Shown here piece by piece: positions 1-64,000 of a stretch of 64,000 bases of DNA. Under the pieces are notes generated by a model. It had not been told where the DNA came from. It worked only from the letters and a program-made list of their open reading frames with translations, and searched no databases. Numbering within the stretch: position 1 is the stretch's first letter; every line of letters starts with the position of its first letter. A program made the position numbers and the translations under genes. The stretch is from a virus: IMG/VR virus record IMGVR_UViG_3300029911_000001, positions 124,001-188,000 of that record; one strand, 5' to 3'.

Positions 1-696
1 GTTGAATTCCTCCCCCTCAAACCAATACCCATTATTCTCATAAACCTGCAACAATTGCATCAGGTTACGGTAGGATTCAGCGTAGAACTTAAACTCATCC
101 GTGAGACCGAGAGCGAAGTAGGAACCCGCTGTCTGTCCTGATATACGAATAGAGGATACGTCCTCCCCCCACACACCGAACTGCCAGCCTCCTCGTGTAA
201 CCGCCTGAGTATCCACTGTCTGCTTACTCACCTCGATGGTTTTGGGGTTGATAAGGAACGTGAACTCCGCATCCTGAGTAGGATCAAACACCCCTGTGGT
301 GGGTATTACTCCCCGATGTGGGATGCGAATTTTCACGTAATCAGTGAGATTTTTGTTGGCACCAGTCACAAAAAAATCCCTGTTGGTGATTTGATGTGAG
401 GTCATGACGCTGTTGCCCCTCGCATCCGTGGTTGCGGAAGCGTTGATGAACACTGCTTGAATGACGTTTAGGTCTATGCTGCTGGGAATAAACCGCTTCT
501 CAGCACGTATGGGCAGGTTGCCTGTAAGACTGGCGTCACTGAGGTTGTTAACCGCAGGTAACACCGGCGTCGATATCATGGAAGTAGTTGGAGCAGCGTC
601 GATTGTATCAAACGGAGGATCGGGTTGAGCCGTCACAGTCACGTTGGTGGTTTGTGTGTTCGTCGCCGGATTGAAGTTTTCAGATGTAATTGCCAT
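1..696 (-). CDS. Tail/baseplate structural protein, partial
   Basis: The frame is open from an ATG at 696 to the left edge, giving 232 residues and no stop. The start overlaps the stop of the upstream gene by one base (TAATG), so the two are probably translationally coupled. A central segment (INPKTIEV, then TRGGWQFGVWGED and ISGQTAGSY) resembles a pattern I associate with phage tail or baseplate proteins, where an 'INP' strand is followed by a Gly/Trp-rich strand and an 'ISG.T' strand. It is the last visible gene of the minus-strand tail operon. The exact role (hub, spike or tube-associated) cannot be set from this fragment. Confidence 0.6.
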   Translation of the reverse strand, partial: MAITSENFNPATNTQTTNVTVTAQPDPPFDTIDAAPTTSMISTPVLPAVNNLSDASLTGNLPIRAEKRFIPSSIDLNVIQAVFINASATTDARGNSVMTSHQITNRDFFVTGANKNLTDYVKIRIPHRGVIPTTGVFDPTQDAEFTFLINPKTIEVSKQTVDTQAVTRGGWQFGVWGEDVSSIRISGQTAGSYFALGLTDEFKFYAESYRNLMQLLQVYENNGYWFEGEEFN

Positions 697-2195
697 TATG
701 GTTGCCCCGGAATGTAGTCTCTACCCACTGTGCGTTCTACTTGGAAGGTGAAGGAGAAATCCCATCTAAAAGGATTACTGGCGTCCATAGTCCATGTCAG
801 AGATTTGAAGTACCCCTCATAAACGAAGTTACGGAATTGCATCACCACCGAGCCTCGCGTCAAGGCATCGTTATTTCTGCCGTTCATCTGCTGAGCACTG
901 AGACCTAAAGCTGGAGACCAAGCGTCAATACCTGTCCAGTCTCGTGTCTCACTGGTATTACCCGGATTCACCACTGTTCCACCAGATGATGATTGGGGTG
1001 AGTATATTTTGTTCCAAAGCCAAACTGAGCCGTTCATCTTGAACAAGGAGAGGAGTTCCTGAAATGCATCTTGAGCCGCAACGCGGAAGGCTGTGCTCTG
1101 GGTGACCTTCAATCCACTGAGACGGGTTTGGAAATTTGAGTCAGAGCCCACCGTCCGGTACTCGCTTACCACCCCACCTGTAATACCCCCCTCACCGAGC
1201 ACCGTGCTGTTGTCAATGGTGGCGGATGGGTTGTTGCTCAACGTGAGTCCGCTGACAACAAGACGCTTCAAGTTCTCATCCACATTGAACGTGCTGAAGT
1301 AGTCCGTGATGCCAAACTGATTCATAAACACACCGGTTGAGCATTGACCCGATATAATGTCAGCCTGACTTCCCCACATCGTTATATGAAATGCTGTGCG
1401 AGTCTTTTGCTGATGGTAGAGATGCTTCATGGCGAGGCTATACTGCTTCATCGAGGCGTTCAACTGCAATATAATCGGTTGCCCCGTCCGCCCTTTGTCT
1501 GACAGGGTAAAGTCCTCAAGATATATTTTGAATGTGACCGGCTGCACTTCTTTGCGAAGACGGGGGTTACCCGTGATAAGACTTGTGTCCTGAAACCATG
1601 GCGTGATACCGGATAACCCTTCACCCTCCACAACATCGGGAAACAGTGCGTTATACGCATCCGTGCTAATGTCATTGTTGGTTAGAGGCTTGGCTACAAC
1701 AGCAGTGCGACCCAAATCTGGGAGATTATCTGTAGGAGAGGATGTCATCCCAACTTGTTGAATTACCGTCTGAACAGCAGAATTAACCGATTCTCTACCG
1801 GAGGCTGACGTTGCTCCCTTATATGCAAATGCGGCATTGGCGATATCCCCGTTACTAGCGGAGAGAGCCTGCTTCCACACCTTAGCCCCCGCTGTTAGAT
1901 TATCCGCGATAAAAGAGGGGGAGTTAGGGTCGGCGGAGGAGGGAAGTCCCAAAGACGCAGCAGTAGTAGGTAACACCTGTGCCGGTCCCTGCGCCCTCTG
2001 CCCACTTGTACCTACTGGCGTCCCCTGTGCCCATCCACTGGATGTAGGGACACCTTCGGTAGATATGAGTGAGTAGTAAGAGTACGGATCAACACCAACG
2101 TTAGTCGCGGTGGTGTACACCGTCGGCCAAATACCAGTGGCTTGAAAGTTTTTACTCCCGTATGCGGGTGCCTGAGGAATATTTGGTGATGCCAT
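696..2195 (-). CDS. Baseplate-associated protein with N-terminal lytic transglycosylase-like domain
   Basis: This 499-residue protein begins with a soluble lytic transglycosylase (SLT)-like region at about residues 30-150. Visible landmarks are a likely catalytic Glu47 in SLISTEGV, the GPAQVLPTTAASLG block, the NLTAGAKVW block and AAFAYKG, in the usual SLT order. The remaining ~350 residues lack a motif I can name but contain beta-rich stretches similar in style to the downstream structural gene. The likely role is local peptidoglycan cutting during DNA entry, carried by the tail tip. It sits two bases downstream of the tape-measure gene and overlaps the next gene by one base. Confidence 0.72.
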   Translation of the reverse strand: MASPNIPQAPAYGSKNFQATGIWPTVYTTATNVGVDPYSYYSLISTEGVPTSSGWAQGTPVGTSGQRAQGPAQVLPTTAASLGLPSSADPNSPSFIADNLTAGAKVWKQALSASNGDIANAAFAYKGATSASGRESVNSAVQTVIQQVGMTSSPTDNLPDLGRTAVVAKPLTNNDISTDAYNALFPDVVEGEGLSGITPWFQDTSLITGNPRLRKEVQPVTFKIYLEDFTLSDKGRTGQPIILQLNASMKQYSLAMKHLYHQQKTRTAFHITMWGSQADIISGQCSTGVFMNQFGITDYFSTFNVDENLKRLVVSGLTLSNNPSATIDNSTVLGEGGITGGVVSEYRTVGSDSNFQTRLSGLKVTQSTAFRVAAQDAFQELLSLFKMNGSVWLWNKIYSPQSSSGGTVVNPGNTSETRDWTGIDAWSPALGLSAQQMNGRNNDALTRGSVVMQFRNFVYEGYFKSLTWTMDASNPFRWDFSFTFQVERTVGRDYIPGQP

Positions 2196-2197
2196 AA

Positions 2198-5100
2198 TTA
2201 CCTACCTCTACCTGTAGCTCCAGTGTCTGTTAAGGTTGCAGTTGGAGATAGGTTAGGTGACGGCTTGAACGCATTCTCTCCCCCCGTAGTTTGGGTGCTG
2301 TCTGTAGCATTAGGTGCCGACATACTGACGTAACCAACGTTCTGCGTGTTGTGATTTACTACGTTGATAAGACGCTTAAGATCAGCCGCTGGCGGAGACG
2401 GCGCTGAAACCGCTTTCGCATTAGCCTCCGCGACAGGGTTGTGGGTTGTCGGTAAAAACCCTCCTGTCCCTGAGTCATATTTATACCCCCCTGATTGTGA
2501 CTGGAATAAACTGATTTGCTTAGAATCAGACTTGACCCCCCCTGCCATTGAATGCAATGCCCCCTCAAGATACTTCCTTATCGTATCGTCGGTCTTATCC
2601 CCAGTACCAGAGAGAATTCTATCGTTTACGTTATCCCATCGTGTTTTCAACTGCGTAGCTGTTAGCCCGGTTTGGGGGTCTTTCCAGTCCTTGTTCTTCT
2701 CAATAATTTTATCCACCAACTGCTCATCCATCTGAGTTAGGGGGTCGTTCTTAGCTCTTATTGCCGCTGCTTCATCTGCCCCCCCTCCTCCCCATTTTTT
2801 GTTAATGATGTCGAGGATACCCATGATAGGACGACCTAGTTCCGACGTGATAGCACCACGGATGTCCTTCAAGATATCTTCAGTGCTTCGGGTAGCTTCA
2901 GCGATACCGGCGATTTTCTCAGCCTGTGCTGTTGTTGTCTCCAGATGGCGAGATGCAAGAGATTTGTTGACGAGGTTGTTCTTGTCGAGCATGTCGGCAA
3001 GCTTACCAGAGTCCATACTACTGGATATCCCTTTCACCAGTTTGTCAGGGTCTATTCCTTGAATCTGCTTTAAAGCGAACCCTTTGATGGGAGTATAACC
3101 AGCTTGCTTAAGAAAGTCCGAGTAAAACTTATCTATATCCTCTGACTTCATACCAGCGGTGGCCTCTGGGGACAACCCTTTGCGAATCTCGTCAACATAA
3201 GAAGAGGTTATCTCGTTAATTCCCGCCCTAGTATCCATAGGCTTACCGTCGTAACCGTACACTTTAGAAACCTGTGATACCACAGCGGCGTTATCCACAT
3301 TAAGGGACGATGGGTCTTTCAAGAAGGCACCTAATGATGTACCTCCTTTAGAAAGTCCTTGAGACAACGCTTCTATGTTTTGGACAATCTTCTGAATGGG
3401 GTTACTTGTAGTAGCTCCCTGTAAGAACGATGCTCCAATAGGATCACTTGACTTTAGGGCGTCAGCGTTCATTCGAGCAATCTGAGCTTGCTTCAGAGCG
3501 CCACCTAATTGCTCTGTCTTTTGTGTCCCCATATCACCCGTCACGTTACCTCTAAACCGATTCACTGCGGCTTCCATATCCTTCGGTTCATTCAAGTCCA
3601 ACCCGTCTAGAATCTCTTTTCGCTTAGAGGGCATAACCTCTGTGATAGCTTCGTCCAAAGTCTTAGCAAAGTTATCTGATGACTGCTGAGCGAGTTTGTC
3701 CATCGCATCCCCAAAACCACTGCGGCTGGAACCCGACATTCCCATCAGAAGTGCGCTGCGCTGCTCGTCGGTCTTCTCTCCCTTACCAGTGAGGGATTCA
3801 AGATTATCCTTCATCTGTTCCGCTGTATCGGTTCCTGTAGAACCCATGAGACGCAGTACAGTGGTCACTGTGTCAATGGACTTACCCATGTTGTCAAAAT
3901 GACTGGATACATCATCAATGAGTTCGAGGTATTTGGTGGTAGAGAAGCCAGCAGCCCGAATATCCTTACCAATGGTCTGGAAGAACTGCTGAGTACCGGA
4001 TAGAGTCATCTTGTATTGCTGCATCATCTTGATAGTTTGCTTCGTACCCTCCACGTCAGTCAGACCTATTTCACGTGCCTGCTTGAAAGCGATGGTGGCT
4101 ATGTCGCCCACATCACTTGGTAATTGATTCCCCTTAGTTTGGGTTGCAAGGGAGGCTATACTAAGACCAGACTCATTCATTGTCTGAGCCACACTCATCT
4201 GTCGTTCAGTGCTGATACCATACCGATTAAGACCCCATGCACGAAGGTTGTTTTTCACATTACCGAGAGCTTCAAGCCCTGTCTGATCCCCCGTGAAAAT
4301 ACCCCCTTTTCCAAGATTTTTCTCATACTCCTTGTTTTGGTTGGCAACAGCGTCGAATGTATCCTTGAGAGCAATCGCAGCAGCCGCAGCAATCCCTACA
4401 GACCCGCCTAACATTTTAGCCTCCATACCCCCTACCCCACCTTCGGCTGCACCTATGGCACCTTCTACGGCTGAACCCCCGCCAGCCCCCACCATATCCC
4501 ACCCCTTACTGGCAAGTCTACCCGTACCCCCCAACATACGGTTGACGAGGAACTTATCTATACGGGAGCCTTCAGGACCAACAAATTCATCGGTGGCCAT
4601 ATTACGAGCCGCTTTGTGAGCAGAAAGTTTGACAGGGTCAATCTGCCCGTCAGTCCCAATAAGTTCAGGGTATTGCTTAGCAACCTTCCGCGTCACCGCA
4701 TCCACCTTTGCTGCAAAGGTGGCTTTGTTATTTTGGGTTTTCTCTTCTCTAGCTCTCTTGACATCATGGGCAGCTTGAGCGGTTGCGACCACCTTGTTCA
4801 TACGCCCATTCGATTTTCCGAGAGCACCATTCAGTGACAAAATCGCCTTATGTATACCTCCGAGTTTGACGTTACCTACACTTCTCGCAAACTGGTCAAA
4901 GCTACCATTAATCGCGTCCGCCGACTTCTTAATCTCACCAAGAAGTTGGAGGTTGCCTTTGAGAGGCTTATTCATGTCGCCTGTTTTATCGCTGAGCTTG
5001 GTTATGGATTGTTCACACTCGTGGATAGTCCTGCGGAGAAAGACCATCTGGGCGGCGTTAGTTTTGCCGTTCTTAACTATATCCTCACTCACAGTTTTCA

Positions 5101-5404
5101 TTTTCTTGAAGTGTTCCACGGCTTGCCCATACGTCTTACTGCCAAGACTACTATTCAACCCCTTGGCTAAGGAAGCTACCTCCTTCATCGTGGTGGCTAT
5201 ATCATCAATATAGTTGACCGCTCCTCTGAGGTTACCCTCCATGTCCCCTGTGTTCTTCTCCACATCCCCTGATGTCTTGACAAGCTCCTGCATTCCTGCT
5301 GCAAACCCCTGAATCGCGGCTGATAGGATACTTACATCGCCGCGTAGAGCGTCCACCGAGTCTTGAAAACCGGGGGGCACAGCGCCTTGGGGAGGAACCG
5401 CCAT
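2198..5404 (-). CDS. Tape-measure protein
   Basis: This is the longest gene of the minus-strand tail module (1068 residues). The composition is Lys/Asp/Ala-rich, with extended helical and coiled-coil stretches in the first 250 residues. A Gly/Ala-rich hydrophobic segment follows around residues 310-350, and long helical regions rich in Ser, Thr and Asp come after it. Length, position between a small chaperone-like gene and the baseplate genes, and composition are typical of a tape measure, which sets tail length and is ejected first. There is no visible peptidase or lytic motif. The ATG at 5404 overlaps the stop of the upstream gene. Confidence 0.82.
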   Translation of the reverse strand: MAVPPQGAVPPGFQDSVDALRGDVSILSAAIQGFAAGMQELVKTSGDVEKNTGDMEGNLRGAVNYIDDIATTMKEVASLAKGLNSSLGSKTYGQAVEHFKKMKTVSEDIVKNGKTNAAQMVFLRRTIHECEQSITKLSDKTGDMNKPLKGNLQLLGEIKKSADAINGSFDQFARSVGNVKLGGIHKAILSLNGALGKSNGRMNKVVATAQAAHDVKRAREEKTQNNKATFAAKVDAVTRKVAKQYPELIGTDGQIDPVKLSAHKAARNMATDEFVGPEGSRIDKFLVNRMLGGTGRLASKGWDMVGAGGGSAVEGAIGAAEGGVGGMEAKMLGGSVGIAAAAAIALKDTFDAVANQNKEYEKNLGKGGIFTGDQTGLEALGNVKNNLRAWGLNRYGISTERQMSVAQTMNESGLSIASLATQTKGNQLPSDVGDIATIAFKQAREIGLTDVEGTKQTIKMMQQYKMTLSGTQQFFQTIGKDIRAAGFSTTKYLELIDDVSSHFDNMGKSIDTVTTVLRLMGSTGTDTAEQMKDNLESLTGKGEKTDEQRSALLMGMSGSSRSGFGDAMDKLAQQSSDNFAKTLDEAITEVMPSKRKEILDGLDLNEPKDMEAAVNRFRGNVTGDMGTQKTEQLGGALKQAQIARMNADALKSSDPIGASFLQGATTSNPIQKIVQNIEALSQGLSKGGTSLGAFLKDPSSLNVDNAAVVSQVSKVYGYDGKPMDTRAGINEITSSYVDEIRKGLSPEATAGMKSEDIDKFYSDFLKQAGYTPIKGFALKQIQGIDPDKLVKGISSSMDSGKLADMLDKNNLVNKSLASRHLETTTAQAEKIAGIAEATRSTEDILKDIRGAITSELGRPIMGILDIINKKWGGGGADEAAAIRAKNDPLTQMDEQLVDKIIEKNKDWKDPQTGLTATQLKTRWDNVNDRILSGTGDKTDDTIRKYLEGALHSMAGGVKSDSKQISLFQSQSGGYKYDSGTGGFLPTTHNPVAEANAKAVSAPSPPAADLKRLINVVNHNTQNVGYVSMSAPNATDSTQTTGGENAFKPSPNLSPTATLTDTGATGRGR

Positions 5405-6087
5405 TAGTTATCTTCCTTTTCAAGATCAAGCATCTGCTGCATAGAATCTACGATGATGTCCTTGTTGGAGTCCTCAATTTCCTTGAGTACATTTTCCATG
5501 AAGCGACGTTCTACATCGGTCATCAAGGTAGAATCAGGAAACTCAGATTGATACCGCTTTTCGATTTTGTCGGAGTGAACCATGGCAATCTTCCATAGGG
5601 TCATAACTAACTCCTGACCCCAACCCATGATAATATTACGAAGCACAATCTGAATGTCACGAAACATCCCATCCGCATCCTTGATGGGAGTTCCCTTGCT
5701 GCGAAGTGTGCGGATGTCTACTCCATCGATCCACGAAATAGAGTGGGATAAAATTTCAACGCGAATGCGTTGAACCCATGCGTAACCCTTATACTCTTCC
5801 GCCGCGATGAGCGCCCTGATTTCCTCGTCAGTGGGCATGTTAGTAATCCGAAGCCGGATAGTCCTGCCATTACTACTTCGGAATGTCAATATCTCCTCGT
5901 TCTCCTCAATGCCGAAACCCCGTAGACCTGCAATAATGTCTTCAATGGTTGCTGGAGCGGACGTCGCTTCAGCCGTGGGTGTAGGTGTTTCAGGTAGATT
6001 CAAGGAGCCCCCATCTGAGGGGACATTAGGAGTATCTGGGGTGTCAATACGTTCTGGAGGGAGTTTATAAATAGTGGTATCTTGCAT
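5404..6087 (-). CDS. Possible tail assembly chaperone
   Basis: A 227-residue protein with a Pro/Thr-rich first 50 residues, then a mixed alpha/beta region and a highly charged helical C-terminus ending in Asp/Glu/Lys. It lies directly upstream of the tape-measure gene and overlaps it by one base, the position usually held by tail assembly chaperones. I see no conserved motif that proves this, and no obvious slippery site for a -1 frameshift product. The call rests mainly on position. Confidence 0.45.
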   Translation of the reverse strand: MQDTTIYKLPPERIDTPDTPNVPSDGGSLNLPETPTPTAEATSAPATIEDIIAGLRGFGIEENEEILTFRSSNGRTIRLRITNMPTDEEIRALIAAEEYKGYAWVQRIRVEILSHSISWIDGVDIRTLRSKGTPIKDADGMFRDIQIVLRNIIMGWGQELVMTLWKIAMVHSDKIEKRYQSEFPDSTLMTDVERRFMENVLKEIEDSNKDIIVDSMQQMLDLEKEDN

Positions 6088-6154
6088 AAGTCCTTTGTTT
6101 TCCTAAAGGTAGATTTTTATTTCAAACTGTGGTTCAGTTCTATGATGCTATTGG

Positions 6155-6160
6155 TATACT
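6155..6160 (+). promoter_or_regulatory. TATACT box 6 nt before an ATG
   Basis: TATACT stands immediately before GTG 6161 and 6 nt before ATG 6167, in the divergent gap between a minus-strand tail gene and this plus-strand gene. There is no convincing -35 element and no Shine-Dalgarno sequence. It belongs to a recurrent class of start-proximal -10-like boxes in this window. Confidence 0.45.
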
Positions 6161-6166
6161 GTGCAT

Positions 6167-6766
6167 ATGACTATCGAAGAAAAGGCATTAGAAGGCATAT
6201 CAATCGCGACTGCCCCCCTTCGTTGGGCAATGGATTTGCTGAAACTCATTTTCCTGTTCTGTTTTTTCGCGGTCATTGTCATCAGCTATCCTCTATACCT
6301 CTATTTCAGCGGCGACCCTGTAAGTGCTAATTCCTTGATATATTCAGGGCTAGTAACTCTACTTATTTTCACCATGATTTATACCCCCGGATACATGGTT
6401 TTCTTGGTGATCCTGTCCTTTGTTTTCTATGGCTGGTGTGGCTCCTATAATGAGGGGAATAATGTTGTCTGTGACTTCATGGTACGGGGTTGGAACTTCG
6501 AGATTGTCACCCTCATAAGCTTATTGATAGGTATTGCACAGAGGTTTATTTTTAAAAGCCCTGCTGAACCTAGGGATACTCGTCCTCCTGCGGTACGTTT
6601 AGCTGAATGCATGAACCGGAGAAGAGAAGGTCTGGTTCTTACCGAAATGCTGAACATGGGACCTGAGCAACTCAAAGCGATGAAGACCCTTTACGGAGAA
6701 AACCCCCTTATGTGGCCTCTCGACTCGCTAGGACAGGGTGACTGGCGTCCCTACCGGAAGGGTTAG
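6167..6766 (+). CDS. Small multi-pass membrane protein
   Basis: About 199 residues, transcribed against the surrounding tail genes. Three or four hydrophobic segments are visible: about residues 20-45 (KLIFLFCFFAVIVIS), 55-85 (LVTLLIFTMIYTPGYM and VFLVILSFVFYGW) and 105-125 (IVTLISLLIGIAQRF). A charged cytoplasmic-type tail follows. GTG 6161 is an alternative start, but ATG 6167 is preferred. Orientation and content suggest an accessory gene acting on the host envelope, for example lysis control or superinfection exclusion. No family is recognised. Confidence 0.6.
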   Translation: MTIEEKALEGISIATAPLRWAMDLLKLIFLFCFFAVIVISYPLYLYFSGDPVSANSLIYSGLVTLLIFTMIYTPGYMVFLVILSFVFYGWCGSYNEGNNVVCDFMVRGWNFEIVTLISLLIGIAQRFIFKSPAEPRDTRPPAVRLAECMNRRREGLVLTEMLNMGPEQLKAMKTLYGENPLMWPLDSLGQGDWRPYRKG

Positions 6767-6820
6767 TCTTGTCTCATAATAGTCCTCCTAACTTGAAGTT
6801 CCCAGTTGATAAACGTGAAA

Positions 6821-7900
6821 TCACTTGTAGCGTTTCATCATCTCAACAGGGTCTTTCTCCACTTCCAATTTGTTACGGTTAATCGGCTTGGGTCGTACTC
6901 TACCTTTCTTCAGGTCATATTCCCGCCGACGAATTTCTTCTTCTGATTGAATCCAAACAACCTTCTCTTCATTTATACCTAGCTCACGAGCCGGGATGGT
7001 TAGAGCGTGCTTTTGTTTCTCCGCTGCATCTATCTGCTGTTTCTCAAATGCTGCCATAACTTGTTCATGTCGGTCGCCAGCCATCATCCCATGAAGCTCC
7101 TTAAGCATACCTTCGCGGGTTTCCATATTTTCAGGGTGAGCCCAACCGTCGTCTAACTCCCTGCTAGGACGGAACTTTACAACGTTCTCCCATAAATAAA
7201 GGCTGTCAGTTGCCAGTTGCTTACTAAGAACCTTAAGGTCGTTTGCCAGTGGGTCTACACTCTTACCAGCCATAGGGCGGACTTGCAGCACCGCGTTCCA
7301 GTTAGCATCCAAACGCACCTTCGCTTGTTCCCGGTAGACGCAGAGGGTTGCCCACAACCGGGCGTGCTCCGAGGGGGTGATAATCTTCATCACCGCACCA
7401 TCAGGCATCTCTATCTCCCTGTTTTCAAATGAGGTTAGTTGGGTTCCGTGCCCATGCCATAGGTTCTCTGACGCCATGGTGGTGGTGAAGGCACTGAGAT
7501 AGGGGAAGAGGGACACATCGTACTCCGTCATTTTCTGAACCAGATGCACCATGTTGTGCATTTCGAGAGCGGAGAATTCCTCAATCTCCTCTCGTTTCAG
7601 GGAGGTAGCCAACGTGAGCGTAGAGATGAGGAAGTCATTCGGGTTATGAACCCATCGAGATAGACGCTTGCGTTCGGTGTTGTGAAACCCCCTAACCCAT
7701 CCAATCCTTTGCTCATCCACCATTAGAGGTCGAATGCGTGCCCCAATCTCAATTAGCTCATCACAGTTATCCGTGATGATATGCTTGACGGCATCTAGGT
7801 GCTCATTTGGAGCTTTCTGGATAGACCCCTCATTAATTTGGCGCAGAAGGTCTACACCAGATGGGACCTCTCGCTTGGTTGATGCTCTAAGCTTGGTCAT
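6821..7900 (-). CDS. Hypothetical protein, tail module
   Basis: A 359-residue, mainly helical, soluble protein with no motif I recognise. It contains many charged helices, a central Trp/His patch (NLWHGHG, about residues 170-176) and a basic C-terminus. The ATG overlaps the stop of the upstream gene by four bases (ATGA). Position in the minus-strand tail operon upstream of the tape-measure gene suggests a structural or assembly role. Nothing in the sequence fixes it further. Confidence 0.6.
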   Translation of the reverse strand: MTKLRASTKREVPSGVDLLRQINEGSIQKAPNEHLDAVKHIITDNCDELIEIGARIRPLMVDEQRIGWVRGFHNTERKRLSRWVHNPNDFLISTLTLATSLKREEIEEFSALEMHNMVHLVQKMTEYDVSLFPYLSAFTTTMASENLWHGHGTQLTSFENREIEMPDGAVMKIITPSEHARLWATLCVYREQAKVRLDANWNAVLQVRPMAGKSVDPLANDLKVLSKQLATDSLYLWENVVKFRPSRELDDGWAHPENMETREGMLKELHGMMAGDRHEQVMAAFEKQQIDAAEKQKHALTIPARELGINEEKVVWIQSEEEIRRREYDLKKGRVRPKPINRNKLEVEKDPVEMMKRYK

Positions 7901-8406
7901 ATCCCATCTTCCCCATCGTTGGTTGCAATGATGGCACCACGGTAACCCCCTTCCTTACGCTGGGCTCCTGCGAGAATTTTCTGTTCAAGTTCCCGCGTCT
8001 CCTTCAATTGCTGAGAGCCAAACTTAGACTCCGCCGACCGGATATTCCGGTCATGATCTGACTCGTCCTTCTCCATATCGTCACTCAGCTTCTTGATATA
8101 ACTCAGCGGTTCAGGGGCTACATATAGTTGAGATGAGGTAAAGTACCGGGCCGGGGGAAACGTACCCTTCCAGATACGGAAGACCCGCTCCACAATTGCC
8201 ATAGGTACAGCTTCCATCACCTTAATTGCCTCATCTAAGGTCTTCGGTTGGATTCCTGACACCTCTAAAAGGGCATGAGCCAGTATTATGCGTTGTGGGG
8301 TTGACTTGGGTGGAAACTTTATGGCGAACTCCTGCCGCCACCGCAGTCGCTTGAACTGGAAGGTATACTTCAGAAGCTTGACTTCTACTTGTTCGACCTG
8401 TGTCAT
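7897..8406 (-). CDS. Hypothetical protein, first gene of tail operon
   Basis: A 169-residue protein if translation begins at ATG 8406, which follows a weak GGGG purine stretch. An upstream TTG at 8421 would add five residues. The N-terminal half is compact and mixed, with a basic patch (FKRLRWRQEFAIKFP); the C-terminal half is a long charged helix (SDDMEKDESDHDRN and onward). It could be a tail assembly chaperone from its size and place at the head of the operon, but this is inference. It is coupled to the next gene by an ATGA overlap. Confidence 0.55.
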   Translation of the reverse strand: MTQVEQVEVKLLKYTFQFKRLRWRQEFAIKFPPKSTPQRIILAHALLEVSGIQPKTLDEAIKVMEAVPMAIVERVFRIWKGTFPPARYFTSSQLYVAPEPLSYIKKLSDDMEKDESDHDRNIRSAESKFGSQQLKETRELEQKILAGAQRKEGGYRGAIIATNDGEDGI

Positions 8407-8541
8407 ACACCCCGTGAGCAAAAGCCCGTTTACTGAGAATCACCGGCAGACAGACCTCCGTACTTATCTAATACGCCGGAAATTACGTGCAGGGGGTATT
8501 AGTCTGCATCTGGGAAACGTACACCCAGCGAAACAACTAAT

Positions 8542-8570
8542 GGTAGGAGGTTACCCCATCACCTCCTACC
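8542..8570. repeat. 10-bp perfect inverted repeat
   Basis: GGTAGGAGGT and ACCTCCTACC face each other across a 9-base spacer, followed on the plus strand by CCTTTTCT. The element sits in the divergent gap between the tail operon and the replication genes. A terminator is hard to justify between divergent genes. An operator or a transcript-end hairpin from an unseen small RNA is possible. Confidence 0.55.
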
Positions 8571-8644
8571 CCTTTTCTAATGGTGGGGAGAAAGAATGGG
8601 GATGCACATTTTCACCCAAATATCTATTCCATGTATGGTGACCA

Positions 8645-10189
8645 ATGGATGACATCGGTCACTTAGTTAAAGCCCTCATACGTGAAAATCCCTATGACCT
8701 GCTCATGGCGAACCGTAAGTATCTAGCGTTCGCCAACGAAGCACTGGTCGATGACCATCTCACCAAGGCGCTTGAAGCTGTAATCCTCTACTCAACTGAA
8801 TATGGTCGATGCCCTGAGAATATAACCTCAGTCATTGAGTATCTCGTTCGCAACGCGAAGCAGAACTCCGCATACGAGAAGACCGATGGGTATAGGCTCC
8901 AACTCGAAGAGATTCAGGACGACACCGACGAAAAGGAGCTTGGGGCCTCCGGTCTGATTGAGGATGTGTACCAGAAGGCATACACTTCCAAGCTAACAAA
9001 AATATACAGTCAGGCATCGAAGATAACTCTTGGTAGTTTCGCGTGTCCCTACACTAAGGAACGTGGACCTGTGGCCGCGAAGAATTACATTCGTGAGGAA
9101 GAGTCTCGGCTCGTGATAAAGAAGCCACCACAAATGGGGGGGGAACTTCGCGAGAACATGTCCCACATGAAGGAATACGTCAATAGCTTCATGATTGGTG
9201 ATACCCGACGTGTGCTCACTGGCATCAAGGCTATTGACGAGAAGACCCTCATCGGACGAAGACAGGCCAATCGCTGGATTGGCATCCTTGGTTACACTCA
9301 TCATGGCAAGTCACTCCTGCTGAACACACTGTTGTACAACATGGTTTGCAATGGGGCTAACGTATTGCTGTGCCCTCGTGAAAGTAGTGTTGAAAATGCG
9401 TTCATGCAGTTCATCTGGTTGCACCATAACAAGGTGTGCCCGGATGCTCCTATCGTGAGTCGTGCTGACTGGATGCGGAATGGTAACTCCAACACGTTCG
9501 AATCTTTCAACACAATGCAAATCATCATGAAAGACCTTGCAGAAGGGACTACCCTGCCCGGTAAGCTCGTGGTTGAGGGTTGCCGGAGTTGGGAAGAACT
9601 CAAGGATAAGGCGAAGGAGACTAATAAGAAGTTTGACTACGATGTGCTTGCCATCGACTACTTCGGTCACCTTGATACCAGCGGTGGGAATAAAAAGGAA
9701 AGCGACATGGAGAAGTACAAGAAAGACCTCCGTGACGCTCAAATGCTGTCTCTCGATGGACTTGAAGGTGACAAGAGTGGACTCGTCATCATCACCCCGT
9801 TACAAGCGAATAAGAAGGGACACGATGAAGCCGCCAAGCGTGAGGGTGACAACTTTGGCATCTACGAGAGTCTGGGTGCCGTCGAGTGGTTTACTCAAGC
9901 GGCCCAAGACATGGACTGCATTATGTCCGTGTGGATGGAAGGTGACCAATATGAGAATGGTGATAGCAAGAGGATGTTGGTCAACTGCATGAAGGGTCGC
10001 AACGACATGATTTTCAACCGAACGGTACTAACCGTCAACCCGAAGACTGGGCTGCTATATGACGACGTAGGGGGCGTGGCTGTGAAGTTAGACCGCGACC
10101 GCAACATGAATGACAGCCTGTCGCTCGAAGACATTGAGCAGTCGCTCAACACAACGGTGTCAATTGACTCCGAGAATTGGAGTAGGTAA
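8645..10189 (+). CDS. DnaB-like replicative DNA helicase
   Basis: A 514-residue protein with an N-terminal helical region and a C-terminal RecA-fold helicase domain of the DnaB/gp41 type. The Walker A motif is GYTHHGKS near residues 216-223. The Walker B-like strand is VLAIDYFGH near residue 335. Later helicase blocks include LVIITPLQANKKG and a C-terminal segment with KGRNDMIFNR. It should unwind DNA at the replication fork as a hexamer. The next two genes look like its initiator and loader, making a compact replication initiation operon. ATG 8645 was chosen because the helical domain begins immediately after it. Confidence 0.85.
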   Translation: MDDIGHLVKALIRENPYDLLMANRKYLAFANEALVDDHLTKALEAVILYSTEYGRCPENITSVIEYLVRNAKQNSAYEKTDGYRLQLEEIQDDTDEKELGASGLIEDVYQKAYTSKLTKIYSQASKITLGSFACPYTKERGPVAAKNYIREEESRLVIKKPPQMGGELRENMSHMKEYVNSFMIGDTRRVLTGIKAIDEKTLIGRRQANRWIGILGYTHHGKSLLLNTLLYNMVCNGANVLLCPRESSVENAFMQFIWLHHNKVCPDAPIVSRADWMRNGNSNTFESFNTMQIIMKDLAEGTTLPGKLVVEGCRSWEELKDKAKETNKKFDYDVLAIDYFGHLDTSGGNKKESDMEKYKKDLRDAQMLSLDGLEGDKSGLVIITPLQANKKGHDEAAKREGDNFGIYESLGAVEWFTQAAQDMDCIMSVWMEGDQYENGDSKRMLVNCMKGRNDMIFNRTVLTVNPKTGLLYDDVGGVAVKLDRDRNMNDSLSLEDIEQSLNTTVSIDSENWSR

Positions 10190-10190
10190 A

Positions 10191-11249
10191 GTGGCAAACG
10201 ATAAGGGCTTCTACCGTCGTCGGAGAGGCATATATGAACACATGGAAGTAGGAGCACTAGGGTGGCTTGACGTTGCCATTCACGACTGGCTGTGTGGTAA
10301 CGCACGAGCCATTATGAATAGTGGAAAATGCCCTGCGGGTGTGTGGATTGGTTCCGTCACCATGATGTGGGACAGGGCCGGTCGCGACCCCGATGTACCC
10401 CTTCGCAAGCTTCAGAGGCATGTTTTGAAGTTGGAAAAACAGGGCTACTTCAAGCGATTTGCTATCAACAAAACCACCCATGCATACGTAATTGACAAGC
10501 TAATTGTGCAGGACTTGACGCGAACTGACTACGTGGTAAACGCAAAAGAAACAACAGATTGGCGTCACCCAAAATATGACGTTGACGTTGAAGTGACGTC
10601 CAATCGACGTACAGATGACGTTGACGTGACGTTCAAGCGACGTACAGATGACGTACAGCCATGCTCCATTAATGAGAAGGAAGAGAAGGAAGATACGTTA
10701 GAGACGAGCGAAACGGACGAAACGGGGGGTAAGCCTAGCTTACCTGTCGCCGTCCCTAAAGCCCCTGTTCAGACCAAACTTAAGACCGTTGGAGACATGC
10801 CTGATTCATACTTTGAGTCGGAGCCCGATATGTCTGGGTGGTCTTCGACTAAGAAGCAAGCGTGGTACACCGAAAAGAACCGTCGTGCGGAGAGAGTTAA
10901 GTTCGTATTAGCGAATTCTTCTGTAGATGAGTCCGACGAGGAAAACGAAGGGGGTTATGCCGGTCTGGATGACATTCGTGATTGGCATGAGACTAAGTTT
11001 GGAGTATCCGGTGAGCGTTTGCGTAACTGCATTATTTATCATTTGGACTACTCCGACCGGGAATATTTCCGTAAGGAACCTATCACCCCCGCTTCTATGA
11101 ACCGTATCAAGTTCGTCAACCTGCTCAACGAGAATACGCCTATCGGCTGGACTCCTGAGAAGCACAGGACCTACAAGCGTAGACCTAAGGTGGAAGTGCC
11201 CTCAGCCCCTGCTGAACCCTCGAAGTACCAGCCTAAGGAAATCATATGA
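10191..11249 (+). CDS. Replication initiator-like DNA-binding protein
   Basis: Start GTG 10191 lies one base after the helicase stop and gives 352 residues. The N-terminal ~110 residues look like a winged-helix domain (VPLRKLQRHVLKLEKQGYF, then a strand with KTTHAYVI), as in phage O/RepA-type replication proteins. A Lys/Asp/Thr-rich middle contains an 11-residue repeat that includes RRTDDV. The acidic linker and basic C-terminus would suit binding to helicase or loader. The gene lies between the DnaB-like helicase and DnaC-like loader genes. The call is by position and domain style, not by an exact family match. Confidence 0.6.
   Translation: MANDKGFYRRRRGIYEHMEVGALGWLDVAIHDWLCGNARAIMNSGKCPAGVWIGSVTMMWDRAGRDPDVPLRKLQRHVLKLEKQGYFKRFAINKTTHAYVIDKLIVQDLTRTDYVVNAKETTDWRHPKYDVDVEVTSNRRTDDVDVTFKRRTDDVQPCSINEKEEKEDTLETSETDETGGKPSLPVAVPKAPVQTKLKTVGDMPDSYFESEPDMSGWSSTKKQAWYTEKNRRAERVKFVLANSSVDESDEENEGGYAGLDDIRDWHETKFGVSGERLRNCIIYHLDYSDREYFRKEPITPASMNRIKFVNLLNENTPIGWTPEKHRTYKRRPKVEVPSAPAEPSKYQPKEII
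10578..10654 (+). repeat. GACGT repeat cluster inside the initiator gene, possible origin
   Basis: Nine copies of GACGT occur in 77 bp. A 28-bp unit is repeated with two mismatches at 10594-10621 and 10627-10654, with a period of 33 bp. Its perfect core is CGACGTACAGATGACGT. Iteron-like repeats within an initiator gene recall lambda ori inside gene O. The repeat also encodes an 11-residue protein repeat, so the cause could be at either level. Confidence 0.5.
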
Positions 11250-12046
11250 TTGACAAGACCCACTGGAAAGCTCACGTCCACGACGCTGTTATGTTTGGCG
11301 ACCATATCTGCCCTCTCTGTGACGGGGTAGGTATGGTCGCAATCGACAAGGATGACTTCCCCTGCGACTGCATCGAACTGAAGTGGAAGAAGAAGCGGAT
11401 TGAATCAATTCTCCCCCTCCGCTATCAGCGGTGCAATCTCTACACGATACAACCCTCAACCAACAGCAAGCTCCCCCTTGAACGTCAGAGGTCTCTTATC
11501 GAACATCTCTCCAAAGTGGAGAACAGGAATAAGGGTTACTTCCTGTATGGTGAGCCGGGTACCTCGAAGACTACTCTTGCTGCTGCTCTGGTGCGTAATG
11601 CTATCGAGCGTGATTGGGATACATGGTTCTACAAGAACGGAGTTTACCAGAAGTGGGACAGGTCTCTCTGGATTCGCTACGTCAACTGGGATAACCTTAT
11701 CGGTCAATACCTCGCCTACCAGAACGACCGGGAGGCTCCACCACCTACGGTAACCGCCCAGTTGATTCAGGACGCGGCAGCAGAAGGTAGGCGTCCTGTG
11801 CTCTGTATCGAAGAGTTGGACAAGTCCAAGCTGACTCAGTACAAGGCCAACAAGCTGTTCGACCTTGTACAAGCGATGGACGCTGCGATGGGGCAACTCA
11901 TCATCACGACGAACTACCGCACCATGGAAGAGTTCGAAGCGTTCCTGTACAAGACCGACGACGAGACCATTAACCTCACCGGGGAGCCGGTGTGGCGTCG
12001 GATTATGGATAACTGTTCCTTTATCCCGTTCGAAATACCTAAGTGA
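11246..12046 (+). CDS. DnaC/IstB-like AAA+ helicase loader
   Basis: A 266-residue protein overlapping the initiator stop by four bases. Near the N-terminus is a Cys cluster (CPLCDGVG, then CDC) that may bind zinc. The ATPase core shows Walker A GEPGTSKT near residue 98, Walker B VLCIEELDK and a sensor 1 strand LIITTNYR. Order and spacing match DnaC-type loaders that place the replicative helicase on DNA. The product probably works with the DnaB-like helicase two genes upstream. Confidence 0.82.
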   Translation: MIDKTHWKAHVHDAVMFGDHICPLCDGVGMVAIDKDDFPCDCIELKWKKKRIESILPLRYQRCNLYTIQPSTNSKLPLERQRSLIEHLSKVENRNKGYFLYGEPGTSKTTLAAALVRNAIERDWDTWFYKNGVYQKWDRSLWIRYVNWDNLIGQYLAYQNDREAPPPTVTAQLIQDAAAEGRRPVLCIEELDKSKLTQYKANKLFDLVQAMDAAMGQLIITTNYRTMEEFEAFLYKTDDETINLTGEPVWRRIMDNCSFIPFEIPK

Positions 12047-12129
12047 AGAAAGGGAATCAATCGCGTATTGAGAAGTATGGCGTCTCACCAGAACACCTAA
12101 GCTATCTAAGTAAATTTAAATCCCAATAA
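12043..12129 (+). CDS. Possible 28-residue peptide coupled to the loader gene
   Basis: GTG 12043 overlaps the loader stop (GTGA) and reads 28 codons to TAA 12129, giving a basic peptide starting MKKGNQSRIEKYG. The coupling and clean end suggest translation, but the size makes this uncertain. No family is recognised. Confidence 0.35.
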   Translation: MKKGNQSRIEKYGVSPEHLSYLSKFKSQ

Positions 12130-12301
12130 CAATGGTAAAACTCATTTTTACAACTCACGATTTACCCAGTCTTACTGTGAGAACTGGAAATTGAGATAAA
12201 TCACCTGTGAAACCAGTCTGCCAATATCTGGTTCCTAGATACCAGCGAGTCACAGAACTCGCGACAACACAAGATACAAATCAAAGGAAAACGCTACGCC
12301 G

Positions 12302-15300
12302 ATGTCAATTAAGGCCCTGCAATCTTACACGTTCCATTCGAAGTATGCCCGTTACAACCCTGAGCTAAAACGACGCGATACATGGTCAGAATCAAATGAT
12401 CGTGTGCTCAACATGCACCTGAGTCGCTATCCACAAATTGCCGAGGAACTGAACTGGGCATTCGAACAATCCAAAGCCAAGCGGGTACTTGGGAGCCAAC
12501 GGGCTCTCCAGTATGCTGGTACACCCGTGCTCCGCAAGCACGCTCGTGTTTACAATTGCACTGTCTCCTACTGCGACCGTCTCCGCTTCTTCCAAGAATC
12601 CCTATGGTTATTGCTGTGTGGCTCTGGTGTAGGGTTCTCCGTTCAGAAGCACCACGTTGCCAAACTGCCTGACTTCCTCGAAGGCCGTCAGTTGGGCGTC
12701 CCACAGCGTGAAGTTGAGTTCTACATCCCCGATGACATCGAGGGATGGGCTGATGCTCTCGGCAACCTGCTTGCCACGTACTTCCCTCACCCGGATTACC
12801 CGGAGTGTGCGGGTGCGAACATCAAGTTCAATTACAGCCTCATCCGTCCGAAGGGCTCCAAGCTTTCGTCCGGTGTAGGTAAGGCACCCGGCCCCGAACC
12901 ACTGGCTAAGTCACTGGAAGCCATCCGTGGACTCCTCGACCGCTGCTTGGCTGATGGACAGGCTCGTCTCCGTTCCATCGACGCCTACGACGTTGTGATG
13001 CACGCCAGCGATGCCGTGCTCTCAGGTGGCGTCCGTCGCTCAGCGACCATCTGCATCTTCTCGCCGGACGATGATTTGATGGCACGTGCCAAAATTGGCG
13101 ACTGGTACTACACCAACCCGCAGCGTGGCCGTTCCAACAACTCCGCGATGCTCGTGCGTAGCGCAACCAGCCGTGAAGACTTTCATGGACTAATGGGGTG
13201 GGTTAAGCAGTTTGGGGAACCGGGCTTTGTGTGGTCGGACTCCACTGAGATGATGTTTAATCCTTGTTTTCATCCTGAGGAAAGAATCTCCACCATAAAT
13301 GGGATGGAACGGCTGATTGATATGTTCCATACAGGTCAACCTAATCAGGTAGCTTATGATTCCCGTGCAGGTAAGTCCGATGAGCTTGACCTCAATCGCA
13401 AGGGGATTCAACTGTCCTCGGCATCAAAGGTCAAACTTACCCAAACTCAGGCCCCCTTGTTTCAGTTGAACACTGAGCATGGCCACACCCTCAGGGTCAC
13501 CGAGAACCACGAATTTCCGACCTTACGGGGGAGGCTGAAGCTAAGCTCTCTGGTACCCGGAGATACACTCCTACTCCCCTCGGCGGAACTCCCCTTTGGT
13601 AAGGACGGCTCGTTCGCCGCAGGTTTGGTACTCGGACTTATCACCGGGGACGGCTTCGTCAGTGGTCATCAAGCCTTCGTGGACGTGTGGAAAGCTGACT
13701 TCGATGTCTTAGACACGGTAAAGGAGTACATTCACTCGCTTATCGAACAGGTTCCTAGCAACGCCAATGGTGTCCGTGAGTATACCCAGTTGGATTGGGT
13801 GAAGCAGGGGGAGGACAAACGCAGGATAGGCGGACTGCGTCTCTATCGGTTCTTGAGGGAGAACTTGAACATCGAAGACCCGGCGACGATCAAGGATAAT
13901 ATTCCTGAGTGTGTATGGCGTGGGTGTCGGGAGATGGTGGTGGGTTACCTACAAGGACTTATGTTTGCAGACGGTGGCTTGAATCTGAGTGACCACAAAA
14001 AAGTACCTACTTTCTCTTGGCGACTTAACCAGAGCAATGAAGCCCTGCTGGTAGAGGTGCAGAGGTTGTTCGCGATGTTCGCGGTGGTTTCGAGGGTAAC
14101 TCCGCGTAGAAAGGCGGGGCGAACCCTTCTTCCCGATGGGCGCGGTGGCTCTAAACTCTATGCTACCAAAGACAACTTCGAACTCATTTTGAATCGACCT
14201 AATAGTATTAGGGCATACGAGGTCGTAGGGTGTTTCGGTCGCAAGAAGGATATCCTTCAGTCTCTGATGGGGTACTGTGGGACAAATTGTCGTAAACCGG
14301 AACGATTCATTACCAAAGTAAAATCCATCACACCTTGTGGTGTGTCCGATGTGTACTGCCTTACTCAATACACTTCCAACACCGTCATAGCAAATGGTTT
14401 GGTTACGGGTCAGTGTGTTGAAATTGGCATGTACCCGGTCGATGTCACCACTGGTCTCAGCGGATGGGCGTTCTGCAATCTCTGCGAAATCAATGGCAAG
14501 AAGTGCAAGACCAAGGAAGACTTCGCTATCGCTGCTAGGGCTGCTGCCATCATCGGCACGGCACAGGCTGGCTACACCGACTTCGAATACCTTGGTCAGA
14601 CTACCAAGAACATCGCCGACCGTGAGGCCCTTCTGGGTGTCAGCATCACCGGCATGATGGACTCGCCGGAGATTCTCTTCGACCCTAAAATTCAGCGTGA
14701 GATGGCACAGCTTGTTGTCGCCACCAACAAGGAAATCGCGGCGAAGATTGGTATCCGTCAGGCAGCACGTTGCACTTGCGTGAAGCCAGCCGGAACCACG
14801 TCCTGCATCCTCGGCACATCGAGCGGTATTCACGCTCACCACTCCAAGCGTTACATCCGCCGCGTTCAAGCCAACATGCTGGAAGCTCCATACCAGTTCT
14901 TGGCTGAGAAGAACCCGCGTGCGGTGGAGAAGAGCGTGTGGTCGAAGAATGGCACCGACTCGGTGATTGCATTTTGTATCGAGACGGCTGAAGGTGCTCG
15001 TACCCGCAAGGATATGACCGCCATCAAGCTGCTTGAGCATGTACGTTTGACGCAGAACAACTGGGTGGAAGCTGGCCGCAATGCTGAGCTTTGCACACAA
15101 CCCTATCTTCGTCACAACGTGTCGAACACCATCAACGTCCGCCCTGATGAATGGGACGAGGTTGAAGCCTACATCTACGAGCACCGTCAGGATTTCGCGG
15201 GTGTGTCCTTGCTTTCTAGCACGGGTGACCTTGATTATCCTCAGGCTCCCTTCAGTGCCATTCACACCCCGGCTGAAATCGTCAAGCTGTATGGCGACGG

Positions 15301-15724
15301 AAGCTTGATGGCTTCGGGTCTTATTGTCGATGGCCTCGCGGCGTTCGATAACAACCTATGGTTGGCTTGCGACTACGTGAACGGTGTCAACAAGCTGGAG
15401 TGCCCGGAACCGGTGGCAGTTGTTGACGATAACGGTAATGAGATTCACCCCACGGAAATCGAGATGGCTGAACGTGAGGAAGTCTTCAAGTGTGCTGTGA
15501 AGCGTGACTGGATTCGTCGTGCTCATCAGTTCTCTGACCGCTACTTCGAGGGCGACCGTAAGCTCATGAGTTACTGCCTGAAGGAAGTTCACAACTGGAA
15601 GTATTGGTGCGACCTTCAGCGTGAGTACGTCGATGTAGACTACAAAGACCTCATCGAAGAAGAAGACAACACCAAGATTCAGGACACGGTAGCTTGCGCT
15701 GGAGGTGTGTGTAGTTTTATGTAG
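12302..15724 (+). CDS. nrdJ: Adenosylcobalamin-dependent ribonucleotide reductase (class II) with intein
   Basis: The reading frame is 1140 residues. Removing the intein (residues 322-704) leaves about 757 residues, the usual size for a monomeric Lactobacillus-type ribonucleotide reductase. Visible features are the LSGGVRRSATI block, the active-site segment NPCVEIGM rebuilt at the splice junction, and a C-terminal CAGGVC pair for re-reduction. The enzyme makes deoxynucleotides using B12 radical chemistry, without oxygen and without a small subunit. The preferred start ATG 12302 has an AAAGGAAAA ribosome site about 10 bases upstream. No cobalamin riboswitch is seen in the 170 bases ahead of it. 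Confidence 0.93.
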   Translation: MSIKALQSYTFHSKYARYNPELKRRDTWSESNDRVLNMHLSRYPQIAEELNWAFEQSKAKRVLGSQRALQYAGTPVLRKHARVYNCTVSYCDRLRFFQESLWLLLCGSGVGFSVQKHHVAKLPDFLEGRQLGVPQREVEFYIPDDIEGWADALGNLLATYFPHPDYPECAGANIKFNYSLIRPKGSKLSSGVGKAPGPEPLAKSLEAIRGLLDRCLADGQARLRSIDAYDVVMHASDAVLSGGVRRSATICIFSPDDDLMARAKIGDWYYTNPQRGRSNNSAMLVRSATSREDFHGLMGWVKQFGEPGFVWSDSTEMMFNPCFHPEERISTINGMERLIDMFHTGQPNQVAYDSRAGKSDELDLNRKGIQLSSASKVKLTQTQAPLFQLNTEHGHTLRVTENHEFPTLRGRLKLSSLVPGDTLLLPSAELPFGKDGSFAAGLVLGLITGDGFVSGHQAFVDVWKADFDVLDTVKEYIHSLIEQVPSNANGVREYTQLDWVKQGEDKRRIGGLRLYRFLRENLNIEDPATIKDNIPECVWRGCREMVVGYLQGLMFADGGLNLSDHKKVPTFSWRLNQSNEALLVEVQRLFAMFAVVSRVTPRRKAGRTLLPDGRGGSKLYATKDNFELILNRPNSIRAYEVVGCFGRKKDILQSLMGYCGTNCRKPERFITKVKSITPCGVSDVYCLTQYTSNTVIANGLVTGQCVEIGMYPVDVTTGLSGWAFCNLCEINGKKCKTKEDFAIAARAAAIIGTAQAGYTDFEYLGQTTKNIADREALLGVSITGMMDSPEILFDPKIQREMAQLVVATNKEIAAKIGIRQAARCTCVKPAGTTSCILGTSSGIHAHHSKRYIRRVQANMLEAPYQFLAEKNPRAVEKSVWSKNGTDSVIAFCIETAEGARTRKDMTAIKLLEHVRLTQNNWVEAGRNAELCTQPYLRHNVSNTINVRPDEWDEVEAYIYEHRQDFAGVSLLSSTGDLDYPQAPFSAIHTPAEIVKLYGDGSLMASGLIVDGLAAFDNNLWLACDYVNGVNKLECPEPVAVVDDNGNEIHPTEIEMAEREEVFKCAVKRDWIRRAHQFSDRYFEGDRKLMSYCLKEVHNWKYWCDLQREYVDVDYKDLIEEEDNTKIQDTVACAGGVCSFM
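13265..14413 (+). mobile_element. LAGLIDADG intein in nrdJ
   Basis: A 383-residue in-frame insert that begins with Cys (CFHPEERI). It contains a splicing block B (LRVTENHEF), two dodecapeptide motifs (AAGLVLGLITGDG and VVGYLQGLMFADGG) and a C-terminal block ending NTVIANGLVTGQ before the extein Cys. The motifs mark a homing endonuclease of the LAGLIDADG class. The last residue is Gln rather than the usual Asn. The insertion point is directly before the catalytic thiyl-radical Cys of the reductase, a highly conserved site. Confidence 0.92.
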
Positions 15725-15765
15725 AGGGGGGTTCAGTGAACAACTTTGACCTACTAATTATCTGA

Positions 15766-16095
15766 CTATTCAAAGACCCCCGTAGATTTGCTTTGGTGCC
15801 ATTTTCTAGCCATCCCGGTGAGACAAATCCTTTCTTTGGAAAGACCCACACTGATGAGGCTAAGAAATCTATCTCCCTAAAGAACAAAGGGAGGGTGGTG
15901 ACAACTATCCTTAGAAAGATTCGAGCAGAAAACGCAAACGGTAGTAATAACTCACAGTATGGTAAACGCTTTAAATTTGTTACAGACGGTAACGTGACCA
16001 AGAAGCTCCCTATAGATGAGGTGGATGCCTTCTTGTCTAGTCATGATGAGTTCAGTCTGGGAAACCCCAAAAGGAAAGGGTTACATGGAAACTAA
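15766..16095 (+). pseudogene. Remnant of a GIY-YIG-type homing endonuclease (NUMOD3 and C-terminal part only)
   Basis: The frame opens after a stop at 15763-15765 and has only TTG 15793 or GTG 15796 as starts. It encodes a NUMOD3-like motif (NPFFGKTHTDEAKK), a second NGSNNSQYGK motif and a tail with FVTDGNVTKK that parallels the end of the GIY-YIG protein at 63311-63925. The catalytic domain is absent. It sits immediately downstream of nrdJ and overlaps the next gene's start by 11 bases. Best read as debris of an endonuclease, though expression of a DNA-binding fragment is possible. Confidence 0.65.
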
Positions 16096-16369
16096 CTTAG
16101 TTTTTTACATCACCAAGGTGGACGGCGGCGTAGTTGAGCAGCAGTTCACTATACCTGAGGATAAGGTGGAGGCTGTTATTCAGCAGCTTCTAGTTCAATA
16201 TGCTCAGGTAGGAGTTATGAAGAAGGACGGTAATAAGGTCACCCTCACTCCCGCCAGTCAGATTAAACTCGTTGAGTGCGATATTCCTTCGTTGGTTATC
16301 GCTGCACCTACTGACACCGCTCGTGCGGCTCAGGCAGCGGACGGCATCAGGAAGCTTACTCTCGTCTAA
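16085..16369 (+). CDS. Hypothetical protein
   Basis: A 94-residue protein from ATG 16085, which has a good AGGAAAGGG ribosome site. Short beta strands at the N-terminus (LVFYITKVDGGVVEQQF) are followed by a helix and an Ala-rich C-terminus. No family is recognised. A strong terminator follows 20 bases after the stop, so it closes the transcript that includes nrdJ. Confidence 0.6.
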   Translation: METNLVFYITKVDGGVVEQQFTIPEDKVEAVIQQLLVQYAQVGVMKKDGNKVTLTPASQIKLVECDIPSLVIAAPTDTARAAQAADGIRKLTLV

Positions 16370-16389
16370 GTGTAGTTGAACAAAATGGA

Positions 16390-16425
16390 GACCGGCACGT
16401 CGCAACCGTGCCGGTCTTTTTGTTT
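16390..16425 (+). terminator. Strong intrinsic terminator
   Basis: A 10-bp perfect GC-rich stem (GACCGGCACG and CGTGCCGGTC) with a 7-base loop is followed by TTTTTGTTTT. It ends the nrdJ transcription unit. Confidence 0.92.
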
Positions 16426-16453
16426 TCCTGACTCATTAGCAGAGGAATACACC

Positions 16454-16687
16454 ATGGAAGAGAACCTTGAGATTGTCAACCCGCAGGAACTTCGTGAAGA
16501 ACAACTGCTTCGTCTAGTGGCTGTCTTCGTTCAACGCTTCGGTGGTGAGGTCACCCTCTCTGAGCGGGAGTTTGAGATGATGGAAGGTGCGGACATTTTT
16601 GCCAGTCACCCAGCCCCCGGCATCCTCAGGCTCCGCCTCTATGACGAGTGCTACGACATGGAAGAAACCTACTCCGAGACCGAGTAG
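16454..16687 (+). CDS. Small acidic hypothetical protein
   Basis: A 77-residue protein from ATG 16454, preceded by AGAGGAA. It is rich in Glu and ends EETYSETE, with a central helix (EEQLLRLVAVFVQRF). Acidic, helical and short, it could be a protein-interaction or anti-host factor, but nothing identifies it. Confidence 0.6.
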   Translation: MEENLEIVNPQELREEQLLRLVAVFVQRFGGEVTLSEREFEMMEGADIFASHPAPGILRLRLYDECYDMEETYSETE

Positions 16688-16772
16688 CCGCCAAAATGGT
16701 TTTCCACATGTCAAGCACTATTTTCAAAGAAAAAATTTACTGAAATCAAAGGACTTGTCGCCGGGAACTTGG

Positions 16773-16813
16773 TGAAACCTCCCTGAAACCTCCCTGAAAC
16801 CTCATGGTTTCAG
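16773..16813 (+). repeat. Three 11-bp direct repeats ending in a hairpin
   Basis: TGAAACCTCCC is present at 16773-16783 and 16784-16794, with a third partly changed copy at 16795-16805. The last copy pairs with GGTTTCAG to make an 8-bp hairpin (16794-16813). It lies 23 bases upstream of the TATAAT box at 16836 and may be an operator for the protease/PEP-CTERM unit. Confidence 0.55.
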
Positions 16814-16835
16814 CACTTTGCGCTGTACCCTCCTG

Positions 16836-16841
16836 TATAAT
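16836..16841 (+). promoter_or_regulatory. TATAAT box 7 nt before an ATG
   Basis: A perfect TATAAT ends 7 bases before ATG 16849; GAGGG lies between, only one base from the start and so too close to act as a normal ribosome site. It suggests a leaderless or nearly leaderless transcript. Confidence 0.6.
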
Positions 16842-16848
16842 AGAGGGT

Positions 16849-17655
16849 ATGAAGATAACGTTCAACAACAAGACTCATTGGCGGTCAGACCACATCCGGG
16901 CGTTCATTGCACATGAACTGAAGGATGAGCGTCCCGACCTGTGCAAGCGTGGAGCCCCGGCCCTGAAGGTGAAGGTCACCTACACCCGACGTGCTGGTTC
17001 CTCATATAGCTCCGGCTGTGCCTACCTCAACTCAAACTGGATGAACATCCGACTCAGCAAGCATACCCCGGACAAGGTGGAACTTGGTCATGTCATTGCT
17101 CATGAGCTTGCCCACACCCGTGGGATGAACCATGATAAGATGCGTGGGAACTCCCGCTACAGCCGTGTCGGCAGCTATCGTGAAGTCCATGCTTGGGCCA
17201 ACGACCTTCCCCTCGAACGAGTGGAGAAGAAGTCGAGGAAGAAGCCGGTTGACCTGAAGCTTACTCACGCTCAGAAGATGCTCAAGGCTGCACTGACGCG
17301 GGAGAAGCGTGCCATCACCCTCCGCAAGAAATGGGCGGCTAAGGTGAAGTATTACACCAAGAAAGGGGAGACTCCCCGAGTCGTCAACTCTAACCCCTTC
17401 CGTCAAACCCTCGGTGAGTGGGTCGAAGCACGAGGCTTTCGACTGGAGGGTAGTGTAGGCGACTACGAGGTCTCCGCACCGGATGGCTTCAACTTGGGCG
17501 ATGGAACCCACAGCCGGTTATGCACAAACGCTGCTGATGTTCGGACTATGGTAGATTCGTTCTGCCTTCAACTCTGCTCGGAAGGCTGTGACTGCATGGA
17601 AAACAACACTGACCAAACTACGACCGACGACGGTATACTGGAGGTAACATGCTAA
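16849..17655 (+). CDS. SprT-like zinc metallopeptidase
   Basis: A 268-residue protein with a zinc-protease motif HELAH at about residues 85-89 in the context GHVIAHELAHTRGMNHD, which gives HExxH plus a downstream His. SprT-like proteins share this layout. The C-terminal half is basic and helical (AHAQ/KKW/KVKYYTKK style), followed by a small Cys-containing tail. A role in cutting DNA-bound or phage-assembly proteins is plausible. It heads a unit with a Cys protein and a PEP-CTERM protein and overlaps the next gene by seven bases. Confidence 0.72.
   Translation: MKITFNNKTHWRSDHIRAFIAHELKDERPDLCKRGAPALKVKVTYTRRAGSSYSSGCAYLNSNWMNIRLSKHTPDKVELGHVIAHELAHTRGMNHDKMRGNSRYSRVGSYREVHAWANDLPLERVEKKSRKKPVDLKLTHAQKMLKAALTREKRAITLRKKWAAKVKYYTKKGETPRVVNSNPFRQTLGEWVEARGFRLEGSVGDYEVSAPDGFNLGDGTHSRLCTNAADVRTMVDSFCLQLCSEGCDCMENNTDQTTTDDGILEVTC
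17634..17639 (+). promoter_or_regulatory. TATACT box 9 nt before an ATG
   Basis: GGTATACTGGAGGTAAC precedes ATG 17649. The box lies inside the 3' end of the protease gene, and GGAGG gives a ribosome site as well, so the downstream gene could be read from either transcript. Confidence 0.4.
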
Positions 17656-17948
17656 AACCTCGCTTTGACGAGACCATGAAGGGTCATCTCAAGACCCTCA
17701 GCCGTAGCAAGCCCACCTTGAAGTGCTCCAAGCACACCAAGTACAACCCTGCTCATGGTCGGGGAGCCATCACTGGCTCATGTAAAGGGTGCGAGGCTGC
17801 ACTGGAAGCCTATGAGGCGTTCATCGGGCTACGACAAGCCGTTGCCAAATACCTGACGTTGATTGAACCATACGAGACCGCTAAACCCCGGAGTAAGCAG
17901 TTGGTATCTGCCACTTCGACTACTCTACCTTATTTGCTGAAGATGTAG
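17649..17948 (+). CDS. Small Cys/His-containing hypothetical protein
   Basis: A 99-residue basic protein with a possible zinc site (LKCSKHTKYNPAHGRG, then SCKGC) near residues 25-50, followed by a helical segment. It overlaps the end of the protease gene by seven bases and has a GGAGG ribosome site. No family is recognised. Confidence 0.6.
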   Translation: MLKPRFDETMKGHLKTLSRSKPTLKCSKHTKYNPAHGRGAITGSCKGCEAALEAYEAFIGLRQAVAKYLTLIEPYETAKPRSKQLVSATSTTLPYLLKM

Positions 17949-17976
17949 TACACTCACCCGGACAGGAGTCTGACTG

Positions 17977-18579
17977 ATGACATTTGATAGGTACGGACGT
18001 AAACTGAAGAGACGCCGGACGTGGAAGGCTCTACCCCTACTCTGGATTGGTGCAGCAGTGGTAGGAGCCGCCATTGCCGCCCCGACATGCAGCAAGTTCA
18101 TCCCGACCACGACCGTGACCAAGGTGAAGAACCGTGTGAGTAAGACCACGGCAGACGCTTGGGCGAAGTGGCGTATCGCCCACCCCAACTGGAAGCCCAA
18201 TCCCAAGGTCGTTAGACCAAAGTACAAGATGACGACTCAGGAAGCTGTAGCTAAGGTAGAGTTCGCTTGCCAAGCTACTATTCTCGATGTGACCCCGCCA
18301 GAGATTCAACTGGATACGGTCTCGCCGCCCACCATTGAGTTGGCCCTGACCCCGGTCGAGCCTCCGCCTGTCACCCCTGATGTGGTAACCGACACTACGC
18401 CGGACACGCCTCCGGACACGCCCCTGACGCCTGTGCTGTTCACTGCACTGTCCTCACCGCCCACGCTCATCCCCTCGTCGCCCCTTGCCCCCACTCCTGA
18501 GCCGGGAAGCCTGTGGCTGATGGGCACTGGTTTGCTCTTCGTCGCAGCCGGTGTGCAGTATCAGAAAAGAAAAGTGTAG
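17977..18579 (+). CDS. Exported protein with PEP-CTERM sorting signal
   Basis: This 200-residue protein has a basic N-terminus and a hydrophobic export segment (LPLLWIGAAVVGAAIAAP, about residues 20-37). A basic region follows, then a ~75-residue Pro/Thr/Asp-rich linker. The C-terminus is a textbook PEP-CTERM signal: TPEPGSLWLMGTGLLF from residue 173, a hydrophobic stretch and a terminal KRK cluster. In bacteria such signals are cut by exosortase and the protein goes to the outer surface. Finding one on a phage implies use of a host exosortase. A ribosome site AGGAG lies about 10 bases upstream of the ATG. Confidence 0.82.
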   Translation: MTFDRYGRKLKRRRTWKALPLLWIGAAVVGAAIAAPTCSKFIPTTTVTKVKNRVSKTTADAWAKWRIAHPNWKPNPKVVRPKYKMTTQEAVAKVEFACQATILDVTPPEIQLDTVSPPTIELALTPVEPPPVTPDVVTDTTPDTPPDTPLTPVLFTALSSPPTLIPSSPLAPTPEPGSLWLMGTGLLFVAAGVQYQKRKV

Positions 18580-18598
18580 CGTTTTTCTGACAACCGTG

Positions 18599-18821
18599 TA
18601 TTATAGGTTCATACCACATTGGCTTAGCAAGCTACAGCTTCGAGGTATCAGACTTACGGGGTCGATGTGGAGTAAGGCCCCGGAAACCCTTTGTGGAAGT
18701 AGAAGCTGGCACTGTCAGGGCACCGGGGACAGCAAACCCCTCAAGCCGACGAAAGACTCAGGGAACGGTAGCAACCCGGACTGACCCACAAAGCTAATTG
18801 AAGAAATTCGAAAAATAGTTG
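18599..18821 (+). other. Unassigned intergenic region, possibly a structured RNA
   Basis: A TATTAT box (18599-18604) is followed by about 200 bases without a convincing gene. Several short pairings are visible, for example CCCCGG with CCGGGG and CTGTC with GACAG, and two GGAA/GAAA-type loops. I compared it by eye with cobalamin, c-di-GMP, SRP and T-box RNAs and saw no convincing match. It may be a noncoding RNA or leader. Confidence 0.3.
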
Positions 18822-18849
18822 TTGCAGTTTTCCCAATTTGTAGTATCTT
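18822..18849 (+). promoter_or_regulatory. Sigma70-like promoter of the main tRNA region
   Basis: TTGCAG, a 16-base spacer and TATCTT. Upstream and spacer context (GAAATTCGAAAA, TTGTAG before the -10) parallels the promoter at 62826-62853 ahead of the second tRNA array. Confidence 0.65.
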
Positions 18850-18869
18850 ATTCAAGAGGACATTTTCAC

Positions 18870-18998
18870 ATGAACAGCACTCGCTCCAACTCGACCGTAG
18901 CCGTAGCCCCCGCAGTAGCGGTCGGCGTCGTGCGTGTCGCAGCCGCCGCTGAAGATTGCGCGGGAGGCGAGATGCTGGCCTTGGGTGGTGGAAACTAA
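18870..18998 (+). CDS. 42-residue Ala/Val-rich micro-protein ahead of the tRNA array
   Basis: ATG 18870 reads 42 codons: a polar start (MNSTRSNSTVAVAP), a Val/Ala-rich hydrophobic middle and a Gly-rich end. It follows a good promoter and is closed by a terminator, with tRNA-Val beginning shortly after. The second tRNA array has the same arrangement with an unrelated 29-residue ORF. It may be a leader peptide or a small membrane-active product. Confidence 0.5.
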   Translation: MNSTRSNSTVAVAPAVAVGVVRVAAAAEDCAGGEMLALGGGN

Positions 18999-19024
18999 CT
19001 AAGTTAGAATCCAAACCAACCGAG

Positions 19025-19049
19025 GCCACCCTAACCGGGTGGCTTTCTT
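19025..19049 (+). terminator. Intrinsic terminator between micro-ORF and tRNA array
   Basis: GCCACCC and GGGTGGC form a 7-bp stem with a 5-base loop, followed by TTTCTT. Because the tRNAs start 18 bases later, read-through must occur or another promoter must serve the array. Confidence 0.8.
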
Positions 19050-19066
19050 ATTTGGTGGCAACAAAT

Positions 19067-19142
19067 GCGGGGGTAGATTAGCGGCTAAATCATCGCCCTT
19101 ACAAGACGACTATCGTGGGTTCGAGTCCCACCCTCCGCACCA
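19067..19142 (+). tRNA. tRNA-Val (anticodon UAC)
   Basis: A 76-nt cloverleaf. Acceptor GCGGGGG pairs with CCTCCGC, the D stem is GATT/AATC, the anticodon loop is CTTACAA, the T arm is GTGGG/CCCAC, and CCA is encoded. One C-A mismatch lies in the anticodon stem. Confidence 0.88.
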
Positions 19143-19172
19143 AGATTCGCAGTATTAGATGTTCAGATGTAT

Positions 19173-19247
19173 GCGGGATTAGTTCAGTGGTAGAACGCTT
19201 CCTTGCCAAGGAAGAGGTCGAGGGTTCGAATCCCTCATCCCGCTCCA
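19173..19247 (+). tRNA. tRNA-Gly (anticodon GCC)
   Basis: A 75-nt cloverleaf with acceptor GCGGGAT/ATCCCGC, anticodon loop TTGCCAA on a CTTCC/GGAAG stem, T arm GAGGG/CCCTC and encoded CCA. Confidence 0.95.
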
Positions 19248-19309
19248 AAAGTTTAGAGTCTCAGTGACTCGATGATGTATAGGTATTTGACAATTTAGGT
19301 TTGAATTTT

Positions 19310-19383
19310 GGGGTCGTCGTTCAGTGGGAGGACAACACGCTTGCACCGTGTCAACAGGGGTTCGAATCCCCTCGGCTCCACCA
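19310..19383 (+). tRNA. tRNA-Ala (anticodon UGC)
   Basis: A 74-nt cloverleaf with acceptor GGGGTCG/CGGCTCC, anticodon loop CTTGCAC on ACACG/CGTGT, a good T arm and encoded CCA. Confidence 0.92.
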
Positions 19384-19391
19384 AAAACGCT

Positions 19392-19652
19392 CTAAATGTG
19401 GTAACGTCCACGTTGCAACGTCCCAGATTTGCAAATTGGGTGCACAAAGGGGATGAAGCCCGTCTTTGCTTGTAGCAACTCGGTGGAATTGTGGTTTTTG
19501 TTATAATTGTTTGAGGAGTGGTTGGTACATTTTCTACACCATGAATTAAGGGTTATAGTAGTACCATTCTTATTCCTTCTGGTACGAACCCCAAAATACT
19601 CCTTTGAGGCGGGATGGTTGGTGTTACATTTAGAACACAGCTTGGATTCCAT
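19392..19652 (-). CDS. Small zinc-finger protein of HNH-endonuclease type, possibly truncated
   Basis: The start ATG 19652 is chosen because GGAGA stands six bases upstream; the product is 86 residues. It opens with a zinc site (KLCSKCNTNHPASKEYFGV, then WCRKCTNHSSNNYNK), the N-terminal finger seen in many phage HNH endonucleases. The HNH core that would follow is missing: the frame ends after a short tail. It runs against the tRNAs and lies between tRNA-Ala and the RNase P RNA gene. It is either a relic or a stand-alone finger. Confidence 0.55.
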   Translation of the reverse strand: MESKLCSKCNTNHPASKEYFGVRTRRNKNGTTITLNSWCRKCTNHSSNNYNKNHNSTELLQAKTGFIPFVHPICKSGTLQRGRYHI

Positions 19653-19699
19653 TGCTTCTCCTAAGTTAGCTAATACAATGGAATCCAATAGTTGAAAAG

Positions 19700-20032
19700 A
19701 TTGCACCAGAGACTTCGGACAATCGCGACGTGAGCGCAATACTCACTTCGAGGAAATTCGGGGCATCATAGAACAACCTAGTGGGTAACGCCCACGCAGT
19801 GGAACATCACTGACGACAAGTGCCACAGAGACGAGCCTCTTCAGTGAGGAGTGAAACGCGGTAAACTTCTAGGTGATGCAACTTCAAATAGGCCGACAGG
19901 TGCTGTTCGTACCGTTATGAATCGGCGGGTTGAGGGCTAGAGCGTTGTGGTAACACAACGTCGAGACGAATGATTGTCGAACCACCGAAAGGTGGGGAAC
20001 AGAACCCCGGTTATAGAAGTCTCTGGTGCAGT
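19700..20032 (+). ncRNA. rnpB: RNase P RNA, bacterial type A
   Basis: The ends pair as helix P1: GCACCAGAGACTTC (19703-19716) with GAAGTCTCTGGTGC (20016-20029), plus three more pairs. Conserved blocks appear in order. They are GAGGAAATTCGGGGC at 19750, AGTGCCACAGAGA at 19819, GTGAAACGCGGTAAACT at 19851, CAAATAGGCC near 19885, GACGAATGATTGTCG near 19964 and AGAACCCCGGTTATAG at 20001. Helix P4 is kept by paired changes relative to E. coli, with the bulged U retained. A GGGTTG segment (about 19927-19932) would serve as the CCA-binding loop. The RNA should cut 5' leaders from the surrounding tRNA transcripts. About 333 nt, slightly shorter than E. coli RNase P RNA. Confidence 0.93.
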
Positions 20033-20040
20033 AAAGTTTT

Positions 20041-20158
20041 GAGTGCTCGTACCTCAGTGAACGCCGATGCGATGTTTGCCATCGGGGCGGTAGAGGACGG
20101 CCTACCCGAGCAGTTAGCGGATGGAAGAAGTCATGGGTTCGAACCCCATCGGCACTCA
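20041..20158 (+). pseudogene. tRNA-like sequence with a long D-loop insertion
   Basis: The 5' GAGTGCT pairs with GGCACTC near the 3' end, and there is a perfect T arm (ATGGG TTCGAAC CCCAT). The D arm reads CCTCAGT, then about 28 extra bases containing a CCGATG/CATCGG hairpin, then GGTAGAGG. No regular anticodon arm is found and CCA is not encoded. Likely a degenerate or interrupted tRNA. Confidence 0.5.
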
Positions 20159-20271
20159 AATAAGATGGACGACACCTGTCCAAGGACGTTCCACATGTGA
20201 GTGTGGTGTAGGCAAGCGGATATGCTCCGAAGCTGAGTCCAGTGGTGTGACGCCGGGGAGAGCACCGGGCT
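20159..20271 (+). other. Array spacer, no gene identified
   Basis: About 113 bases between a tRNA-like relic and tRNA-Gly. A possible degenerate D-arm-like stretch (GTGTAGGCAAGCGGATATGC) and a GGTG...CACC pairing are visible, but there is no complete cloverleaf and no coding frame. Confidence 0.3.
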
Positions 20272-20345
20272 GCGGGATTAGTGTAGTGGTAACACGTCAT
20301 CCTTCCAAGTTGAAGTCAGGGGTTCAAGTCCCCTATCCCGCTCCA
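20272..20345 (+). tRNA. tRNA-Gly (anticodon UCC)
   Basis: A 74-nt cloverleaf with acceptor GCGGGAT/ATCCCGC, anticodon loop CTTCCAA, T arm AGGGG/CCCCT and encoded CCA. One T-T mismatch lies in the anticodon stem. Confidence 0.92.
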
Positions 20346-20438
20346 AGTTCAAGCCATCCCAATACTGACGCACAAAGGCGGGTACGGTTCTAGGGTAATG
20401 GTGCGGGAGGATAACCTAAACCGCAAGTTTAGATTCAT

Positions 20439-20515
20439 GCACCGATAGCCAAGACGGTAAGGCGACAGATTGCAACCCTGTTAATGCGGGAGTTCGATTC
20501 TCCCTCGGTGCTCCA
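20439..20515 (+). tRNA. tRNA-Cys (anticodon GCA)
   Basis: A 77-nt cloverleaf with acceptor GCACCGA/TCGGTGC, anticodon loop TTGCAAC on ACAGA/CCTGT, T arm GGGAG/CTCCC and encoded CCA. It is the only tRNA in this array that does not read a GNN codon. Confidence 0.9.
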
Positions 20516-20524
20516 AGTTTCAAA

Positions 20525-20600
20525 GGGCGATTAGCTCAGTTGGGAGAGCGTTTCCATGGCATGGAAAAGGTCAAGGGTTCGAGCCCCTTATTGTCCACCA
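20525..20600 (+). tRNA. tRNA-Ala (anticodon GGC)
   Basis: A 76-nt cloverleaf with acceptor GGGCGAT/ATTGTCC, D stem GCTC/GAGC, anticodon loop ATGGCAT on TTTCC/GGAAA, T arm AAGGG/CCCTT and encoded CCA. Confidence 0.93.
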
Positions 20601-20879
20601 GTTTAGAAGAGGATGGAAAACTGGAAAGTTCCCGGTAACGGTGACACAATCCGGCTCACTGGCTCTCTAAAAGACACTGCACGTCTCTAAATGGCAGCGT
20701 AAGCGGCACGACACGTCCACCAAGTTTGGGGTAGCACTAGCGCACACCGCATATCAGGCGCGTGTCGGCAATAGGCTTGCAGATAGAAGTAAAGCTGCGG
20801 AACACAGTTTGAACTCGTGGTACGGACACAGTTTCGTCGTCAGCCGGTGAGCTAACACCGCTGGTGCCACGCGAAGTTT
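20601..20879 (+). other. 279-base array spacer with tRNA-3'-end-like debris
   Basis: No coding frame stands out. A CACGTCCACCA end near 20713-20723 looks like a tRNA 3' terminus without a T arm. Local hairpins such as CGGTG/CACCG occur, and GTGTC/GACAC could pair at longer range. It may hold one or two decayed tRNAs. Confidence 0.3.
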
Positions 20880-20954
20880 GGTGCTGTATCATAATGCCAA
20901 TGAACTCCCCTGTCGAGGGAGCTTATGAGGGTTGAACTCCCTTCAGCACCGCCA
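20880..20954 (+). tRNA. tRNA-Asp (anticodon GUC)
   Basis: A 75-nt cloverleaf with acceptor GGTGCTG/CAGCACC, D stem TCAT/ATGA, anticodon loop CTGTCGA on CTCCC/GGGAG and encoded CCA. A T run follows at once. Confidence 0.92.
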
Positions 20955-20968
20955 TTTTTTCAACTACA

Positions 20969-21010
20969 GAACCCTTATATGTAAGTCACTTCTGATACAT
21001 ATAAGGGTTC
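20969..21010 (+). repeat. 15-bp perfect inverted repeat before an endonuclease gene
   Basis: GAACCCTTATATGTA and TACATATAAGGGTTC are separated by 12 bases and end four bases before ATG 21015. In RNA the hairpin would cover the ribosome-binding region. In DNA it is a palindromic site the endonuclease or its HTH domain might bind. Confidence 0.7.
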
Positions 21011-21014
21011 GATA

Positions 21015-21635
21015 ATGGCTAAAAAGAAAGAGAAAGAAGAAGCAATCAGGTTACGTGTTGAACACCGTCTCTCATTGGAAGTTATTTCTAAACAGTTAGG
21101 TGTATCTCAGAGTAGTTGCTCCTTATGGTTGAGAGGTTACCCTCTATCGGAGCAAGAAAAGAGCACTCGCAAACCCCCCTCTACGAAAGGTATTGCGCGT
21201 AAGATTCGGGGGGATAGGTCAAAGTTTTCTAATGTAGTTGACGGGCAGGAACTTACAAAATCTCGTAAGGGGAGAATAGCTGAATCTGCAATTCTATTTC
21301 GGTTGGCTCTTCATGGTCTGACCCCCTACGGTTCCCCGTTTGATGGTGATAAGACCGATTGGGTAGTAGAGAATGCACAAGGTAGAACTATGAAGGTACA
21401 AGTGAGGTGGGCGCGTGAGGCTAGAAAAGGGCTACCTTTTATCTCACTTCGAATTTCGGATGGGAGGCACAACACTCGTCGGTACACGGAAAATGAATTT
21501 GACTTTATTGTGGCTTACGACCTGTACACAGATACGGCTTATGTATTTAATCAAGAGGATGTAAGGAACAATACCGCACTTATCGCAGTATCAGAGGAGA
21601 GGGCGGAGAAGTGGCAACAGTTACTGGATTTTTGA
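21015..21635 (+). CDS. HTH plus PD-(D/E)XK-like homing endonuclease
   Basis: A 206-residue protein. Residues ~1-50 form a helix-turn-helix of recombinase type (EEAIRLRVEHRLSLEVISKQLGVSQSS). A basic linker follows, then at ~80-190 a core with AESAILFRLALHGL, a D in DKTDWVVE, the strand KVQVRWA and a FDFIVAYD strand. This order fits the PD-(D/E)XK fold of I-Ssp6803I-type endonucleases, with Gln in the catalytic strand position. It lies between two tRNA-Asp genes, a classic homing target region. Confidence 0.68.
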   Translation: MAKKKEKEEAIRLRVEHRLSLEVISKQLGVSQSSCSLWLRGYPLSEQEKSTRKPPSTKGIARKIRGDRSKFSNVVDGQELTKSRKGRIAESAILFRLALHGLTPYGSPFDGDKTDWVVENAQGRTMKVQVRWAREARKGLPFISLRISDGRHNTRRYTENEFDFIVAYDLYTDTAYVFNQEDVRNNTALIAVSEERAEKWQQLLDF

Positions 21636-21648
21636 TGAGGAAACAAGT

Positions 21649-21852
21649 ATGTGTCAAGCGTTTACACCGGACATGCGGAACTTCGATGAGAAGCCGTACA
21701 CACCGGATGAGCAGCGAGTAGTCAAGTACCTAGTTGAACTCACCAATGGAACGATTGGCGGCGGTGACGACCCTATCGGGTTCCTCATCGCGAGTCATGC
21801 AACGCTTTCTGACTTGAATGTGAAGCGTTGTCGAGAGGAAGCACATGGTTGA
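21649..21852 (+). CDS. Hypothetical protein
   Basis: A 67-residue product starting MCQAFTPDMRNFDEK, with AGGAAACA upstream as a ribosome site. It has a helix (DEQRVVKYLVELTNG) and a Gly/Asp turn. It overlaps the next small gene by eight bases. No family is recognised. Confidence 0.5.
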   Translation: MCQAFTPDMRNFDEKPYTPDEQRVVKYLVELTNGTIGGGDDPIGFLIASHATLSDLNVKRCREEAHG

Positions 21853-22009
21853 CTTTGAAGCAAACGGTTGGCGTAAGTTGACAGCAGAAGAGCAGGAAGG
21901 CATTCGTGAGTTTGAGCGAGTGATGAAGGAAGAGACCATACCTGCCATCGTGAAGACTATCCGTCTCCGTCAGGAATTGGCTAATGAATATCGAGGAATT
22001 TTGTACTAA
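21845..22009 (+). CDS. Small helical protein
   Basis: ATG 21845 gives 54 residues starting MVDFEANGWRKLTAEEQ, almost entirely charged helix. The overlap with the upstream gene suggests translational coupling. The stop lies five bases before tRNA-Asp. No family is recognised. Confidence 0.5.
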   Translation: MVDFEANGWRKLTAEEQEGIREFERVMKEETIPAIVKTIRLRQELANEYRGILY

Positions 22010-22014
22010 TGTTT

Positions 22015-22091
22015 GGGGATGTAACTCAGTCGGTCAGAGTATTCGCCTGTCGAGCGAAAAGTCGCGGGTTCGAACCCCGTCATCCCCGCCA
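22015..22091 (+). tRNA. tRNA-Asp (anticodon GUC), second copy
   Basis: A 77-nt cloverleaf with acceptor GGGGATG/CATCCCC, anticodon loop CTGTCGA on TTCGC/GCGAA, T arm GCGGG/CCCGT and encoded CCA. The sequence differs clearly from the first tRNA-Asp, so it is not a recent duplicate. Confidence 0.95.
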
Positions 22092-22095
22092 AGTG

Positions 22096-22200
22096 TGAGA
22101 TGTAGTGTCAAGGTGTGGCGTTTGTATACGAACGTGAGCATCATTAGAACGGGGCCTTGTTGCGGCTCTGGTGTGGGTGAAAATCCCGCCGTCTCCGCCA
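22096..22200 (+). pseudogene. tRNA-like sequence with CCA end
   Basis: GAGATG at the 5' side pairs with CGTCTC just before the GCCA end. A T-arm-like hairpin (GTGGG/CCCGC) has the loop TGAAAAT instead of TTCGAAT. The middle contains the palindrome CGTTTGTATACGAACG but no regular 7-base anticodon loop, and is about 28 bases too long. Confidence 0.4.
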
Positions 22201-22271
22201 GTTTCAAATGTTGCAGCACGGTTTCAGTGAGTCCTGAAATGGCTGAAGGTTGGAGTAAGCTGATTGAATCT

Positions 22272-22346
22272 ACACCCGTAGCTCAGAGATAGAGCGTCTC
22301 CTTGACGTGGAGAGGGTCGGGGGTTTAATTCCCTCCGGGTGTACCA
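22272..22346 (+). tRNA. tRNA-Val (anticodon GAC)
   Basis: A 75-nt cloverleaf with acceptor ACACCCG/CGGGTGT, D stem GCTC/GAGC, anticodon loop TTGACGT on TCTCC/GGAGA and encoded CCA. The T loop is TTTAATT rather than TTCGAAT. Confidence 0.9.
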
Positions 22347-22375
22347 AAGCAGGAGAGTTTGAAGTTACCAGAGTC

Positions 22376-22430
22376 GGGATGTAGCTCAGTGGTAGAGCCT
22401 AAAAGTCGCAGGTTCGATTCCTGCCTTTCC
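22376..22430 (+). pseudogene. tRNA remnant lacking the anticodon arm
   Basis: GGGATGTAGCTC, a D loop and GAGC are followed after only nine bases (CTAAAAGTC) by an intact T arm GCAGG TTCGATT CCTGC. The anticodon arm is absent, the 3' acceptor CTTTCC no longer pairs, and there is no CCA. A clear internal deletion. Confidence 0.65.
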
Positions 22431-22470
22431 TATACGACGCTCTGGTGGACTGAAAGGCGGGAAGCGTATC

Positions 22471-22650
22471 GTGCTCGTATTCACATTGCGCGTACCGCCC
22501 AAGTTTATTAATGATGAGTTTCAAGTTCGAGAGTTGGAACCAGCAGCGGAACATATAGCAGCCCTCACAGCTATCGCGTGCTAGGTAAGGGCAAGGACGA
22601 AGAGGCAGCATGGAAAGATGCTGTCCGTCGCAAGAAACAGATTTGGGGCA
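22471..22650 (+). pseudogene. Small gene apparently split by a frameshift
   Basis: GTG 22471 encodes 37 residues (ending in PAAEHIAALTAIAC) to TAG 22584. A second frame starting in the overlap (GTG 22578) continues as LGKGKDEEAAWKDAVRRKK up to the next tRNA. Joined, they read like one small charged helical protein. One base change would restore the frame. Coupled translation of two peptides is the alternative. Confidence 0.35.
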
Positions 22651-22723
22651 AGGGACTGCCGGGGGTGGTCACCTCATTCGCAATGAGGAATTCAGCGGGG
22701 TTCAAGTCCCCGTTGCTCCACCA
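22645..22723 (+). tRNA. tRNA-Ala (anticodon CGC)
   Basis: A 79-nt cloverleaf with acceptor GGGGCAA/TTGCTCC, anticodon loop TTCGCAA on CCTCA/TGAGG, T arm CGGGG/CCCCG and encoded CCA. The D stem is three base pairs (GAC/GTC) with a large loop. Confidence 0.88.
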
Positions 22724-22731
22724 AAAGTTTC

Positions 22732-22806
22732 GGGGTTATAGCTCAGAGGGAGAGCACCGCATTTGCAATGCGGGGGTCGAGATTTCAAAATTCTCTAACT
22801 CCACCA
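22732..22806 (+). tRNA. tRNA-Ala (anticodon UGC), second copy
   Basis: A 75-nt cloverleaf with acceptor GGGGTTA/TAACTCC, D stem GCTC/GAGC, anticodon loop TTTGCAA on CCGCA/TGCGG and encoded CCA. The T loop is TTCAAAA, with one mismatch in its stem. Confidence 0.88.
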
Positions 22807-22826
22807 CTTTATTAGTCAAAAGTTTC

Positions 22827-22904
22827 GGGCGGTCTGGAATAAGAGTTTCAGACAGGCTGCACATAGAGGCAGAAGGGTGAGTTCGAATCCCTTCACGTCC
22901 ACCA
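22827..22904 (+). pseudogene. tRNA-like sequence with T loop and CCA but weak stems
   Basis: GGGCG pairs with CGTCC before ACCA, a CTG/CAG D-type stem is present, and TTCGAAT marks a T loop. The T stem has two mismatches, and only a CTGC/GCAG hairpin with an 8-base loop could be an anticodon arm. Probably decayed. Confidence 0.45.
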
Positions 22905-22921
22905 ATTTTGAGGTTGATTGA

Positions 22922-23179
22922 ATGAAGTTCACACGTCGTCAGTTCTTCGCAGGGCTCCCGGTATTCATCATGCCGGGGTGGATGAAGGCGATAGCCTCAT
23001 GGTTCCAGCCTGAGGTCGCCGTAGTAAAGGCTCCTCTAATCAAGGGCTCGACCCAACTAAATGATGTCCTGCCAAAGCGTGTGATGGTACCAACGTTCGA
23101 AATAGTTTCGTGTCCGACAATCTTGCTCAAGGAAATCAAGGAGCGTAGGTTCAGGATACAAAGTGGGCCGGTAGCATAA
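22922..23179 (+). CDS. Small protein with Tat-like signal peptide
   Basis: An 85-residue product beginning MKFTRRQFFAGLPVF, which carries a twin-arginine motif (TRRQFF) followed by a modest hydrophobic stretch, as in Tat signals. The rest is a short basic mixed region without recognised motifs. It lies between tRNA-like elements, and its stop falls inside the D-arm region of the tRNA-like sequence at 23165. Export of a folded small protein is suggested but unproven. Confidence 0.55.
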   Translation: MKFTRRQFFAGLPVFIMPGWMKAIASWFQPEVAVVKAPLIKGSTQLNDVLPKRVMVPTFEIVSCPTILLKEIKERRFRIQSGPVA

Positions 23180-23227
23180 TGGGAATGCACATTCCTTGCG
23201 GCGAGTAACCGCACCCACCCGGCTCCA
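23165..23227 (+). pseudogene. Short tRNA-like element lacking one arm
   Basis: GGGCCGG pairs perfectly with CCGGCTC, and a D arm GCAT/ATGC is present. Only one further hairpin follows (TGCGG CGAGTAA CCGCA, 5 bp with a 7-base loop). The total is about 63 bases and no full CCA is encoded. Confidence 0.45.
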
Positions 23228-23243
23228 GTTTGAAAGGAGCTTC

Positions 23244-23426
23244 ATGGCTAAGTACACAGTACGTAACAAGGAAGGGCACCTTCTCGGAAGGACTGATAGC
23301 CCTGAGGTTTTGGTAGAAGAGATTTGCGAAGTATGTGAGAAGCAAGGAATTATTTACCACGTACACCCCGAGTCGGAAGAGCATAAAGGGTCTCCTAGCT
23401 TTCGACCAATGAAGTTTAGCAGATGA
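23244..23426 (+). CDS. Small hypothetical protein
   Basis: ATG 23244 with an AAAGGAG ribosome site encodes 60 residues starting MAKYTVRNKEGHLLGR. The two-strand start, then a helix with two Cys (EEICEVCEKQG) and a His-containing tail, could form a small zinc or redox site. No family is recognised. Confidence 0.6.
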   Translation: MAKYTVRNKEGHLLGRTDSPEVLVEEICEVCEKQGIIYHVHPESEEHKGSPSFRPMKFSR

Positions 23427-23452
23427 AATGGAAAAGCACGAAGGTTAAGTTT

Positions 23453-23527
23453 GGCCCTGTCCTCCAACGGTCAGGAGAGTGGGTTCTCAACCCGACAACA
23501 AGGGTTCAACTCCCTTCAGGGCCACCA
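23453..23527 (+). tRNA. tRNA-Glu (anticodon CUC)
   Basis: A 75-nt cloverleaf with acceptor GGCCCTG/CAGGGCC, D stem CTCC/GGAG, anticodon loop TTCTCAA, T arm AAGGG/CCCTT and encoded CCA. One terminal mismatch in the anticodon stem. Confidence 0.93.
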
Positions 23528-23534
23528 GTTTTAT

Positions 23535-23609
23535 GGCGCATTCGTTCATTGGTTAGGACCGGTGTTTTTCAAGCACCAGAAGAGGTTTCGATTACCTCAT
23601 GCGCTACCA
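23535..23609 (+). tRNA. tRNA-Glu (anticodon UUC)
   Basis: A 75-nt cloverleaf with acceptor GGCGCAT/ATGCGCT, anticodon loop TTTTCAA on GGTGT/GCACC, T arm GAGGT/ACCTC and encoded CCA. Confidence 0.92.
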
Positions 23610-23708
23610 ATTTCGCTGGGAGGTCGGTGTGGACTCAGGCGACTCGCTGCAACCGAGTAGGCGTTGCGGGAGATATGCGAGGGAAAGATTGATCTTCCTG
23701 TCAGAACA

Positions 23709-23782
23709 TCGGCAGTTGAAGTGGGCACCGGGGCTGAAGGGTCATCGCTAGAACAGGGTGGCCCTTCAGCAAAGTCTGCCGA
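23709..23782 (+). ncRNA. Candidate structured RNA element
   Basis: Two nested perfect stems: outer TCGGCAG (23709-23715) with CTGCCGA (23776-23782), inner GCTGAAGGG (23733-23741) with CCCTTCAGC (23762-23770). The 5' side between them is an internal loop. No known RNA class is recognised. It lies shortly upstream of a TACAAT box and a small zinc-site gene. The bases before it (23610-23708) contain a tRNA-Cys-like anticodon arm (ACTCG CTGCAAC CGAGT) but no full cloverleaf. Confidence 0.4.
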
Positions 23783-23819
23783 CCATTTGATACAATAGCT
23801 GGATGAGACGAGGCTACCA

Positions 23820-24002
23820 ATGAACTGTACTAAGTGTGGTGAATCAGCCCTCGGAGTAGCTCTTGATGGACTACCTTACTGTCATCGCACAGAGTGTATT
23901 TTATGGAAGGTGGAATTGCAACGGTATCGGGATTTGCAAGCTCTCCCTTTTCCAGCACCGCAGCGACCGTTTGCAAAAAGTTTGGTGTTTAAGCGGGATT
24001 AG
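23820..24002 (+). CDS. Small zinc-ribbon-like protein
   Basis: ATG 23820 encodes 60 residues with a CTKCGES knuckle and a YCHRTEC second half, enough for a four-ligand zinc site. Its stop codon TAG is formed by the last acceptor-strand base and positions 8-9 region of tRNA-Gly(CCC), so the gene overlaps the tRNA by 10 bases. No family is recognised. Confidence 0.5.
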   Translation: MNCTKCGESALGVALDGLPYCHRTECILWKVELQRYRDLQALPFPAPQRPFAKSLVFKRD

Positions 24003-24068
24003 CTCAGTTGGTAGAGCGTTTCCTTCCCAAGGAAAATGTCGCGGGTTCGAGTCCCGCATCCCGCTCCA
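23993..24068 (+). tRNA. tRNA-Gly (anticodon CCC)
   Basis: A 76-nt cloverleaf with acceptor GCGGGAT/ATCCCGC, D stem GCTC/GAGC, anticodon loop TTCCCAA on TTTCC/GGAAA, T arm GCGGG/CCCGC and encoded CCA. It is the last tRNA of the array and lies 19 bases before the GlyRS-like gene. Confidence 0.96.
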
Positions 24069-24075
24069 GTTGTAG

Positions 24076-24081
24076 TATTAT
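24076..24081 (+). promoter_or_regulatory. TATTAT box 5 nt before an ATG
   Basis: GTAGTATTATGAGGT directly precedes ATG 24087, eight bases after the tRNA-Gly CCA. GAGG is only one base from the start. Suggests a very short leader. Confidence 0.55.
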
Positions 24082-24086
24082 GAGGT

Positions 24087-24794
24087 ATGAGCTTAGCATT
24101 GTACCCCACCGGCCAGCTTAGATTCTGGACGGAACAAGAAATCTCTCTTCGCGATGGTCTCATCCATCGTCTCTTCCATGTTGTGAAAGCTCCGCTTCAG
24201 ACTCTGAACAAGGCGTGGCGTTTCGAACGTGTTGAAGGCCCCCTACTCACTCCTGCCGACTACATCAGCCCAGCCTACACCGAGGATGACCTATGGGTAA
24301 CCAAGGGTCTAATCGCGGCTCAGGGTGTCGCCATGAGAGCGGAGACCACCGCATCCAGTTACATCTACGCCAAGCATCTGATGTCTCAGGAAGGCGGTAG
24401 CAATAAGCTACCTCTCTGCGTGTGGCAGTCAGGCAAGAGCTTCCGCAAGGAAGAGAGCGATGGTGCATCCGCATCCCGGCTCCGCTTCTTCGAGTTCTAT
24501 CAGCTTGAGTTCCAGTGCATCTACAGCAAGACCACCGGAGCCGATTACGTCGCCCCGGTCACATCTCGCGTGATGAAGGAACTTGAACTCATCACGGGGC
24601 ACAAAGCCCGTCTCGTTCGCTCCGACCGTCTCCCCTCTTATAGTGAAGCCACCTTCGATGTTGAAGTAGACTTCAACGGGCACTGGCGTGAGATGTGCAG
24701 CATTTCACAACGCACCGATTTCGAGGGTGCCAAGGTGTTGGAAGTCGCCATCGGTCTCGACCGGCTGGTAGCAGTCATCGGGGGTGGTGTCTAG
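24087..24794 (+). CDS. Glycyl-tRNA synthetase-like class II catalytic core
   Basis: A 235-residue protein carrying all class II synthetase landmarks in order. Motif 1-like WRFERVEGPLLTP lies at ~44-56. MRAETT (83-88) corresponds to LRPET in GlyRS. Motif 2 is LCVWQSGKSFRKE then RFFEFYQLEF (110-142). ATFDVE follows at 188-193, then motif 3 AIGLDR at 221-226. The best family fit by eye is GlyRS. The usual protein is about twice as long, and the anticodon-binding domain is absent. It follows tRNA-Gly(CCC) directly and overlaps the next gene by one base. It may charge phage tRNA-Gly, or be a paralogue that aminoacylates or senses something else. Confidence 0.78.
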   Translation: MSLALYPTGQLRFWTEQEISLRDGLIHRLFHVVKAPLQTLNKAWRFERVEGPLLTPADYISPAYTEDDLWVTKGLIAAQGVAMRAETTASSYIYAKHLMSQEGGSNKLPLCVWQSGKSFRKEESDGASASRLRFFEFYQLEFQCIYSKTTGADYVAPVTSRVMKELELITGHKARLVRSDRLPSYSEATFDVEVDFNGHWREMCSISQRTDFEGAKVLEVAIGLDRLVAVIGGGV

Positions 24795-25183
24795 TGCCAA
24801 CCATCGTAGAGATGTTGAAGTACATCGCTGAGGCTCAGCTTATCCATATAGGCAAGGGCCAGCTATCGCGACCGGCCACATACGAAGAGTTGCTTGCGGA
24901 CTACGAGGAGAGTAGTAGCAAGGGTGCCATGAGTAGCTCCCTCACCATCGGCAACGTCATGGGTCTGTACCTGAAGGCCAAGGACAGAGTGGACGGCGGC
25001 GTCAAGACGGTGGTCGGTAAGGTTGACCAGCCCGAAGGCAAGGGTACGCCGTTCCTTGTAGAGGATGAGTTGAAGCTCCGGCCCCGGTCGGTGGCTTCAA
25101 GGCTTACCACTCTCCGTGTTTTCGAGGGCTTGCTCACCGGCAAGGGGACTCCGAGTAACTCTATGCTTGGTGGTGATGATTGA
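24794..25183 (+). CDS. Hypothetical protein
   Basis: GTG 24794 overlaps the upstream stop (TAGTG) and gives 129 residues. It has N-terminal helices, a Ser-rich turn, and a C-terminal Gly/Pro stretch. Coupling to the GlyRS-like gene suggests joint expression, but no family or motif is recognised. Confidence 0.55.
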   Translation: MPTIVEMLKYIAEAQLIHIGKGQLSRPATYEELLADYEESSSKGAMSSSLTIGNVMGLYLKAKDRVDGGVKTVVGKVDQPEGKGTPFLVEDELKLRPRSVASRLTTLRVFEGLLTGKGTPSNSMLGGDD

Positions 25184-25346
25184 TATGACGGACGAACAGT
25201 GGGACAGAGCCTATGCTTTATGTGACATGCTTCAAAAAGAGGTCAAAGCCGCCGTCAACGATAAGCTGAAAAGTGAGGATGCGGACGTTGAAGAGTTTGT
25301 GAGACAGAAGCTGACTGAGGACATCCGGTTTTGGAAGGGTTGGTAA
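25176..25346 (+). CDS. Small acidic helical protein
   Basis: 56 residues from ATG 25176 (ATG 25185 is an equal alternative). Mostly charged helix (MTDEQWDRAYALCDMLQK), overlapping the previous gene by eight bases and the next by one. No family is recognised. Confidence 0.5.
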   Translation: MIDMTDEQWDRAYALCDMLQKEVKAAVNDKLKSEDADVEEFVRQKLTEDIRFWKGW

Positions 25347-25549
25347 TGAAACACTTGAAAGCTAACTGGAGTCTGAGGACAGATGGTCGTACTGTGTCCG
25401 ATGACCTAGAAGACTTCCGCAACTCGGAAGCGGGAAAGAAATTTAAGGAACAGCTTCGGCTAGAAATCTTGGGTATTACAGACCATGGCGACGAAAACTT
25501 TTACACTAAGGGACATGCTGGACATCCGGGACATCAACCTCCCGATTAA
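25346..25549 (+). CDS. Small hypothetical protein
   Basis: 67 residues from ATG 25346, which overlaps the previous stop (TAATG). Charged, with a His/Gly-rich C-terminus. Its last 65 bases overlap the next gene in another frame, so one of the two ends may be misread. Confidence 0.42.
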   Translation: MKHLKANWSLRTDGRTVSDDLEDFRNSEAGKKFKEQLRLEILGITDHGDENFYTKGHAGHPGHQPPD

Positions 25550-25880
25550 GAAGTCCTACACGCTTGAGGAGATGCTGAAGGCCCTCAAGTTCCGCCACCC
25601 CATCAAAGACTCGTACACGTTGCCGGAGCTAGTCTCCTCCAAGCCTAACCTCAGTGCAGGGGGTAGCTTTGGCTCCGCGTGCATGATTTATGACCCCGGC
25701 TTCTACGCCAAGGACATACGGAGAGTCAACCGTCTCCTCGCCAAGAAGAACATGTGTCTGGTGGTTCCTAAGTCTGGCTGGGCTAAGGTCGTCCGTATTG
25801 ATGACACCAAGGAACTGCCCGACGACTACTTCGAGTATGCAGAGAATCTTATCGGGGAGTGTTTCTGTAAGTCACGATGA
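25485..25880 (+). CDS. Hypothetical protein with N-terminal short repeats
   Basis: 131 residues. The first 50 contain three related segments (TFTLRDML, YTLEEML, YTLPELV) separated by ~17 residues, each followed by a basic stretch, suggesting small repeated helices. The second half is a mixed domain (LVVPKSGWAKVVRIDD). No family is recognised. It overlaps the phosphoesterase start by four bases. Confidence 0.55.
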   Translation: MATKTFTLRDMLDIRDINLPIKKSYTLEEMLKALKFRHPIKDSYTLPELVSSKPNLSAGGSFGSACMIYDPGFYAKDIRRVNRLLAKKNMCLVVPKSGWAKVVRIDDTKELPDDYFEYAENLIGECFCKSR

Positions 25881-26638
25881 AGGCACAACTACTCAGCGAC
25901 CTCCACACGGAGTTCCATAAATTCTTCGGCCCCTTGGAATTCCTTCGGTGGATTCCCTACGAGCCTGACTTGGACTTTCTGTTCCTGCTCGGGGACATCG
26001 TTGTGCCCGGAGTGCAGGACGTAGATGAGTGCCGTCAGGTGTTCGAGTATCTTGGCACCAAGGCCAAGCACGTTCTCTACGTTGTCGGCAACCACGAATA
26101 CTACGGCTCTCTCGGTAAGGATAGAACCGATGACATCCTACGTTACATCATGCCAAGCAATATGGTCTGGCTCGACAACAACGATGTGACCCTCGACGGA
26201 GTTCACTTCTACGGTGGAGCGATGTGGTTCCCCGACCAGCCATTCAACCGGCTGCACGAGCATGAGATAAACGACTTCAGCCTCATCCCGGACATCCACG
26301 ATTGGGTGTACCAGAGCAACGCACGCTTCCGTGAGAACGGTGCTGACTTGATTCGGACAGACACCATCGTCCTGACTCATCACCTTCCATCGCGAAAGAG
26401 CACGCCGCCGATGTACCGGGAGAGCACCACCAACTGCTTCTTCGTCTCAGACGAGGAGAGACTCATCGAAGCATCGAAGCCTAGCCTGTGGCTCCACGGT
26501 CACACCCATCATCCGTGCGAGTACACGCTGTGTCAGACGCAGGTCGTATGCAACCCGTACGGCTACCCTGCGGAGAGAAAGAGAATGGGGCCGTTCAAAC
26601 CAACTGTGTTTGAATTTGAACCTAAGAAATTTCTATGA
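25877..26638 (+). CDS. Calcineurin-like metallophosphoesterase
   Basis: A 253-residue protein with all metal-binding motifs: DLH (8-10), GDIV, GNHE, a lone His pair (LTHHLPS) and GHTH in WLHGHTHHP. The family hydrolyses phosphoester bonds in nucleotides, nucleic acids or proteins. The substrate cannot be told. ATG 25877 overlaps the previous stop (ATGA) and the gene is coupled in the same way to the next one. Confidence 0.85.
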   Translation: MKAQLLSDLHTEFHKFFGPLEFLRWIPYEPDLDFLFLLGDIVVPGVQDVDECRQVFEYLGTKAKHVLYVVGNHEYYGSLGKDRTDDILRYIMPSNMVWLDNNDVTLDGVHFYGGAMWFPDQPFNRLHEHEINDFSLIPDIHDWVYQSNARFRENGADLIRTDTIVLTHHLPSRKSTPPMYRESTTNCFFVSDEERLIEASKPSLWLHGHTHHPCEYTLCQTQVVCNPYGYPAERKRMGPFKPTVFEFEPKKFL

Positions 26639-26934
26639 ACCCTAACGAACTAAGGATGTTGGCCGCTATCTGCCGGACGTACGGCAAGCGTGTGTTGGAG
26701 GGTTCACCCGGCGAGTGTGGTTGGGAGATTACTATCCCTCAGGGTATTATCGCCAACCTACCCCCCGGAAATATCGTTCAGCCGAACACCCCGCCCAACA
26801 GTGGCTTTAAGCTTCGCTTCGACCCTATTCTCATTGTGGATGGGGGTAAGGCTACCTTCATCGTCAAGGAAGAACCTGTTGAATCACCTAAACTGGAGCC
26901 CCAAAAGGAAGAGTCGGGAAGCTTAGATAGCTAA
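26635..26934 (+). CDS. Hypothetical protein
   Basis: 99 residues from ATG 26635 (ATGA overlap). It has an N-terminal helix, a Pro/Gly-rich middle (LPPGNIVQPNTPPNSG), a beta segment and an acidic tail. No family is recognised. Confidence 0.55.
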   Translation: MNPNELRMLAAICRTYGKRVLEGSPGECGWEITIPQGIIANLPPGNIVQPNTPPNSGFKLRFDPILIVDGGKATFIVKEEPVESPKLEPQKEESGSLDS

Positions 26935-26946
26935 TCCCGACCCCCG

Positions 26947-26985
26947 CCTCCAACCTGTGGAGGTAGTCCCTGCACTAGCAGGGAC
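26947..26985 (+). repeat. Two small hairpins after a small-gene operon
   Basis: CCTCCA/TGGAGG and, just after it, GTCCCTGC/GCAGGGAC (26966-26985, 4-base loop). There is no T run, so termination is not clear. They may be transcript-end structures. Confidence 0.45.
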
Positions 26986-27082
26986 AATCACTTGCTACAG
27001 TCAGCTACTCGATAAACACGCCCATAGGCAGCAGCCTCTTACAAGAGGTATTGAAATTCAGTCTTTTCAGTTCTTATTGTAG

Positions 27083-27742
27083 ATGAGACCGAATATTCCA
27101 AAACTAGCCGCCTCCCCTATCCTCACCCTGAAGACGAAGCCGAAGTTCCGCAACGAACTGCTTCAGTCGCAGACTTGGCCTCAAGATGTGAATTATCTGC
27201 GAGATACCTATTTAGACCTCATCATGATTTGGGAAGAACTAAAGGAGCCCTCGACGGATAAGCTCCTCTTCGAGAGGACTCAGCCCCGGCTACAGGAGCT
27301 TGTGGACGGGCTCACTGACGTTTCCACCAAGGTTCCGTACCTTTCAGCTATCAAACGCCTCATGGTCAACGCACGTCATGACATGAACATCGCCAACAGC
27401 TATGGACGGGCTGGTGACTTTGCTTCAGCCACTATGTACCAACATTACTCTCTGACTAGGGTTCACGATGTGCTGGAGTCGATGACTCGCTTTGGTAGCG
27501 TCCCCTCCCGCCAGCGTCTGGCCTACGGTTACGACATCAGCGGAGAGGTGTTTGATGGTTCAGGGGAACTCGCCAACCGTGAGAACGAAAAGAATCTCAA
27601 CGACACGGCTGAACCGAAAGATCACCACGAGACTCCACCTAACCCAGCCAACCTGATGCGGGATACGGACGCCGACAAGGAGTTTCCTGAGTTGAGCGAG
27701 AAGAAAAATGACAAGGTCATTTGGCCTCCGAGGAGACGATGA
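27083..27742 (+). CDS. Hypothetical protein
   Basis: 219 residues, helical in the middle (residues ~35-140, with several Tyr/Asp/Arg-rich helices) and with a disordered charged C-terminus ending PPRRR. It converges on the fibre gene at 27744. No motif or family is recognised. Confidence 0.55.
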   Translation: MRPNIPKLAASPILTLKTKPKFRNELLQSQTWPQDVNYLRDTYLDLIMIWEELKEPSTDKLLFERTQPRLQELVDGLTDVSTKVPYLSAIKRLMVNARHDMNIANSYGRAGDFASATMYQHYSLTRVHDVLESMTRFGSVPSRQRLAYGYDISGEVFDGSGELANRENEKNLNDTAEPKDHHETPPNPANLMRDTDADKEFPELSEKKNDKVIWPPRRR

Positions 27743-27743
27743 G

Positions 27744-28730
27744 CTATCGCAGGTATACTGCAAACACAATATCGTCGTCTCCTGTGGAGACTTCCATTGT
27801 CACTGTGTTTGTTGAGAGGGTGTAGTATCCTATTTCCCCCACCCCCACTCCACCAATTACGGGAATCTGAAACACACCATTCAAGTAGAGACCTATCATA
27901 AGGGTAGGGCTATAGGTCAAAGTGAACACGGTACCCGGACTAGACCCTGATGGGGGCTCAACTACAAGCTTCGCGGCGATTGCGGCGCTCAGGTTAGATT
28001 CCGTAACAAGGGAGCCTATATCACTTAGGTCAGTTGAGGCTAGTTGTCCTACGGTAATAGCCCCACCCACCGTTGACTGTTTTAGAACTTGGTGAGGACC
28101 TCCCGTCCCTGCCAAGTTGGAACTCGTCCCCCCTTGGTCTACGGCACAGGTTCCGCTTAGATCACTGAAAGACGATGCTTCACCTCCTGCGGTATAGAAC
28201 GAGGGGGTGAAGGGGAACGTGAGATACCCGTCCAAGGAACCTACTACTTGAGAGATAAAGCCCAGCGTCTGGACGAAATTAGGGGATGTTGGTTTTACCT
28301 TAGTCACACTTCCGGCTGTAGTTGGACTAAGGTAGACGGGTGACCCTATATCACTCGGGGAGAACCCAGATACAAACTCCATCGTCGTAAGCCCCTGTGT
28401 ACAAACGACAATAAAATCCCCAGCTTCTGCTGGAGCAGTAACAAACCCCAACGCGGGAAGGTTACTCAGGCTTGAGGCACTAGCTAATTGAGCGTATACC
28501 CCGCTAATAGAGTCGATGGTAGTGTAGTAGAGGTTTACTAGGCTCCCAGAAGGGAGGTCAGTGGCGGCGATAGCTGACACTGGTGCTCCAGTAAAACTAG
28601 AGTCAATTTCACCATTGACATTCAGTACAACCGGTGACCCCTCACCCCCTGCTCCTGTGTACGACGACACACCGGGGGTTATATCAATGAGCCCCGTAAC
28701 TTGATTAAAAACGCAAATTTGTGTAGCCAT
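27744..28730 (-). CDS. Tail fibre or appendage protein
   Basis: 328 residues with the low-complexity, Ser/Thr/Gly/Val-rich, strand-rich composition of phage appendages. Recurring segments such as LGFVTAPAEAGDF, YLSPTTAGSV and TFPFTP look like fibre repeats. The DQGGTSSNLAGTGGPHQVL stretch recalls the collar-type motif common near fibre ends. It is divergent from the giant exported protein next door, and both may contribute to host attachment. Confidence 0.6.
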   Translation of the reverse strand: MATQICVFNQVTGLIDITPGVSSYTGAGGEGSPVVLNVNGEIDSSFTGAPVSAIAATDLPSGSLVNLYYTTIDSISGVYAQLASASSLSNLPALGFVTAPAEAGDFIVVCTQGLTTMEFVSGFSPSDIGSPVYLSPTTAGSVTKVKPTSPNFVQTLGFISQVVGSLDGYLTFPFTPSFYTAGGEASSFSDLSGTCAVDQGGTSSNLAGTGGPHQVLKQSTVGGAITVGQLASTDLSDIGSLVTESNLSAAIAAKLVVEPPSGSSPGTVFTLTYSPTLMIGLYLNGVFQIPVIGGVGVGEIGYYTLSTNTVTMEVSTGDDDIVFAVYLR

Positions 28731-28800
28731 CGGTCGTATCCTCGTCTCAGGTATCCCAAATAAGGGGTCTATCCATGAGCTTGATAGCCAAAATTATTTT

Positions 28801-28854
28801 GTGACTACCGACGCCTATAAGTATAGGGGCATCTCGCCTCGTTATGGGAGTCAC
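28801..28854 (+). promoter_or_regulatory. Conserved hairpin leader before the giant fibre gene
   Basis: GTGACTACCGAC is followed by a CCTATA/TATAGG hairpin, and GTGACT pairs with AGTCAC next to ATG 28855. The 12-base block and hairpin recur at 63260-63286 before a GIY-YIG gene, with pair-preserving changes. Confidence 0.6.
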
Positions 28855-31800
28855 ATGTTTAAGTTGTTTCAAAAATTCGGGATTCTTGTTACCTTGGTTT
28901 TCGCCTTTGGTTGCTCTATAGGACAGGCACAAATAAATCCAGAACAAATTCGGTGGCCTCTGCTCACAGGGACAGGTGTTCCTACCCTCTCCTGCTCGTC
29001 CGTTAACTATGGGCAACCTTACCAGAACACAGCAGTTACACCGAATACTTACTACACATGCGGCACAGATGGTTGGCAGATACGTATATCCCTCGGGCCT
29101 AAAGTGAATGCGACGAGCGTAGCCTTTGGCGCGGCATCATCCTGCGCAAACACTGCTGATCCAACAATGACACTGGATTCAACCTGCGCTATTAGGGCGG
29201 CGATTGCTTACGTTTATGCCCACGGTGCCAATGGAGTCTACCCAGCATTATATCTACCCGTTGGCAACTACAAGACTACCGCTGAGATACGAATACCCTG
29301 CGACGTATGGCTGGAGGGTGACGGGGTAACGGCAACCGTTATTTCCTTGACCAACAATGCAGCAAACGGAATTACCGTGTACGGCGATAACTCCGGCTCC
29401 GGTGATGCGTGGCAGTGCGTCGGCGGAATGCATGGTCTTGGTATTACCGCCATTGGCGCTCATCTTTACACCGCCGACCAATTGGAGATTGTCGGGTCTA
29501 CTGCATACACATTGAGGGATGTACTGGTACAGGGCGGCGGTGGCAGAGGTATCAATGTCACTGGCGGCTCAGAACGCTTGGACGCTGAAAATATCTTCAT
29601 CAACACAGTTCGCTGGCCTATGCTGTGGAAAGGTAACGAGAACCATCTCCGAAAATTGAACATTGCAGACCCCGGAAACTCCTCGGACAACTGGTGCTTT
29701 GCACAGGGAAATTGCGTTACCACACACACTTTCCCCAACTTTAATTGGAGCCTTCAGCAGACTCTAGTTTCAGCGGTTGGCTCAGGAACCCGCGCCTCCT
29801 ATGTTGTCACTGACACGGGGGGTGCCGGTTCTACTTTGGGTGTCTCCCCCATCGGCATTGGGCAATGGTTCACTGTTTCTGGAGTCACTGGAACGACCGG
29901 ACTGAATGGTGTGTTTCAGGTCGCATCGGCGACGAATGGCACCGTGACAGGTGGCTGCGCCGCGAACAGGTGCTACACCATTACTGCGGTAAATTCGACA
30001 AGTGGAACCGGCACCGGACTTGGCTCCGCAACGTTCCAACCGACTATTGTTGCAGATAGAAACGCCGCCGTTTATGCCTCCGGCTCAACATTCAAGATTG
30101 ATGGAGGATCGATCAAATCGCTAGAGTCATCTGGATGCTTTGATATTGGTAGCACGTTCGGAAGCACAATCGCTAACATTTACTGCGAGGGCTATCCGGT
30201 GAACGGCCAGCCCCACGTAAACTCATCAGTTACTGAGGGTAACCTCCCTGCTGAAACAACTACAACTGCCAGTCTTGGAGCTTCTGCGACAACCGTCACC
30301 GTGGTGGATACCTCGTGGTTCCCTAACTATGTGCAGACGGCATCTGACGCTAATAGTGCAGATATAATACAAGGAAAAATTGCCCCTTGCGACTACATCG
30401 AGCCACCAAACACCGGCTACAATGTGCAATCTGCCTGCGCTCCAACTGGCGTGTTGAAAGGCATGTGGGAAGCAGTCCAGATAACGATGACATCGACAGG
30501 TGCCCTGCTACAGCGGTGCCAGTCTGGGTCTACGGTAACGTGTACTGCCTATACGAGCGGACCTGTATGGCCTTCTGGCTCTCTGATTGCCAACGGACCT
30601 CCGGGAAACTATTCCTACCTCAAACTGGACACCGACCATTTTAATGCAATTGATGAGCCGGGGGCTAACTGGGCTGCGTATTGCAACGATCAATCATCTT
30701 TTATATGCGGAGAAATCATTGGTGGTGGTATTGAGAATGGTCTCACAACCGGGAGTTCTGGGTCTACGCTGGGAAGGCTTCAGCAAGCCCAAATCTTGTT
30801 CGACAATGATGAGTGGTGGGGCGGTATAAATTCGGCATCGCCGGGAAGTTCCTACTATGGCGACGGAACAATCAAAGCTGTAGGGCTTGGCATCGTCGCG
30901 CAAGCTACGGGAAGCACGTTCGGAAATGGGTATGCGGCGGATTCAAATGCTGTCAATGGGAAATTCACCGATGGCACAGCCAATAACGTCAATGACTCAG
31001 CACCCGGATTCGTCAATGTTCAATCGGCTGATACCTATTACCCTTCCTCTGAGTACAACAATCTCAGCAATGGCATGATCTTCAGCGCTTCGAGCGGTCT
31101 CTTCCGTAAAAACTTGAATGCCTACGGAGACCCCATTACTGGAAACAATCCGGGCGCGGGGTCGAATGGCTACAACAATGGAGCAGAGGTCGCAAACTCG
31201 ACTTGCACTTACGATACTCCGCTGACTTCAGGTACGCACTCGCTGAATCGCTGGTGTTTCGTGGGGGGACCAGGCAATAGTGGCACAGCAGCCGGTGTTG
31301 AATATGACACCTACAATACCGGGTCGTCAATATGGGTGACTCAGTTCAAAATAGACGGCACAGGAGCCATCACATTTGGGGGAGTTCCGACCTTTACAGA
31401 TGCAATTTTCCAAGCCCTACACATGGCTGCACCGGGGGATAAGGTTTATTTGGGCGATCCCGGCAACTGGCTTGAACGCGACAACACACTAAGCGGGGCA
31501 ACTCATTTTGCCGCACCGGGGTTTGACTTTGACAATAATGGTTCAGGTTCTCCACTAAACATCATGGACGGGGCTGGTGGCACATATCACGGGTACCTCT
31601 GCCTCAACTTGGATTCGTGTATCTCTAGAAATGGAAGCTCTAATCAGTTTCACTTTGGAAGCGGAGCCTATGGAGCCAGTGACGGAGCACTCTTTGCAGC
31701 CAACGCCACCTTCGGCGGCACGCTAACCGCGTTGAACGGGAGTATAAACTCCGTGATGAATGGAGCTACAGCAGAGTTTGGGATGAGTTCGTATCTCACA

Positions 31801-34800
31801 GCACCGTGTACTGCGACCGTAGCCAACACATCGCACGTTGTCACTATTCTCAGCGGATGCACGTTCCCTAGCCCGATGACAGGGTACGTGTTTCATTTGG
31901 GCGACAGTGTGTCAGGTTCCTTGGATGGCACACTGACCTATCTGTCGCCCACGACCGCCACGATGAATGTCGCGTCTACTTGGACTTCCAGCAGCGGGAT
32001 CAGCGCGACCGTGAACGCCGGAGGTACTGGCTATGCGGTCGGTGATACCGGGACAGTCAATGGCGGAAACAGCAACGCACGGTATTGGGTGCAATCCGTT
32101 TCGGGAGGTGTAGTCACTGGAATTTACATGAACAGCGGTGGGTCTGGATATACAAGTGCAACGGGAGTTGCGACTGCAACGGGAGGCATTCAGCCCGGAA
32201 GCGGCACGGGCCTTACACTCAATACCACCGCAGCATTGACACCGGAAACGCTCTATTTTGGCCCTGATAATTGCACATCGGCAAATGCTTGGTTCGCCGC
32301 CGCAAGTGGAGGAAGAGGTACTCTATCTCCGGGTGTTTATATGTCGTCCTGTCCACTTCTCCAAGGCAGTGCAAATTCATTTTTCATCGAGGGTACAACC
32401 AAGACAAATACCATCCTTGTCGATGCAGACTCTTCATCGCACCCTGATTTTATCGGAGTCGGGAATAACGGCTCCAACTCTGTTTCACACATCGCTAATA
32501 TAAGCGCGGTCGGAAACAAGAATACCACCCGTGGCTGCATCTCGATCTTTGGCCCAACGGATCACACATCGCAAGACTTCTCCTGCTATGATTCGGGCGC
32601 AGCATCCCTATACCTGAACAATGCCGTTTCAGCCAATATAAATCAGTTCTCTTCCGCCCCCTCGAATACTTCGATTGTGCAGCCGGTGAATTGCGTCAAC
32701 TACGTAGCCAGTGGCCCGTCTGAGTTTCACAGTTTGACGTGCGAAGGTGCGTCTGGGTACTCGATCAACAATACTGGACAAATGACGATCACCGCCAGCC
32801 AGATTGATTATGGGTTGCAAGGCCAACTTTACAACAGCAGTACTGGTTACGTGTACATCAACGGCGGGACTCTACTTGGATGTGAGCTGACCACATGCGC
32901 TAATGGAGTGACCAATTATGGCGTAGTAAATGTTGAGGATGGAGGGGTGTCAGTCTCCTATCACGGATATTCTGGCTCGATCTTCTATGGCTCGAATGTT
33001 GCGCTCGATGGTCTAAACTCTACCTTTGTGTTTGATTCTGGGTCGCTATGCACAATCGCCGGGTTAAGACTTGGACTAAATGGGATCACAGACAATGCAG
33101 GATGCGCCATCGCCGGACCAACTGTAAATGAGAGCACCGGAGTTGGGACTGTAGACTATCCAACGTCGCAATCGTTGCAAACGGGAATTTACGGCAATCA
33201 ACTAATAATGGCTTCCGGTCCTCTCGCCTTTAGATATGGCTGCGCTACTTATGGTAATTCTTCATGCAACGTGACTCCAATGGCACAGGTGCCGCTTGCC
33301 GCATCGACCACATGGGCGATTCAATTTCAAGGGCAGTGGAACACTGACACTACAGTTCCATTCATCAAGACCGTGACTTATGCCAGTCCTACATTCACGG
33401 TTGCAGGACAGACGGTAACATGCAAGCAGGCTACCACGAATTTCAATACCACTCGCTCCGGTCAGTTTGTCTGCTATATTGCTCCTTCATCCATCGGTCA
33501 GGTTGGATTTACGGGGTCGTGGATTATCTATCCGAACGGAATGAATACGCCGACAGGACTCGGTGCCCCTTATTGTGCTGCCGGGATATGCAACTCTACT
33601 GGCACAGCGTGGGGTTCCAGTTATGGAATCGTGGGCTCAGGGTCAAATGTAGTTCTGGCAACGTCTCCAACCCTCCAAAATAGTTTGACGGTCACTAATG
33701 CAGGTAACGTGTCTTTGACACTGACAGATACAGCCACTGGCACCATCAGCAACACCGAGTTGCTAGGAGATGGTTCGGTAAATCACTACGACGACACAGC
33801 AGTTGTCAATTACTTTGATTATGCTAGTGGCGTTTCCAACCTCTATCTATCCACTAATCAAACTACCACGACGTTTCCAAATACGTTCAATGCATTCCCG
33901 CATGGGCTTTATGCGGGAAGCACTAACCAGTTCCAGATTGATGCCAGTGGCAACGTGACAGCACCCTCTGTCAATGTGTCAGCCACAAACTACCCATTAT
34001 TTGGTAACATCCCCGGAGTCGGGAATGTGTGGTCCGCTGTGAATAGTAACTGCAAACTTTCGCAGTTGTCTGGCGGGTCGGGTGGTTACACTGATGGAGG
34101 GTACTGCTCCACACAACAATTCCTTAGCACTGTTCCCGGGTGGAACGATCTTGGAACTATTGGTGCTTATCTTCCAGCCGCGCAGAGTATTACGATGAAC
34201 AACTACTCAACTGGAATTGAGTCAGTGTTGGCTATTCAAGTAAACTCCCCGGCGGGAGGAGACCAGAATGGCATCGACTTCCAAGATCACGTTCGCAACG
34301 CTCTGAATCATGGAGGAGATCAAGGCCAGTCTGACCTTCAAATTCAGTCCTACGAGGGAGGAGAACCCACAGGGACAGTAACATCAGTCACACCTGTAGC
34401 TTCTGGAGTTCAAGTTGCACTAACATGCTCTGCGAACTGTGACCAGATGGGAATCATGTCTGGCCCACTGGTCGATATGACAGAGGCAATTCCTGCCACG
34501 GTTACTTACGTCAGCACATCGGGCGGTTTGGCTACGGTAACGTCCAGCAATACTGTTCCCGTTTCGACATCGGGTACGCTCGCCAGTGCTGCCAATGCTC
34601 AATGGTCAAACGCGACAACTTATCCTTCGGGCATCATCGTTCTATACATAGGAGCGGCGTACTACCAAAGTTTGCAAAACACAAACGTTGGGCATGAGCC
34701 GGATACCTCTCCTAGTTGGTGGACACTAGTATCTCCGCCTAGCGGGAGGCTATCCTCGAACATTGTAACGTGGAACATGAACACCGGCACTACTCTGACA

Positions 34801-37275
34801 GCCGGGGAGCTATGCGGTATCGGTGCAGGAGATGCGTCCGCTCTATATGAGATAACGCAGCTGACCTCAGTAGGCACGCCCTCCGGTGGAGTGCAGAGTG
34901 TGACCGCAAATCTCTACAATTCGCACGCCATTGGAGAACCTTTCTCCTGCGGAGGCATGGTTGGTTGGCTGGCGATCTACAAGAATTATGAACCCAACGG
35001 CCAGATGTACGCTGACAACATATACGCTTCGACTGGAGTGAACACACTCATTATCGGGCATCGGGCGGCTAACTTCTACACCAACTCTCTCCCCTCGACC
35101 TTTGCGGAGCCGGTAGCAATAGTTCCCGGTGCAGACATTGTTGGCGTGACCAATCCATCCACTGGAAATCCAGATGGAGGCTTTGCATATACTGAACCAG
35201 CACCATCGGGGACGTACACCGTTGGTCACAGCATCGTGAACCTGAACAACATTTCGGCTACGTATACAAACAGTTTTATGGACACAAATATCAATAACCC
35301 ATTTGCGGAGCGTAATACTCATGCCAATATCTTCCAAGGCAATTTTCTTGGCGGAGGTGCAAATGTGAACACTGGGTTCAACTACAACTTTACCGGCAAT
35401 GGCCAGCCTTCCTACGATCTAAATTATCTGGGCAACGGTGCTAATATCACCGCGTGGTCTATCAGCGGGGCTAACGTCGCCACATTCACCGGAAACAACA
35501 ACTTTTTGGCTGGTCAGAAATTCCGTCTCGGAGGCTTCGGTACATCCACTTTCTTCAACGGCCAAGTGGTGACTATTCTTTCCTCTGGTCTTTCGAGCAC
35601 ACAGTTCGAGGCTAACTTCACACATTCTAGCGGCTCTGGTACGGAGGCAGGAAATGCGCAAGGACTGTATCTGCCTCCATACTTTGACTATGTGGAAGGC
35701 CCGATTTCGGCTGGGCTTGTTCTTTCCGGCTGGCCGACTGGCCCTGCTTATGGACAGATCGGTGTAGCTGGAAACAGTTGCGGAACGTTCGTACTTTGTA
35801 TCGGACCTAGTGGATTTGGTCCTGATTCGCTTGCTGGAGGGATCGGGCATCTATTCCATGCATACACCGGCGAAGAGTTGGATGTGAACACCAATACACA
35901 CACCTTCAATTTTGTTGGAAATATCAACCTAACCGGAGCACTGACCTACTCAGGTCCAATTGTCAATACTTACAGGCAGACCCAAAATGGAGGAGCTTAC
36001 CTTGCTGGGTGGGCGGGTGATAACGGATGCCCGGCTGGTCCGTACAACGTCATGGGTCTGGAGTTCGGAGTTCCTCCGACATTCGCCACTGTGGGTAAGG
36101 ATAAGTGCGGTGCGCTCAACATTGTGAATGGCGAGGCTCCTACTGAGTTCCGAATGGGCGACGAGTACGGTTATGGTGCTGGTGTAATGGGGCACGTAAG
36201 TTTCAACTCTTCAGACCACGGGCCAAACTATTTTTCTAGCTGGCTGCAATCATGGATTTCCAGCGGGTCTTACGGGACTGATTACAGTCCCAACACGGTT
36301 CCTTATCAGTTTTTCCAGCAAGCAGTAGGCACGAGCACTCCGGTCAACTATGCATGGGCGGATGAGTGGCACGTCTTCAACACACTCAAAGGATTCAAGA
36401 CCCAACAGGTACAGCCTTTGCAGGCTATTCCAGTAGCGACAGGTAGCACAACAGGTGGAACTCTTGCGGCTAACCAGTACTCCTTCGTCATAACTGGCAC
36501 GACCACAACAGGAGAAACTACAGCCAGCCAGACTGCCAACTGCGTAACCACAACTGGCAGCACGAGCAGCATCAGCCTGACGTGGACAGCGATGACTGGG
36601 GCGACAGGATACAAGGTCTACCCTGCCGTTGGAAACTGTGCTGGAGGGCAGGCTGGTACCGCTAATGCTGCTTTCACCGTCTCCGGCACGAGCTACACAT
36701 TCACAGCCTTCACCTCTGGCTCAGTCGTCCCGCCGACTGAGAATACGACGGGGTATGGGATCGATGCCAGTGGCAACGCAACGGTGGCGAGTCTATCTGC
36801 TACCAGCAATATCACAGACTCCGCCCTTACCCCCGGCAACTGTGTGCAGGCGGGTACGGGTGGGCTGCTGATTGATACTGGGGGTCCTTGCTATCCATCT
36901 ACGTATAAAGTAGCTAGGTACTGGAGTATCCCCAGTGCAACATTCTCGACTGGAACATTCCTTGGACCAATCTATTTCTACGAATTTCCGATTGGTTCAA
37001 ATACACCTGTGACAACTCCTCTAATGGCGTCACTAACAGGCACAATTAGCTGCTCAGTGGCTCCTACTATTGGGTTATACGACCTAGGAACCTCCGCAAC
37101 CACAGCATTGGGTTCTTCCGCGCTAGTCACCACTTTAGCAACTGGAACAAGTGATGGAGCATACACGGCTAGTGCGAGTTTTCTAGGGTTCCACGGTCAG
37201 CACTACTATCGCGTGGCATTCACGGCTGGCTCCTGTACGACTGCCCCGCAGATTGATTTTACCGTAGACTGGTAG
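28855..37275 (+). CDS. Giant exported beta-helix adhesin or tail fibre
   Basis: About 2806 residues. ATG 28855 is chosen because GGGAG stands four bases upstream and because it begins a classic signal peptide (basic start, ILVTLVFAFGCSIGQAQ). The first 500 residues include a pectate-lyase-like right-handed helix region (LYLPVGNYKTTAEIRIP, VWLEGDG). A similar one lies around residue 1140-1220 (LSPGVYMSSCPLL). Later repeats of the type FQIDASGNVTAP and IDASGNATVASL are typical of fibre-like proteins. The length and signal peptide argue for a secreted surface protein or a fibre of unusual origin. Confidence 0.7.
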   Translation: MFKLFQKFGILVTLVFAFGCSIGQAQINPEQIRWPLLTGTGVPTLSCSSVNYGQPYQNTAVTPNTYYTCGTDGWQIRISLGPKVNATSVAFGAASSCANTADPTMTLDSTCAIRAAIAYVYAHGANGVYPALYLPVGNYKTTAEIRIPCDVWLEGDGVTATVISLTNNAANGITVYGDNSGSGDAWQCVGGMHGLGITAIGAHLYTADQLEIVGSTAYTLRDVLVQGGGGRGINVTGGSERLDAENIFINTVRWPMLWKGNENHLRKLNIADPGNSSDNWCFAQGNCVTTHTFPNFNWSLQQTLVSAVGSGTRASYVVTDTGGAGSTLGVSPIGIGQWFTVSGVTGTTGLNGVFQVASATNGTVTGGCAANRCYTITAVNSTSGTGTGLGSATFQPTIVADRNAAVYASGSTFKIDGGSIKSLESSGCFDIGSTFGSTIANIYCEGYPVNGQPHVNSSVTEGNLPAETTTTASLGASATTVTVVDTSWFPNYVQTASDANSADIIQGKIAPCDYIEPPNTGYNVQSACAPTGVLKGMWEAVQITMTSTGALLQRCQSGSTVTCTAYTSGPVWPSGSLIANGPPGNYSYLKLDTDHFNAIDEPGANWAAYCNDQSSFICGEIIGGGIENGLTTGSSGSTLGRLQQAQILFDNDEWWGGINSASPGSSYYGDGTIKAVGLGIVAQATGSTFGNGYAADSNAVNGKFTDGTANNVNDSAPGFVNVQSADTYYPSSEYNNLSNGMIFSASSGLFRKNLNAYGDPITGNNPGAGSNGYNNGAEVANSTCTYDTPLTSGTHSLNRWCFVGGPGNSGTAAGVEYDTYNTGSSIWVTQFKIDGTGAITFGGVPTFTDAIFQALHMAAPGDKVYLGDPGNWLERDNTLSGATHFAAPGFDFDNNGSGSPLNIMDGAGGTYHGYLCLNLDSCISRNGSSNQFHFGSGAYGASDGALFAANATFGGTLTALNGSINSVMNGATAEFGMSSYLTAPCTATVANTSHVVTILSGCTFPSPMTGYVFHLGDSVSGSLDGTLTYLSPTTATMNVASTWTSSSGISATVNAGGTGYAVGDTGTVNGGNSNARYWVQSVSGGVVTGIYMNSGGSGYTSATGVATATGGIQPGSGTGLTLNTTAALTPETLYFGPDNCTSANAWFAAASGGRGTLSPGVYMSSCPLLQGSANSFFIEGTTKTNTILVDADSSSHPDFIGVGNNGSNSVSHIANISAVGNKNTTRGCISIFGPTDHTSQDFSCYDSGAASLYLNNAVSANINQFSSAPSNTSIVQPVNCVNYVASGPSEFHSLTCEGASGYSINNTGQMTITASQIDYGLQGQLYNSSTGYVYINGGTLLGCELTTCANGVTNYGVVNVEDGGVSVSYHGYSGSIFYGSNVALDGLNSTFVFDSGSLCTIAGLRLGLNGITDNAGCAIAGPTVNESTGVGTVDYPTSQSLQTGIYGNQLIMASGPLAFRYGCATYGNSSCNVTPMAQVPLAASTTWAIQFQGQWNTDTTVPFIKTVTYASPTFTVAGQTVTCKQATTNFNTTRSGQFVCYIAPSSIGQVGFTGSWIIYPNGMNTPTGLGAPYCAAGICNSTGTAWGSSYGIVGSGSNVVLATSPTLQNSLTVTNAGNVSLTLTDTATGTISNTELLGDGSVNHYDDTAVVNYFDYASGVSNLYLSTNQTTTTFPNTFNAFPHGLYAGSTNQFQIDASGNVTAPSVNVSATNYPLFGNIPGVGNVWSAVNSNCKLSQLSGGSGGYTDGGYCSTQQFLSTVPGWNDLGTIGAYLPAAQSITMNNYSTGIESVLAIQVNSPAGGDQNGIDFQDHVRNALNHGGDQGQSDLQIQSYEGGEPTGTVTSVTPVASGVQVALTCSANCDQMGIMSGPLVDMTEAIPATVTYVSTSGGLATVTSSNTVPVSTSGTLASAANAQWSNATTYPSGIIVLYIGAAYYQSLQNTNVGHEPDTSPSWWTLVSPPSGRLSSNIVTWNMNTGTTLTAGELCGIGAGDASALYEITQLTSVGTPSGGVQSVTANLYNSHAIGEPFSCGGMVGWLAIYKNYEPNGQMYADNIYASTGVNTLIIGHRAANFYTNSLPSTFAEPVAIVPGADIVGVTNPSTGNPDGGFAYTEPAPSGTYTVGHSIVNLNNISATYTNSFMDTNINNPFAERNTHANIFQGNFLGGGANVNTGFNYNFTGNGQPSYDLNYLGNGANITAWSISGANVATFTGNNNFLAGQKFRLGGFGTSTFFNGQVVTILSSGLSSTQFEANFTHSSGSGTEAGNAQGLYLPPYFDYVEGPISAGLVLSGWPTGPAYGQIGVAGNSCGTFVLCIGPSGFGPDSLAGGIGHLFHAYTGEELDVNTNTHTFNFVGNINLTGALTYSGPIVNTYRQTQNGGAYLAGWAGDNGCPAGPYNVMGLEFGVPPTFATVGKDKCGALNIVNGEAPTEFRMGDEYGYGAGVMGHVSFNSSDHGPNYFSSWLQSWISSGSYGTDYSPNTVPYQFFQQAVGTSTPVNYAWADEWHVFNTLKGFKTQQVQPLQAIPVATGSTTGGTLAANQYSFVITGTTTTGETTASQTANCVTTTGSTSSISLTWTAMTGATGYKVYPAVGNCAGGQAGTANAAFTVSGTSYTFTAFTSGSVVPPTENTTGYGIDASGNATVASLSATSNITDSALTPGNCVQAGTGGLLIDTGGPCYPSTYKVARYWSIPSATFSTGTFLGPIYFYEFPIGSNTPVTTPLMASLTGTISCSVAPTIGLYDLGTSATTALGSSALVTTLATGTSDGAYTASASFLGFHGQHYYRVAFTAGSCTTAPQIDFTVDW

Positions 37276-37311
37276 GAGTTTTATAGGGGATAAATTCCAC
37301 TAAATGTGGGG

Positions 37312-37317
37312 TATTAT
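37312..37317 (+). promoter_or_regulatory. TATTAT box 6 nt before a GTG start
   Basis: GGGGTATTATAACTAG directly precedes GTG 37324; no ribosome site fits between them. Confidence 0.5.
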
Positions 37318-37323
37318 AACTAG

Positions 37324-38004
37324 GTGACTCCTTCCCTGAACATTGAAGTCGAAGCCCTAGACACGCCTCTGCGAGACTTCGCGGAGTTGCGTCGTGAGTT
37401 GATTGAACAGGGACTGACCTTTGATGAGATTAGTATCCGGGCTATCCCCTACTCTCAACTCCATCTGTGTTGCATCGGCAATGCGGGAGCCGCCGCGTGT
37501 ACTCCTGAGTTAGTTCAAAGCGAGAAGGCTACACGTCGCGAGAGATTTCTGAACATGGAGACCGACGACTTCAAGGAAGCGGAGACTTTCTTGAAGATAG
37601 AGCAGATGTATGATGATGTGTTGTTTGCAATTTCGAACCGCATGACCCTTCCCTACTCGACCCTCACCGACTGTCAGAAGCTGTGGGTTCGGCTAACCTG
37701 CCTATATAATCACGTTGACAATCCCATCCAACGGATGCAGGATGTTATAGCCCTGTTTCAGCAGTGTGCGGCGAACCCCCATGGCAAGCTCCCCACGGAC
37801 GTATGCTCGGTCTACGCCGGTAAGTTCAAAGGGCTTGCCACCGTTTACCCCGGACGCATATCGGACAAGATATTCCGGGAGAAGGTTGGGGAGATGGCTG
37901 AAACCGTGCTTCAGTTCATGTCGGACGGCGAACGCCAATTCGTTGAAAAAGAGCAGCTTCAGGACTTCTCCTGCACGTCCGATTGTTTTCGAATACTTAT
38001 TTGA
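37324..38004 (+). CDS. Hypothetical protein
   Basis: 226 residues from GTG 37324. Largely helical, with several Cys scattered (HLCCIGN, DVCSV, FSCTSDCF) that do not make a clear zinc motif. It follows a start-proximal TATTAT box and precedes the XPD-like helicase. No family is recognised. Confidence 0.55.
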   Translation: MTPSLNIEVEALDTPLRDFAELRRELIEQGLTFDEISIRAIPYSQLHLCCIGNAGAAACTPELVQSEKATRRERFLNMETDDFKEAETFLKIEQMYDDVLFAISNRMTLPYSTLTDCQKLWVRLTCLYNHVDNPIQRMQDVIALFQQCAANPHGKLPTDVCSVYAGKFKGLATVYPGRISDKIFREKVGEMAETVLQFMSDGERQFVEKEQLQDFSCTSDCFRILI

Positions 38005-38082
38005 TCCGGCTCACTAGCTTGAAAATGCAACAGGCTGGAAATTAAGTTTCAAAATACCTGTGCGAAACCCCGGTTTCTTCGG

Positions 38083-38088
38083 TATACT
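38083..38088 (+). promoter_or_regulatory. TATACT box upstream of the XPD-like helicase
   Basis: CGGTATACTG lies 17 bases before ATG 38106 and is preceded by a small GAAACC/GGTTTC hairpin (about 38063-38075). GGAGAGAAG serves as ribosome site. Confidence 0.5.
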
Positions 38089-38105
38089 GTTTGTGGAGAG
38101 AAGAA

Positions 38106-39950
38106 ATGACTGAGCTTCTACAGATTGCGACCCCGACCACCAAGAGCTTGAACGACAACTGGTCGCAGAACATCCGAGACCACTTCCCCTTTGACCTGAT
38201 GCGTGATGCTCAGGATAAGGGTGCGGAAGCCATCCTCCGCGCCTACCGCGAGAACAAAAAGTTCATCATCATCGAAGGCCCTCCGGGAGCCGGTAAGTCT
38301 GGTATCGGCGTCATGGCTGCTTCGTATGCCAAAACCCAGCCCTCCCCCTCCGGCAAGGAAGCGGGAGCCTACATCCTGTCCCCTCAGAAGAGCCTCACCG
38401 CCCAGTACATGAACGACTTCGGTAAGATGGGTCTGGTCGAACTCAAGGGTCGCTCGAACTACGAATGCACCGAGTTTGTGGACGAAGACAACAAGCCTGT
38501 TGATTGCGAAATCGGCGGGATGCTCTGCAAGGAAAAGGGGGAGGATGGCGAGGGCGGCGGTTGCTCCTTCTGCCCCTACAAGGAAGCCAAGCTGGCTTTC
38601 ACCCGCTCTGCCGCCAGCGTCACCAACTTCGCCTACTACCTCAACGAGACCTACCACGCTGGTCAGCTTCTCCCCCGCCGTATGCTCGTCCTTGACGAGG
38701 GTCACAACCTAGAACAGCAGATTCTGTCGCTGGCCGACATCGTTGTTACTCGCTTCCGCTGCGACGAAGTGGGCGTCAACTTCTTCACCATGGCCGAACT
38801 GAAGGTCAAGCCCGGTCAGACCGAAAAGGGTGCGACGTGGGTACGTGATACGTACAAGGCCGCTGCCTCCGCTCTCATCATGAAGTGGGAAGCCGACCTC
38901 CGCGAGTTCAAGGAAGACCATGACACCGCCTCCGCTGCCAAGCTGGGCAAGAAGCTGAACGGCATCAAGCGGTTCGTCGGGATGATTGACCTGTTCCTCA
39001 ACTCGGTCGTCAACAACCCGAAAGACTGGATTGTCTACACCGACGACACCAAGGGCTCTGACACCTACGGGTGCCTCATCATCAAGCCGCTGACGGCCAC
39101 TCTGTTCGCCAACGACATCCTCTTCTCGAAGGCCGACAAGATTGTCATCATGTCCGCTACCATCGGTGGCACCGACGACCGTGGCAACGACTTCACCTTC
39201 TTCATGCGTAACCTTGGCATCGACCCCAAGGATGCGGTCACCCTCCGCCTCCCCTGCGACTTCCCGGTTGAGAATCGCCCGGTGTTCATCAAGCCGATTG
39301 CCAACATGTCTTCCTCTAAGGTTGGTTGCCCCAACTGCTCGACGGAAGAGAACAAGGGTGCATCTAACCGCAAGGGCTCCGGCTGCGACCGTTGCTACGG
39401 CACGGGTCAGGTTCCTTCGATTGATTACGCGATGCCTCTGGTCGCCGCCTTCCTCAGCAAGATTATGGAGCACAAGAACTACGCTGGCAAGAAAGGACTC
39501 GTCCACACCCACAGCTACAAGGTCAACAAGTACATGTCGGAGAATCTCTCTCCTGAAAACATCGCCCGTGTGGTCACCCACACGAACGCGAAGGGAAGCC
39601 GTGACAGTGCCATCGTCAATCACTGCGAGGCCACCAACCCTACCGTCCTCTTCTCTCCAAGTATGACGGAAGGGCTCGACCTCAAGGACGACCTGTCACG
39701 CTTCTCTGTTATCGTCAAAGTACCCTTCCCCTTCCTCGACCCGTACGTCAAGGCTCGTATGGAACGTGACTCCGAGTGGTATGCATGGCTCGTAGCTCTC
39801 GCTATCATTCAGGGTCTCGGTCGCTCCAACCGCCACAAGGAAGACAAGGCGCACCACTACATCCTTGACTCCGCCATCCTCGCATTCCTCGCCCGTTACG
39901 AGCACTTGTTCCCCAAGTGGTTCATGGACGCGGTAGTGCGGCCTCGCTAG
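38106..39950 (+). CDS. XPD/DinG-like superfamily 2 DNA helicase
   Basis: 614 residues. Walker A GPPGAGKS lies near 58-65. A Cys cluster at ~120-160 (NYECTEF, GGMLC, CSFCPY) sits where XPD/DinG helicases bind an iron-sulfur cluster. The DEAH-type box is LDEGHN near 197, followed by VIMSATIGG and a motif VI GLGRSNRHKED near the end. An extra zinc module (CPNCSTEE, CDRCYGTG) of DnaJ type sits around residue 405-440. It should be a 5'-3' helicase in repair or recombination. ATG 38106 has GGAGAGAAGAA upstream. Confidence 0.88.
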   Translation: MTELLQIATPTTKSLNDNWSQNIRDHFPFDLMRDAQDKGAEAILRAYRENKKFIIIEGPPGAGKSGIGVMAASYAKTQPSPSGKEAGAYILSPQKSLTAQYMNDFGKMGLVELKGRSNYECTEFVDEDNKPVDCEIGGMLCKEKGEDGEGGGCSFCPYKEAKLAFTRSAASVTNFAYYLNETYHAGQLLPRRMLVLDEGHNLEQQILSLADIVVTRFRCDEVGVNFFTMAELKVKPGQTEKGATWVRDTYKAAASALIMKWEADLREFKEDHDTASAAKLGKKLNGIKRFVGMIDLFLNSVVNNPKDWIVYTDDTKGSDTYGCLIIKPLTATLFANDILFSKADKIVIMSATIGGTDDRGNDFTFFMRNLGIDPKDAVTLRLPCDFPVENRPVFIKPIANMSSSKVGCPNCSTEENKGASNRKGSGCDRCYGTGQVPSIDYAMPLVAAFLSKIMEHKNYAGKKGLVHTHSYKVNKYMSENLSPENIARVVTHTNAKGSRDSAIVNHCEATNPTVLFSPSMTEGLDLKDDLSRFSVIVKVPFPFLDPYVKARMERDSEWYAWLVALAIIQGLGRSNRHKEDKAHHYILDSAILAFLARYEHLFPKWFMDAVVRPR

Positions 39951-39960
39951 GAGAATCACC

Positions 39961-40797
39961 ATGGGTTGTCTGAATTCTGATGAGAGCTTCGAACACTGGT
40001 TTGGCAACATCCACCTGAGCGGTCTGTGCAATCGCTCGTGCTACTTCTGCATCGGCCAGCACATGATGGACTTGGACAGCTACGACGTGCTGAAGACGTG
40101 GCCGCTGCCCAACCTCGATGAGTTCTCCACCCAGTTGGCGAAGAGACCGGTGAAGGAAATCTGCCTGACCGGCACCAACACCGACCCGCTGCTCTATGCT
40201 CACCACCCGGAGTTGACGACCTACCTGCGTGCGAAGTTCCCCGGTGTGCCTCTGGCTATCCGCACGAACGCAGCGGCCTACACGCCTGAGCTACTGTCGC
40301 TCTACGACCGTGCCAGCTTTTCTATCAGCAGCTTCAACCCGGACATCTATGTGAAGATGATGGGACAGGGCAAGCCGCCCAACATCGAACGCATCATGGC
40401 GAACCACCCGGACATGAGCCTAAAGGTCAACGTCGTGTTGGGGCCGGAGAACCTTGGCGACGACCTTACGAAGACGCTGAACTATCTCTCTTCACTCGGC
40501 ATGAAGCGTGTGAACCTGCGTGAGCCCTACGGCCAGCCTCACATCGGCGACCCGCTGGTACACTCGCCGCTGCACAAGGTAGTCTTTGGTATGCCCTGCC
40601 ACCTTGTTGGCGACATGGAAGTTACATACTGGGACGTACACTACGTTGAAGTAGAGAGCGTCAACCTCTATGCCAGCGGACGTGTCAGCGAGACCTACCC
40701 AGTGACACTGGGTCACTCTCCCAAGGGTGAAGTACATGACCAAGGCTTCTACCCGACCTCCGGGCGTATACGTGAACAATGGGTGATTCTTAAGTAA
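39961..40797 (+). CDS. Radical SAM enzyme
   Basis: 278 residues with the signature CNRSCYFC (Cys23, Cys27, Cys30, CX3CX2C) and a barrel-like continuation (EICLTGTNTDPL, LAIRTNAAAYT, SLKVNVVLG). No auxiliary cluster motif is obvious. The family makes a 5'-deoxyadenosyl radical for many reactions; the substrate cannot be inferred. It lies 10 bases after the XPD-like helicase gene, possibly in one operon, and overlaps the next gene by one base. Confidence 0.82.
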   Translation: MGCLNSDESFEHWFGNIHLSGLCNRSCYFCIGQHMMDLDSYDVLKTWPLPNLDEFSTQLAKRPVKEICLTGTNTDPLLYAHHPELTTYLRAKFPGVPLAIRTNAAAYTPELLSLYDRASFSISSFNPDIYVKMMGQGKPPNIERIMANHPDMSLKVNVVLGPENLGDDLTKTLNYLSSLGMKRVNLREPYGQPHIGDPLVHSPLHKVVFGMPCHLVGDMEVTYWDVHYVEVESVNLYASGRVSETYPVTLGHSPKGEVHDQGFYPTSGRIREQWVILK

Positions 40798-41093
40798 TGC
40801 GTAAGACTTCCACGCCTCGATACCCTCAACCCCGCGACGTTGCCCCGGTGAAGAGGGCTCTTGAACAGTACATCCCCATGGAGGCACCGCTGCAATACTG
40901 TATGCGGTTCTCCATCAAGAACACGCCCAACTTTCGGCTGCAATCACAGACGAATGAAATTGTGTGGTACGTAGATGTGTATAAGGGTCACTACTACCAT
41001 GTAACCATAAACAGTTCGACGGAAGTATGCCGGACTATCCCCGCGTTGGTGACCTATATGTGGCGACGGCTAGGGGTTACACCTAAACGATGA
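40797..41093 (+). CDS. Hypothetical protein
   Basis: 98 residues from ATG 40797 (TAATG overlap). Basic start, then a beta-rich domain (EIVWYVDVYKGHYYHVTI). No family is recognised. Coupled to the radical SAM gene, so a small partner protein is possible. Confidence 0.55.
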   Translation: MRKTSTPRYPQPRDVAPVKRALEQYIPMEAPLQYCMRFSIKNTPNFRLQSQTNEIVWYVDVYKGHYYHVTINSSTEVCRTIPALVTYMWRRLGVTPKR

Positions 41094-41101
41094 AAGCGTC
41101 G

Positions 41102-41107
41102 TATTAC
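41102..41107 (+). promoter_or_regulatory. TATTAC box 5 nt before an ATG
   Basis: TCGTATTACACATC directly precedes ATG 41113; no Shine-Dalgarno sequence is present. Confidence 0.45.
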
Positions 41108-41112
41108 ACATC

Positions 41113-41811
41113 ATGGAGCCAATAGTACAACTGAAGACCCTCGATGACTTGAAGAAGGTGCTCTACCTTCAAAAGACCATCACCGCACAAGCCAAGAATG
41201 AACTACTTTCCGTTGTTAACGAGAAGGTCCTCGACCCGGAGGCCATCGGCGACGATGCTGTCAAACAGATACGTGAGTTCATGGAGGAAGAGAGAAAGGT
41301 ACTCACGAAGTATGCCAAGTATCCTACCCTTACCGAGTATCAGTTGATGCCCAGTTCCTATGACGGCTACAAGTGGGGAGCCACCTTTGGCGTAACCCTG
41401 CTCATCGGAGAACTCATTTTCGAACAGTTGAATAAAGCATATCCTCACTTCACTCACGTCTCTCGTCACCTCTTCCTCATCCTTCTCAGTGAACTCGACA
41501 GTCCTCAGCATGAGTACCTCATTGAACCTTTGGAAAAGGCTCTGCGTATTAAGGTCACCAGCGAGGGACAGGAAATCACCCCGGAGCAACGCAAGGAGTA
41601 CATCCGAGGCATGGTCAATCAGTTCGTGGAGACCACGGTCGCCCTGTGCGAAGGCTATGGTTTGATGAAGGTGAAGAAGGGCGGAGTGGTTATCACCCCG
41701 GTAGGCAAGAGGGTTCTGCTGCATCTAGCAGACGCGGCTAGGTTTGTGGAGGATATGACTAAGGCCCACAACAAGTTCCAGATTTCAAAGCCTAAACTAT
41801 CCATGGGATGA
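41113..41811 (+). CDS. Hypothetical protein
   Basis: 232 residues, predominantly helical, with a hydrophobic central segment (GATFGVTLLIGELIF) that is short for a membrane span and a long charged helical C-terminus. No family is recognised. It lies among DNA-metabolism genes. Confidence 0.55.
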   Translation: MEPIVQLKTLDDLKKVLYLQKTITAQAKNELLSVVNEKVLDPEAIGDDAVKQIREFMEEERKVLTKYAKYPTLTEYQLMPSSYDGYKWGATFGVTLLIGELIFEQLNKAYPHFTHVSRHLFLILLSELDSPQHEYLIEPLEKALRIKVTSEGQEITPEQRKEYIRGMVNQFVETTVALCEGYGLMKVKKGGVVITPVGKRVLLHLADAARFVEDMTKAHNKFQISKPKLSMG

Positions 41812-41823
41812 GCGGGAGTACCT

Positions 41824-42630
41824 TTGCCAGACATCAAGAAAAAGAAGGACAACAAATTCAGACCGGGCCGACTGGTGTCAGAATTTAACCCTGTCCCGGT
41901 TCTGTTGTCTCAAAAGACTTACAATCGTTACAATATTCTTGTAGGCGAAGACAGACCACAGGAGCGTCTTGCTGAGCAGGTACTCGGAGTCTACTGTCAA
42001 CAGGCTGATACCCTCAGCGATTCCGACATGCTGGTGGATGACCAGCCCAAGTTGTTCCGGGTGTTTTCCGCCAAACACGTCACTCTCTCGCCTCAGGTTA
42101 AGGATATGACATCGTTCTGGTCACTCGACCCTATCGAGAAGGGCTCAGCCGGGGCGAACGCTATTGTACGGTACGCCGCTACTCTCCTCGACGTGGACAA
42201 GCCGTCCAAGGACGTTGTAGAGAGGCTGGCAGACCACTTGGCTACGTCAGGTACCATCGAGGACATCCGCGTAGCTCTGTGGACGGCTGTGTGGCATCTA
42301 ACCGGACCTCCAATACCTGAAGGTAAGCGGTGGCCGCAGCCATGGGAAGACCGAGTACTGTGGTTCCAGATTCCCGGAGTACAGCCGGAGTATCGTCTGA
42401 ACAGCCTGTACCTAGACCTTACAGCGTACACCCTGTCAATTGCTGATGAAGAATCTACCCTCAAGAAGGCTGGGTTGCGTATTTCCCCATCTAAGCTCAA
42501 GTTCTTCAAAAAACTGAAGTTAGACTACACTAAAGTGCATGACACCATCGAGCTACTTGACCTCTGGCGCACAAAGCGGACTGACCCTTTTATTTGTGCT
42601 TTTCGTATCTCTAACCTATGGAAACCGTAG
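41824..42630 (+). CDS. Hypothetical protein
   Basis: 268 residues from TTG 41824 with GGGAG upstream. Basic N-terminus (KKKKDNKFRPGR), then a mixed domain with Trp-rich patches (AVWHLTGPP, RWPQPWEDRVLWF). No family is recognised. A polymerase accessory role was considered but nothing supports it. Confidence 0.55.
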   Translation: MPDIKKKKDNKFRPGRLVSEFNPVPVLLSQKTYNRYNILVGEDRPQERLAEQVLGVYCQQADTLSDSDMLVDDQPKLFRVFSAKHVTLSPQVKDMTSFWSLDPIEKGSAGANAIVRYAATLLDVDKPSKDVVERLADHLATSGTIEDIRVALWTAVWHLTGPPIPEGKRWPQPWEDRVLWFQIPGVQPEYRLNSLYLDLTAYTLSIADEESTLKKAGLRISPSKLKFFKKLKLDYTKVHDTIELLDLWRTKRTDPFICAFRISNLWKP

Positions 42631-42636
42631 TATTAT
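42631..42636 (+). promoter_or_regulatory. TATTAT box upstream of the outer-membrane-like gene
   Basis: CCGTAGTATTATAGAGG lies 32 bases before ATG 42669, directly after the stop of the previous gene. With TTTGGAG as ribosome site this gives a normal short leader. Confidence 0.55.
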
Positions 42637-42668
42637 AGAGGATGGGTCAACTGACCTTTGGAGATGTT

Positions 42669-43292
42669 ATGAAGCGTATCGCTTTGATGTTTGCAGCAGT
42701 TCTTACCCTTGCAGCAATGACCGTAGGCTCCGCCTCAGCACAGAATGGTGTGTTCGCACCGTATGCAACCGCTGGCGTTAGTGTTCAGAGTGGTGCTGTC
42801 GTAAACAAGACCAACCCGAACTTCGCAGTAGGTGGTGGTATCGAGTCCAGCAGCAAGTATCTCTTGCTCGACGCCAATACGACCTACAATACCGCCAACA
42901 ACGTCGTGACCAGCAACGGCTATACTGTCAACACTCAGGCAAGCGCATACCTCAAGTTGACCAAGGTTCTGGTCGGTGTCGGAGTGGACTCATCCATCAC
43001 CAACCTTACCCCCACCACGGCAGAGAAGGCGTTAAAGTCAGTATCCACTCAGAGCTTCCACCCGTTCATCGGCGTCGGCTACCAAACCTCGAAGCTGCGT
43101 GTTGAGGGAGCCTACCTGCTCCCGGCGAAGGATGCGGTCAACAACGAGCGTATCGCAAACGGCATCGCAGAGGTCTTCCTCGCCAAGCATGTTCGGGCGA
43201 CTGGATCATTGGTTCTCGACAGCGCGGTATCTACCGGTAACCCCCGTCAGTTGTCGGTCGGTGCCGGTGTTGGGCTGAAGTTTGTTCTGTAA
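42669..43292 (+). CDS. Secreted, outer-membrane beta-barrel-like protein
   Basis: 207 residues from ATG 42669. A classic Sec signal peptide is visible (MKRIALMFAAVLTLAAM, cut after SASA). The mature part alternates short amphipathic strands (SKYLLLDANTTYN, ASAYLKLTKVLVGVGV, HPFIGVGYQ, LSVGAGVGLKFVL) and ends in a hydrophobic strand like an outer-membrane signal. ATG 42642 is less likely because it would bury the signal peptide. On a phage such a protein may mask receptors or alter the surface. It has its own promoter-like box and terminator. Confidence 0.75.
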   Translation: MKRIALMFAAVLTLAAMTVGSASAQNGVFAPYATAGVSVQSGAVVNKTNPNFAVGGGIESSSKYLLLDANTTYNTANNVVTSNGYTVNTQASAYLKLTKVLVGVGVDSSITNLTPTTAEKALKSVSTQSFHPFIGVGYQTSKLRVEGAYLLPAKDAVNNERIANGIAEVFLAKHVRATGSLVLDSAVSTGNPRQLSVGAGVGLKFVL

Positions 43293-43322
43293 CTAGAAGA
43301 CCAGAAATACATATCGTGGTTG

Positions 43323-43356
43323 AAACGCTCACCCTTCGGGGTGAGCGTTTTGTTTT
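43323..43356 (+). terminator. Intrinsic terminator with UUCG loop
   Basis: A 12-bp perfect stem (AAACGCTCACCC and GGGTGAGCGTTT) with a TTCG loop followed by TGTTTT. It ends the outer-membrane-like gene. Confidence 0.95.
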
Positions 43357-43422
43357 GCCATAAATACTGATGAAATCTCACTATCAAACTAATGGTATAA
43401 GCAGTCTTTTTGAGGGATTAGA

Positions 43423-43755
43423 ATGGCAAATTCGCGTGTAGGTCGGGAACTATTGGTAGCTCGGGTGCAAAAGACCCTTAACTTATCAACCAAGAAAGAA
43501 GCGGAGGAGTTACTTAAGAAGATCATCGTCTGCATTGAAGAGACCTTGATTGACAACCTCGACAACGATAAGTTCTCCATGAAACTAAATAGCTTCGGCA
43601 AGTTTAGCATTCATCATAAACCCGGCATTCTGAGAAATATCCCCTTTACGGGGGAGACAAAGATGACCGAGGACAAACGTAAGGTACGATTTGTGGCACT
43701 GGGGAACCTTCGTAGATTAGAGAGGAAAGAGGGTGCCCGGAGTACCTCAGCATAG
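43423..43755 (+). CDS. HU/IHF-family DNA-binding protein
   Basis: 110 residues with the HU fold signature: an N-terminal helix pair, then LNSFGKFSIHHKPGILRNIPFTGE, which matches the FGxFxxxxKxxRxxxNPxTGE pattern of HU/IHF. Slightly longer than host HU (~90) with a basic C-terminal tail. It probably bends or compacts phage DNA. Confidence 0.88.
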   Translation: MANSRVGRELLVARVQKTLNLSTKKEAEELLKKIIVCIEETLIDNLDNDKFSMKLNSFGKFSIHHKPGILRNIPFTGETKMTEDKRKVRFVALGNLRRLERKEGARSTSA

Positions 43756-43888
43756 GTTGGGCTATACAAAGAAATGTTTTAAGTATGCGGTTCAAACTGT
43801 GCTTTACGACAGTATTAAAACCGTAGAGCAGTAAAGACACTCGCAAATAATAAACTAATCCACTCGAAACGAAAGGTATCACAGTCAT

Positions 43889-44716
43889 ATGGCAAAGTTT
43901 GATGATGAACTGGATGTACTTCCTACGTCGAAGCCCACTTCGACCGCCTCCACCGCAGCAGCAACCACCGCCGTCGAAGTTGAAGACGATGGTGAGATTG
44001 CAACTCCTACACCGGCAGCAAAGGCTCAGCACGTTGTGACTGAAACCGATGATGTCGTACAGAGCGTCAAGTTCGGCGACTCGAAGATTATGGCGAAGGG
44101 CGACGGGCTCAATCGCATTCGTGCAGAGAAGGGCAAGGTTGTTCGCTTCGCTCTCCTCAACTTCATCGACCCGTATTCGGCGAAGTCTCACTTCGTTGAC
44201 ACCAAGGATAAGAAGGGTACGTTCCTCTGCCTCCCGGCGAAGAAGGATGAGATTCCCTACTGCTGCACCAAGATGGAAGAAGAGGGTATGCTCCACGTTG
44301 TCGCCCTCGCTGTCTTGTACACCAACGCAGACCAGAAGACTGGCAAGTACACCATCGCCGGTCAGCCGATTGAATGGGAAGTCGGTTACGTTGACCTCTC
44401 CCGTTCGAACTACCGCTCCGTGTCCAATCTCGCACCCGAGGATTCTTCGGTGTTCGACATTGACCTTGTGATGAGCAAGAAGGACAACGGCATCGGCTAC
44501 GAGTTCGTGCTCTGCGCGACCAAGGCGAAGTGGAAGCTGAACCCCGCTCTCGCTGAGGAAGTGGAAGAAGCGGCCAAGAAGTACGTCAATGACGGCGGCA
44601 AGAAGCTGAAGAACAAGCTCGGTCGTAGCATCACTCTGAACGAGTGGAAGCTGATGCTTGCTGGTCAGGCCAAGTCCGGCGCGGAAGCCTCTTTGGATGA
44701 CATCGAGGACCTGTAG
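43889..44716 (+). CDS. Putative single-stranded DNA-binding protein
   Basis: 275 residues. The N-terminal ~50 are Thr/Ala/Glu-rich, the core is a mixed beta-rich domain with a Cys pair (IPYCCTKMEEEGM), and the C-terminus ends in an acidic tail (EASLDDIEDL) as in SSB and gp32 proteins. It lies between HU and other replication genes. The match is by layout and tail rather than a clear OB-fold signature. ATG 43889 has GAAAGG upstream. Confidence 0.5.
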   Translation: MAKFDDELDVLPTSKPTSTASTAAATTAVEVEDDGEIATPTPAAKAQHVVTETDDVVQSVKFGDSKIMAKGDGLNRIRAEKGKVVRFALLNFIDPYSAKSHFVDTKDKKGTFLCLPAKKDEIPYCCTKMEEEGMLHVVALAVLYTNADQKTGKYTIAGQPIEWEVGYVDLSRSNYRSVSNLAPEDSSVFDIDLVMSKKDNGIGYEFVLCATKAKWKLNPALAEEVEEAAKKYVNDGGKKLKNKLGRSITLNEWKLMLAGQAKSGAEASLDDIEDL

Positions 44717-44744
44717 TCCCTAAACCTTTTCAACTAACACAGAG

Positions 44745-44768
44745 GGGGAGCCGTTTGGCTCCCCTTTT
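44745..44768 (+). terminator. Intrinsic terminator
   Basis: GGGGAGCC and GGCTCCCC form an 8-bp stem with a GTTT loop, followed by TTTT. A TATACT box for the Nudix gene begins three bases later. Confidence 0.88.
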
Positions 44769-44770
44769 GC

Positions 44771-44776
44771 TATACT
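44771..44776 (+). promoter_or_regulatory. TATACT box upstream of the Nudix gene
   Basis: TTTTGCTATACTCTG lies 19 bases before ATG 44796, immediately after a terminator. GGAGG provides the ribosome site. Confidence 0.55.
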
Positions 44777-44795
44777 CTGTAACTGGAGGCTTCAA

Positions 44796-45323
44796 ATGGA
44801 ATGGCCTAAGAATCTACCAGAGTGGGACAAGGCGAACCCCGAGTACGCTCCCAAGCAATACTCCCCATCATCCCGGCCTATGGCGTACCCCGGTGTAGCC
44901 ATCGGGGTTATCGTACTCAGTGAAGAGGGATTGGTGCTGCTCGGCAAGCGTAAGGGTGAGCTTGGAACAGGCATGTACTCTCTACCCGGTGGCAAGGTAG
45001 ACTACGGCGAGACGCCCATTGCAGCCGCCCTTCGTGAAGTCAGGGAAGAGACCCATCTTGAATTGAAGGACGTACGCTTCACGGGCTTTGTCACCAATGA
45101 CTACTTCCCGGAGCAGGGTAAACAATACCTCTGCATGTACTACATGGCGACCGTTGTTGATGAGGGCGACTTGGAGGTTCTGGAGCCCACCAAGGTTGAG
45201 TCGTGGGACTGGTACTACCCTGATGGACTGCCCCGTCCGATGTGGGCAAACACGGGCAACTTGATTGCGACACTGTGTCGCGGGGACAGGTTTGAAAACC
45301 CCGATATTGGTGAAACTATTTAG
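44796..45323 (+). CDS. Nudix hydrolase
   Basis: 175 residues with a full Nudix box at about residues 65-87 (GGKVDYGETPIAAALREVRE followed by ET), matching GX5EX7REUXEEXGU. The enzyme cleaves a nucleoside diphosphate linked to another group; candidates include oxidised nucleotides, ADP-ribose or capped RNA. Substrate unknown. It is a single-gene unit with its own promoter-like box and a following hairpin. Confidence 0.9.
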   Translation: MEWPKNLPEWDKANPEYAPKQYSPSSRPMAYPGVAIGVIVLSEEGLVLLGKRKGELGTGMYSLPGGKVDYGETPIAAALREVREETHLELKDVRFTGFVTNDYFPEQGKQYLCMYYMATVVDEGDLEVLEPTKVESWDWYYPDGLPRPMWANTGNLIATLCRGDRFENPDIGETI

Positions 45324-45360
45324 TAGAGTAGAACGACAACCGACATTGAATAACTATGAG

Positions 45361-45382
45361 CCCCCTATGTAATAGGGGGTTT
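45361..45382 (+). terminator. Hairpin, likely terminator
   Basis: CCCCCTAT and ATAGGGGG form an 8-bp stem with a 3-base loop, followed by TTTAAA. The T run is short. AAAGGAGG for the next gene lies directly after. Confidence 0.6.
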
Positions 45383-45396
45383 AAAGGAGGACGACC

Positions 45397-46146
45397 TTGA
45401 TAATTTGTGGGCTGGATTTTGAGACTACTGGGATTCAACCCACTGCCTCCGTTACAGAGGTGGGGCTCGTACTATGGGATACTTCAATATTGGCCCCTGT
45501 GAGGATGGCAGGGTACCTTGTTGACCCCGGTGAAGGGGCTGTATGGGAGCCAGAAACTCAAGAAATTAACAAAATCAACCCCAGCCTTTGTGCGGAGTAT
45601 GGGACTGAAAGTCTACGTGCGCTTAAACAGACACTCCTTTGGATTCAACAGGCTGATGTAGTTTGTGCTCACAATGGACGCAACTTTGACAGACTGGTGC
45701 TTAAACGGTGGGCGGAGAAGTATGGACTTGATTGGTTTCCAGACAAGCTGTGGATAGATACCACACAGGATTTGGAAGTCACAGCCCATAGCAGTAAGCG
45801 GCTCAACTACATGGCAGCGGATAATGGACTTTTGAACCCATTTCCTCACCGCGCCTTATTCGACGTGATGACCATGCTCAAAATTCTTGGGTTCTATCCT
45901 CTGGATAAAGTTATCGAGGCCGCGAGGACTCCCAACATCGCGGTGAAGATTGTCCACGTCCCCTTTGAGAAGAAGGACTGGCCTAAGGCCCACGGGTTTC
46001 ATGCTTACTACGACAAGAAGAAGGACAAGTTCCAGTTTTGGGTGAAGGTGTTCAAGGAGAATAAGTTCGAGGAAGAGTTTGAAGAGGTAAAGGAAGCAGG
46101 TTTCGTGCTGGAGAAGCTACCGGCGATACCTGAAGGCGTCTACTAG
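45397..46146 (+). CDS. DnaQ-like 3'-5' exonuclease
   Basis: 249 residues from TTG 45397, with a strong AAAGGAGG site. Exo I LDFETTG (6-12), Exo II HNGRNFDR and an Exo III region HRALFDV fit the DEDDh family. A C-terminal ~90-residue basic/acidic region is extra. It may proofread or trim DNA or RNA ends. The next gene starts one base after its stop. Confidence 0.82.
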   Translation: MIICGLDFETTGIQPTASVTEVGLVLWDTSILAPVRMAGYLVDPGEGAVWEPETQEINKINPSLCAEYGTESLRALKQTLLWIQQADVVCAHNGRNFDRLVLKRWAEKYGLDWFPDKLWIDTTQDLEVTAHSSKRLNYMAADNGLLNPFPHRALFDVMTMLKILGFYPLDKVIEAARTPNIAVKIVHVPFEKKDWPKAHGFHAYYDKKKDKFQFWVKVFKENKFEEEFEEVKEAGFVLEKLPAIPEGVY

Positions 46147-46401
46147 ATGACCCTCTTGTTCTTACTCTACTTTGCCCTCTCCTACCCTAACTCCCCACCT
46201 ACAATTGCGGTGGACTCCATCGGCATTGATGGCATGACTGCCAAGGTTTCAATTCTAGGTGGTTGCTACGACATGCCCGAAGACCGCAAGGTGTTTATGG
46301 GGGATAACGGACTGGCCGCTGTGGGAAGTGACTGCTCCGAGGCTTTCACTCTATGGGAGAGTTTACCTGTTCCCAAGCTGTCTCCAATGTACAAAATCTG
46401 A
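46147..46401 (+). CDS. Small exported or membrane-anchored protein
   Basis: 84 residues with an N-terminal hydrophobic stretch (MTLLFLLYFALSY) and a small domain with two Cys (LGGCYDMPED, SDCSEAF) that could form a disulfide outside the cytoplasm. No family is recognised. Confidence 0.5.
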   Translation: MTLLFLLYFALSYPNSPPTIAVDSIGIDGMTAKVSILGGCYDMPEDRKVFMGDNGLAAVGSDCSEAFTLWESLPVPKLSPMYKI

Positions 46402-46402
46402 G

Positions 46403-46408
46403 TATTAC
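46403..46408 (+). promoter_or_regulatory. TATTAC box 7 nt before an ATG
   Basis: GAGTATTACACTGTAG precedes ATG 46416; no Shine-Dalgarno sequence. Same class as the boxes at 41102 and 24076. Confidence 0.45.
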
Positions 46409-46415
46409 ACTGTAG

Positions 46416-47303
46416 ATGGCAAAGAACAAAAAAGCAGTAGTTCTCAAAGTACCCGCCCCACTTCCAGAAGTGAAGCAGTGGCTTATCCTTGGCCTCGACC
46501 CTTCTATGAGTCGAACCGGATACGCTCTCATGCGGGTTCGCCGCAAGTTAGAAGATGACGACCCCGGCACCCGAGCTACTTGGCTGTCAGCCGGTTCTGT
46601 GAAGCCTGAAGTAGCCTCCGAGCCCATCTGGCTCCGGGGTAAGATGATGGCCCTCCACCTACGCAACATAGTGGAAGATGCCTCCGCTCAAATCCTGAGC
46701 ACCGACCCCACAGCTTGGAACCTGACCCTACGCCCGGAGGCGTTCTGGACAGATGAGAAGAAGGAACCGTCCTTGGGCCTCATCATCAGCATGGAATACC
46801 CGACGCCGATGAACGACTTCCTCGTGGCGTTGAACCGGATTATCCATCTAGTTTTCTTCGAAACCGATTTGTGGCAGAGGTTTGCCACAGTTCGGGTACT
46901 AACTACCAATGCGGCTACGCTCAGGTCGTTGATGGGTCTTACTAAAACAGGAGCGAAAAACAAGGGCGAGAACATTGCACGCGCCTACGATTTCATTGAC
47001 AAAACTGCATACCCCAAACTAGATACCGATGCTTGCGATGCTGTGTTGTTAGGTATGATGGCTCGGCACACGGCTTCTATCTTAATGGGGCACGTTGATG
47101 AAGTCCCAGATAAGCATCTTTTGTCCTTATGCAACGCTGCTCAGGAAGTGAAGGGTAAAGGAACCCGTTCCAGAATCATCACTAAGGGGTTACTACATCG
47201 TAAGGAGTATTTTTACGATTATGTAAAAAACAACTACGTACTCTTAGTTAGAGACGCCAGTAAGGCGTCACAAAGGTGTACGAAGCATGAGTATCAGTTG
47301 TAA
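46416..47303 (+). CDS. RuvC-like Holliday junction resolvase
   Basis: 295 residues with RNase H-fold acid positions: LILGLDPSMSRTGYAL (Asp28), SMEYP (Glu) and TDACDAVLLGMMA near residue 210. The order fits RuvC-like phage resolvases that cut branched DNA before packaging. The C-terminal ~50 residues (KGLLHRKEYFYDYVKNN) look basic and AT-rich and end inside the adjoining HNH gene, so the natural 3' end may have been altered by that insertion. Confidence 0.75.
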   Translation: MAKNKKAVVLKVPAPLPEVKQWLILGLDPSMSRTGYALMRVRRKLEDDDPGTRATWLSAGSVKPEVASEPIWLRGKMMALHLRNIVEDASAQILSTDPTAWNLTLRPEAFWTDEKKEPSLGLIISMEYPTPMNDFLVALNRIIHLVFFETDLWQRFATVRVLTTNAATLRSLMGLTKTGAKNKGENIARAYDFIDKTAYPKLDTDACDAVLLGMMARHTASILMGHVDEVPDKHLLSLCNAAQEVKGKGTRSRIITKGLLHRKEYFYDYVKNNYVLLVRDASKASQRCTKHEYQL

Positions 47304-47880
47304 CCCGCGTTCGGATTTAGTGTCCCTTGTTGGTAAACGTTATGGGTATCTGGTAGTTGAATCCTATGCTGGAAGTAAGCGGTGGTATTGTGTCTGCGAT
47401 TGCGGCAATAAGAAAACGGTAAGCTCCGGGAACCTTAGACTCAGTGAACGGTTGAATCGAAAATCGTCCTGCGGATGTTTGTGGGGGTATAAGAACCCAG
47501 CTAATCGAAACCGTAGAGTCGTATCTAATGACGAAGCTGCTATTCATTCTATTTGGCTAGAACATCGTCGTAGAGCCCATAAGATAAATGAGGCGTCGGC
47601 TCCTTGGAATATACCTGAACCTCTATTTACCTCACTTATCACATCCCCTTGTAGGTACTGTGGCGAGATAGGCAGTAACACGCACATTCACACATATAGA
47701 AAGGTTGGAGACACAGGGGAGTTTAGGTATAACGGCCTAGATCGCAGTAACCCCCAAAAAGGGTACACATTGGATAATGTCATCCCGTGTTGTTGGCAGT
47801 GCAATAAGACTAAAGGCAAGTTGTCTCATGATGATTTCATCAGATACATATGTCGAGTAACTCAACATCTTGGTATTTAG
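47287..47880 (+). CDS. HNH homing endonuclease
   Basis: 197 residues. An N-terminal zinc ribbon (WYCVCDCGNKK, SSCGC) is followed by the HNH core: CRYCGE, then NGLDRSNPQKGYTLDNVIPC and CWQCNKTKG. This matches free-standing phage HNH endonucleases. It overlaps the resolvase gene by 17 bases and stands just ahead of the RecA-like gene, conserved targets typical for such elements. Confidence 0.88.
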   Translation: MSISCNPRSDLVSLVGKRYGYLVVESYAGSKRWYCVCDCGNKKTVSSGNLRLSERLNRKSSCGCLWGYKNPANRNRRVVSNDEAAIHSIWLEHRRRAHKINEASAPWNIPEPLFTSLITSPCRYCGEIGSNTHIHTYRKVGDTGEFRYNGLDRSNPQKGYTLDNVIPCCWQCNKTKGKLSHDDFIRYICRVTQHLGI

Positions 47881-47947
47881 TGTGTAGTACCCCTACACTC
47901 CATGACAATAGGTCGAAGAGAGTGAAACAGGGTTGGAGGAAAACGCT

Positions 47948-49216
47948 ATGGCTCCCAAGAAGACGGCCACCAAGGCCGCTGCTTCATCCGTACCGTCAGG
48001 TCACCCACGCAACTGGACACCTGAACAACGCCGGAATGCTTTCAATGCTTCGCGCAAAGAACAGACCGCCAACTACCAAATCCTTGAGTCGGATTTCAAA
48101 GAGACTCTCATCCCCTACAACCACATCGTCCTTGACCATGTTCTCGGTCTCAAGGGTATCGCTCGTCACGGTTCCGTTACTCAGTTCCACGGTGATGAAG
48201 GTGCGGGTAAGACCTCAACCGCTCTGTGCTCTGCTGGTGCCTATCAGAAGAACACAGGTGAGCCGGTAGCCGTGTTCGATTACGAAGGTTCCTCAAGCCC
48301 CGCGTTCTGCGAGTCTTGCGGCATCGACCCCAAGCTCCTCTTCTTCATGCAGCCAGCGTCCATTCAGGATGCCATCATTGAGCACGTTCGCTTGATGGAT
48401 GAAGTCGGCGTGCGTCTCTTCGTCAACGACTCGATTCCGTTCATGGACTCGAAGATTGAAAAGAAGCTCATCTACAACAAGAAGGCGTTCAAGGGCAACT
48501 ACGGCTCCCATGCCAAGACCATCAGCACCTTCTACAAGATGCTCCGCCCCTACACGCAGGAATTCGATGCATCTCTCATCATGATTAACCAGACCCGCGA
48601 CCGTATTGACGACAGCACGGAAGCAAGCTGGGCTAACAAGTACAGCTACACCAACCGCATCTACACGCTGCCGGGTGGACGTATGGCACGCTTCGCTCCG
48701 TCCGTCATGGTGGAGTTGACGCTGGAGAAGGCTCTCGCTCCCAAGGCCATCGCTGACATGGAGACGGATGAAATCTTCATCCTCGACGTGTGTGAACCGG
48801 GACAGAAGCTCGACCCGACGATGAACCTTGTGCGTGCTCGTACGCTCAAGAACAAGCCCACGGGTGCTGGCTTCCGCAAGGCAGACATCTACATCCGTCC
48901 GGGACATGGCTGGGATGACACGGTTAGCGTGCTGGCTCTTGCTCGTACGTTGAAGTTCATCACCAACTCTGGTGCCAAGTGGTCTATTGGTGCTCCGGGT
49001 GAGGCATTCGCTACCTACGCCAACAAGGCGGAGGCCATCGAGAACCTCGTCATCAAGCGTGATATGGAAGTTATCGATAAGCTCCGCTCTCTGGTCGTCT
49101 CTTCTCTGGCCGGTAACGAGTCGCTGTTCGCCGCTGAGGTCAGCAAGGAAGAAGTTGATTTCCTTGACGAGTCCAAGGCAGCAACCACCAGCGTTGACTT
49201 CGAAGACGAGGACTAA
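47948..49216 (+). CDS. RecA/UvsX-like recombinase
   Basis: 422 residues from ATG 47948 with GGAGGAAAA upstream. Walker A GDEGAGKT near 82-89, Walker B-like VRLFVNDSIPF, and a strand SLIMINQTRDR resembling the RecA L2 lead-in. The acidic C-terminus (SVDFEDED) parallels RecA. It should drive homologous pairing and strand exchange with the nearby SSB, resolvase and Mre11/Rad50-like genes. Confidence 0.82.
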   Translation: MAPKKTATKAAASSVPSGHPRNWTPEQRRNAFNASRKEQTANYQILESDFKETLIPYNHIVLDHVLGLKGIARHGSVTQFHGDEGAGKTSTALCSAGAYQKNTGEPVAVFDYEGSSSPAFCESCGIDPKLLFFMQPASIQDAIIEHVRLMDEVGVRLFVNDSIPFMDSKIEKKLIYNKKAFKGNYGSHAKTISTFYKMLRPYTQEFDASLIMINQTRDRIDDSTEASWANKYSYTNRIYTLPGGRMARFAPSVMVELTLEKALAPKAIADMETDEIFILDVCEPGQKLDPTMNLVRARTLKNKPTGAGFRKADIYIRPGHGWDDTVSVLALARTLKFITNSGAKWSIGAPGEAFATYANKAEAIENLVIKRDMEVIDKLRSLVVSSLAGNESLFAAEVSKEEVDFLDESKAATTSVDFEDED

Positions 49217-49243
49217 CTGAGCTAAAAACATCCAAGGGGTTGT

Positions 49244-50566
49244 ATGCGTCTTAGTTGTAAAAACTTTCAATGTTGGTCAGATGTTTCCTTAGACATTGAG
49301 GGGTTGGCCGTACTGGTCGGCCCCTCAAACCATGGCAAGTCCTCACTGTTCCGTTCTCTCAAGGGGGTGTTGCGAAATGACATCCCTGATGAGTATGTGC
49401 GTAATGGACAGGAGGAGCCGCTCAAGGTCGAACTGGAACTCGATGGTCTCAACATCAAGGCCACTCGCAAACGCAAGGGCTCGACCAAATATGTTCTAAC
49501 TCCCCTCCCACACAAGTTCCACATTGGAGACGACACTAAGGTTCTCTACGACAGCGAAGCTGAAGCCACCGCTGCGGCTGAACTGCTCACACCCAAAGGG
49601 AAGGTCAACCTATACCAGAATAAGTACAGTAGTCTCGGAGGTAAAGTCCCTGACGAGGTAGCCAAGCTGGGCTTTGGCGAAGTGAAGATTGGAGAGTACC
49701 TTATTGACCCTATCTTCTCCGGCCAGAACAAAGCACAGTTCCTCATCGACCCCGACCGGTGGAAGCCTAGCGAGATAAATGCGGTTCTTGGGGCCTTCAG
49801 TAGCACTGAGAAGTTGGACACCGGAAAGAAGGAAGCCAACCTCCGCATCACTCAGAGGAAGAGTGAGGCAAGTACACTCGCAACTGAGATTCGTTCCGCA
49901 GAGGAACGCAGCGCGAAGCTGTTGGGGATTACCGGTGAGGTTACGCTCATTGCAGAGGTCGTGAACCAGCTAGAGATGGCTATACGTCGGGACGAGGGGT
50001 TGGTAGGTCAGTTAGGTGCCACTCTCAGGCATCAAGCCCGTCTGGAGCCCCTACAGGGCTTCCTAGATGCCTTGTCGTTACCAAACCTAACCGAGATTGA
50101 GGCTATGACTCAGTTGGTGGTTAATCTGGGGAACGCCGGGGACGCCTTGTCTACCTCCCGGTTCATCACTCGACTGGTAAATAGTTTGGATAGCATCTCC
50201 GACATATGGGCAGAGATTGGACTAAATCTCAAGCAGAGCAACGGGCTGGCTGAGATTACTGTGGAGAAGAAGTACAGTCCTGAAGCCCTCGACGTGGCGG
50301 TGCTGGGAGTTCTCAACAAAGTTGAGGAACAATTCAATGAAGTGAAATCCCTCGCCAGCAGTATTCAATACATGAAGGTCGCTATAGTTGCAGCCAAATC
50401 CTACGAGAACCTTACTGTGGGGTTACCTGAGTATGAAGCGCACATAGGGATAGCCGATAGCGAGGTTGAAACCATCCGACAGGAACTCGCTGAAGAAGCA
50501 GCAGCCGAAGCAGCCAAAGGCTTGTGCCCAAAGTGTGGGCACGGATTGGAACACGTATGTCAGTAG
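49244..50566 (+). CDS. Rad50/SbcC-like ATPase N-terminal half ending at a zinc hook
   Basis: 440 residues. Residues ~1-130 form an ABC-type N-lobe with Walker A GPSNHGKSS (~26-34). A region with a Q-loop-like NKAQF follows, then a long helical coiled coil from ~180 to 425. The protein stops just after CPKCGHGLEHVC, which resembles the Rad50 hook. No ABC signature (SGG) or Walker B is present here or in the next gene, so the second lobe is missing. It probably acts with the Mre11-like nuclease at 53582. Confidence 0.72.
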   Translation: MRLSCKNFQCWSDVSLDIEGLAVLVGPSNHGKSSLFRSLKGVLRNDIPDEYVRNGQEEPLKVELELDGLNIKATRKRKGSTKYVLTPLPHKFHIGDDTKVLYDSEAEATAAAELLTPKGKVNLYQNKYSSLGGKVPDEVAKLGFGEVKIGEYLIDPIFSGQNKAQFLIDPDRWKPSEINAVLGAFSSTEKLDTGKKEANLRITQRKSEASTLATEIRSAEERSAKLLGITGEVTLIAEVVNQLEMAIRRDEGLVGQLGATLRHQARLEPLQGFLDALSLPNLTEIEAMTQLVVNLGNAGDALSTSRFITRLVNSLDSISDIWAEIGLNLKQSNGLAEITVEKKYSPEALDVAVLGVLNKVEEQFNEVKSLASSIQYMKVAIVAAKSYENLTVGLPEYEAHIGIADSEVETIRQELAEEAAAEAAKGLCPKCGHGLEHVCQ

Positions 50567-50751
50567 AACTTTTCGTTCAAACTCGTGATGGGGACTATAA
50601 CTTCCACCTTGAGTTGGAAGACAAGATGGCTGCGTACAAGGTCATCGAGTTGATTAGGGAAACTCAAGGCTATTGGTACGGTGGAATGGTGGAATTCAAG
50701 GCCAGCCCTCAACTTATCGTGCCCGGTGGAAGTCCACACCCGAATGTGTAA
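50557..50751 (+). CDS. Small hypothetical protein
   Basis: 64 residues from ATG 50557, overlapping the upstream stop by 10 bases. Strand-helix-strand pattern (MSVELFVQTRDGDYNFHL) with a Trp/Tyr-rich turn. It does not resemble the missing Rad50 lobe. No family is recognised. Confidence 0.5.
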   Translation: MSVELFVQTRDGDYNFHLELEDKMAAYKVIELIRETQGYWYGGMVEFKASPQLIVPGGSPHPNV

Positions 50752-50794
50752 TTTTTATTCCCTATCACAGAATTAACCGCATGGAGATTCGGTA

Positions 50795-51094
50795 ATGGCA
50801 GAACTAACCACACAGGAACGGCTCAAGCAAGCACAGGCAAAGGTGCGGTCACTAACCTCAGCCCGAGAGAAGATTATCGGGGACGCTCGTGTTGAAGAGC
50901 AGAAGTTGAAGCAAGCCTACGCCGCCCTCAAGGAACTCGGCATCGATAATCCTGAGGATATGAGTATCAAAGAGCTAAGAGCCTTAGAGGAAGCATCAAG
51001 GGCAAAGCTTGAAGAGTTGCTCGTTGCCATCGAAGAACAGTTGGTAGCGGGTGAAGATTTGATGAAGAAATACAACGCCGTACAGGAGAACTAA
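50795..51094 (+). CDS. Coiled-coil hypothetical protein
   Basis: 99 residues, almost wholly helical and charged (QERLKQAQAKVRSL, RALEEASRAKLEELL). No family is recognised. It stands five bases before the Ala/Lys-rich gene and is probably co-expressed. Confidence 0.55.
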   Translation: MAELTTQERLKQAQAKVRSLTSAREKIIGDARVEEQKLKQAYAALKELGIDNPEDMSIKELRALEEASRAKLEELLVAIEEQLVAGEDLMKKYNAVQEN

Positions 51095-51098
51095 CCCT

Positions 51099-51686
51099 AT
51101 GGAATTCGCGCAGATTACTTACACCAAGACTGTCGAAGGTAACTTCGAAGTCTCGCTCATCAACAAGAACACCGTCATCGCCAAAATCCCATTCCCGACC
51201 GAGACCCTCGCCAAGGAATACGTTGACTTGAAGACCAAGCTCAAGGCCAGCACGGACGCCCTCATCGCTGAAGTCACTGCCAACCTCAAGAAGGCTGAAG
51301 CAGCCAAGGTTGAAGCAGCCAAGGTTGAAGCAGCCAAGGTTGACCCGGCTGTGGAAGAGGCTGCTTTTAAGGCTAAGGCCGACGTTGCCGCCGCTAGGGC
51401 CAAGGCTGAAGCTGTCGCCAAGGTTGAAGCAGAGGCCAAGAAGGTCGCAACCGCTGTTGAGGACGAAGCCAAGGTAATCGGCGGCGATGTCAAGGCCGAC
51501 TTCAAGGCAGAGGAAGACAAGGTTGAGTCCTTCGTCGCCAACATCAAGGCCAAGGTTGAGAAGCAGCCGACCATCGACACGTCCGCCAAGGTGGCTAAGG
51601 AAGGCACCCCGTGGCAGGAGACTGCCAAGGCTCAGGTTGGTAAGGATACCAACATCGACACGTCCGCCAAGGTTGTGGTCGAGTAA
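51099..51686 (+). CDS. Ala/Lys/Glu-rich repeat protein
   Basis: 195 residues. After ~60 ordinary residues comes a low-complexity helix with KAEAAKVEAAKVEAAKV, encoded partly by three perfect 15-bp repeats (51297-51341). The tail has two TIDTSAKV/NIDTSAKV units. The composition resembles TolA stalks or histone H1-like tails. It may be a scaffold, a DNA-associated or a structural protein. Confidence 0.55.
   Translation: MEFAQITYTKTVEGNFEVSLINKNTVIAKIPFPTETLAKEYVDLKTKLKASTDALIAEVTANLKKAEAAKVEAAKVEAAKVDPAVEEAAFKAKADVAAARAKAEAVAKVEAEAKKVATAVEDEAKVIGGDVKADFKAEEDKVESFVANIKAKVEKQPTIDTSAKVAKEGTPWQETAKAQVGKDTNIDTSAKVVVE
51297..51341 (+). repeat. Three perfect 15-bp tandem repeats
   Basis: GAAGCAGCCAAGGTT occurs three times head to tail within the Ala/Lys-rich gene, each adding EAAKV. 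Length variation by slippage is likely. Confidence 0.9.
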
Positions 51687-51688
51687 GC

Positions 51689-51886
51689 ATGGACGACCAA
51701 CTCTATCAACACTACAAGGGGGGAAAGTACCGTCTCATCGGTGTGGCGACACATACTGAGAACGGTGAGCCCCTTGTAGTGTATGAGTCAATTGAGCACA
51801 AATCACTATGGGCTCGACCCGCTGCCATCTTCGAAGAATCTGTTGAAGTCGATGGTGTCAGAGTTCCAAGGTTCAGACGCATATGA
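51689..51886 (+). CDS. DUF1653-family protein
   Basis: 65 residues with the compact pattern YQHYKGGKYRLIGVA, THTENGEPLVVYES, WARPAAIFEE and PRFRRI, matching the DUF1653 family of small proteins of unknown function. Full length for the family. It overlaps the next gene by four bases. Confidence 0.82.
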   Translation: MDDQLYQHYKGGKYRLIGVATHTENGEPLVVYESIEHKSLWARPAAIFEESVEVDGVRVPRFRRI

Positions 51887-52260
51887 CAATCAAGCTGAGA
51901 AAGAAGCCGGGGACGGAGCTGGGGAAGTTCTGGGCCTCGCTCGAACGTGCCTCTCGTGATGTTCGCAAATGGCCCGTCCGCACTTGTGAAGAGTGTGGTG
52001 GTCGTAAGGTGCAGACCTACGAAGTGGACAACGGCGGAGGCTGGGACAGGATGTATGAAGAGCAGACCTGTCGCTCGTGCAGCGGTAAGGGCACGTACGG
52101 CGGAGGCCAGCCCGGTCTCAGCCTATGGTTCCAGTCTGAAGAAGCTTGCGAAGAATTCAAAGCCAAGGTTTCCCGGATGAAGGGTATTACTTGGATAGCG
52201 GACAGCGAGAATAGCCGTACTCTCGAACAAGAGTCCGACAAGGTGTGGAAGGATGCGTAG
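51883..52260 (+). CDS. Zinc-finger protein with DnaJ-type knuckles
   Basis: 125 residues with CEECGGRKV and CRSCSGKGTYGGG, the paired CXXCXGXG knuckles of DnaJ-like zinc domains, at about residues 28-70. A basic start and a helical end flank it. Possibly a nucleic-acid or protein-binding adaptor. Confidence 0.6.
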   Translation: MTIKLRKKPGTELGKFWASLERASRDVRKWPVRTCEECGGRKVQTYEVDNGGGWDRMYEEQTCRSCSGKGTYGGGQPGLSLWFQSEEACEEFKAKVSRMKGITWIADSENSRTLEQESDKVWKDA

Positions 52261-52548
52261 ATGAAATGTCCCGCATGTGTTGAAGAAGGAAAGACCAGTA
52301 AGCTCCCGTCGCCCAGCTATTTCAGCAGCACCAGCATGGGCTTCGATGACTACTGGGATGAGGAGGGTAAGCGGCATCACCATGACCCTAACTCCTCATG
52401 GACGAACATGACCTGCACTCAGGGTCACACCCTCTTCTATCACTTGGAGAGCCACTGCCCCAACTGCGATTTCAACAGCCACAACAAGACACGACTCAGC
52501 CTGTACACACCAGACAAGAAGACCCTCATCGCCACTTACAATGAGTAA
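52261..52548 (+). CDS. Small zinc-binding protein
   Basis: 95 residues beginning MKCPACVEEGK, with a later HCPNCDFN knuckle and a His cluster (KRHHHD). Two Cys pairs would make one zinc site. No family is recognised. The gene directly abuts the previous stop. Confidence 0.58.
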   Translation: MKCPACVEEGKTSKLPSPSYFSSTSMGFDDYWDEEGKRHHHDPNSSWTNMTCTQGHTLFYHLESHCPNCDFNSHNKTRLSLYTPDKKTLIATYNE

Positions 52549-52573
52549 GGCGATGAATGGGTGAGGGTAGCAA

Positions 52574-52960
52574 ATGCAGAGAGGTAGGCTCGTTTACGTC
52601 GCCAGTCCTTACTCCCATCCCGATAAGATGGTGGAGGAAATGCGTAACATCGGTGTCGCTGTTGCCACCGGTTATTTGATGAACAAGTATTTGGACAAGT
52701 CCTTCTACTCCCCCATCTGCCACACCCACCCGATTGCAACCGTCTGCAAGCTCCCCGGTCACTGGGAGTTCTGGAAGCAGTTCGATGAGACGATGCTCTC
52801 TCGCTGCAATGAGTGCTGGGTTCTCATGCTCGATGGCTGGCAGCAGTCCAAGGGTGTCACTGCGGAGATTGGTATCGCCGTAGAACTCGGCTTGCCGGTG
52901 AAGTATGTCAAGCCGCTGGGTGATGGTGATTACGTGGTCACGGACATACTTGCGGGGTGA
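52574..52960 (+). CDS. DUF1937-like nucleoside-processing protein
   Basis: 128 residues with LVYVASPYSHPD at the start, ECWVLMLDGWQQSKGVTAEI in the middle and a GLPVKYV strand. This is the pattern of DUF1937 and related 2-deoxyribosyltransferase-fold proteins. A nucleotide-related role is likely but no activity is known to me. Confidence 0.7.
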   Translation: MQRGRLVYVASPYSHPDKMVEEMRNIGVAVATGYLMNKYLDKSFYSPICHTHPIATVCKLPGHWEFWKQFDETMLSRCNECWVLMLDGWQQSKGVTAEIGIAVELGLPVKYVKPLGDGDYVVTDILAG

Positions 52961-52963
52961 GCG

Positions 52964-53194
52964 ATGCGTCATCATGGTCACATGCGGGTTCCAACTTCCA
53001 CCCAACTCGAACTGATTGAAGCAGCCCTCAAGGTTGACCTTGAGTTGGCCGCTCATCTGAAGAAGTGTACCGAATGTTCTGAGGATGTAGAAATTGGCAC
53101 GTGCCCGGTGGCCGACGAGATGTACTCGCGGGTTAGAACCGCTGCCATCAATCTGAAACGGATTGGATGGCAATCAGGAGTCGAACTGTTATGA
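52964..53194 (+). CDS. Small hypothetical protein
   Basis: 76 residues, helical, with Cys pairs in KKCTECSEDV and GTCPV. It overlaps the following gene by four bases. No family is recognised. Confidence 0.5.
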   Translation: MRHHGHMRVPTSTQLELIEAALKVDLELAAHLKKCTECSEDVEIGTCPVADEMYSRVRTAAINLKRIGWQSGVELL

Positions 53195-53610
53195 GCTACA
53201 CCGGAGAATTCACGGACAACTGCCCTTACTGCGACTCAGTGTGTGATGCTGATTTCTGTGATGTAGGCGTGGGCATGGTACAGTGTGGCCCATTCCACTG
53301 TATGCAGTGCGGAGCCAGCCAGATAGGCCCCTACGATGATACGTTTGACCCGTACCGTACGTTCTGGGCAGAACCTCAGAAGCCGAAAGACCGGGTGCTC
53401 ACCAAGCGAGAGAGTGAGACTCACTGGTATGAGCCAAACACCCCTCCCGGTTCCTCTGCCAACGTCATCGGTGGTCATATTGTGAGCCATCAGGTGATGA
53501 AGAAGATTTACGATTTGAAGTTCACCAACAATCCTCAGTATGAGGATAAAGAGTACGTGAACGAATGGTGGAAAAACATACGTGAAGATAGTCAAGCTAC
53601 AACACGATAG
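53191..53610 (+). CDS. Zinc-ribbon hypothetical protein
   Basis: 139 residues from ATG 53191. The N-terminus has CPYCDSVCDADFC and CMQCGAS, a treble-clef-like zinc set. The rest is a charged helical region with no known motif. It overlaps the Mre11-like gene by 29 bases. Confidence 0.55.
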   Translation: MSYTGEFTDNCPYCDSVCDADFCDVGVGMVQCGPFHCMQCGASQIGPYDDTFDPYRTFWAEPQKPKDRVLTKRESETHWYEPNTPPGSSANVIGGHIVSHQVMKKIYDLKFTNNPQYEDKEYVNEWWKNIREDSQATTR

Positions 53611-54574
53611 AGTAAATTTCGTCTACAGCACTGACTGGCATCTCTCCACGAAGCCGCCCGGTCGTAGGCAGGACGATTACCAGTCCTCCATCCTCGCCAA
53701 GATAGCATTCATCCGCGACCTTACCTTGAAGCTCAAGGGTGTGGCTCTTTGCGGGGGTGACATATTCCACGTCAAGAACCCTAAGTCCCCCGCCAATGGG
53801 TTCAGCCTTCTTTTCCCTCTGTTGCATTTGTTGAGAGAGTTTCCGGTTTACACTGCCATTGGAAATCACGACCTTTCATTCGACAGAATGGATACGATTC
53901 CCACCCAACCCATCGGTTTGCTATTTGCAGCTAAAGCTTGCCACAATCTGAACGATGAGCCTGTCCTATTCGTCAACGAGGCAGAGACAGTCAACGTGCT
54001 GGTGGAGACGTTCCCCTATGAGCATGGTGCCGAGACTCTTCAGCGGCTCCTCGCCACAGGGCCTCGGCCAGATGGCGTTCAGCATCGCATCGCGATTGTC
54101 CACTCGTATGGTGAGCCGGGGAATGGTGGTGGTATGTTTGGTGAAGCGATTGGCTACAACCAGATTGAGCACCTAGACTATGACTTCATGCTGTGGGGAC
54201 ACGACCACTCTCGTCACGAGACGGTTGAAGTCGGAGGAATAACACACGTTAACCTTGGCTCACTCGCTCGTGCTGCATATGATTACGATGAAGTGACGCG
54301 ACCTGTCGTGGCGACCATTCTGTCTTTCGCTGAAGACGGTATTAGATATAAGGAAAAGGAAATCCCGGTCAGCCCTCTGAACATTGCGTTCAAGACGGCG
54401 GACAAGGAAGTCGTTGACGTGGTGAAGTCGGACGAACTGAAAGAGTTCTTCATCGCCATGGACGAGCAGGTTGGGGACATCGAGTCAACCGACCCACGAG
54501 AAGTCATCAACGCTCTCTGCCCAGCCGATGAACCGAAGCTGCGTTCCTTGATTACTGAACTATGTGAACTATAA
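53582..54574 (+). CDS. Mre11/SbcD-like nuclease
   Basis: 330 residues from GTG 53582. Metal motifs DWH (18-20), GGDIFH, GNHD, a lone His (VHSYG) and GHDHS are all present in the right order, followed by a C-terminal capping region. The protein should process double-strand breaks with the Rad50-like ATPase at 49244, as gp47/gp46 do in T4. In this window the two genes are separated by nine small genes. Confidence 0.85.
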   Translation: MKIVKLQHDRVNFVYSTDWHLSTKPPGRRQDDYQSSILAKIAFIRDLTLKLKGVALCGGDIFHVKNPKSPANGFSLLFPLLHLLREFPVYTAIGNHDLSFDRMDTIPTQPIGLLFAAKACHNLNDEPVLFVNEAETVNVLVETFPYEHGAETLQRLLATGPRPDGVQHRIAIVHSYGEPGNGGGMFGEAIGYNQIEHLDYDFMLWGHDHSRHETVEVGGITHVNLGSLARAAYDYDEVTRPVVATILSFAEDGIRYKEKEIPVSPLNIAFKTADKEVVDVVKSDELKEFFIAMDEQVGDIESTDPREVINALCPADEPKLRSLITELCEL

Positions 54575-54575
54575 T
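54570..54575 (+). promoter_or_regulatory. TATAAT box upstream of a GIY-YIG gene
   Basis: GAACTATAATAGAGG lies 14 bases before ATG 54590 and overlaps the end of the Mre11-like gene. Confidence 0.5.
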
Positions 54576-54589
54576 AGAGGTCTTTATTC

Positions 54590-55321
54590 ATGATAGTTTA
54601 CATGGTTTACAACAGAGTCAACGGGAAGCAGTATGTAGGAAAGACCGTAAAATATGTAGCACGTAGGTGGTCGGAGCATCTAGCTGCGGCTAAACGGGGG
54701 AGTAAATACTACCTTCATGCAGCAATACGTAAGTACGGTGTAGGGGCTTTTTTGGTTGTACCCTTATCCCATGGGGCATCCTCTGAAGAAGAGTTAGCCG
54801 AACAAGAGAGGTACTTTATCCAAAGGTATCATACTAACGATACAACCCTTGGCTATAATCTCACAGATGGGGGTGAGGGTACCACTGGATTTAGGCATTC
54901 AGCAGAAACCAAAGATAAATTGCGTAAGTCCAAACTAGGCGTCCCCTCGTGGAACAAAGGTGTATCTCCTAGTGACGCCACTCGAAAGAAGATAGGGGCT
55001 GCACATAAAGGCAACAAATACTGTGTGGGCAGAACGCTGTCAGATGCGACTAAACAAAAAATTTCCATGAAGGCTAGGGGGAGACCCACATCAGACACGT
55101 TACGTCAAGTTCGGTCTCAAAATGCTCAGGGGTCAAATAATCCAATGTATGGTCGGAGCCAGAAAGAAACTACCCGTAATTTTATTAGTCAGAAACGTTT
55201 AGAACGAGAAAAGACAGACCACACGTCATCTCGCAATATTATTAGGGTCAATCATGTTCGATGGCATACTAATCGGGGTATTGTAAGTAACGACTGTAGC
55301 TATTGCGAAGGCGCGGCATGA
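54590..55321 (+). CDS. GIY-YIG homing endonuclease
   Basis: 243 residues. The GIY-YIG domain (VYMVYNRVNGKQYVGKT, then ARRWSEH and a Glu in EEELAEQERYF) occupies ~1-95. Several NUMOD3-type motifs follow (FRHSAETKDKL, RTLSDATKQKI, NPMYGRSQKE). The C-terminus has an HVRWHTNRGIV domain with two Cys. It lies between the Mre11-like and SET genes and overlaps the SET start by four bases. Confidence 0.88.
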   Translation: MIVYMVYNRVNGKQYVGKTVKYVARRWSEHLAAAKRGSKYYLHAAIRKYGVGAFLVVPLSHGASSEEELAEQERYFIQRYHTNDTTLGYNLTDGGEGTTGFRHSAETKDKLRKSKLGVPSWNKGVSPSDATRKKIGAAHKGNKYCVGRTLSDATKQKISMKARGRPTSDTLRQVRSQNAQGSNNPMYGRSQKETTRNFISQKRLEREKTDHTSSRNIIRVNHVRWHTNRGIVSNDCSYCEGAA

Positions 55322-55693
55322 TTCTAGTCAAGACACAACTTGGGCCAAGCACAGTCCATGGGCTGGGGTTGTTCGCTGCTGAATTCATTCCCAAGGGCAC
55401 GGTCATATGGGAGTTCCGAGAAGGAGTAGACCACCGCATCCCCAAGGAATTGGTGGACGAATTGCCGGAACCGGCACGTTCGACCGTTCGCCACTATTCG
55501 GCTTTATGGGGTGGGGGGTTACGTCGTATCGGCGGATGACGCAAGGTACTTCAACCATTCGGATACGCCTAACCTGATGACCCTTGCGGAGCCGGATGTA
55601 GACATAGCGGTTCGTGACATCCACCCCGGAGAAGAGTTGTTCGAAAACTATTTTGAATTCGATGAAGACGCAGCAGAAAAATTAGGAGTGTAA
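55318..55693 (+). pseudogene. SET-domain protein gene split by a frameshift
   Basis: The first frame (55318-55539) encodes the SET start: GLGLFAAEFIPKGTVIWEF and further to RHYSAL. The second (from about 55502 to 55693) continues with YGVGGYVV, the signature RYFNHSDTPN and the end block VRDIHPGEELFENY. Together they make a complete SET lysine methyltransferase of ~125 residues. The join needs a one-base shift near 55495-55505. It could be inactivation, a programmed shift or a sequencing error. Confidence 0.72.
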
Positions 55694-55695
55694 CG

Positions 55696-55854
55696 ATGAT
55701 TGTTAGCTGTGATAAATGTGGCGACGTGTTCAACGACGAGTTTGTATCGACAGTGTGCCCTCACAAGGGGATTGGGTACTGTAGGCGATGCGATTGCATC
55801 ATCTGCGTATGCTACGTAGAGAAAGAGGAAGTGACTAATGATTCTCGCACATAA
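55696..55854 (+). CDS. Small Cys-rich protein
   Basis: ATG 55696 reads 52 residues with CDKCGDV, CPHKG and a dense CRRCDCIICVC cluster, likely two zinc sites. It overlaps the start of the next gene by 17 bases. No family is recognised. Confidence 0.5.
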   Translation: MIVSCDKCGDVFNDEFVSTVCPHKGIGYCRRCDCIICVCYVEKEEVTNDSRT

Positions 55855-56281
55855 CGTAAAAATCATATACTTGGCAGGTCCTATCAACAGTTGCACCGAT
55901 GAAGAGTGTAAGGACTGGCGTGCAGCGGCCAAGAAGTATTTCAACCACAACAGTGAAGAGATTGGCCCCATTCGCGTCCTCGACCCTATGCGTCGTGACT
56001 ATCGTGGGCAGGAGATGAGCCCCCACATCCGCCACCTGATTGTGAAGGGCGACAAGACCGACTACCGTTCCGCCGACATCCTATTGGTCTACTCACCCAA
56101 GCCCAGCTACGGCACGGCCATGGAGATGTTCGACGCCTACGAGAATCTGGACAAGTGGGTGGTCGTGGTCAACGCCGACGAATTCCCCTCCCCTTGGCTT
56201 GCTGAGCACTGCGATTACCGCGTACCTACGTTCGAGCTTGCGTTTGAGACCATCAAGGGAATCATCAAGGAAATGCAGTGA
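55838..56281 (+). CDS. Nucleoside 2-deoxyribosyltransferase-like protein
   Basis: 147 residues with KIIYLAGPIN at the start, DPMRRDYRG, then SADILLVYSPKPSYGTAMEM. This layout is that of the 2-deoxyribosyltransferase fold, with the conserved Asp and the Gly-Thr loop. It may remodel nucleosides or be a nucleotide-sensing relative. The next gene overlaps by four bases (GTGA). Confidence 0.7.
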   Translation: MILAHNVKIIYLAGPINSCTDEECKDWRAAAKKYFNHNSEEIGPIRVLDPMRRDYRGQEMSPHIRHLIVKGDKTDYRSADILLVYSPKPSYGTAMEMFDAYENLDKWVVVVNADEFPSPWLAEHCDYRVPTFELAFETIKGIIKEMQ

Positions 56282-56499
56282 GCGAACTAGAATACCTCGC
56301 GCTCACCCCGGTTTACGAGCTAGTTACGGTTGAAGGGGTCACCTACTATACCACACCGAATGGCAAGAACGATTTCAGTGAGGAGAAGAACGCCCTCATT
56401 CGCCTTCATACGCCCCCCAAGGCTGTGGTTGTGAAGCCGAAGGCTCTCCCGGCTCCGGTGGCTGAACCTAATAATAAGAGGAAGAAATCCGCCTCGTAA
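56278..56499 (+). CDS. Small hypothetical protein
   Basis: 73 residues from GTG 56278, coupled to the upstream gene. Short beta strands, then a Pro/Lys/Val-rich tail (AVVVKPKALPAPVAEP) and a basic end. No family is recognised. Confidence 0.5.
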   Translation: MSELEYLALTPVYELVTVEGVTYYTTPNGKNDFSEEKNALIRLHTPPKAVVVKPKALPAPVAEPNNKRKKSAS

Positions 56500-56585
56500 G
56501 AGCAAAACAGATCAGTGCGACGCCGCACATAGGGGTATAACCAGAGGTGTGCAAAGTGCATGTACGCAAATGAAGGGAGAATCAC

Positions 56586-56765
56586 ATGCCCCAGCCTATC
56601 CACGTCGTCCCTGCCCCTCGTGCTTCCAACGTCATCTATTTTGTTCATACTTCCGGCTTCGCAGCATGGAAGAACCAGCGCAAGGCGGCTATGGACGCCG
56701 AAGCTGACAAGGCTCTGATTGAAGAGACCGCCGATGCTCCGCCCCCATTTGAGTTGCCATACTAA
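56586..56765 (+). CDS. Small hypothetical protein
   Basis: 59 residues from ATG 56586, with AAGGGAGA as ribosome site. Hydrophobic/Pro start (MPQPIHVVPAPRASNVIYF), then a charged helix and a Pro-rich end. No family is recognised. Confidence 0.5.
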   Translation: MPQPIHVVPAPRASNVIYFVHTSGFAAWKNQRKAAMDAEADKALIEETADAPPPFELPY

Positions 56766-56797
56766 AGGGTTGACTCTGGAGTTTCCATACATGTAAC

Positions 56798-57460
56798 ATG
56801 TTGAGTATGGAAATTTTAAAGGGCTACCCTAACATCTTCTTCACATCAGATTTGCACTTTGACCACCAGTTCATGGTGAAGGGTAAGGTCGATGAGAATG
56901 GTGTGCTCCTCCCCGGAGCCACCATTCCCCGACCTATGTTCTCTACTGTGGATGAGATGAATGAAACCATCATTGCTCGGAACAACGAGCGGGTAAGACC
57001 CGGTGACCTTGTGTACGACCTTGGTGACTTCGCGGTTAAGACCACTGAAGAGAGAGCGATGGCTTATCGCAAGCGGCTTATTGGTCAGCGGTATCAGTTT
57101 GAGGGTAATCACGACCAGATTGCAACTAAGCTTGCCAAGAAGGGGGCGTTCATCTGGTACAGGCAGCTTGAAGAACTCAGCCTCGGGAGCCCTTACTTTG
57201 AAGGGGATAAGCGTCAGCTTATTGTTCTTTGCCACTACGCCATGAAAGTGTGGCACAATAGTTTCAGAGGGGCATTCATGCTCTATGGACATTCACATGG
57301 AATGCTCCCTGAAGACCACACTCTTTCTTTTGATGTTGGAGTGGATGTTTGGGATTTCTACCCGGTTAGTATCGAAGAAGTCAAGGCAAAGATGGTACGG
57401 AAATTGCCAGCGTGGTTGGAGTACCAAGAGACCCTTAAGGGTTTGGGGAGGGTGGAATAG
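56798..57460 (+). CDS. Metallophosphoesterase
   Basis: 220 residues from ATG 56798 (ATG 56807 is an alternative). Motifs: SDLHFDH, LGDFAV, GNHD, CHYAMK and GHSHG, the single-domain YfcE/YvnB-like pattern. Substrate unknown. The 3' end overlaps an antisense endonuclease remnant by 26 bases. Confidence 0.83.
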   Translation: MLSMEILKGYPNIFFTSDLHFDHQFMVKGKVDENGVLLPGATIPRPMFSTVDEMNETIIARNNERVRPGDLVYDLGDFAVKTTEERAMAYRKRLIGQRYQFEGNHDQIATKLAKKGAFIWYRQLEELSLGSPYFEGDKRQLIVLCHYAMKVWHNSFRGAFMLYGHSHGMLPEDHTLSFDVGVDVWDFYPVSIEEVKAKMVRKLPAWLEYQETLKGLGRVE

Positions 57461-57914
57461 GCTTTCCCGCCCGAACCCACCGTTGAAGTTTGGGACGGGT
57501 CATGTTTAGGGCTTGTGCTGCGAGAGAAAGGGAGCCGTATTCCACCCCGTTAATGGTGATAGGGGTGGCACGTGGGTGTTCGTTTCCCGCTTTGAATGAG
57601 GTAGTAGTGGGCTTCCCATAAAAGTGATGGCTGTCTCCCTTGGCGTAGGGTCGCTTGGCTATTTTCTTCTTTGCTTTATCCGTGTGAGTTTTACCATAGA
57701 AAGGATTTCCGCTTCCTAAGATGCGGGGTCTAGGTCCGCATAGATTAGCCCGATGTTCAGCCGTCTTGGGCTTCCCTTTTAGCGCATCACTTATGTGTTT
57801 ATTCCACTCCAGCGTTCTACTGGTTGATGTGTTCCCACCGTCCCCACCACAGGTAATGTTGTATCCAAGGGTTTGAGTTTGCTGTTTGGCGATAAGTTCC
57901 TTATTTGGGCATTG
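57435..57914 (-). pseudogene. 5'-truncated GIY-YIG/NUMOD3 endonuclease on the minus strand
   Basis: The minus frame is open from 57914 to a TAA at 57437-57435 without a plausible start. It encodes NKELIAKQQTQTLGYNITCGG (the end of a GIY-YIG domain), a NUMOD3 block (GSGNPFYGKTHTDKAKKK) and a C-terminal NUMOD1-like segment (ITINGVEYGSLSLAAQALN, WVRAGK). The catalytic N-terminus is gone. It fills an otherwise empty 450-base gap. Confidence 0.72.
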
Positions 57915-57934
57915 TCATGGAATGGGAGAGAGTA

Positions 57935-58138
57935 ATGGCTATCATGGCTGACGAAAAAGAGGAAGCACGTATCGCCAAGCTGGAAGCTTTCTACAAAGCT
58001 GTAATCGACTTAACCCTTAACCATGACACCCTTAATTCACCGATATGGGGTGGAGAGGAAGAGCACGCTGTAGTATTCCCAAGTAAGCTGGGTGCTGCAC
58101 TCGAAAAGGTTGACCCGGAGTGGTATCGTAACACCTAA
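57935..58138 (+). CDS. Small hypothetical protein
   Basis: 67 residues from ATG 57935 with GGGAGAGAG upstream (ATG 57917 is possible). Charged helix, then a Trp/Gly turn and another helix. No family is recognised. Confidence 0.5.
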   Translation: MAIMADEKEEARIAKLEAFYKAVIDLTLNHDTLNSPIWGGEEEHAVVFPSKLGAALEKVDPEWYRNT

Positions 58139-58147
58139 AATCGCTGG

Positions 58148-58153
58148 TATTAG
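58148..58153 (+). promoter_or_regulatory. TATTAG box
   Basis: GCTGGTATTAGTGTCTGGAG lies 15 bases before ATG 58169, in the short gap between genes. Weaker than the other members of this class. Confidence 0.35.
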
Positions 58154-58168
58154 TGTCTGGAGGATTTG

Positions 58169-58627
58169 ATGTCCCTAGACCAACCTAAACCAGATAACTA
58201 TTCTATCGCTGTTCAATCCAATGTTGCCACGCAGATTCAACCCCTTCCCATATCAGGTGATATAGATGTTGCCCATGCTGTCACTGCTAACCTGCGTCAG
58301 ATGGGGTTTAACTCTATCTGCGAGGACATCGAAGCTCGTGTGGCCTTAGGTGAGCAGAAGTATGGAAGCCGCCTGAAAGCGTTCAATGGCCGTGATGTCC
58401 TTACCGATTTAGGACAAGAGGTTCTGGACGCAATTAACTATGCCAAACAAGCTGAGATTGAAGGGCGAGATGATGGCTCCCTTTTTCAGTTGGTAGTGGC
58501 GGTCGCTGTTTTGGTTGAGGGTAAGTGGAAATTCAAACTGGATGGGTATCAAGAAAATGAACTATGGGACTCTTTATTGAGGTCTATAGATGAGATTATC
58601 CAAAGAAAAGCAAGCCGCAGTCGTTGA
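58169..58627 (+). CDS. Phage dATP/dGTP diphosphohydrolase-like (MazG-related) protein
   Basis: 152 residues from ATG 58169 with GGAGG upstream. The central block RVALGEQKYGSRL, NGRDVLTDLGQEVLDAINYA is the helical pattern of phage MazG-like pyrophosphatases and DUF5664-type proteins. The last ~15 residues overlap an inserted endonuclease gene, so the C-terminus may not be original. Confidence 0.6.
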   Translation: MSLDQPKPDNYSIAVQSNVATQIQPLPISGDIDVAHAVTANLRQMGFNSICEDIEARVALGEQKYGSRLKAFNGRDVLTDLGQEVLDAINYAKQAEIEGRDDGSLFQLVVAVAVLVEGKWKFKLDGYQENELWDSLLRSIDEIIQRKASRSR

Positions 58628-59400
58628 AGCCTACAGCCAAGGGGCTTCATGTAAGCAGGTAGGTCGGGACTTTAGCATAAGTCCTCAGACAGTATCCAAT
58701 TTGCTTAAGCGAACCGGCTTATCAGCTAGAGCCGACTTTCGGCTACCAATTCATAATGAAACCGCTTTTAGTTGCATCACCCCCACCTCTGCGTATTGGG
58801 CGGGATTTCTTCTTGCAGATGGGTGTATCCACTTCCATTTGGGACGTTACCCAAAGGTGATTCTCGAACTCGGACTTCCATTTGGGACGTTACCCAAAGG
58901 TGATTCTCGAACTCGGGATTGAGGACAGGGAACACGTTGAAAAATTTAGAGAATTTCTTCAAGCAGAGGCGGGGGTAAAGGTTAGTCATAAAGGGGCTGC
59001 GGCGAGATTTGAAGTTACCAGTCAACGGTTGGTGTCTGACCTGCTATCGTTAGGAATAACTGAACGTAAGAGTCTGACAGCGACTGTCAGCCCCTCACTA
59101 GAAAATAATCGGGATTTCTGGCGGGGGGTGATAGACGGTGATGGGTGGCTGGGATACAACTCGGGGAATGGACGACCCCACATTGGTTTGATTGGGACTA
59201 GAGCCACAATAGAGTCTTTTCAAGACTTTTGTGGTATAGAGGGTACTGTGGGTACCCAATATAAGATGTCCACAGCAGTCTACTATTCACGCAAAGCAGC
59301 TAAAGTAGCTAGGGTACTTTACGCTGAAACCAAATTGTATTTGGATAGAAAGAAAATTTTGGCAGACAGTATTATGGAATATAGGAAGGAACAACTATGA
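58590..59400 (+). pseudogene. LAGLIDADG homing endonuclease broken by a 43-bp tandem duplication
   Basis: An HTH start (MRLSKEKQAAVVEAYSQG, SPQTVSNLL) leads into the first dodecapeptide motif AYWAGFLLADGCI. The frame then ends at 58922 after a repeated stretch. A second frame (from ~58882) carries on with GRYPKVILELGIEDREH and the second motif FWRGVIDGDGWLG to 59400. Removing one copy of the 43-bp repeat fuses them into one ~255-residue protein. It lies between the MazG-like gene and a gene of unknown function. Confidence 0.88.
58831..58916 (+). repeat. Perfect 43-bp tandem duplication
   Basis: Copy 1 is 58831-58873 and copy 2 is 58874-58916, identical, starting ACTTCCATTTGGGACG. The length is not a multiple of three, so the duplication shifts the endonuclease frame. 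Confidence 0.97.
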
Positions 59401-59855
59401 CTATGAAAATAGCTGGAAGCTCCACGGTGAACGACCCCTTGTTCGAACCTTGCAACAAGGTTACCTTCGTGCCCAACGCAGACGGCCCGACGCGGGATGA
59501 GTTTATCAAGCAGCGGTATGGAGTAGACCCGGACGATGTTATCGCCGTCCCCTTCTCTGAGCTTGAAGGAACTGTACTCACTCAAGTAGACTCCAACTTC
59601 ACTTATCAAGGCTCCCCCGTGTCCATGGACGTTACTGGCGACGTGCAGACTCTTCGCGTTGAGCCGGAGCCTGTCACCAAACTGGGTGAGCAGTTGGCAA
59701 CCGAGTTGGACTCCTTCGACTCTCCTACAGCCGCTGACATTTCCACCCCTAGCTCTACCTACATTGTAGGTGCCTACGAGAGTGGAGAACCGGCCAAGAT
59801 GGTCATCGACTCCGAAGAGAAGATGGAGCAGCTTGAGAAGAAGGCCACTGCATGA
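59397..59855 (+). CDS. Hypothetical protein
   Basis: 152 residues from ATG 59397 (ATGA overlap with the endonuclease end). Ser/Thr/Pro/Asp-rich, acidic, with a likely unstructured second half. No family is recognised. Confidence 0.55.
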   Translation: MTMKIAGSSTVNDPLFEPCNKVTFVPNADGPTRDEFIKQRYGVDPDDVIAVPFSELEGTVLTQVDSNFTYQGSPVSMDVTGDVQTLRVEPEPVTKLGEQLATELDSFDSPTAADISTPSSTYIVGAYESGEPAKMVIDSEEKMEQLEKKATA

Positions 59856-60085
59856 TTGAACATGGCATCCCCATTCCAGAATCGACTGAAGCGGAACTCC
59901 ACATCCGCATCCCTGACCTTCTGCAAATGAAGGTCGGGGACTCTACTCTCATTGACGAGAACGAGATAGGTAGAGTTGGTCATATTGAACTGGCCGTATG
60001 GGGTATGAAGCGTAACCAGCAGCACAAGCTGGTTCACATGGACAAGGTACTTGACGGTAAGGCACGTATCTGGAGAACGCGGTAA
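59852..60085 (+). CDS. Small hypothetical protein
   Basis: 77 residues from ATG 59852 (ATGA overlap). Beta-rich with a basic C-terminus. No family is recognised. Confidence 0.52.
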   Translation: MIEHGIPIPESTEAELHIRIPDLLQMKVGDSTLIDENEIGRVGHIELAVWGMKRNQQHKLVHMDKVLDGKARIWRTR

Positions 60086-60088
60086 CTC

Positions 60089-60880
60089 ATGGGCAATAAC
60101 TACAGCAAGAAAATCAAAGCTGCTAAGACTACCAAGACACGTGCAACGAAAGAGTCGGCGACGATTCCATGGAAGAGAGAGATGGAGCCCGAGGCTCCTT
60201 ATCATCCGAGTGCAAAGCTGGCGACTCTAAAGGTCATTCCACGCTCAGTGAACCAGAAGGCATACCTCGATGCCATCGACAAGCATGATATGGTGTTTGG
60301 TATTGGACCTGCGGGGACAGGAAAGACGTTCCTCGCCGTCGCCAAGGCGGTGCAGTGGCTGGCGAAGAAGAACAACCGCCTCGTGCTCATCCGCCCTGCG
60401 GTTGAAGCGGGTGAGAGTCTCGGCTTCCTCCCCGGCTCCATGCAGGAGAAGGTTGACCCGTATCTCCGCCCCATCTACGATGCTCTTTATGCTCTGATGC
60501 CTTCCCCACTGGTGAACAAGTATCTAGAAGATGGCGTCATTGAAGTGGCTGCGGTGGCGTTTCTGCGAGGTCGTACATTGAACAACTGCTTCGTGATTGT
60601 AGATGAAGCTCAGAACACCACTCGTGAGCAGATGAAGATGATTTTAACTCGTATGGGTGAGGGCTCCAAGTTTGTCATCAATGGTGACGACACGCAGATT
60701 GACATCAGGCCCAAGTTCGACAGCGGCATCATTCATGCCGAGAAGGTACTCGAACGGGTACTCAAGATTCACTTCCAGTATTTCGAGGACGAAGACATTG
60801 TTCGTCACCCGCTGGTGAAGGAGATTGTTGAAGCCTACCGGGAGGAAGAGTACGCGGAGGAAGAGAATGACCCCGCGTGA
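60089..60880 (+). CDS. phoH: PhoH-like ATPase
   Basis: 263 residues. Basic N-terminus, then the PhoH core: Walker A GPAGTGKT near 73-80, [30 protein letters not shown] (Walker B) and a NGDDTQID sensor. Very common in phages; possibly an RNA helicase or phosphate-response ATPase. It overlaps the next gene by 14 bases. Confidence 0.9.
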
Positions 60881-61295
60881 AGAGTACGAAGCAGTATTGA
60901 AAGAGTACGACCTTCGACAGGCACGGGAAGAGGCTGAGGTCGAAGCTGAATACTACCGGATGGTCAAGCCGATGCTGGAGCAGTACGTCGGTGCTAAGGT
61001 ATGTGACGCCACTATCTCTGCCATCACGTCCGATTGCATGAACCTTGCTCGTCACTTGTCGATGAGGTTCAGGGATGAGTACGAAATCCTTCTCGGCTAC
61101 AACGAGGAAGACCGGTCTATCAATATCGGCTACAGGATCAAGCCTCGCATCTTCGAACCTAATCTTATCCGGGAGCCTTCTGGATTCACTCGGCTGCTTC
61201 CTAAGTATGACGACATCACACTCCCGTCATCTTACGACGACCTATATCTAAAGTCACCGGAGCATGAGGAAGAGGAAGAGAGCGAAGAGGAATGA
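60867..61295 (+). CDS. Hypothetical protein
   Basis: 142 residues from ATG 60867, with a charged helical start ([15 protein letters not shown]), a mixed middle and a poly-Glu C-terminus. No family is recognised. Coupled to phoH by overlap. Confidence 0.55.
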
Positions 61296-61783
61296 CGATG
61301 GGGACGGGTAGACCTAAAAAAGAGAGCACAGAACTCACCTTCTCCTTAGAGAAGGAACAGGAGTTGATGCGTGCTCGGATGGCTGAAAAGTTTCCTTCTC
61401 CAAATACCGTCTCGTTGAGTGCTCAGTTGAACCATCTTGACGAGGTTCCTAGTAGAATCCCGACACCTGAGCCACTTAAAACTAAGGCGGTGCTCTACGC
61501 AAGAGTGTCTACTAAAACACAGAGTCTGGAGAACCAATTACTGGCTCTACGTAAATATGCTGCCCACAAAGGGTTATTGGTGGTAGGAGAATACTCAGAC
61601 TCTATCCACGGCTCTAATTCCATACGAGAGGGGCTAAACACCCTACTATTAGCTGGTAAATGTGGGGAGTTCGGTAAGGTTTTAGTTACAGCCTACGACC
61701 GAGTGGCACGGGATACTAAACTGTTCCTTCACATCGTAGACATCCTCGGGGGGTGGGGAGTGAAACACCATGGAGTCAAATGA
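61292..61783 (+). CDS. Serine-recombinase catalytic domain protein
   Basis: 163 residues (ATG 61292 or 61298). After ~65 residues of charged linker comes a resolvase/invertase N-terminal domain: AVLYARVSTKTQSLENQL with catalytic Ser, YSDSIHGSN and VTAYDRVARDTK. The protein stops where the DNA-binding HTH domain should begin. The next gene starts within its 3' end. It may act with a partner or be a truncated relic. Confidence 0.72.
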   Translation: MTMGTGRPKKESTELTFSLEKEQELMRARMAEKFPSPNTVSLSAQLNHLDEVPSRIPTPEPLKTKAVLYARVSTKTQSLENQLLALRKYAAHKGLLVVGEYSDSIHGSNSIREGLNTLLLAGKCGEFGKVLVTAYDRVARDTKLFLHIVDILGGWGVKHHGVK

Positions 61784-62717
61784 AATGAATGTAACATATC
61801 AAAGGGTAGCAGACACCTTTTCAGGTGAAATCCACCGGCTCTTCTTATCTGAAGACAGTATGAAGGCGGAGTTCTCCAAACAGTTTTCTCATGTAGAGTT
61901 TGACAGAACCATGCACGGTTCTACCCTTCTCTATAAACTCTTTCGTGACTGCTGGTATGCGACCGGCCCTGAGGTCAAGTGTGAGCCTACAGGCTACGAC
62001 CGGTTGTTCGTCTGTCGCAAGCTCTACCATCTTCTCGATTACAATCTGTTCACTCAGGTTCTCCTCAACCTTCAGTCGTACGCTGGCATGTCTTACTACA
62101 CTGAGGGTGCCATGAAGGAGATGGACGCTCTCAAGGAGTCGTGGCCGAAGGATGCGAAGCTGAACCCCTTCGAGCCCAAAGTCAAGATGGTGAAGAACGC
62201 TACGACCGATGAGGAGAAGCGTTACAACAACCTGCTGAGCACGCTCAAGGGTCTGAAGATTATCTCGCAGTTCACTCCGCAGGTAAGCTTCCGCATCAGC
62301 CCCATGGGTTCGACGCCAGCGTTCGCCGACTCTCGCAACATCTCCATGATTGGAATCGGTGGCGACAAGTATCTCAAGACCTTGCCCAACCTCAGCCCCT
62401 TCTACATCCACTGGGCACCGGGCACGACGCCGGAGATGGCTAGGTTCAGCCTCACTGGGTTTACAGTGGAGGGTATCGCATACCCATTCATTTCGAAATC
62501 GGGGGGTGAGATTCTGCAAGAGGTTCTGTTCGCCCGGAAGATTATGGCGGAGGTCTTCGCTCATCATGACATCACTGCTGAAATGTGTGTGATGGTACCC
62601 CGCATGAACTCCGTATTGATTGTTACGGACAAGGAAGGTATTCACTTGAAGGCTGCGTTCGACAAGCTGAAGGTACAGTACCCGATGCTTGAACTCGCAG
62701 AGGGAGGTCGTGTATGA
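61770..62717 (+). CDS. Hypothetical protein
   Basis: 315 residues from ATG 61770, overlapping the previous gene by 14 bases. Mixed alpha/beta, with a helical first half and a beta-rich second half (RISPMGSTPAFADSR, FYIHWAPGTTPEMARFSL). No family is recognised. Confidence 0.55.
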   Translation: MESNEMNVTYQRVADTFSGEIHRLFLSEDSMKAEFSKQFSHVEFDRTMHGSTLLYKLFRDCWYATGPEVKCEPTGYDRLFVCRKLYHLLDYNLFTQVLLNLQSYAGMSYYTEGAMKEMDALKESWPKDAKLNPFEPKVKMVKNATTDEEKRYNNLLSTLKGLKIISQFTPQVSFRISPMGSTPAFADSRNISMIGIGGDKYLKTLPNLSPFYIHWAPGTTPEMARFSLTGFTVEGIAYPFISKSGGEILQEVLFARKIMAEVFAHHDITAEMCVMVPRMNSVLIVTDKEGIHLKAAFDKLKVQYPMLELAEGGRV

Positions 62718-62803
62718 TAAAGAAACTGAAGTTCTGCATCGGTTATGCGTGGGCTGCTTGCCGTATGACTTGGGACATGTTGAAGACCCTCGGCAAAGGC
62801 TAA
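62714..62803 (+). CDS. 29-residue basic amphipathic peptide
   Basis: ATG 62714 overlaps the previous stop (ATGA) and encodes 29 residues starting MIKKLKFCIGYAWAAC, with alternating basic and hydrophobic positions. Possibly membrane-active or merely a coupled peptide. Confidence 0.45.
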   Translation: MIKKLKFCIGYAWAACRMTWDMLKTLGKG

Positions 62804-62825
62804 CGAAAGAAATTCAAAATAAGTG

Positions 62826-62853
62826 TTTACTTTCTCGAACTTCGTAGTATTAT
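62826..62853 (+). promoter_or_regulatory. Sigma70-like promoter of the second tRNA region
   Basis: TTTACT, a 16-base spacer and TATTAT. The flanks (GAAATTCAAAATA upstream, CGTAG before the -10) closely parallel the promoter at 18822-18849. Confidence 0.72.
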
Positions 62854-62923
62854 GTATAAGAAGTCGCTGCCGGAGCCATCTCTGCACACGCACATGGCCG
62901 GGGCAAGACAAAAGGAATTGAAA

Positions 62924-63013
62924 ATGAACCGTCTCTCACACAACACGACCCTCGGACTAAGCTTGTATTACCTGCTTAGCAGCGGCCTCGTGCTGTCCGA
63001 CAGACCCTCCTAA
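62924..63013 (+). CDS. 29-residue micro-protein ahead of the second tRNA array
   Basis: ATG 62924 with AAAGGA upstream reads 29 residues (MNRLSHNTTLGLSLYYLLSS), hydrophobic in the middle. The promoter before it, the terminator after it and the tRNA just beyond repeat the arrangement at 18822-19142. Confidence 0.5.
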   Translation: MNRLSHNTTLGLSLYYLLSSGLVLSDRPS

Positions 63014-63038
63014 CAAGAGCAAGGTTCAAGGATACACG

Positions 63039-63068
63039 AAGCCGCCCGAAAGGGTGGCTTTTAGTTTT
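63039..63068 (+). terminator. Intrinsic terminator before tRNA-Tyr
   Basis: A 9-bp stem (AAGCCGCCC and GGGTGGCTT, one G-T pair) with a GAAA loop is followed by TTAGTTTT. tRNA-Tyr starts immediately after. Confidence 0.85.
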
Positions 63069-63155
63069 GGGCAGATGCGTGAGTGGCTAAAACGGGCTGG
63101 CTGTAACCCAGCTTCCCTAGTGGATTCGGAGGTTCAAATCCTCCTCTGCCCACCA
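63069..63155 (+). tRNA. tRNA-Tyr (anticodon GUA)
   Basis: An 87-nt type II cloverleaf with acceptor GGGCAGA/TCTGCCC, anticodon loop CTGTAAC on GCTGG/CCAGC, a long variable arm, T arm GGAGG/CCTCC and encoded CCA. Confidence 0.95.
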
Positions 63156-63166
63156 AAATTGAATAC

Positions 63167-63254
63167 GCAAGTAAGGCGACTATCGGTTGGTCGCACCGGG
63201 CTGTAAACTCGTTGCCCTAAAAAGCCGCTGGGGGTTCGACTCCCTCTACTTGCA
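63167..63254 (+). tRNA. tRNA-Tyr-like (anticodon GUA), second copy
   Basis: An 88-nt type II cloverleaf with acceptor GCAAGTA/TACTTGC, a GCGAC/GTCGC D stem, anticodon loop CTGTAAA, a long variable arm and a T arm with GGTTCGACT. CCA is not encoded and the anticodon stem has one mismatch and one G-T pair. Confidence 0.8.
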
Positions 63255-63259
63255 CTTTC

Positions 63260-63306
63260 GTGACTACCGACCTCTTTAAGTAGAGGTATCTCTTGGAGGT
63301 CGGTAG
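63260..63306 (+). promoter_or_regulatory. Conserved hairpin leader before a GIY-YIG gene
   Basis: GTGACTACCGAC plus a CTCTTTAAGTAGAGG hairpin matches 28801-28827. CTACCGACCTC (63264-63274) can instead pair with GAGGTCGGTAG (63296-63306), so two exclusive folds are possible just upstream of ATG 63311. Confidence 0.65.
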
Positions 63307-63310
63307 GTTC

Positions 63311-63925
63311 ATGACATTTTTCACAGTGTATCGAACACAGAATCTGGTGAACGGGAGGTACTACTTCGGCGTCCATAAGACCAAAGACCCCTACGATGGG
63401 TACCTTGGGTCGGGTAAGATTTTGAAACGCGCAATAATAAAGTACGGTGAGCCAGCGTTCATCAAGAATCTCTGCTTCATCTTTGACAATCCAGAGGAGG
63501 CTTTCGCTAAGGAGTTTGAACTAATTGAAACGTACCGGCAAGATTCGCTTTGCTACAACCTGAGACAAGGTGGAAGTGGGGGGTTTGATTGGATAAACCG
63601 GGAAGGCAAAGCAGATTATTCAAGGGCAGCGAAAATGTCTCACGGAAGTAAAAGTAAAAGAGACCCCAACCACTATATGAAGATGGTTGAAGGTAGAAGG
63701 AAAAAGGGGTACGGAGTTGCCCCCCAGTTCATAGGCATCTGGTCAGGACGTAAGCATACATCTGAAACCAAAGCCAAGATGGCGTTGGCAGCAAGCTTGA
63801 GAGTTGGTGAAAAGAACTCGCAACATGGGACTTGTTGGGTAACAGACGGTGTTACAAATATGAAGGTGAAGCAATCAGACCTGTCCACGTACCTTGTGGG
63901 TAGTTGGAAACGAGGAAGAGTATAA
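63311..63925 (+). CDS. GIY-YIG homing endonuclease
   Basis: 204 residues from ATG 63311. The GIY-YIG domain reads FTVYRTQNLVNGRYYFGVHK at the start, with GYLGSGKILKRAIIKYG and a Glu in AKEFELIETY. A NUMOD3-type motif (SGRKHTSETKAKM) and a CWVTDGVTNMKV tail follow. It is free-standing between tRNA-Tyr and a partial gene whose ATG overlaps its stop by one base. Confidence 0.85.
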   Translation: MTFFTVYRTQNLVNGRYYFGVHKTKDPYDGYLGSGKILKRAIIKYGEPAFIKNLCFIFDNPEEAFAKEFELIETYRQDSLCYNLRQGGSGGFDWINREGKADYSRAAKMSHGSKSKRDPNHYMKMVEGRRKKGYGVAPQFIGIWSGRKHTSETKAKMALAASLRVGEKNSQHGTCWVTDGVTNMKVKQSDLSTYLVGSWKRGRV

Positions 63926-64000
63926 TGCAAGTCGTTCAAACGCTGTTGGTACAAGGGAACGCGCAACAGGTAGCTTGGCTCAACGTAGACCCGCGAGTGA
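63925..64000 (+). CDS. Partial CDS at right edge
   Basis: ATG 63925 overlaps the previous stop (TAATG) and stays open to the window end (25 residues, MQVVQTLLVQGNAQQVAWLN and onward). GAGTATAATG overlaps the start codon and resembles the start-proximal boxes elsewhere. No function can be assigned. Confidence 0.45.
   Translation, partial: MQVVQTLLVQGNAQQVAWLNVDPRV

Follow-up and report, generated by a model that had tools for sequence, protein, structure and literature searches.

A full-length class A RNase P RNA gene within the tRNA array of a large phage genome

A tRNA array in a large phage genome carries a gene for RNase P RNA. The window analysed here is a stretch of 64,000 nucleotides, representing bases 124001-188000 of a viral record of 231,108 bases (IMGVR_UViG_3300029911_000001). 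Its plus strand at 19707-20029 matched the Rfam covariance model RF00010 (RNaseP_bact_a) with 179.6 bits (E 2.3e-56) over the entire model (1-367 of 367), the gathering cut-off being 100 bits. The covariance model and the covariation across phages together confirm, at the level of sequence, the class A RNase P RNA that the initial annotation had proposed, and the bacterial model is matched along its full length. It is most probably (about 0.8) a functional RNase P RNA of the phage, which would be transcribed with the array, form a hybrid enzyme with the host RnpA and cleave phage pre-tRNAs.

The predicted secondary structure is complete in most of its helices. The two ends of the gene form the 17-bp helix noted in the initial annotation, with all 17 pairs made (Table 1). 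Every pair is also made in P2, P5, P7, P8, P9, P12, P15, P17, P18 and P19, and P3 has a single mismatch. The folding energy of the RNA corresponds to a z of -4.7 against 100 shuffles. The P16/P17 region was poorly paired in the Rfam alignment because the model contains no pseudoknots; reading by hand resolved it as P17 (GGUGC/GUACC) around the loop GUUC. The type-A pseudoknot P6 between J5/7 and L17, which lies outside the Rfam model, is present as GAAC/GUUC.

Table 1. Positions of the RNase P RNA gene, its structural elements and the neighbouring tRNA genes in the window.
Feature	Position	Strand	Evidence
tRNA-Val(tac), tRNA-Gly(gcc), tRNA-Ala(tgc), upstream of RNase P RNA	19067..19383	+	ARAGORN, Rfam
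RNase P RNA (class A) gene, P1 end to P1 end	19700..20032	+	RF00010 and P1
P1 5' arm	19700..19716	+	pairs with 20016-20032, 17/17
P4 5' strand AAU[U]CGGGG, bulged U	19755..19763	+	8/8 pairs around bulge; covariation, 25 distinct RNAs
P6 pseudoknot 5' strand GAAC	19771..19774	+	4/4 pairs with 19905-19908; covaries across phages
P6 3' strand GUUC in L17	19905..19908	+	closed by P17 19899-19903/19909-19913
L15 GGU motif, expected partner tRNA 3' RCCA	19928..19930	+	sequence; columns nearly invariant among phage RNAs
P19 hairpin CCACC-GAAA-GGUGG	19982..19995	+	5/5 pairs
P4 3' strand CCCCGGUU	20005..20012	+	pairing and covariation
P1 3' arm	20016..20032	+	pairs with 19700-19716
tRNA-like element without CCA, 8 nt past P1	20041..20157	+	sequence, fold; read by eye
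Rest of array: Gly, Cys, Ala, Asp, Asp, Val, Ala, Ala, Glu, Glu, Gly	20272..24068	+	ARAGORN, Rfam
Two tRNA-Tyr genes, start of next tRNA cluster	63069..63255	+	ARAGORN, Rfam

Comparison with 57 bacterial RNAs showed that the window RNA retains 71 of the 96 core columns. Absence of the P13/P14 region accounts for 14 of the 25 departures, and six of the 11 substitutions make up three compensating double changes. Two of them are in P4 (19757 G>U with 20010 C>G, and 19760 C>G with 20008 G>C), so that the intact helix with its bulged U and compensating changes stands as first described; the third is the P8 pair 19781/19795. P13/P14 are also missing from about half of the phage RNAs. Such absence is 'not unusual', these helices being usual and not defining (PMC8172020). 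The pair flanking the bulged U, located where the catalytic metal is bound, is U-G in the window RNA whereas G-C is near-universal, and this change together with the loss of P13/P14 could weaken catalysis. The RNA scores below 59 of the 60 Pseudomonadota RNAs sampled, marking it as divergent from typical host genes.

To analyse conservation among phages, 27 RNAs of viral contigs were aligned and the 25 distinct rows were counted. In P4 and P6, 99.3% of the cells are paired, and this value falls to 32-47% when the partner strand is slid. The two helices contain 36 double-change cells, while the shuffles gave a mean of 9.1 and none of the 500 was as high. P4 occurs as CCGGG, CGGGG, CGGAG, CGGCG, CCGAA, CAGGA and other variants with a partner strand that nearly always matches, and P6 occurs in other phages as GAGC/GCUC, GGAC/GUCC and GGGC/GCCC. 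Both the bulged U and GGU of L15 are retained in the alignment, the GGU columns being nearly invariant. As judged from the aligned sequences, the pattern of change in P4 and P6 is one of selection for a working fold, not of decay. An RNA with a kept fold, trimmed of P13/P14 and altered beside the bulged U of the catalytic site, in a record where no protein partner was found, could also be a decoy, which would titrate host RnpA and lower host tRNA maturation for takeover without cleaving tRNAs. This explanation is improbable, as the features required for catalysis and for reading CCA (the covarying P4, the bulged U and GGU) are what is best conserved across phages and a decoy needs none of them; the location of the gene within tRNA arrays also speaks against it.

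The contig carrying the gene belongs to a phage, as confirmed by its gene content. Genes for a portal protein, a phage DNA polymerase, a tail sheath, a DnaB-like helicase, a ribonucleotide reductase, a UvsX-like recombinase and PhoH are present in the record. A phrog_2 match first taken as a terminase on this contig turned out to be PhoH, and the real large terminase (TerL) is on an overlapping contig. This second assembly (G006, 183,684 bases) is identical to the record across 13,983 bases around the RNase P RNA and again for 2,899 bases at the left end of the record, beyond which it continues for about 37 kb that include TerL. The overlap therefore extends the genome to at least about 268 kb, and the description of the RNA as phage-borne was borne out. 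ARAGORN called 32 tRNAs in the record. The same phage possesses a permuted (two-piece) tmRNA (L036 11465-11732, minus strand; RF04321, 85 bits) with the predicted tag ANSNVALPIAA, and a tRNA with a CTA anticodon, a possible amber suppressor (L036 7323-7396, minus strand). An ORF of 2824 aa (window 28801-37275, plus strand) is almost without PHROG match.

RNase P RNA recurs in many large phages, which the initial annotation had understated. Two exact DNA patterns were searched in IMG/VR and matched 31 and 72 stretches, respectively. With redundancy removed, RNase P RNA was recognised in about 24 more viral contigs of 22-463 kb; these counts are lower bounds because the patterns require exact matches. 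The gene in these contigs frequently has a same-strand tRNA no more than about 12 nt away, on one or both sides. The nearest tRNAs are 2 nt away on each side in L086, 9 and 6 nt in L007, and 0 and 8 nt in L002. The RNase P RNA and tRNA models slightly overlap in L074 and L055, and the closest tRNA is several kb away in L050, L063 and L076. Nine of the approximately 24 contigs have a recognisable large terminase. Protein-level comparison confirmed it for L007 (on a contig of 463 kb), L050, L063, L076 and the twin L023, and profile matches revealed it in the contigs of L069, L078, L088, L031 and L017. The L008 contig also has a large terminase, with an RNase P RNA that is only half visible. The phrog_2 match of L084 is a helicase and was discarded as a terminase. 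Among the INPHARED phages, queried with four RNAs and one 25-kb stretch of the window, no convincing cultured carrier was found. A viral contig of 385 kb contains a GOLLD RNA (L072 5070-5488, minus strand) in a region rich in tRNAs.

Several matches were rejected as phage RNAs. Prophage flanks or contamination explain L090 and probably L004-L006, L013 and similar loci, and human-fecal 'Bacteriophage sp.' records with a match were left out of the count as they come without tRNA array or annotation. Microcystis phage MaAM05 (L089, MW495066.1) does not serve as an isolated-phage example: its match is surrounded by glyS, fliM, engB and fabI, and the search for a terminase gave none. This 274-kb GenBank 'phage' resembles a bacterial chromosome and its match is an rnpB-like sequence. 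Such a bacterial-looking record, and the pattern matches in IMG/VR that are bacterial rnpB beside prophages, raise the question whether the window RNA is itself a passive hitch-hiker, either a decaying captured host rnpB or a product of bacterial assembly or binning contamination. For the window RNA this is largely refuted and highly improbable. Phage tRNAs and replication genes flank the RNA, the changes in it are compensating and not random, the second assembly agrees with the first base for base, and the gene recurs in terminase-bearing contigs. Furthermore, no close bacterial relative was found in 299 Pseudomonadota and 198 Bacteroidota genomes.

The position of the gene inside a tRNA array, with tRNAs on both sides in the same strand, was upheld. 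All eleven tRNAs downstream of it encode CCA, and small ORFs are interspersed among them. Considering all the tRNAs of the window, CCA is encoded by 15 of 16 and U is present at -1 in 12 of 16; bacterial RNase P prefers substrates with U at -1. The element just past the RNase P RNA resembles a tRNA in its 7-bp acceptor (GAGUGCU/GGCACUC), TTCGAAC T-loop and canonical T-arm, has a hairpin inserted in the D-loop region, and was called neither by ARAGORN nor by Rfam. Between the RNase P RNA and this element no terminator-like site was called, in a scan that was overall not above chance. A small ORF on the minus strand (19392-19739), weakly similar to endonuclease VII/HNH proteins (PHROG E 6e-6), lies between tRNA-Ala and the RNase P RNA and probably accounts for the 324-nt gap in the array. 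A PD-(D/E)XK nuclease-like gene is situated within the array (21015-21635, plus strand) and a class II tRNA-synthetase-like gene, below the Pfam cut-off, just past it (24087-24794, plus strand). The tRNA clusters of the window, L036 and L040 are nearly sorted by the first codon base: GNN codons (plus Cys) at 19-24 kb, ANN (plus Gln) in L036, and UNN and CNN (plus one Met) in L040 and the 63-kb cluster of the window.

This organization suggests how a functional RNase P RNA of the phage may be produced. It would be transcribed together with the tRNAs, as a member of the array, and freed from the array transcript largely through tRNA end-processing. Since tRNAs are tightly packed around the gene in the relatives, the ends of the RNase P RNA would have to derive from tRNA processing, and the 3' end is therefore plausibly cut by RNase P itself; in the window, cleavage at the downstream tRNA-like element may contribute to the release. 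The RNA and the host RnpA protein would then form a hybrid holoenzyme that removes the 5' leaders of the many CCA-encoding pre-tRNAs of the phage. The benefit may be that processing is sustained under a high tRNA load or when host RNase P is limiting.

RnpA (PF00825) was not found in the record, which is linear and incomplete, nor in 31 other records, and the HARP-type PIN_5 domain (PF08745) was not found in the record nor in any of 16 records searched. An rnpA gene may be outside the contig or diverged past the reach of PF00825. Partnership with the host RnpA would fit the absence of both RnpA and PIN_5 genes. Failure to find RnpA in the record would also suit an RNA that acts alone, and a working RNase P RNA could have phage tmRNA, phage mRNAs or host transcripts as its main substrates. 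Bacterial RNase P has tmRNA among its substrates, and this phage has a permuted one. We nevertheless regard these variants as having little probability, as the placement in the array, the encoded CCA and the U at -1 make the tRNAs the obvious substrates. Cleavage of phage pre-tRNAs by a hybrid with host RnpA is the preferred candidate function.

To understand the ancestry of the phage RNAs, a tree of 73 RNAs was analysed. The phage RNAs form at least two groups, and a single clade for all of them was rejected (p-AU 0.0003), so more than one origin seems likely from the tree. The nearest neighbour of the window RNA is that of a related phage (L067), and neither RNA similarity nor the tree pointed to a particular host. 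Some bacterial RNAs, sampled for sharing the rare P4, nest within the phage group. The CGGGG P4 was rejected as a phage-only mark, being present in 22 stretches of about 85,000 genomes, some with clearly bacterial neighbours. A Burkholderiales family (L103, L105, L106, L112; genomes G033, G035 and G533-G535) has exactly one RNase P RNA, of the phage-nested type, in all five genomes searched, and these RNAs are divergent (195-218 bits). Grouping the Burkholderiales RNAs with other Pseudomonadota was mildly rejected (p 0.024), while the counterpart grouping for Bacteroidales was not (p 0.125). The nesting could be due to ascertainment and long branches; for the Burkholderiales family, replacement of the host RNase P RNA by a phage version is possible. 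A wider scenario, in which giant phages repeatedly adopted a self-releasing RNase P RNA that forms hybrids with host RnpA and exchanged it with bacteria in both directions, is tentative and rather unlikely. In its exchange part, the Burkholderiales family and some Bacteroidales (Paludibacteraceae) would possess the phage version as their only detected copy. If true, an essential ribozyme of some bacteria has been replaced by a phage version.

RNase P RNA belongs to the oldest ribozymes, is nearly universal and is considered to be a gene of cells. The open-access literature, a scope outside which preprints and subscription journals fall, yielded no report of such an RNA encoded by a phage, and the finding is probably new to the literature. 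It indicates that giant phages carry a catalytic RNA of the tRNA machinery, set in their tRNA arrays. Phage P4 covaries where bacterial P4 hardly varies, providing natural variants of the catalytic core, and the system opens a test of virus and host RNase P RNAs competing for one protein. It also makes rnpB alone an unsafe marker of cellular DNA in metagenomes.

The phage RNA resembles bacterial class A RNase P RNA (M1 RNA, rnpB; RF00010) in its full-length match with P1-P9 and in sharing the bulged U of P4, the P6 pseudoknot, P12, P15, P17, P18 and GGU. It differs from bacterial M1 RNA in being phage-encoded in a tRNA array, in the lack of P13/P14, in the 71 of 96 core columns and in the rare P4. 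In T4-type phages, tRNAs are matured by host RNase P, and T4 is wholly host-dependent. Here too the phage tRNA precursors are expected RNase P substrates but, unlike T4, the phage brings the RNA. The RNase P RNAs of CPR bacteria are reduced, often without P13/P14/P16/P17, and known from metagenomes (PMC8172020), and the phage RNA is likewise reduced and metagenomic. In contrast to the phage RNAs, those of CPR bacteria are cellular genes and about two thirds lack the tRNA-CCA-binding motif (PMC8172020), whereas the phages keep GGU. Suites of translation genes, with many tRNAs and tmRNA among them, have been described in huge phages; the main text of that study (Al-Shayeb et al. 2020, PMC7162821) makes no mention of RNase P or its genes rnpA and rnpB. 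With its large tRNA set and tmRNA, the present phage resembles these translation suites.
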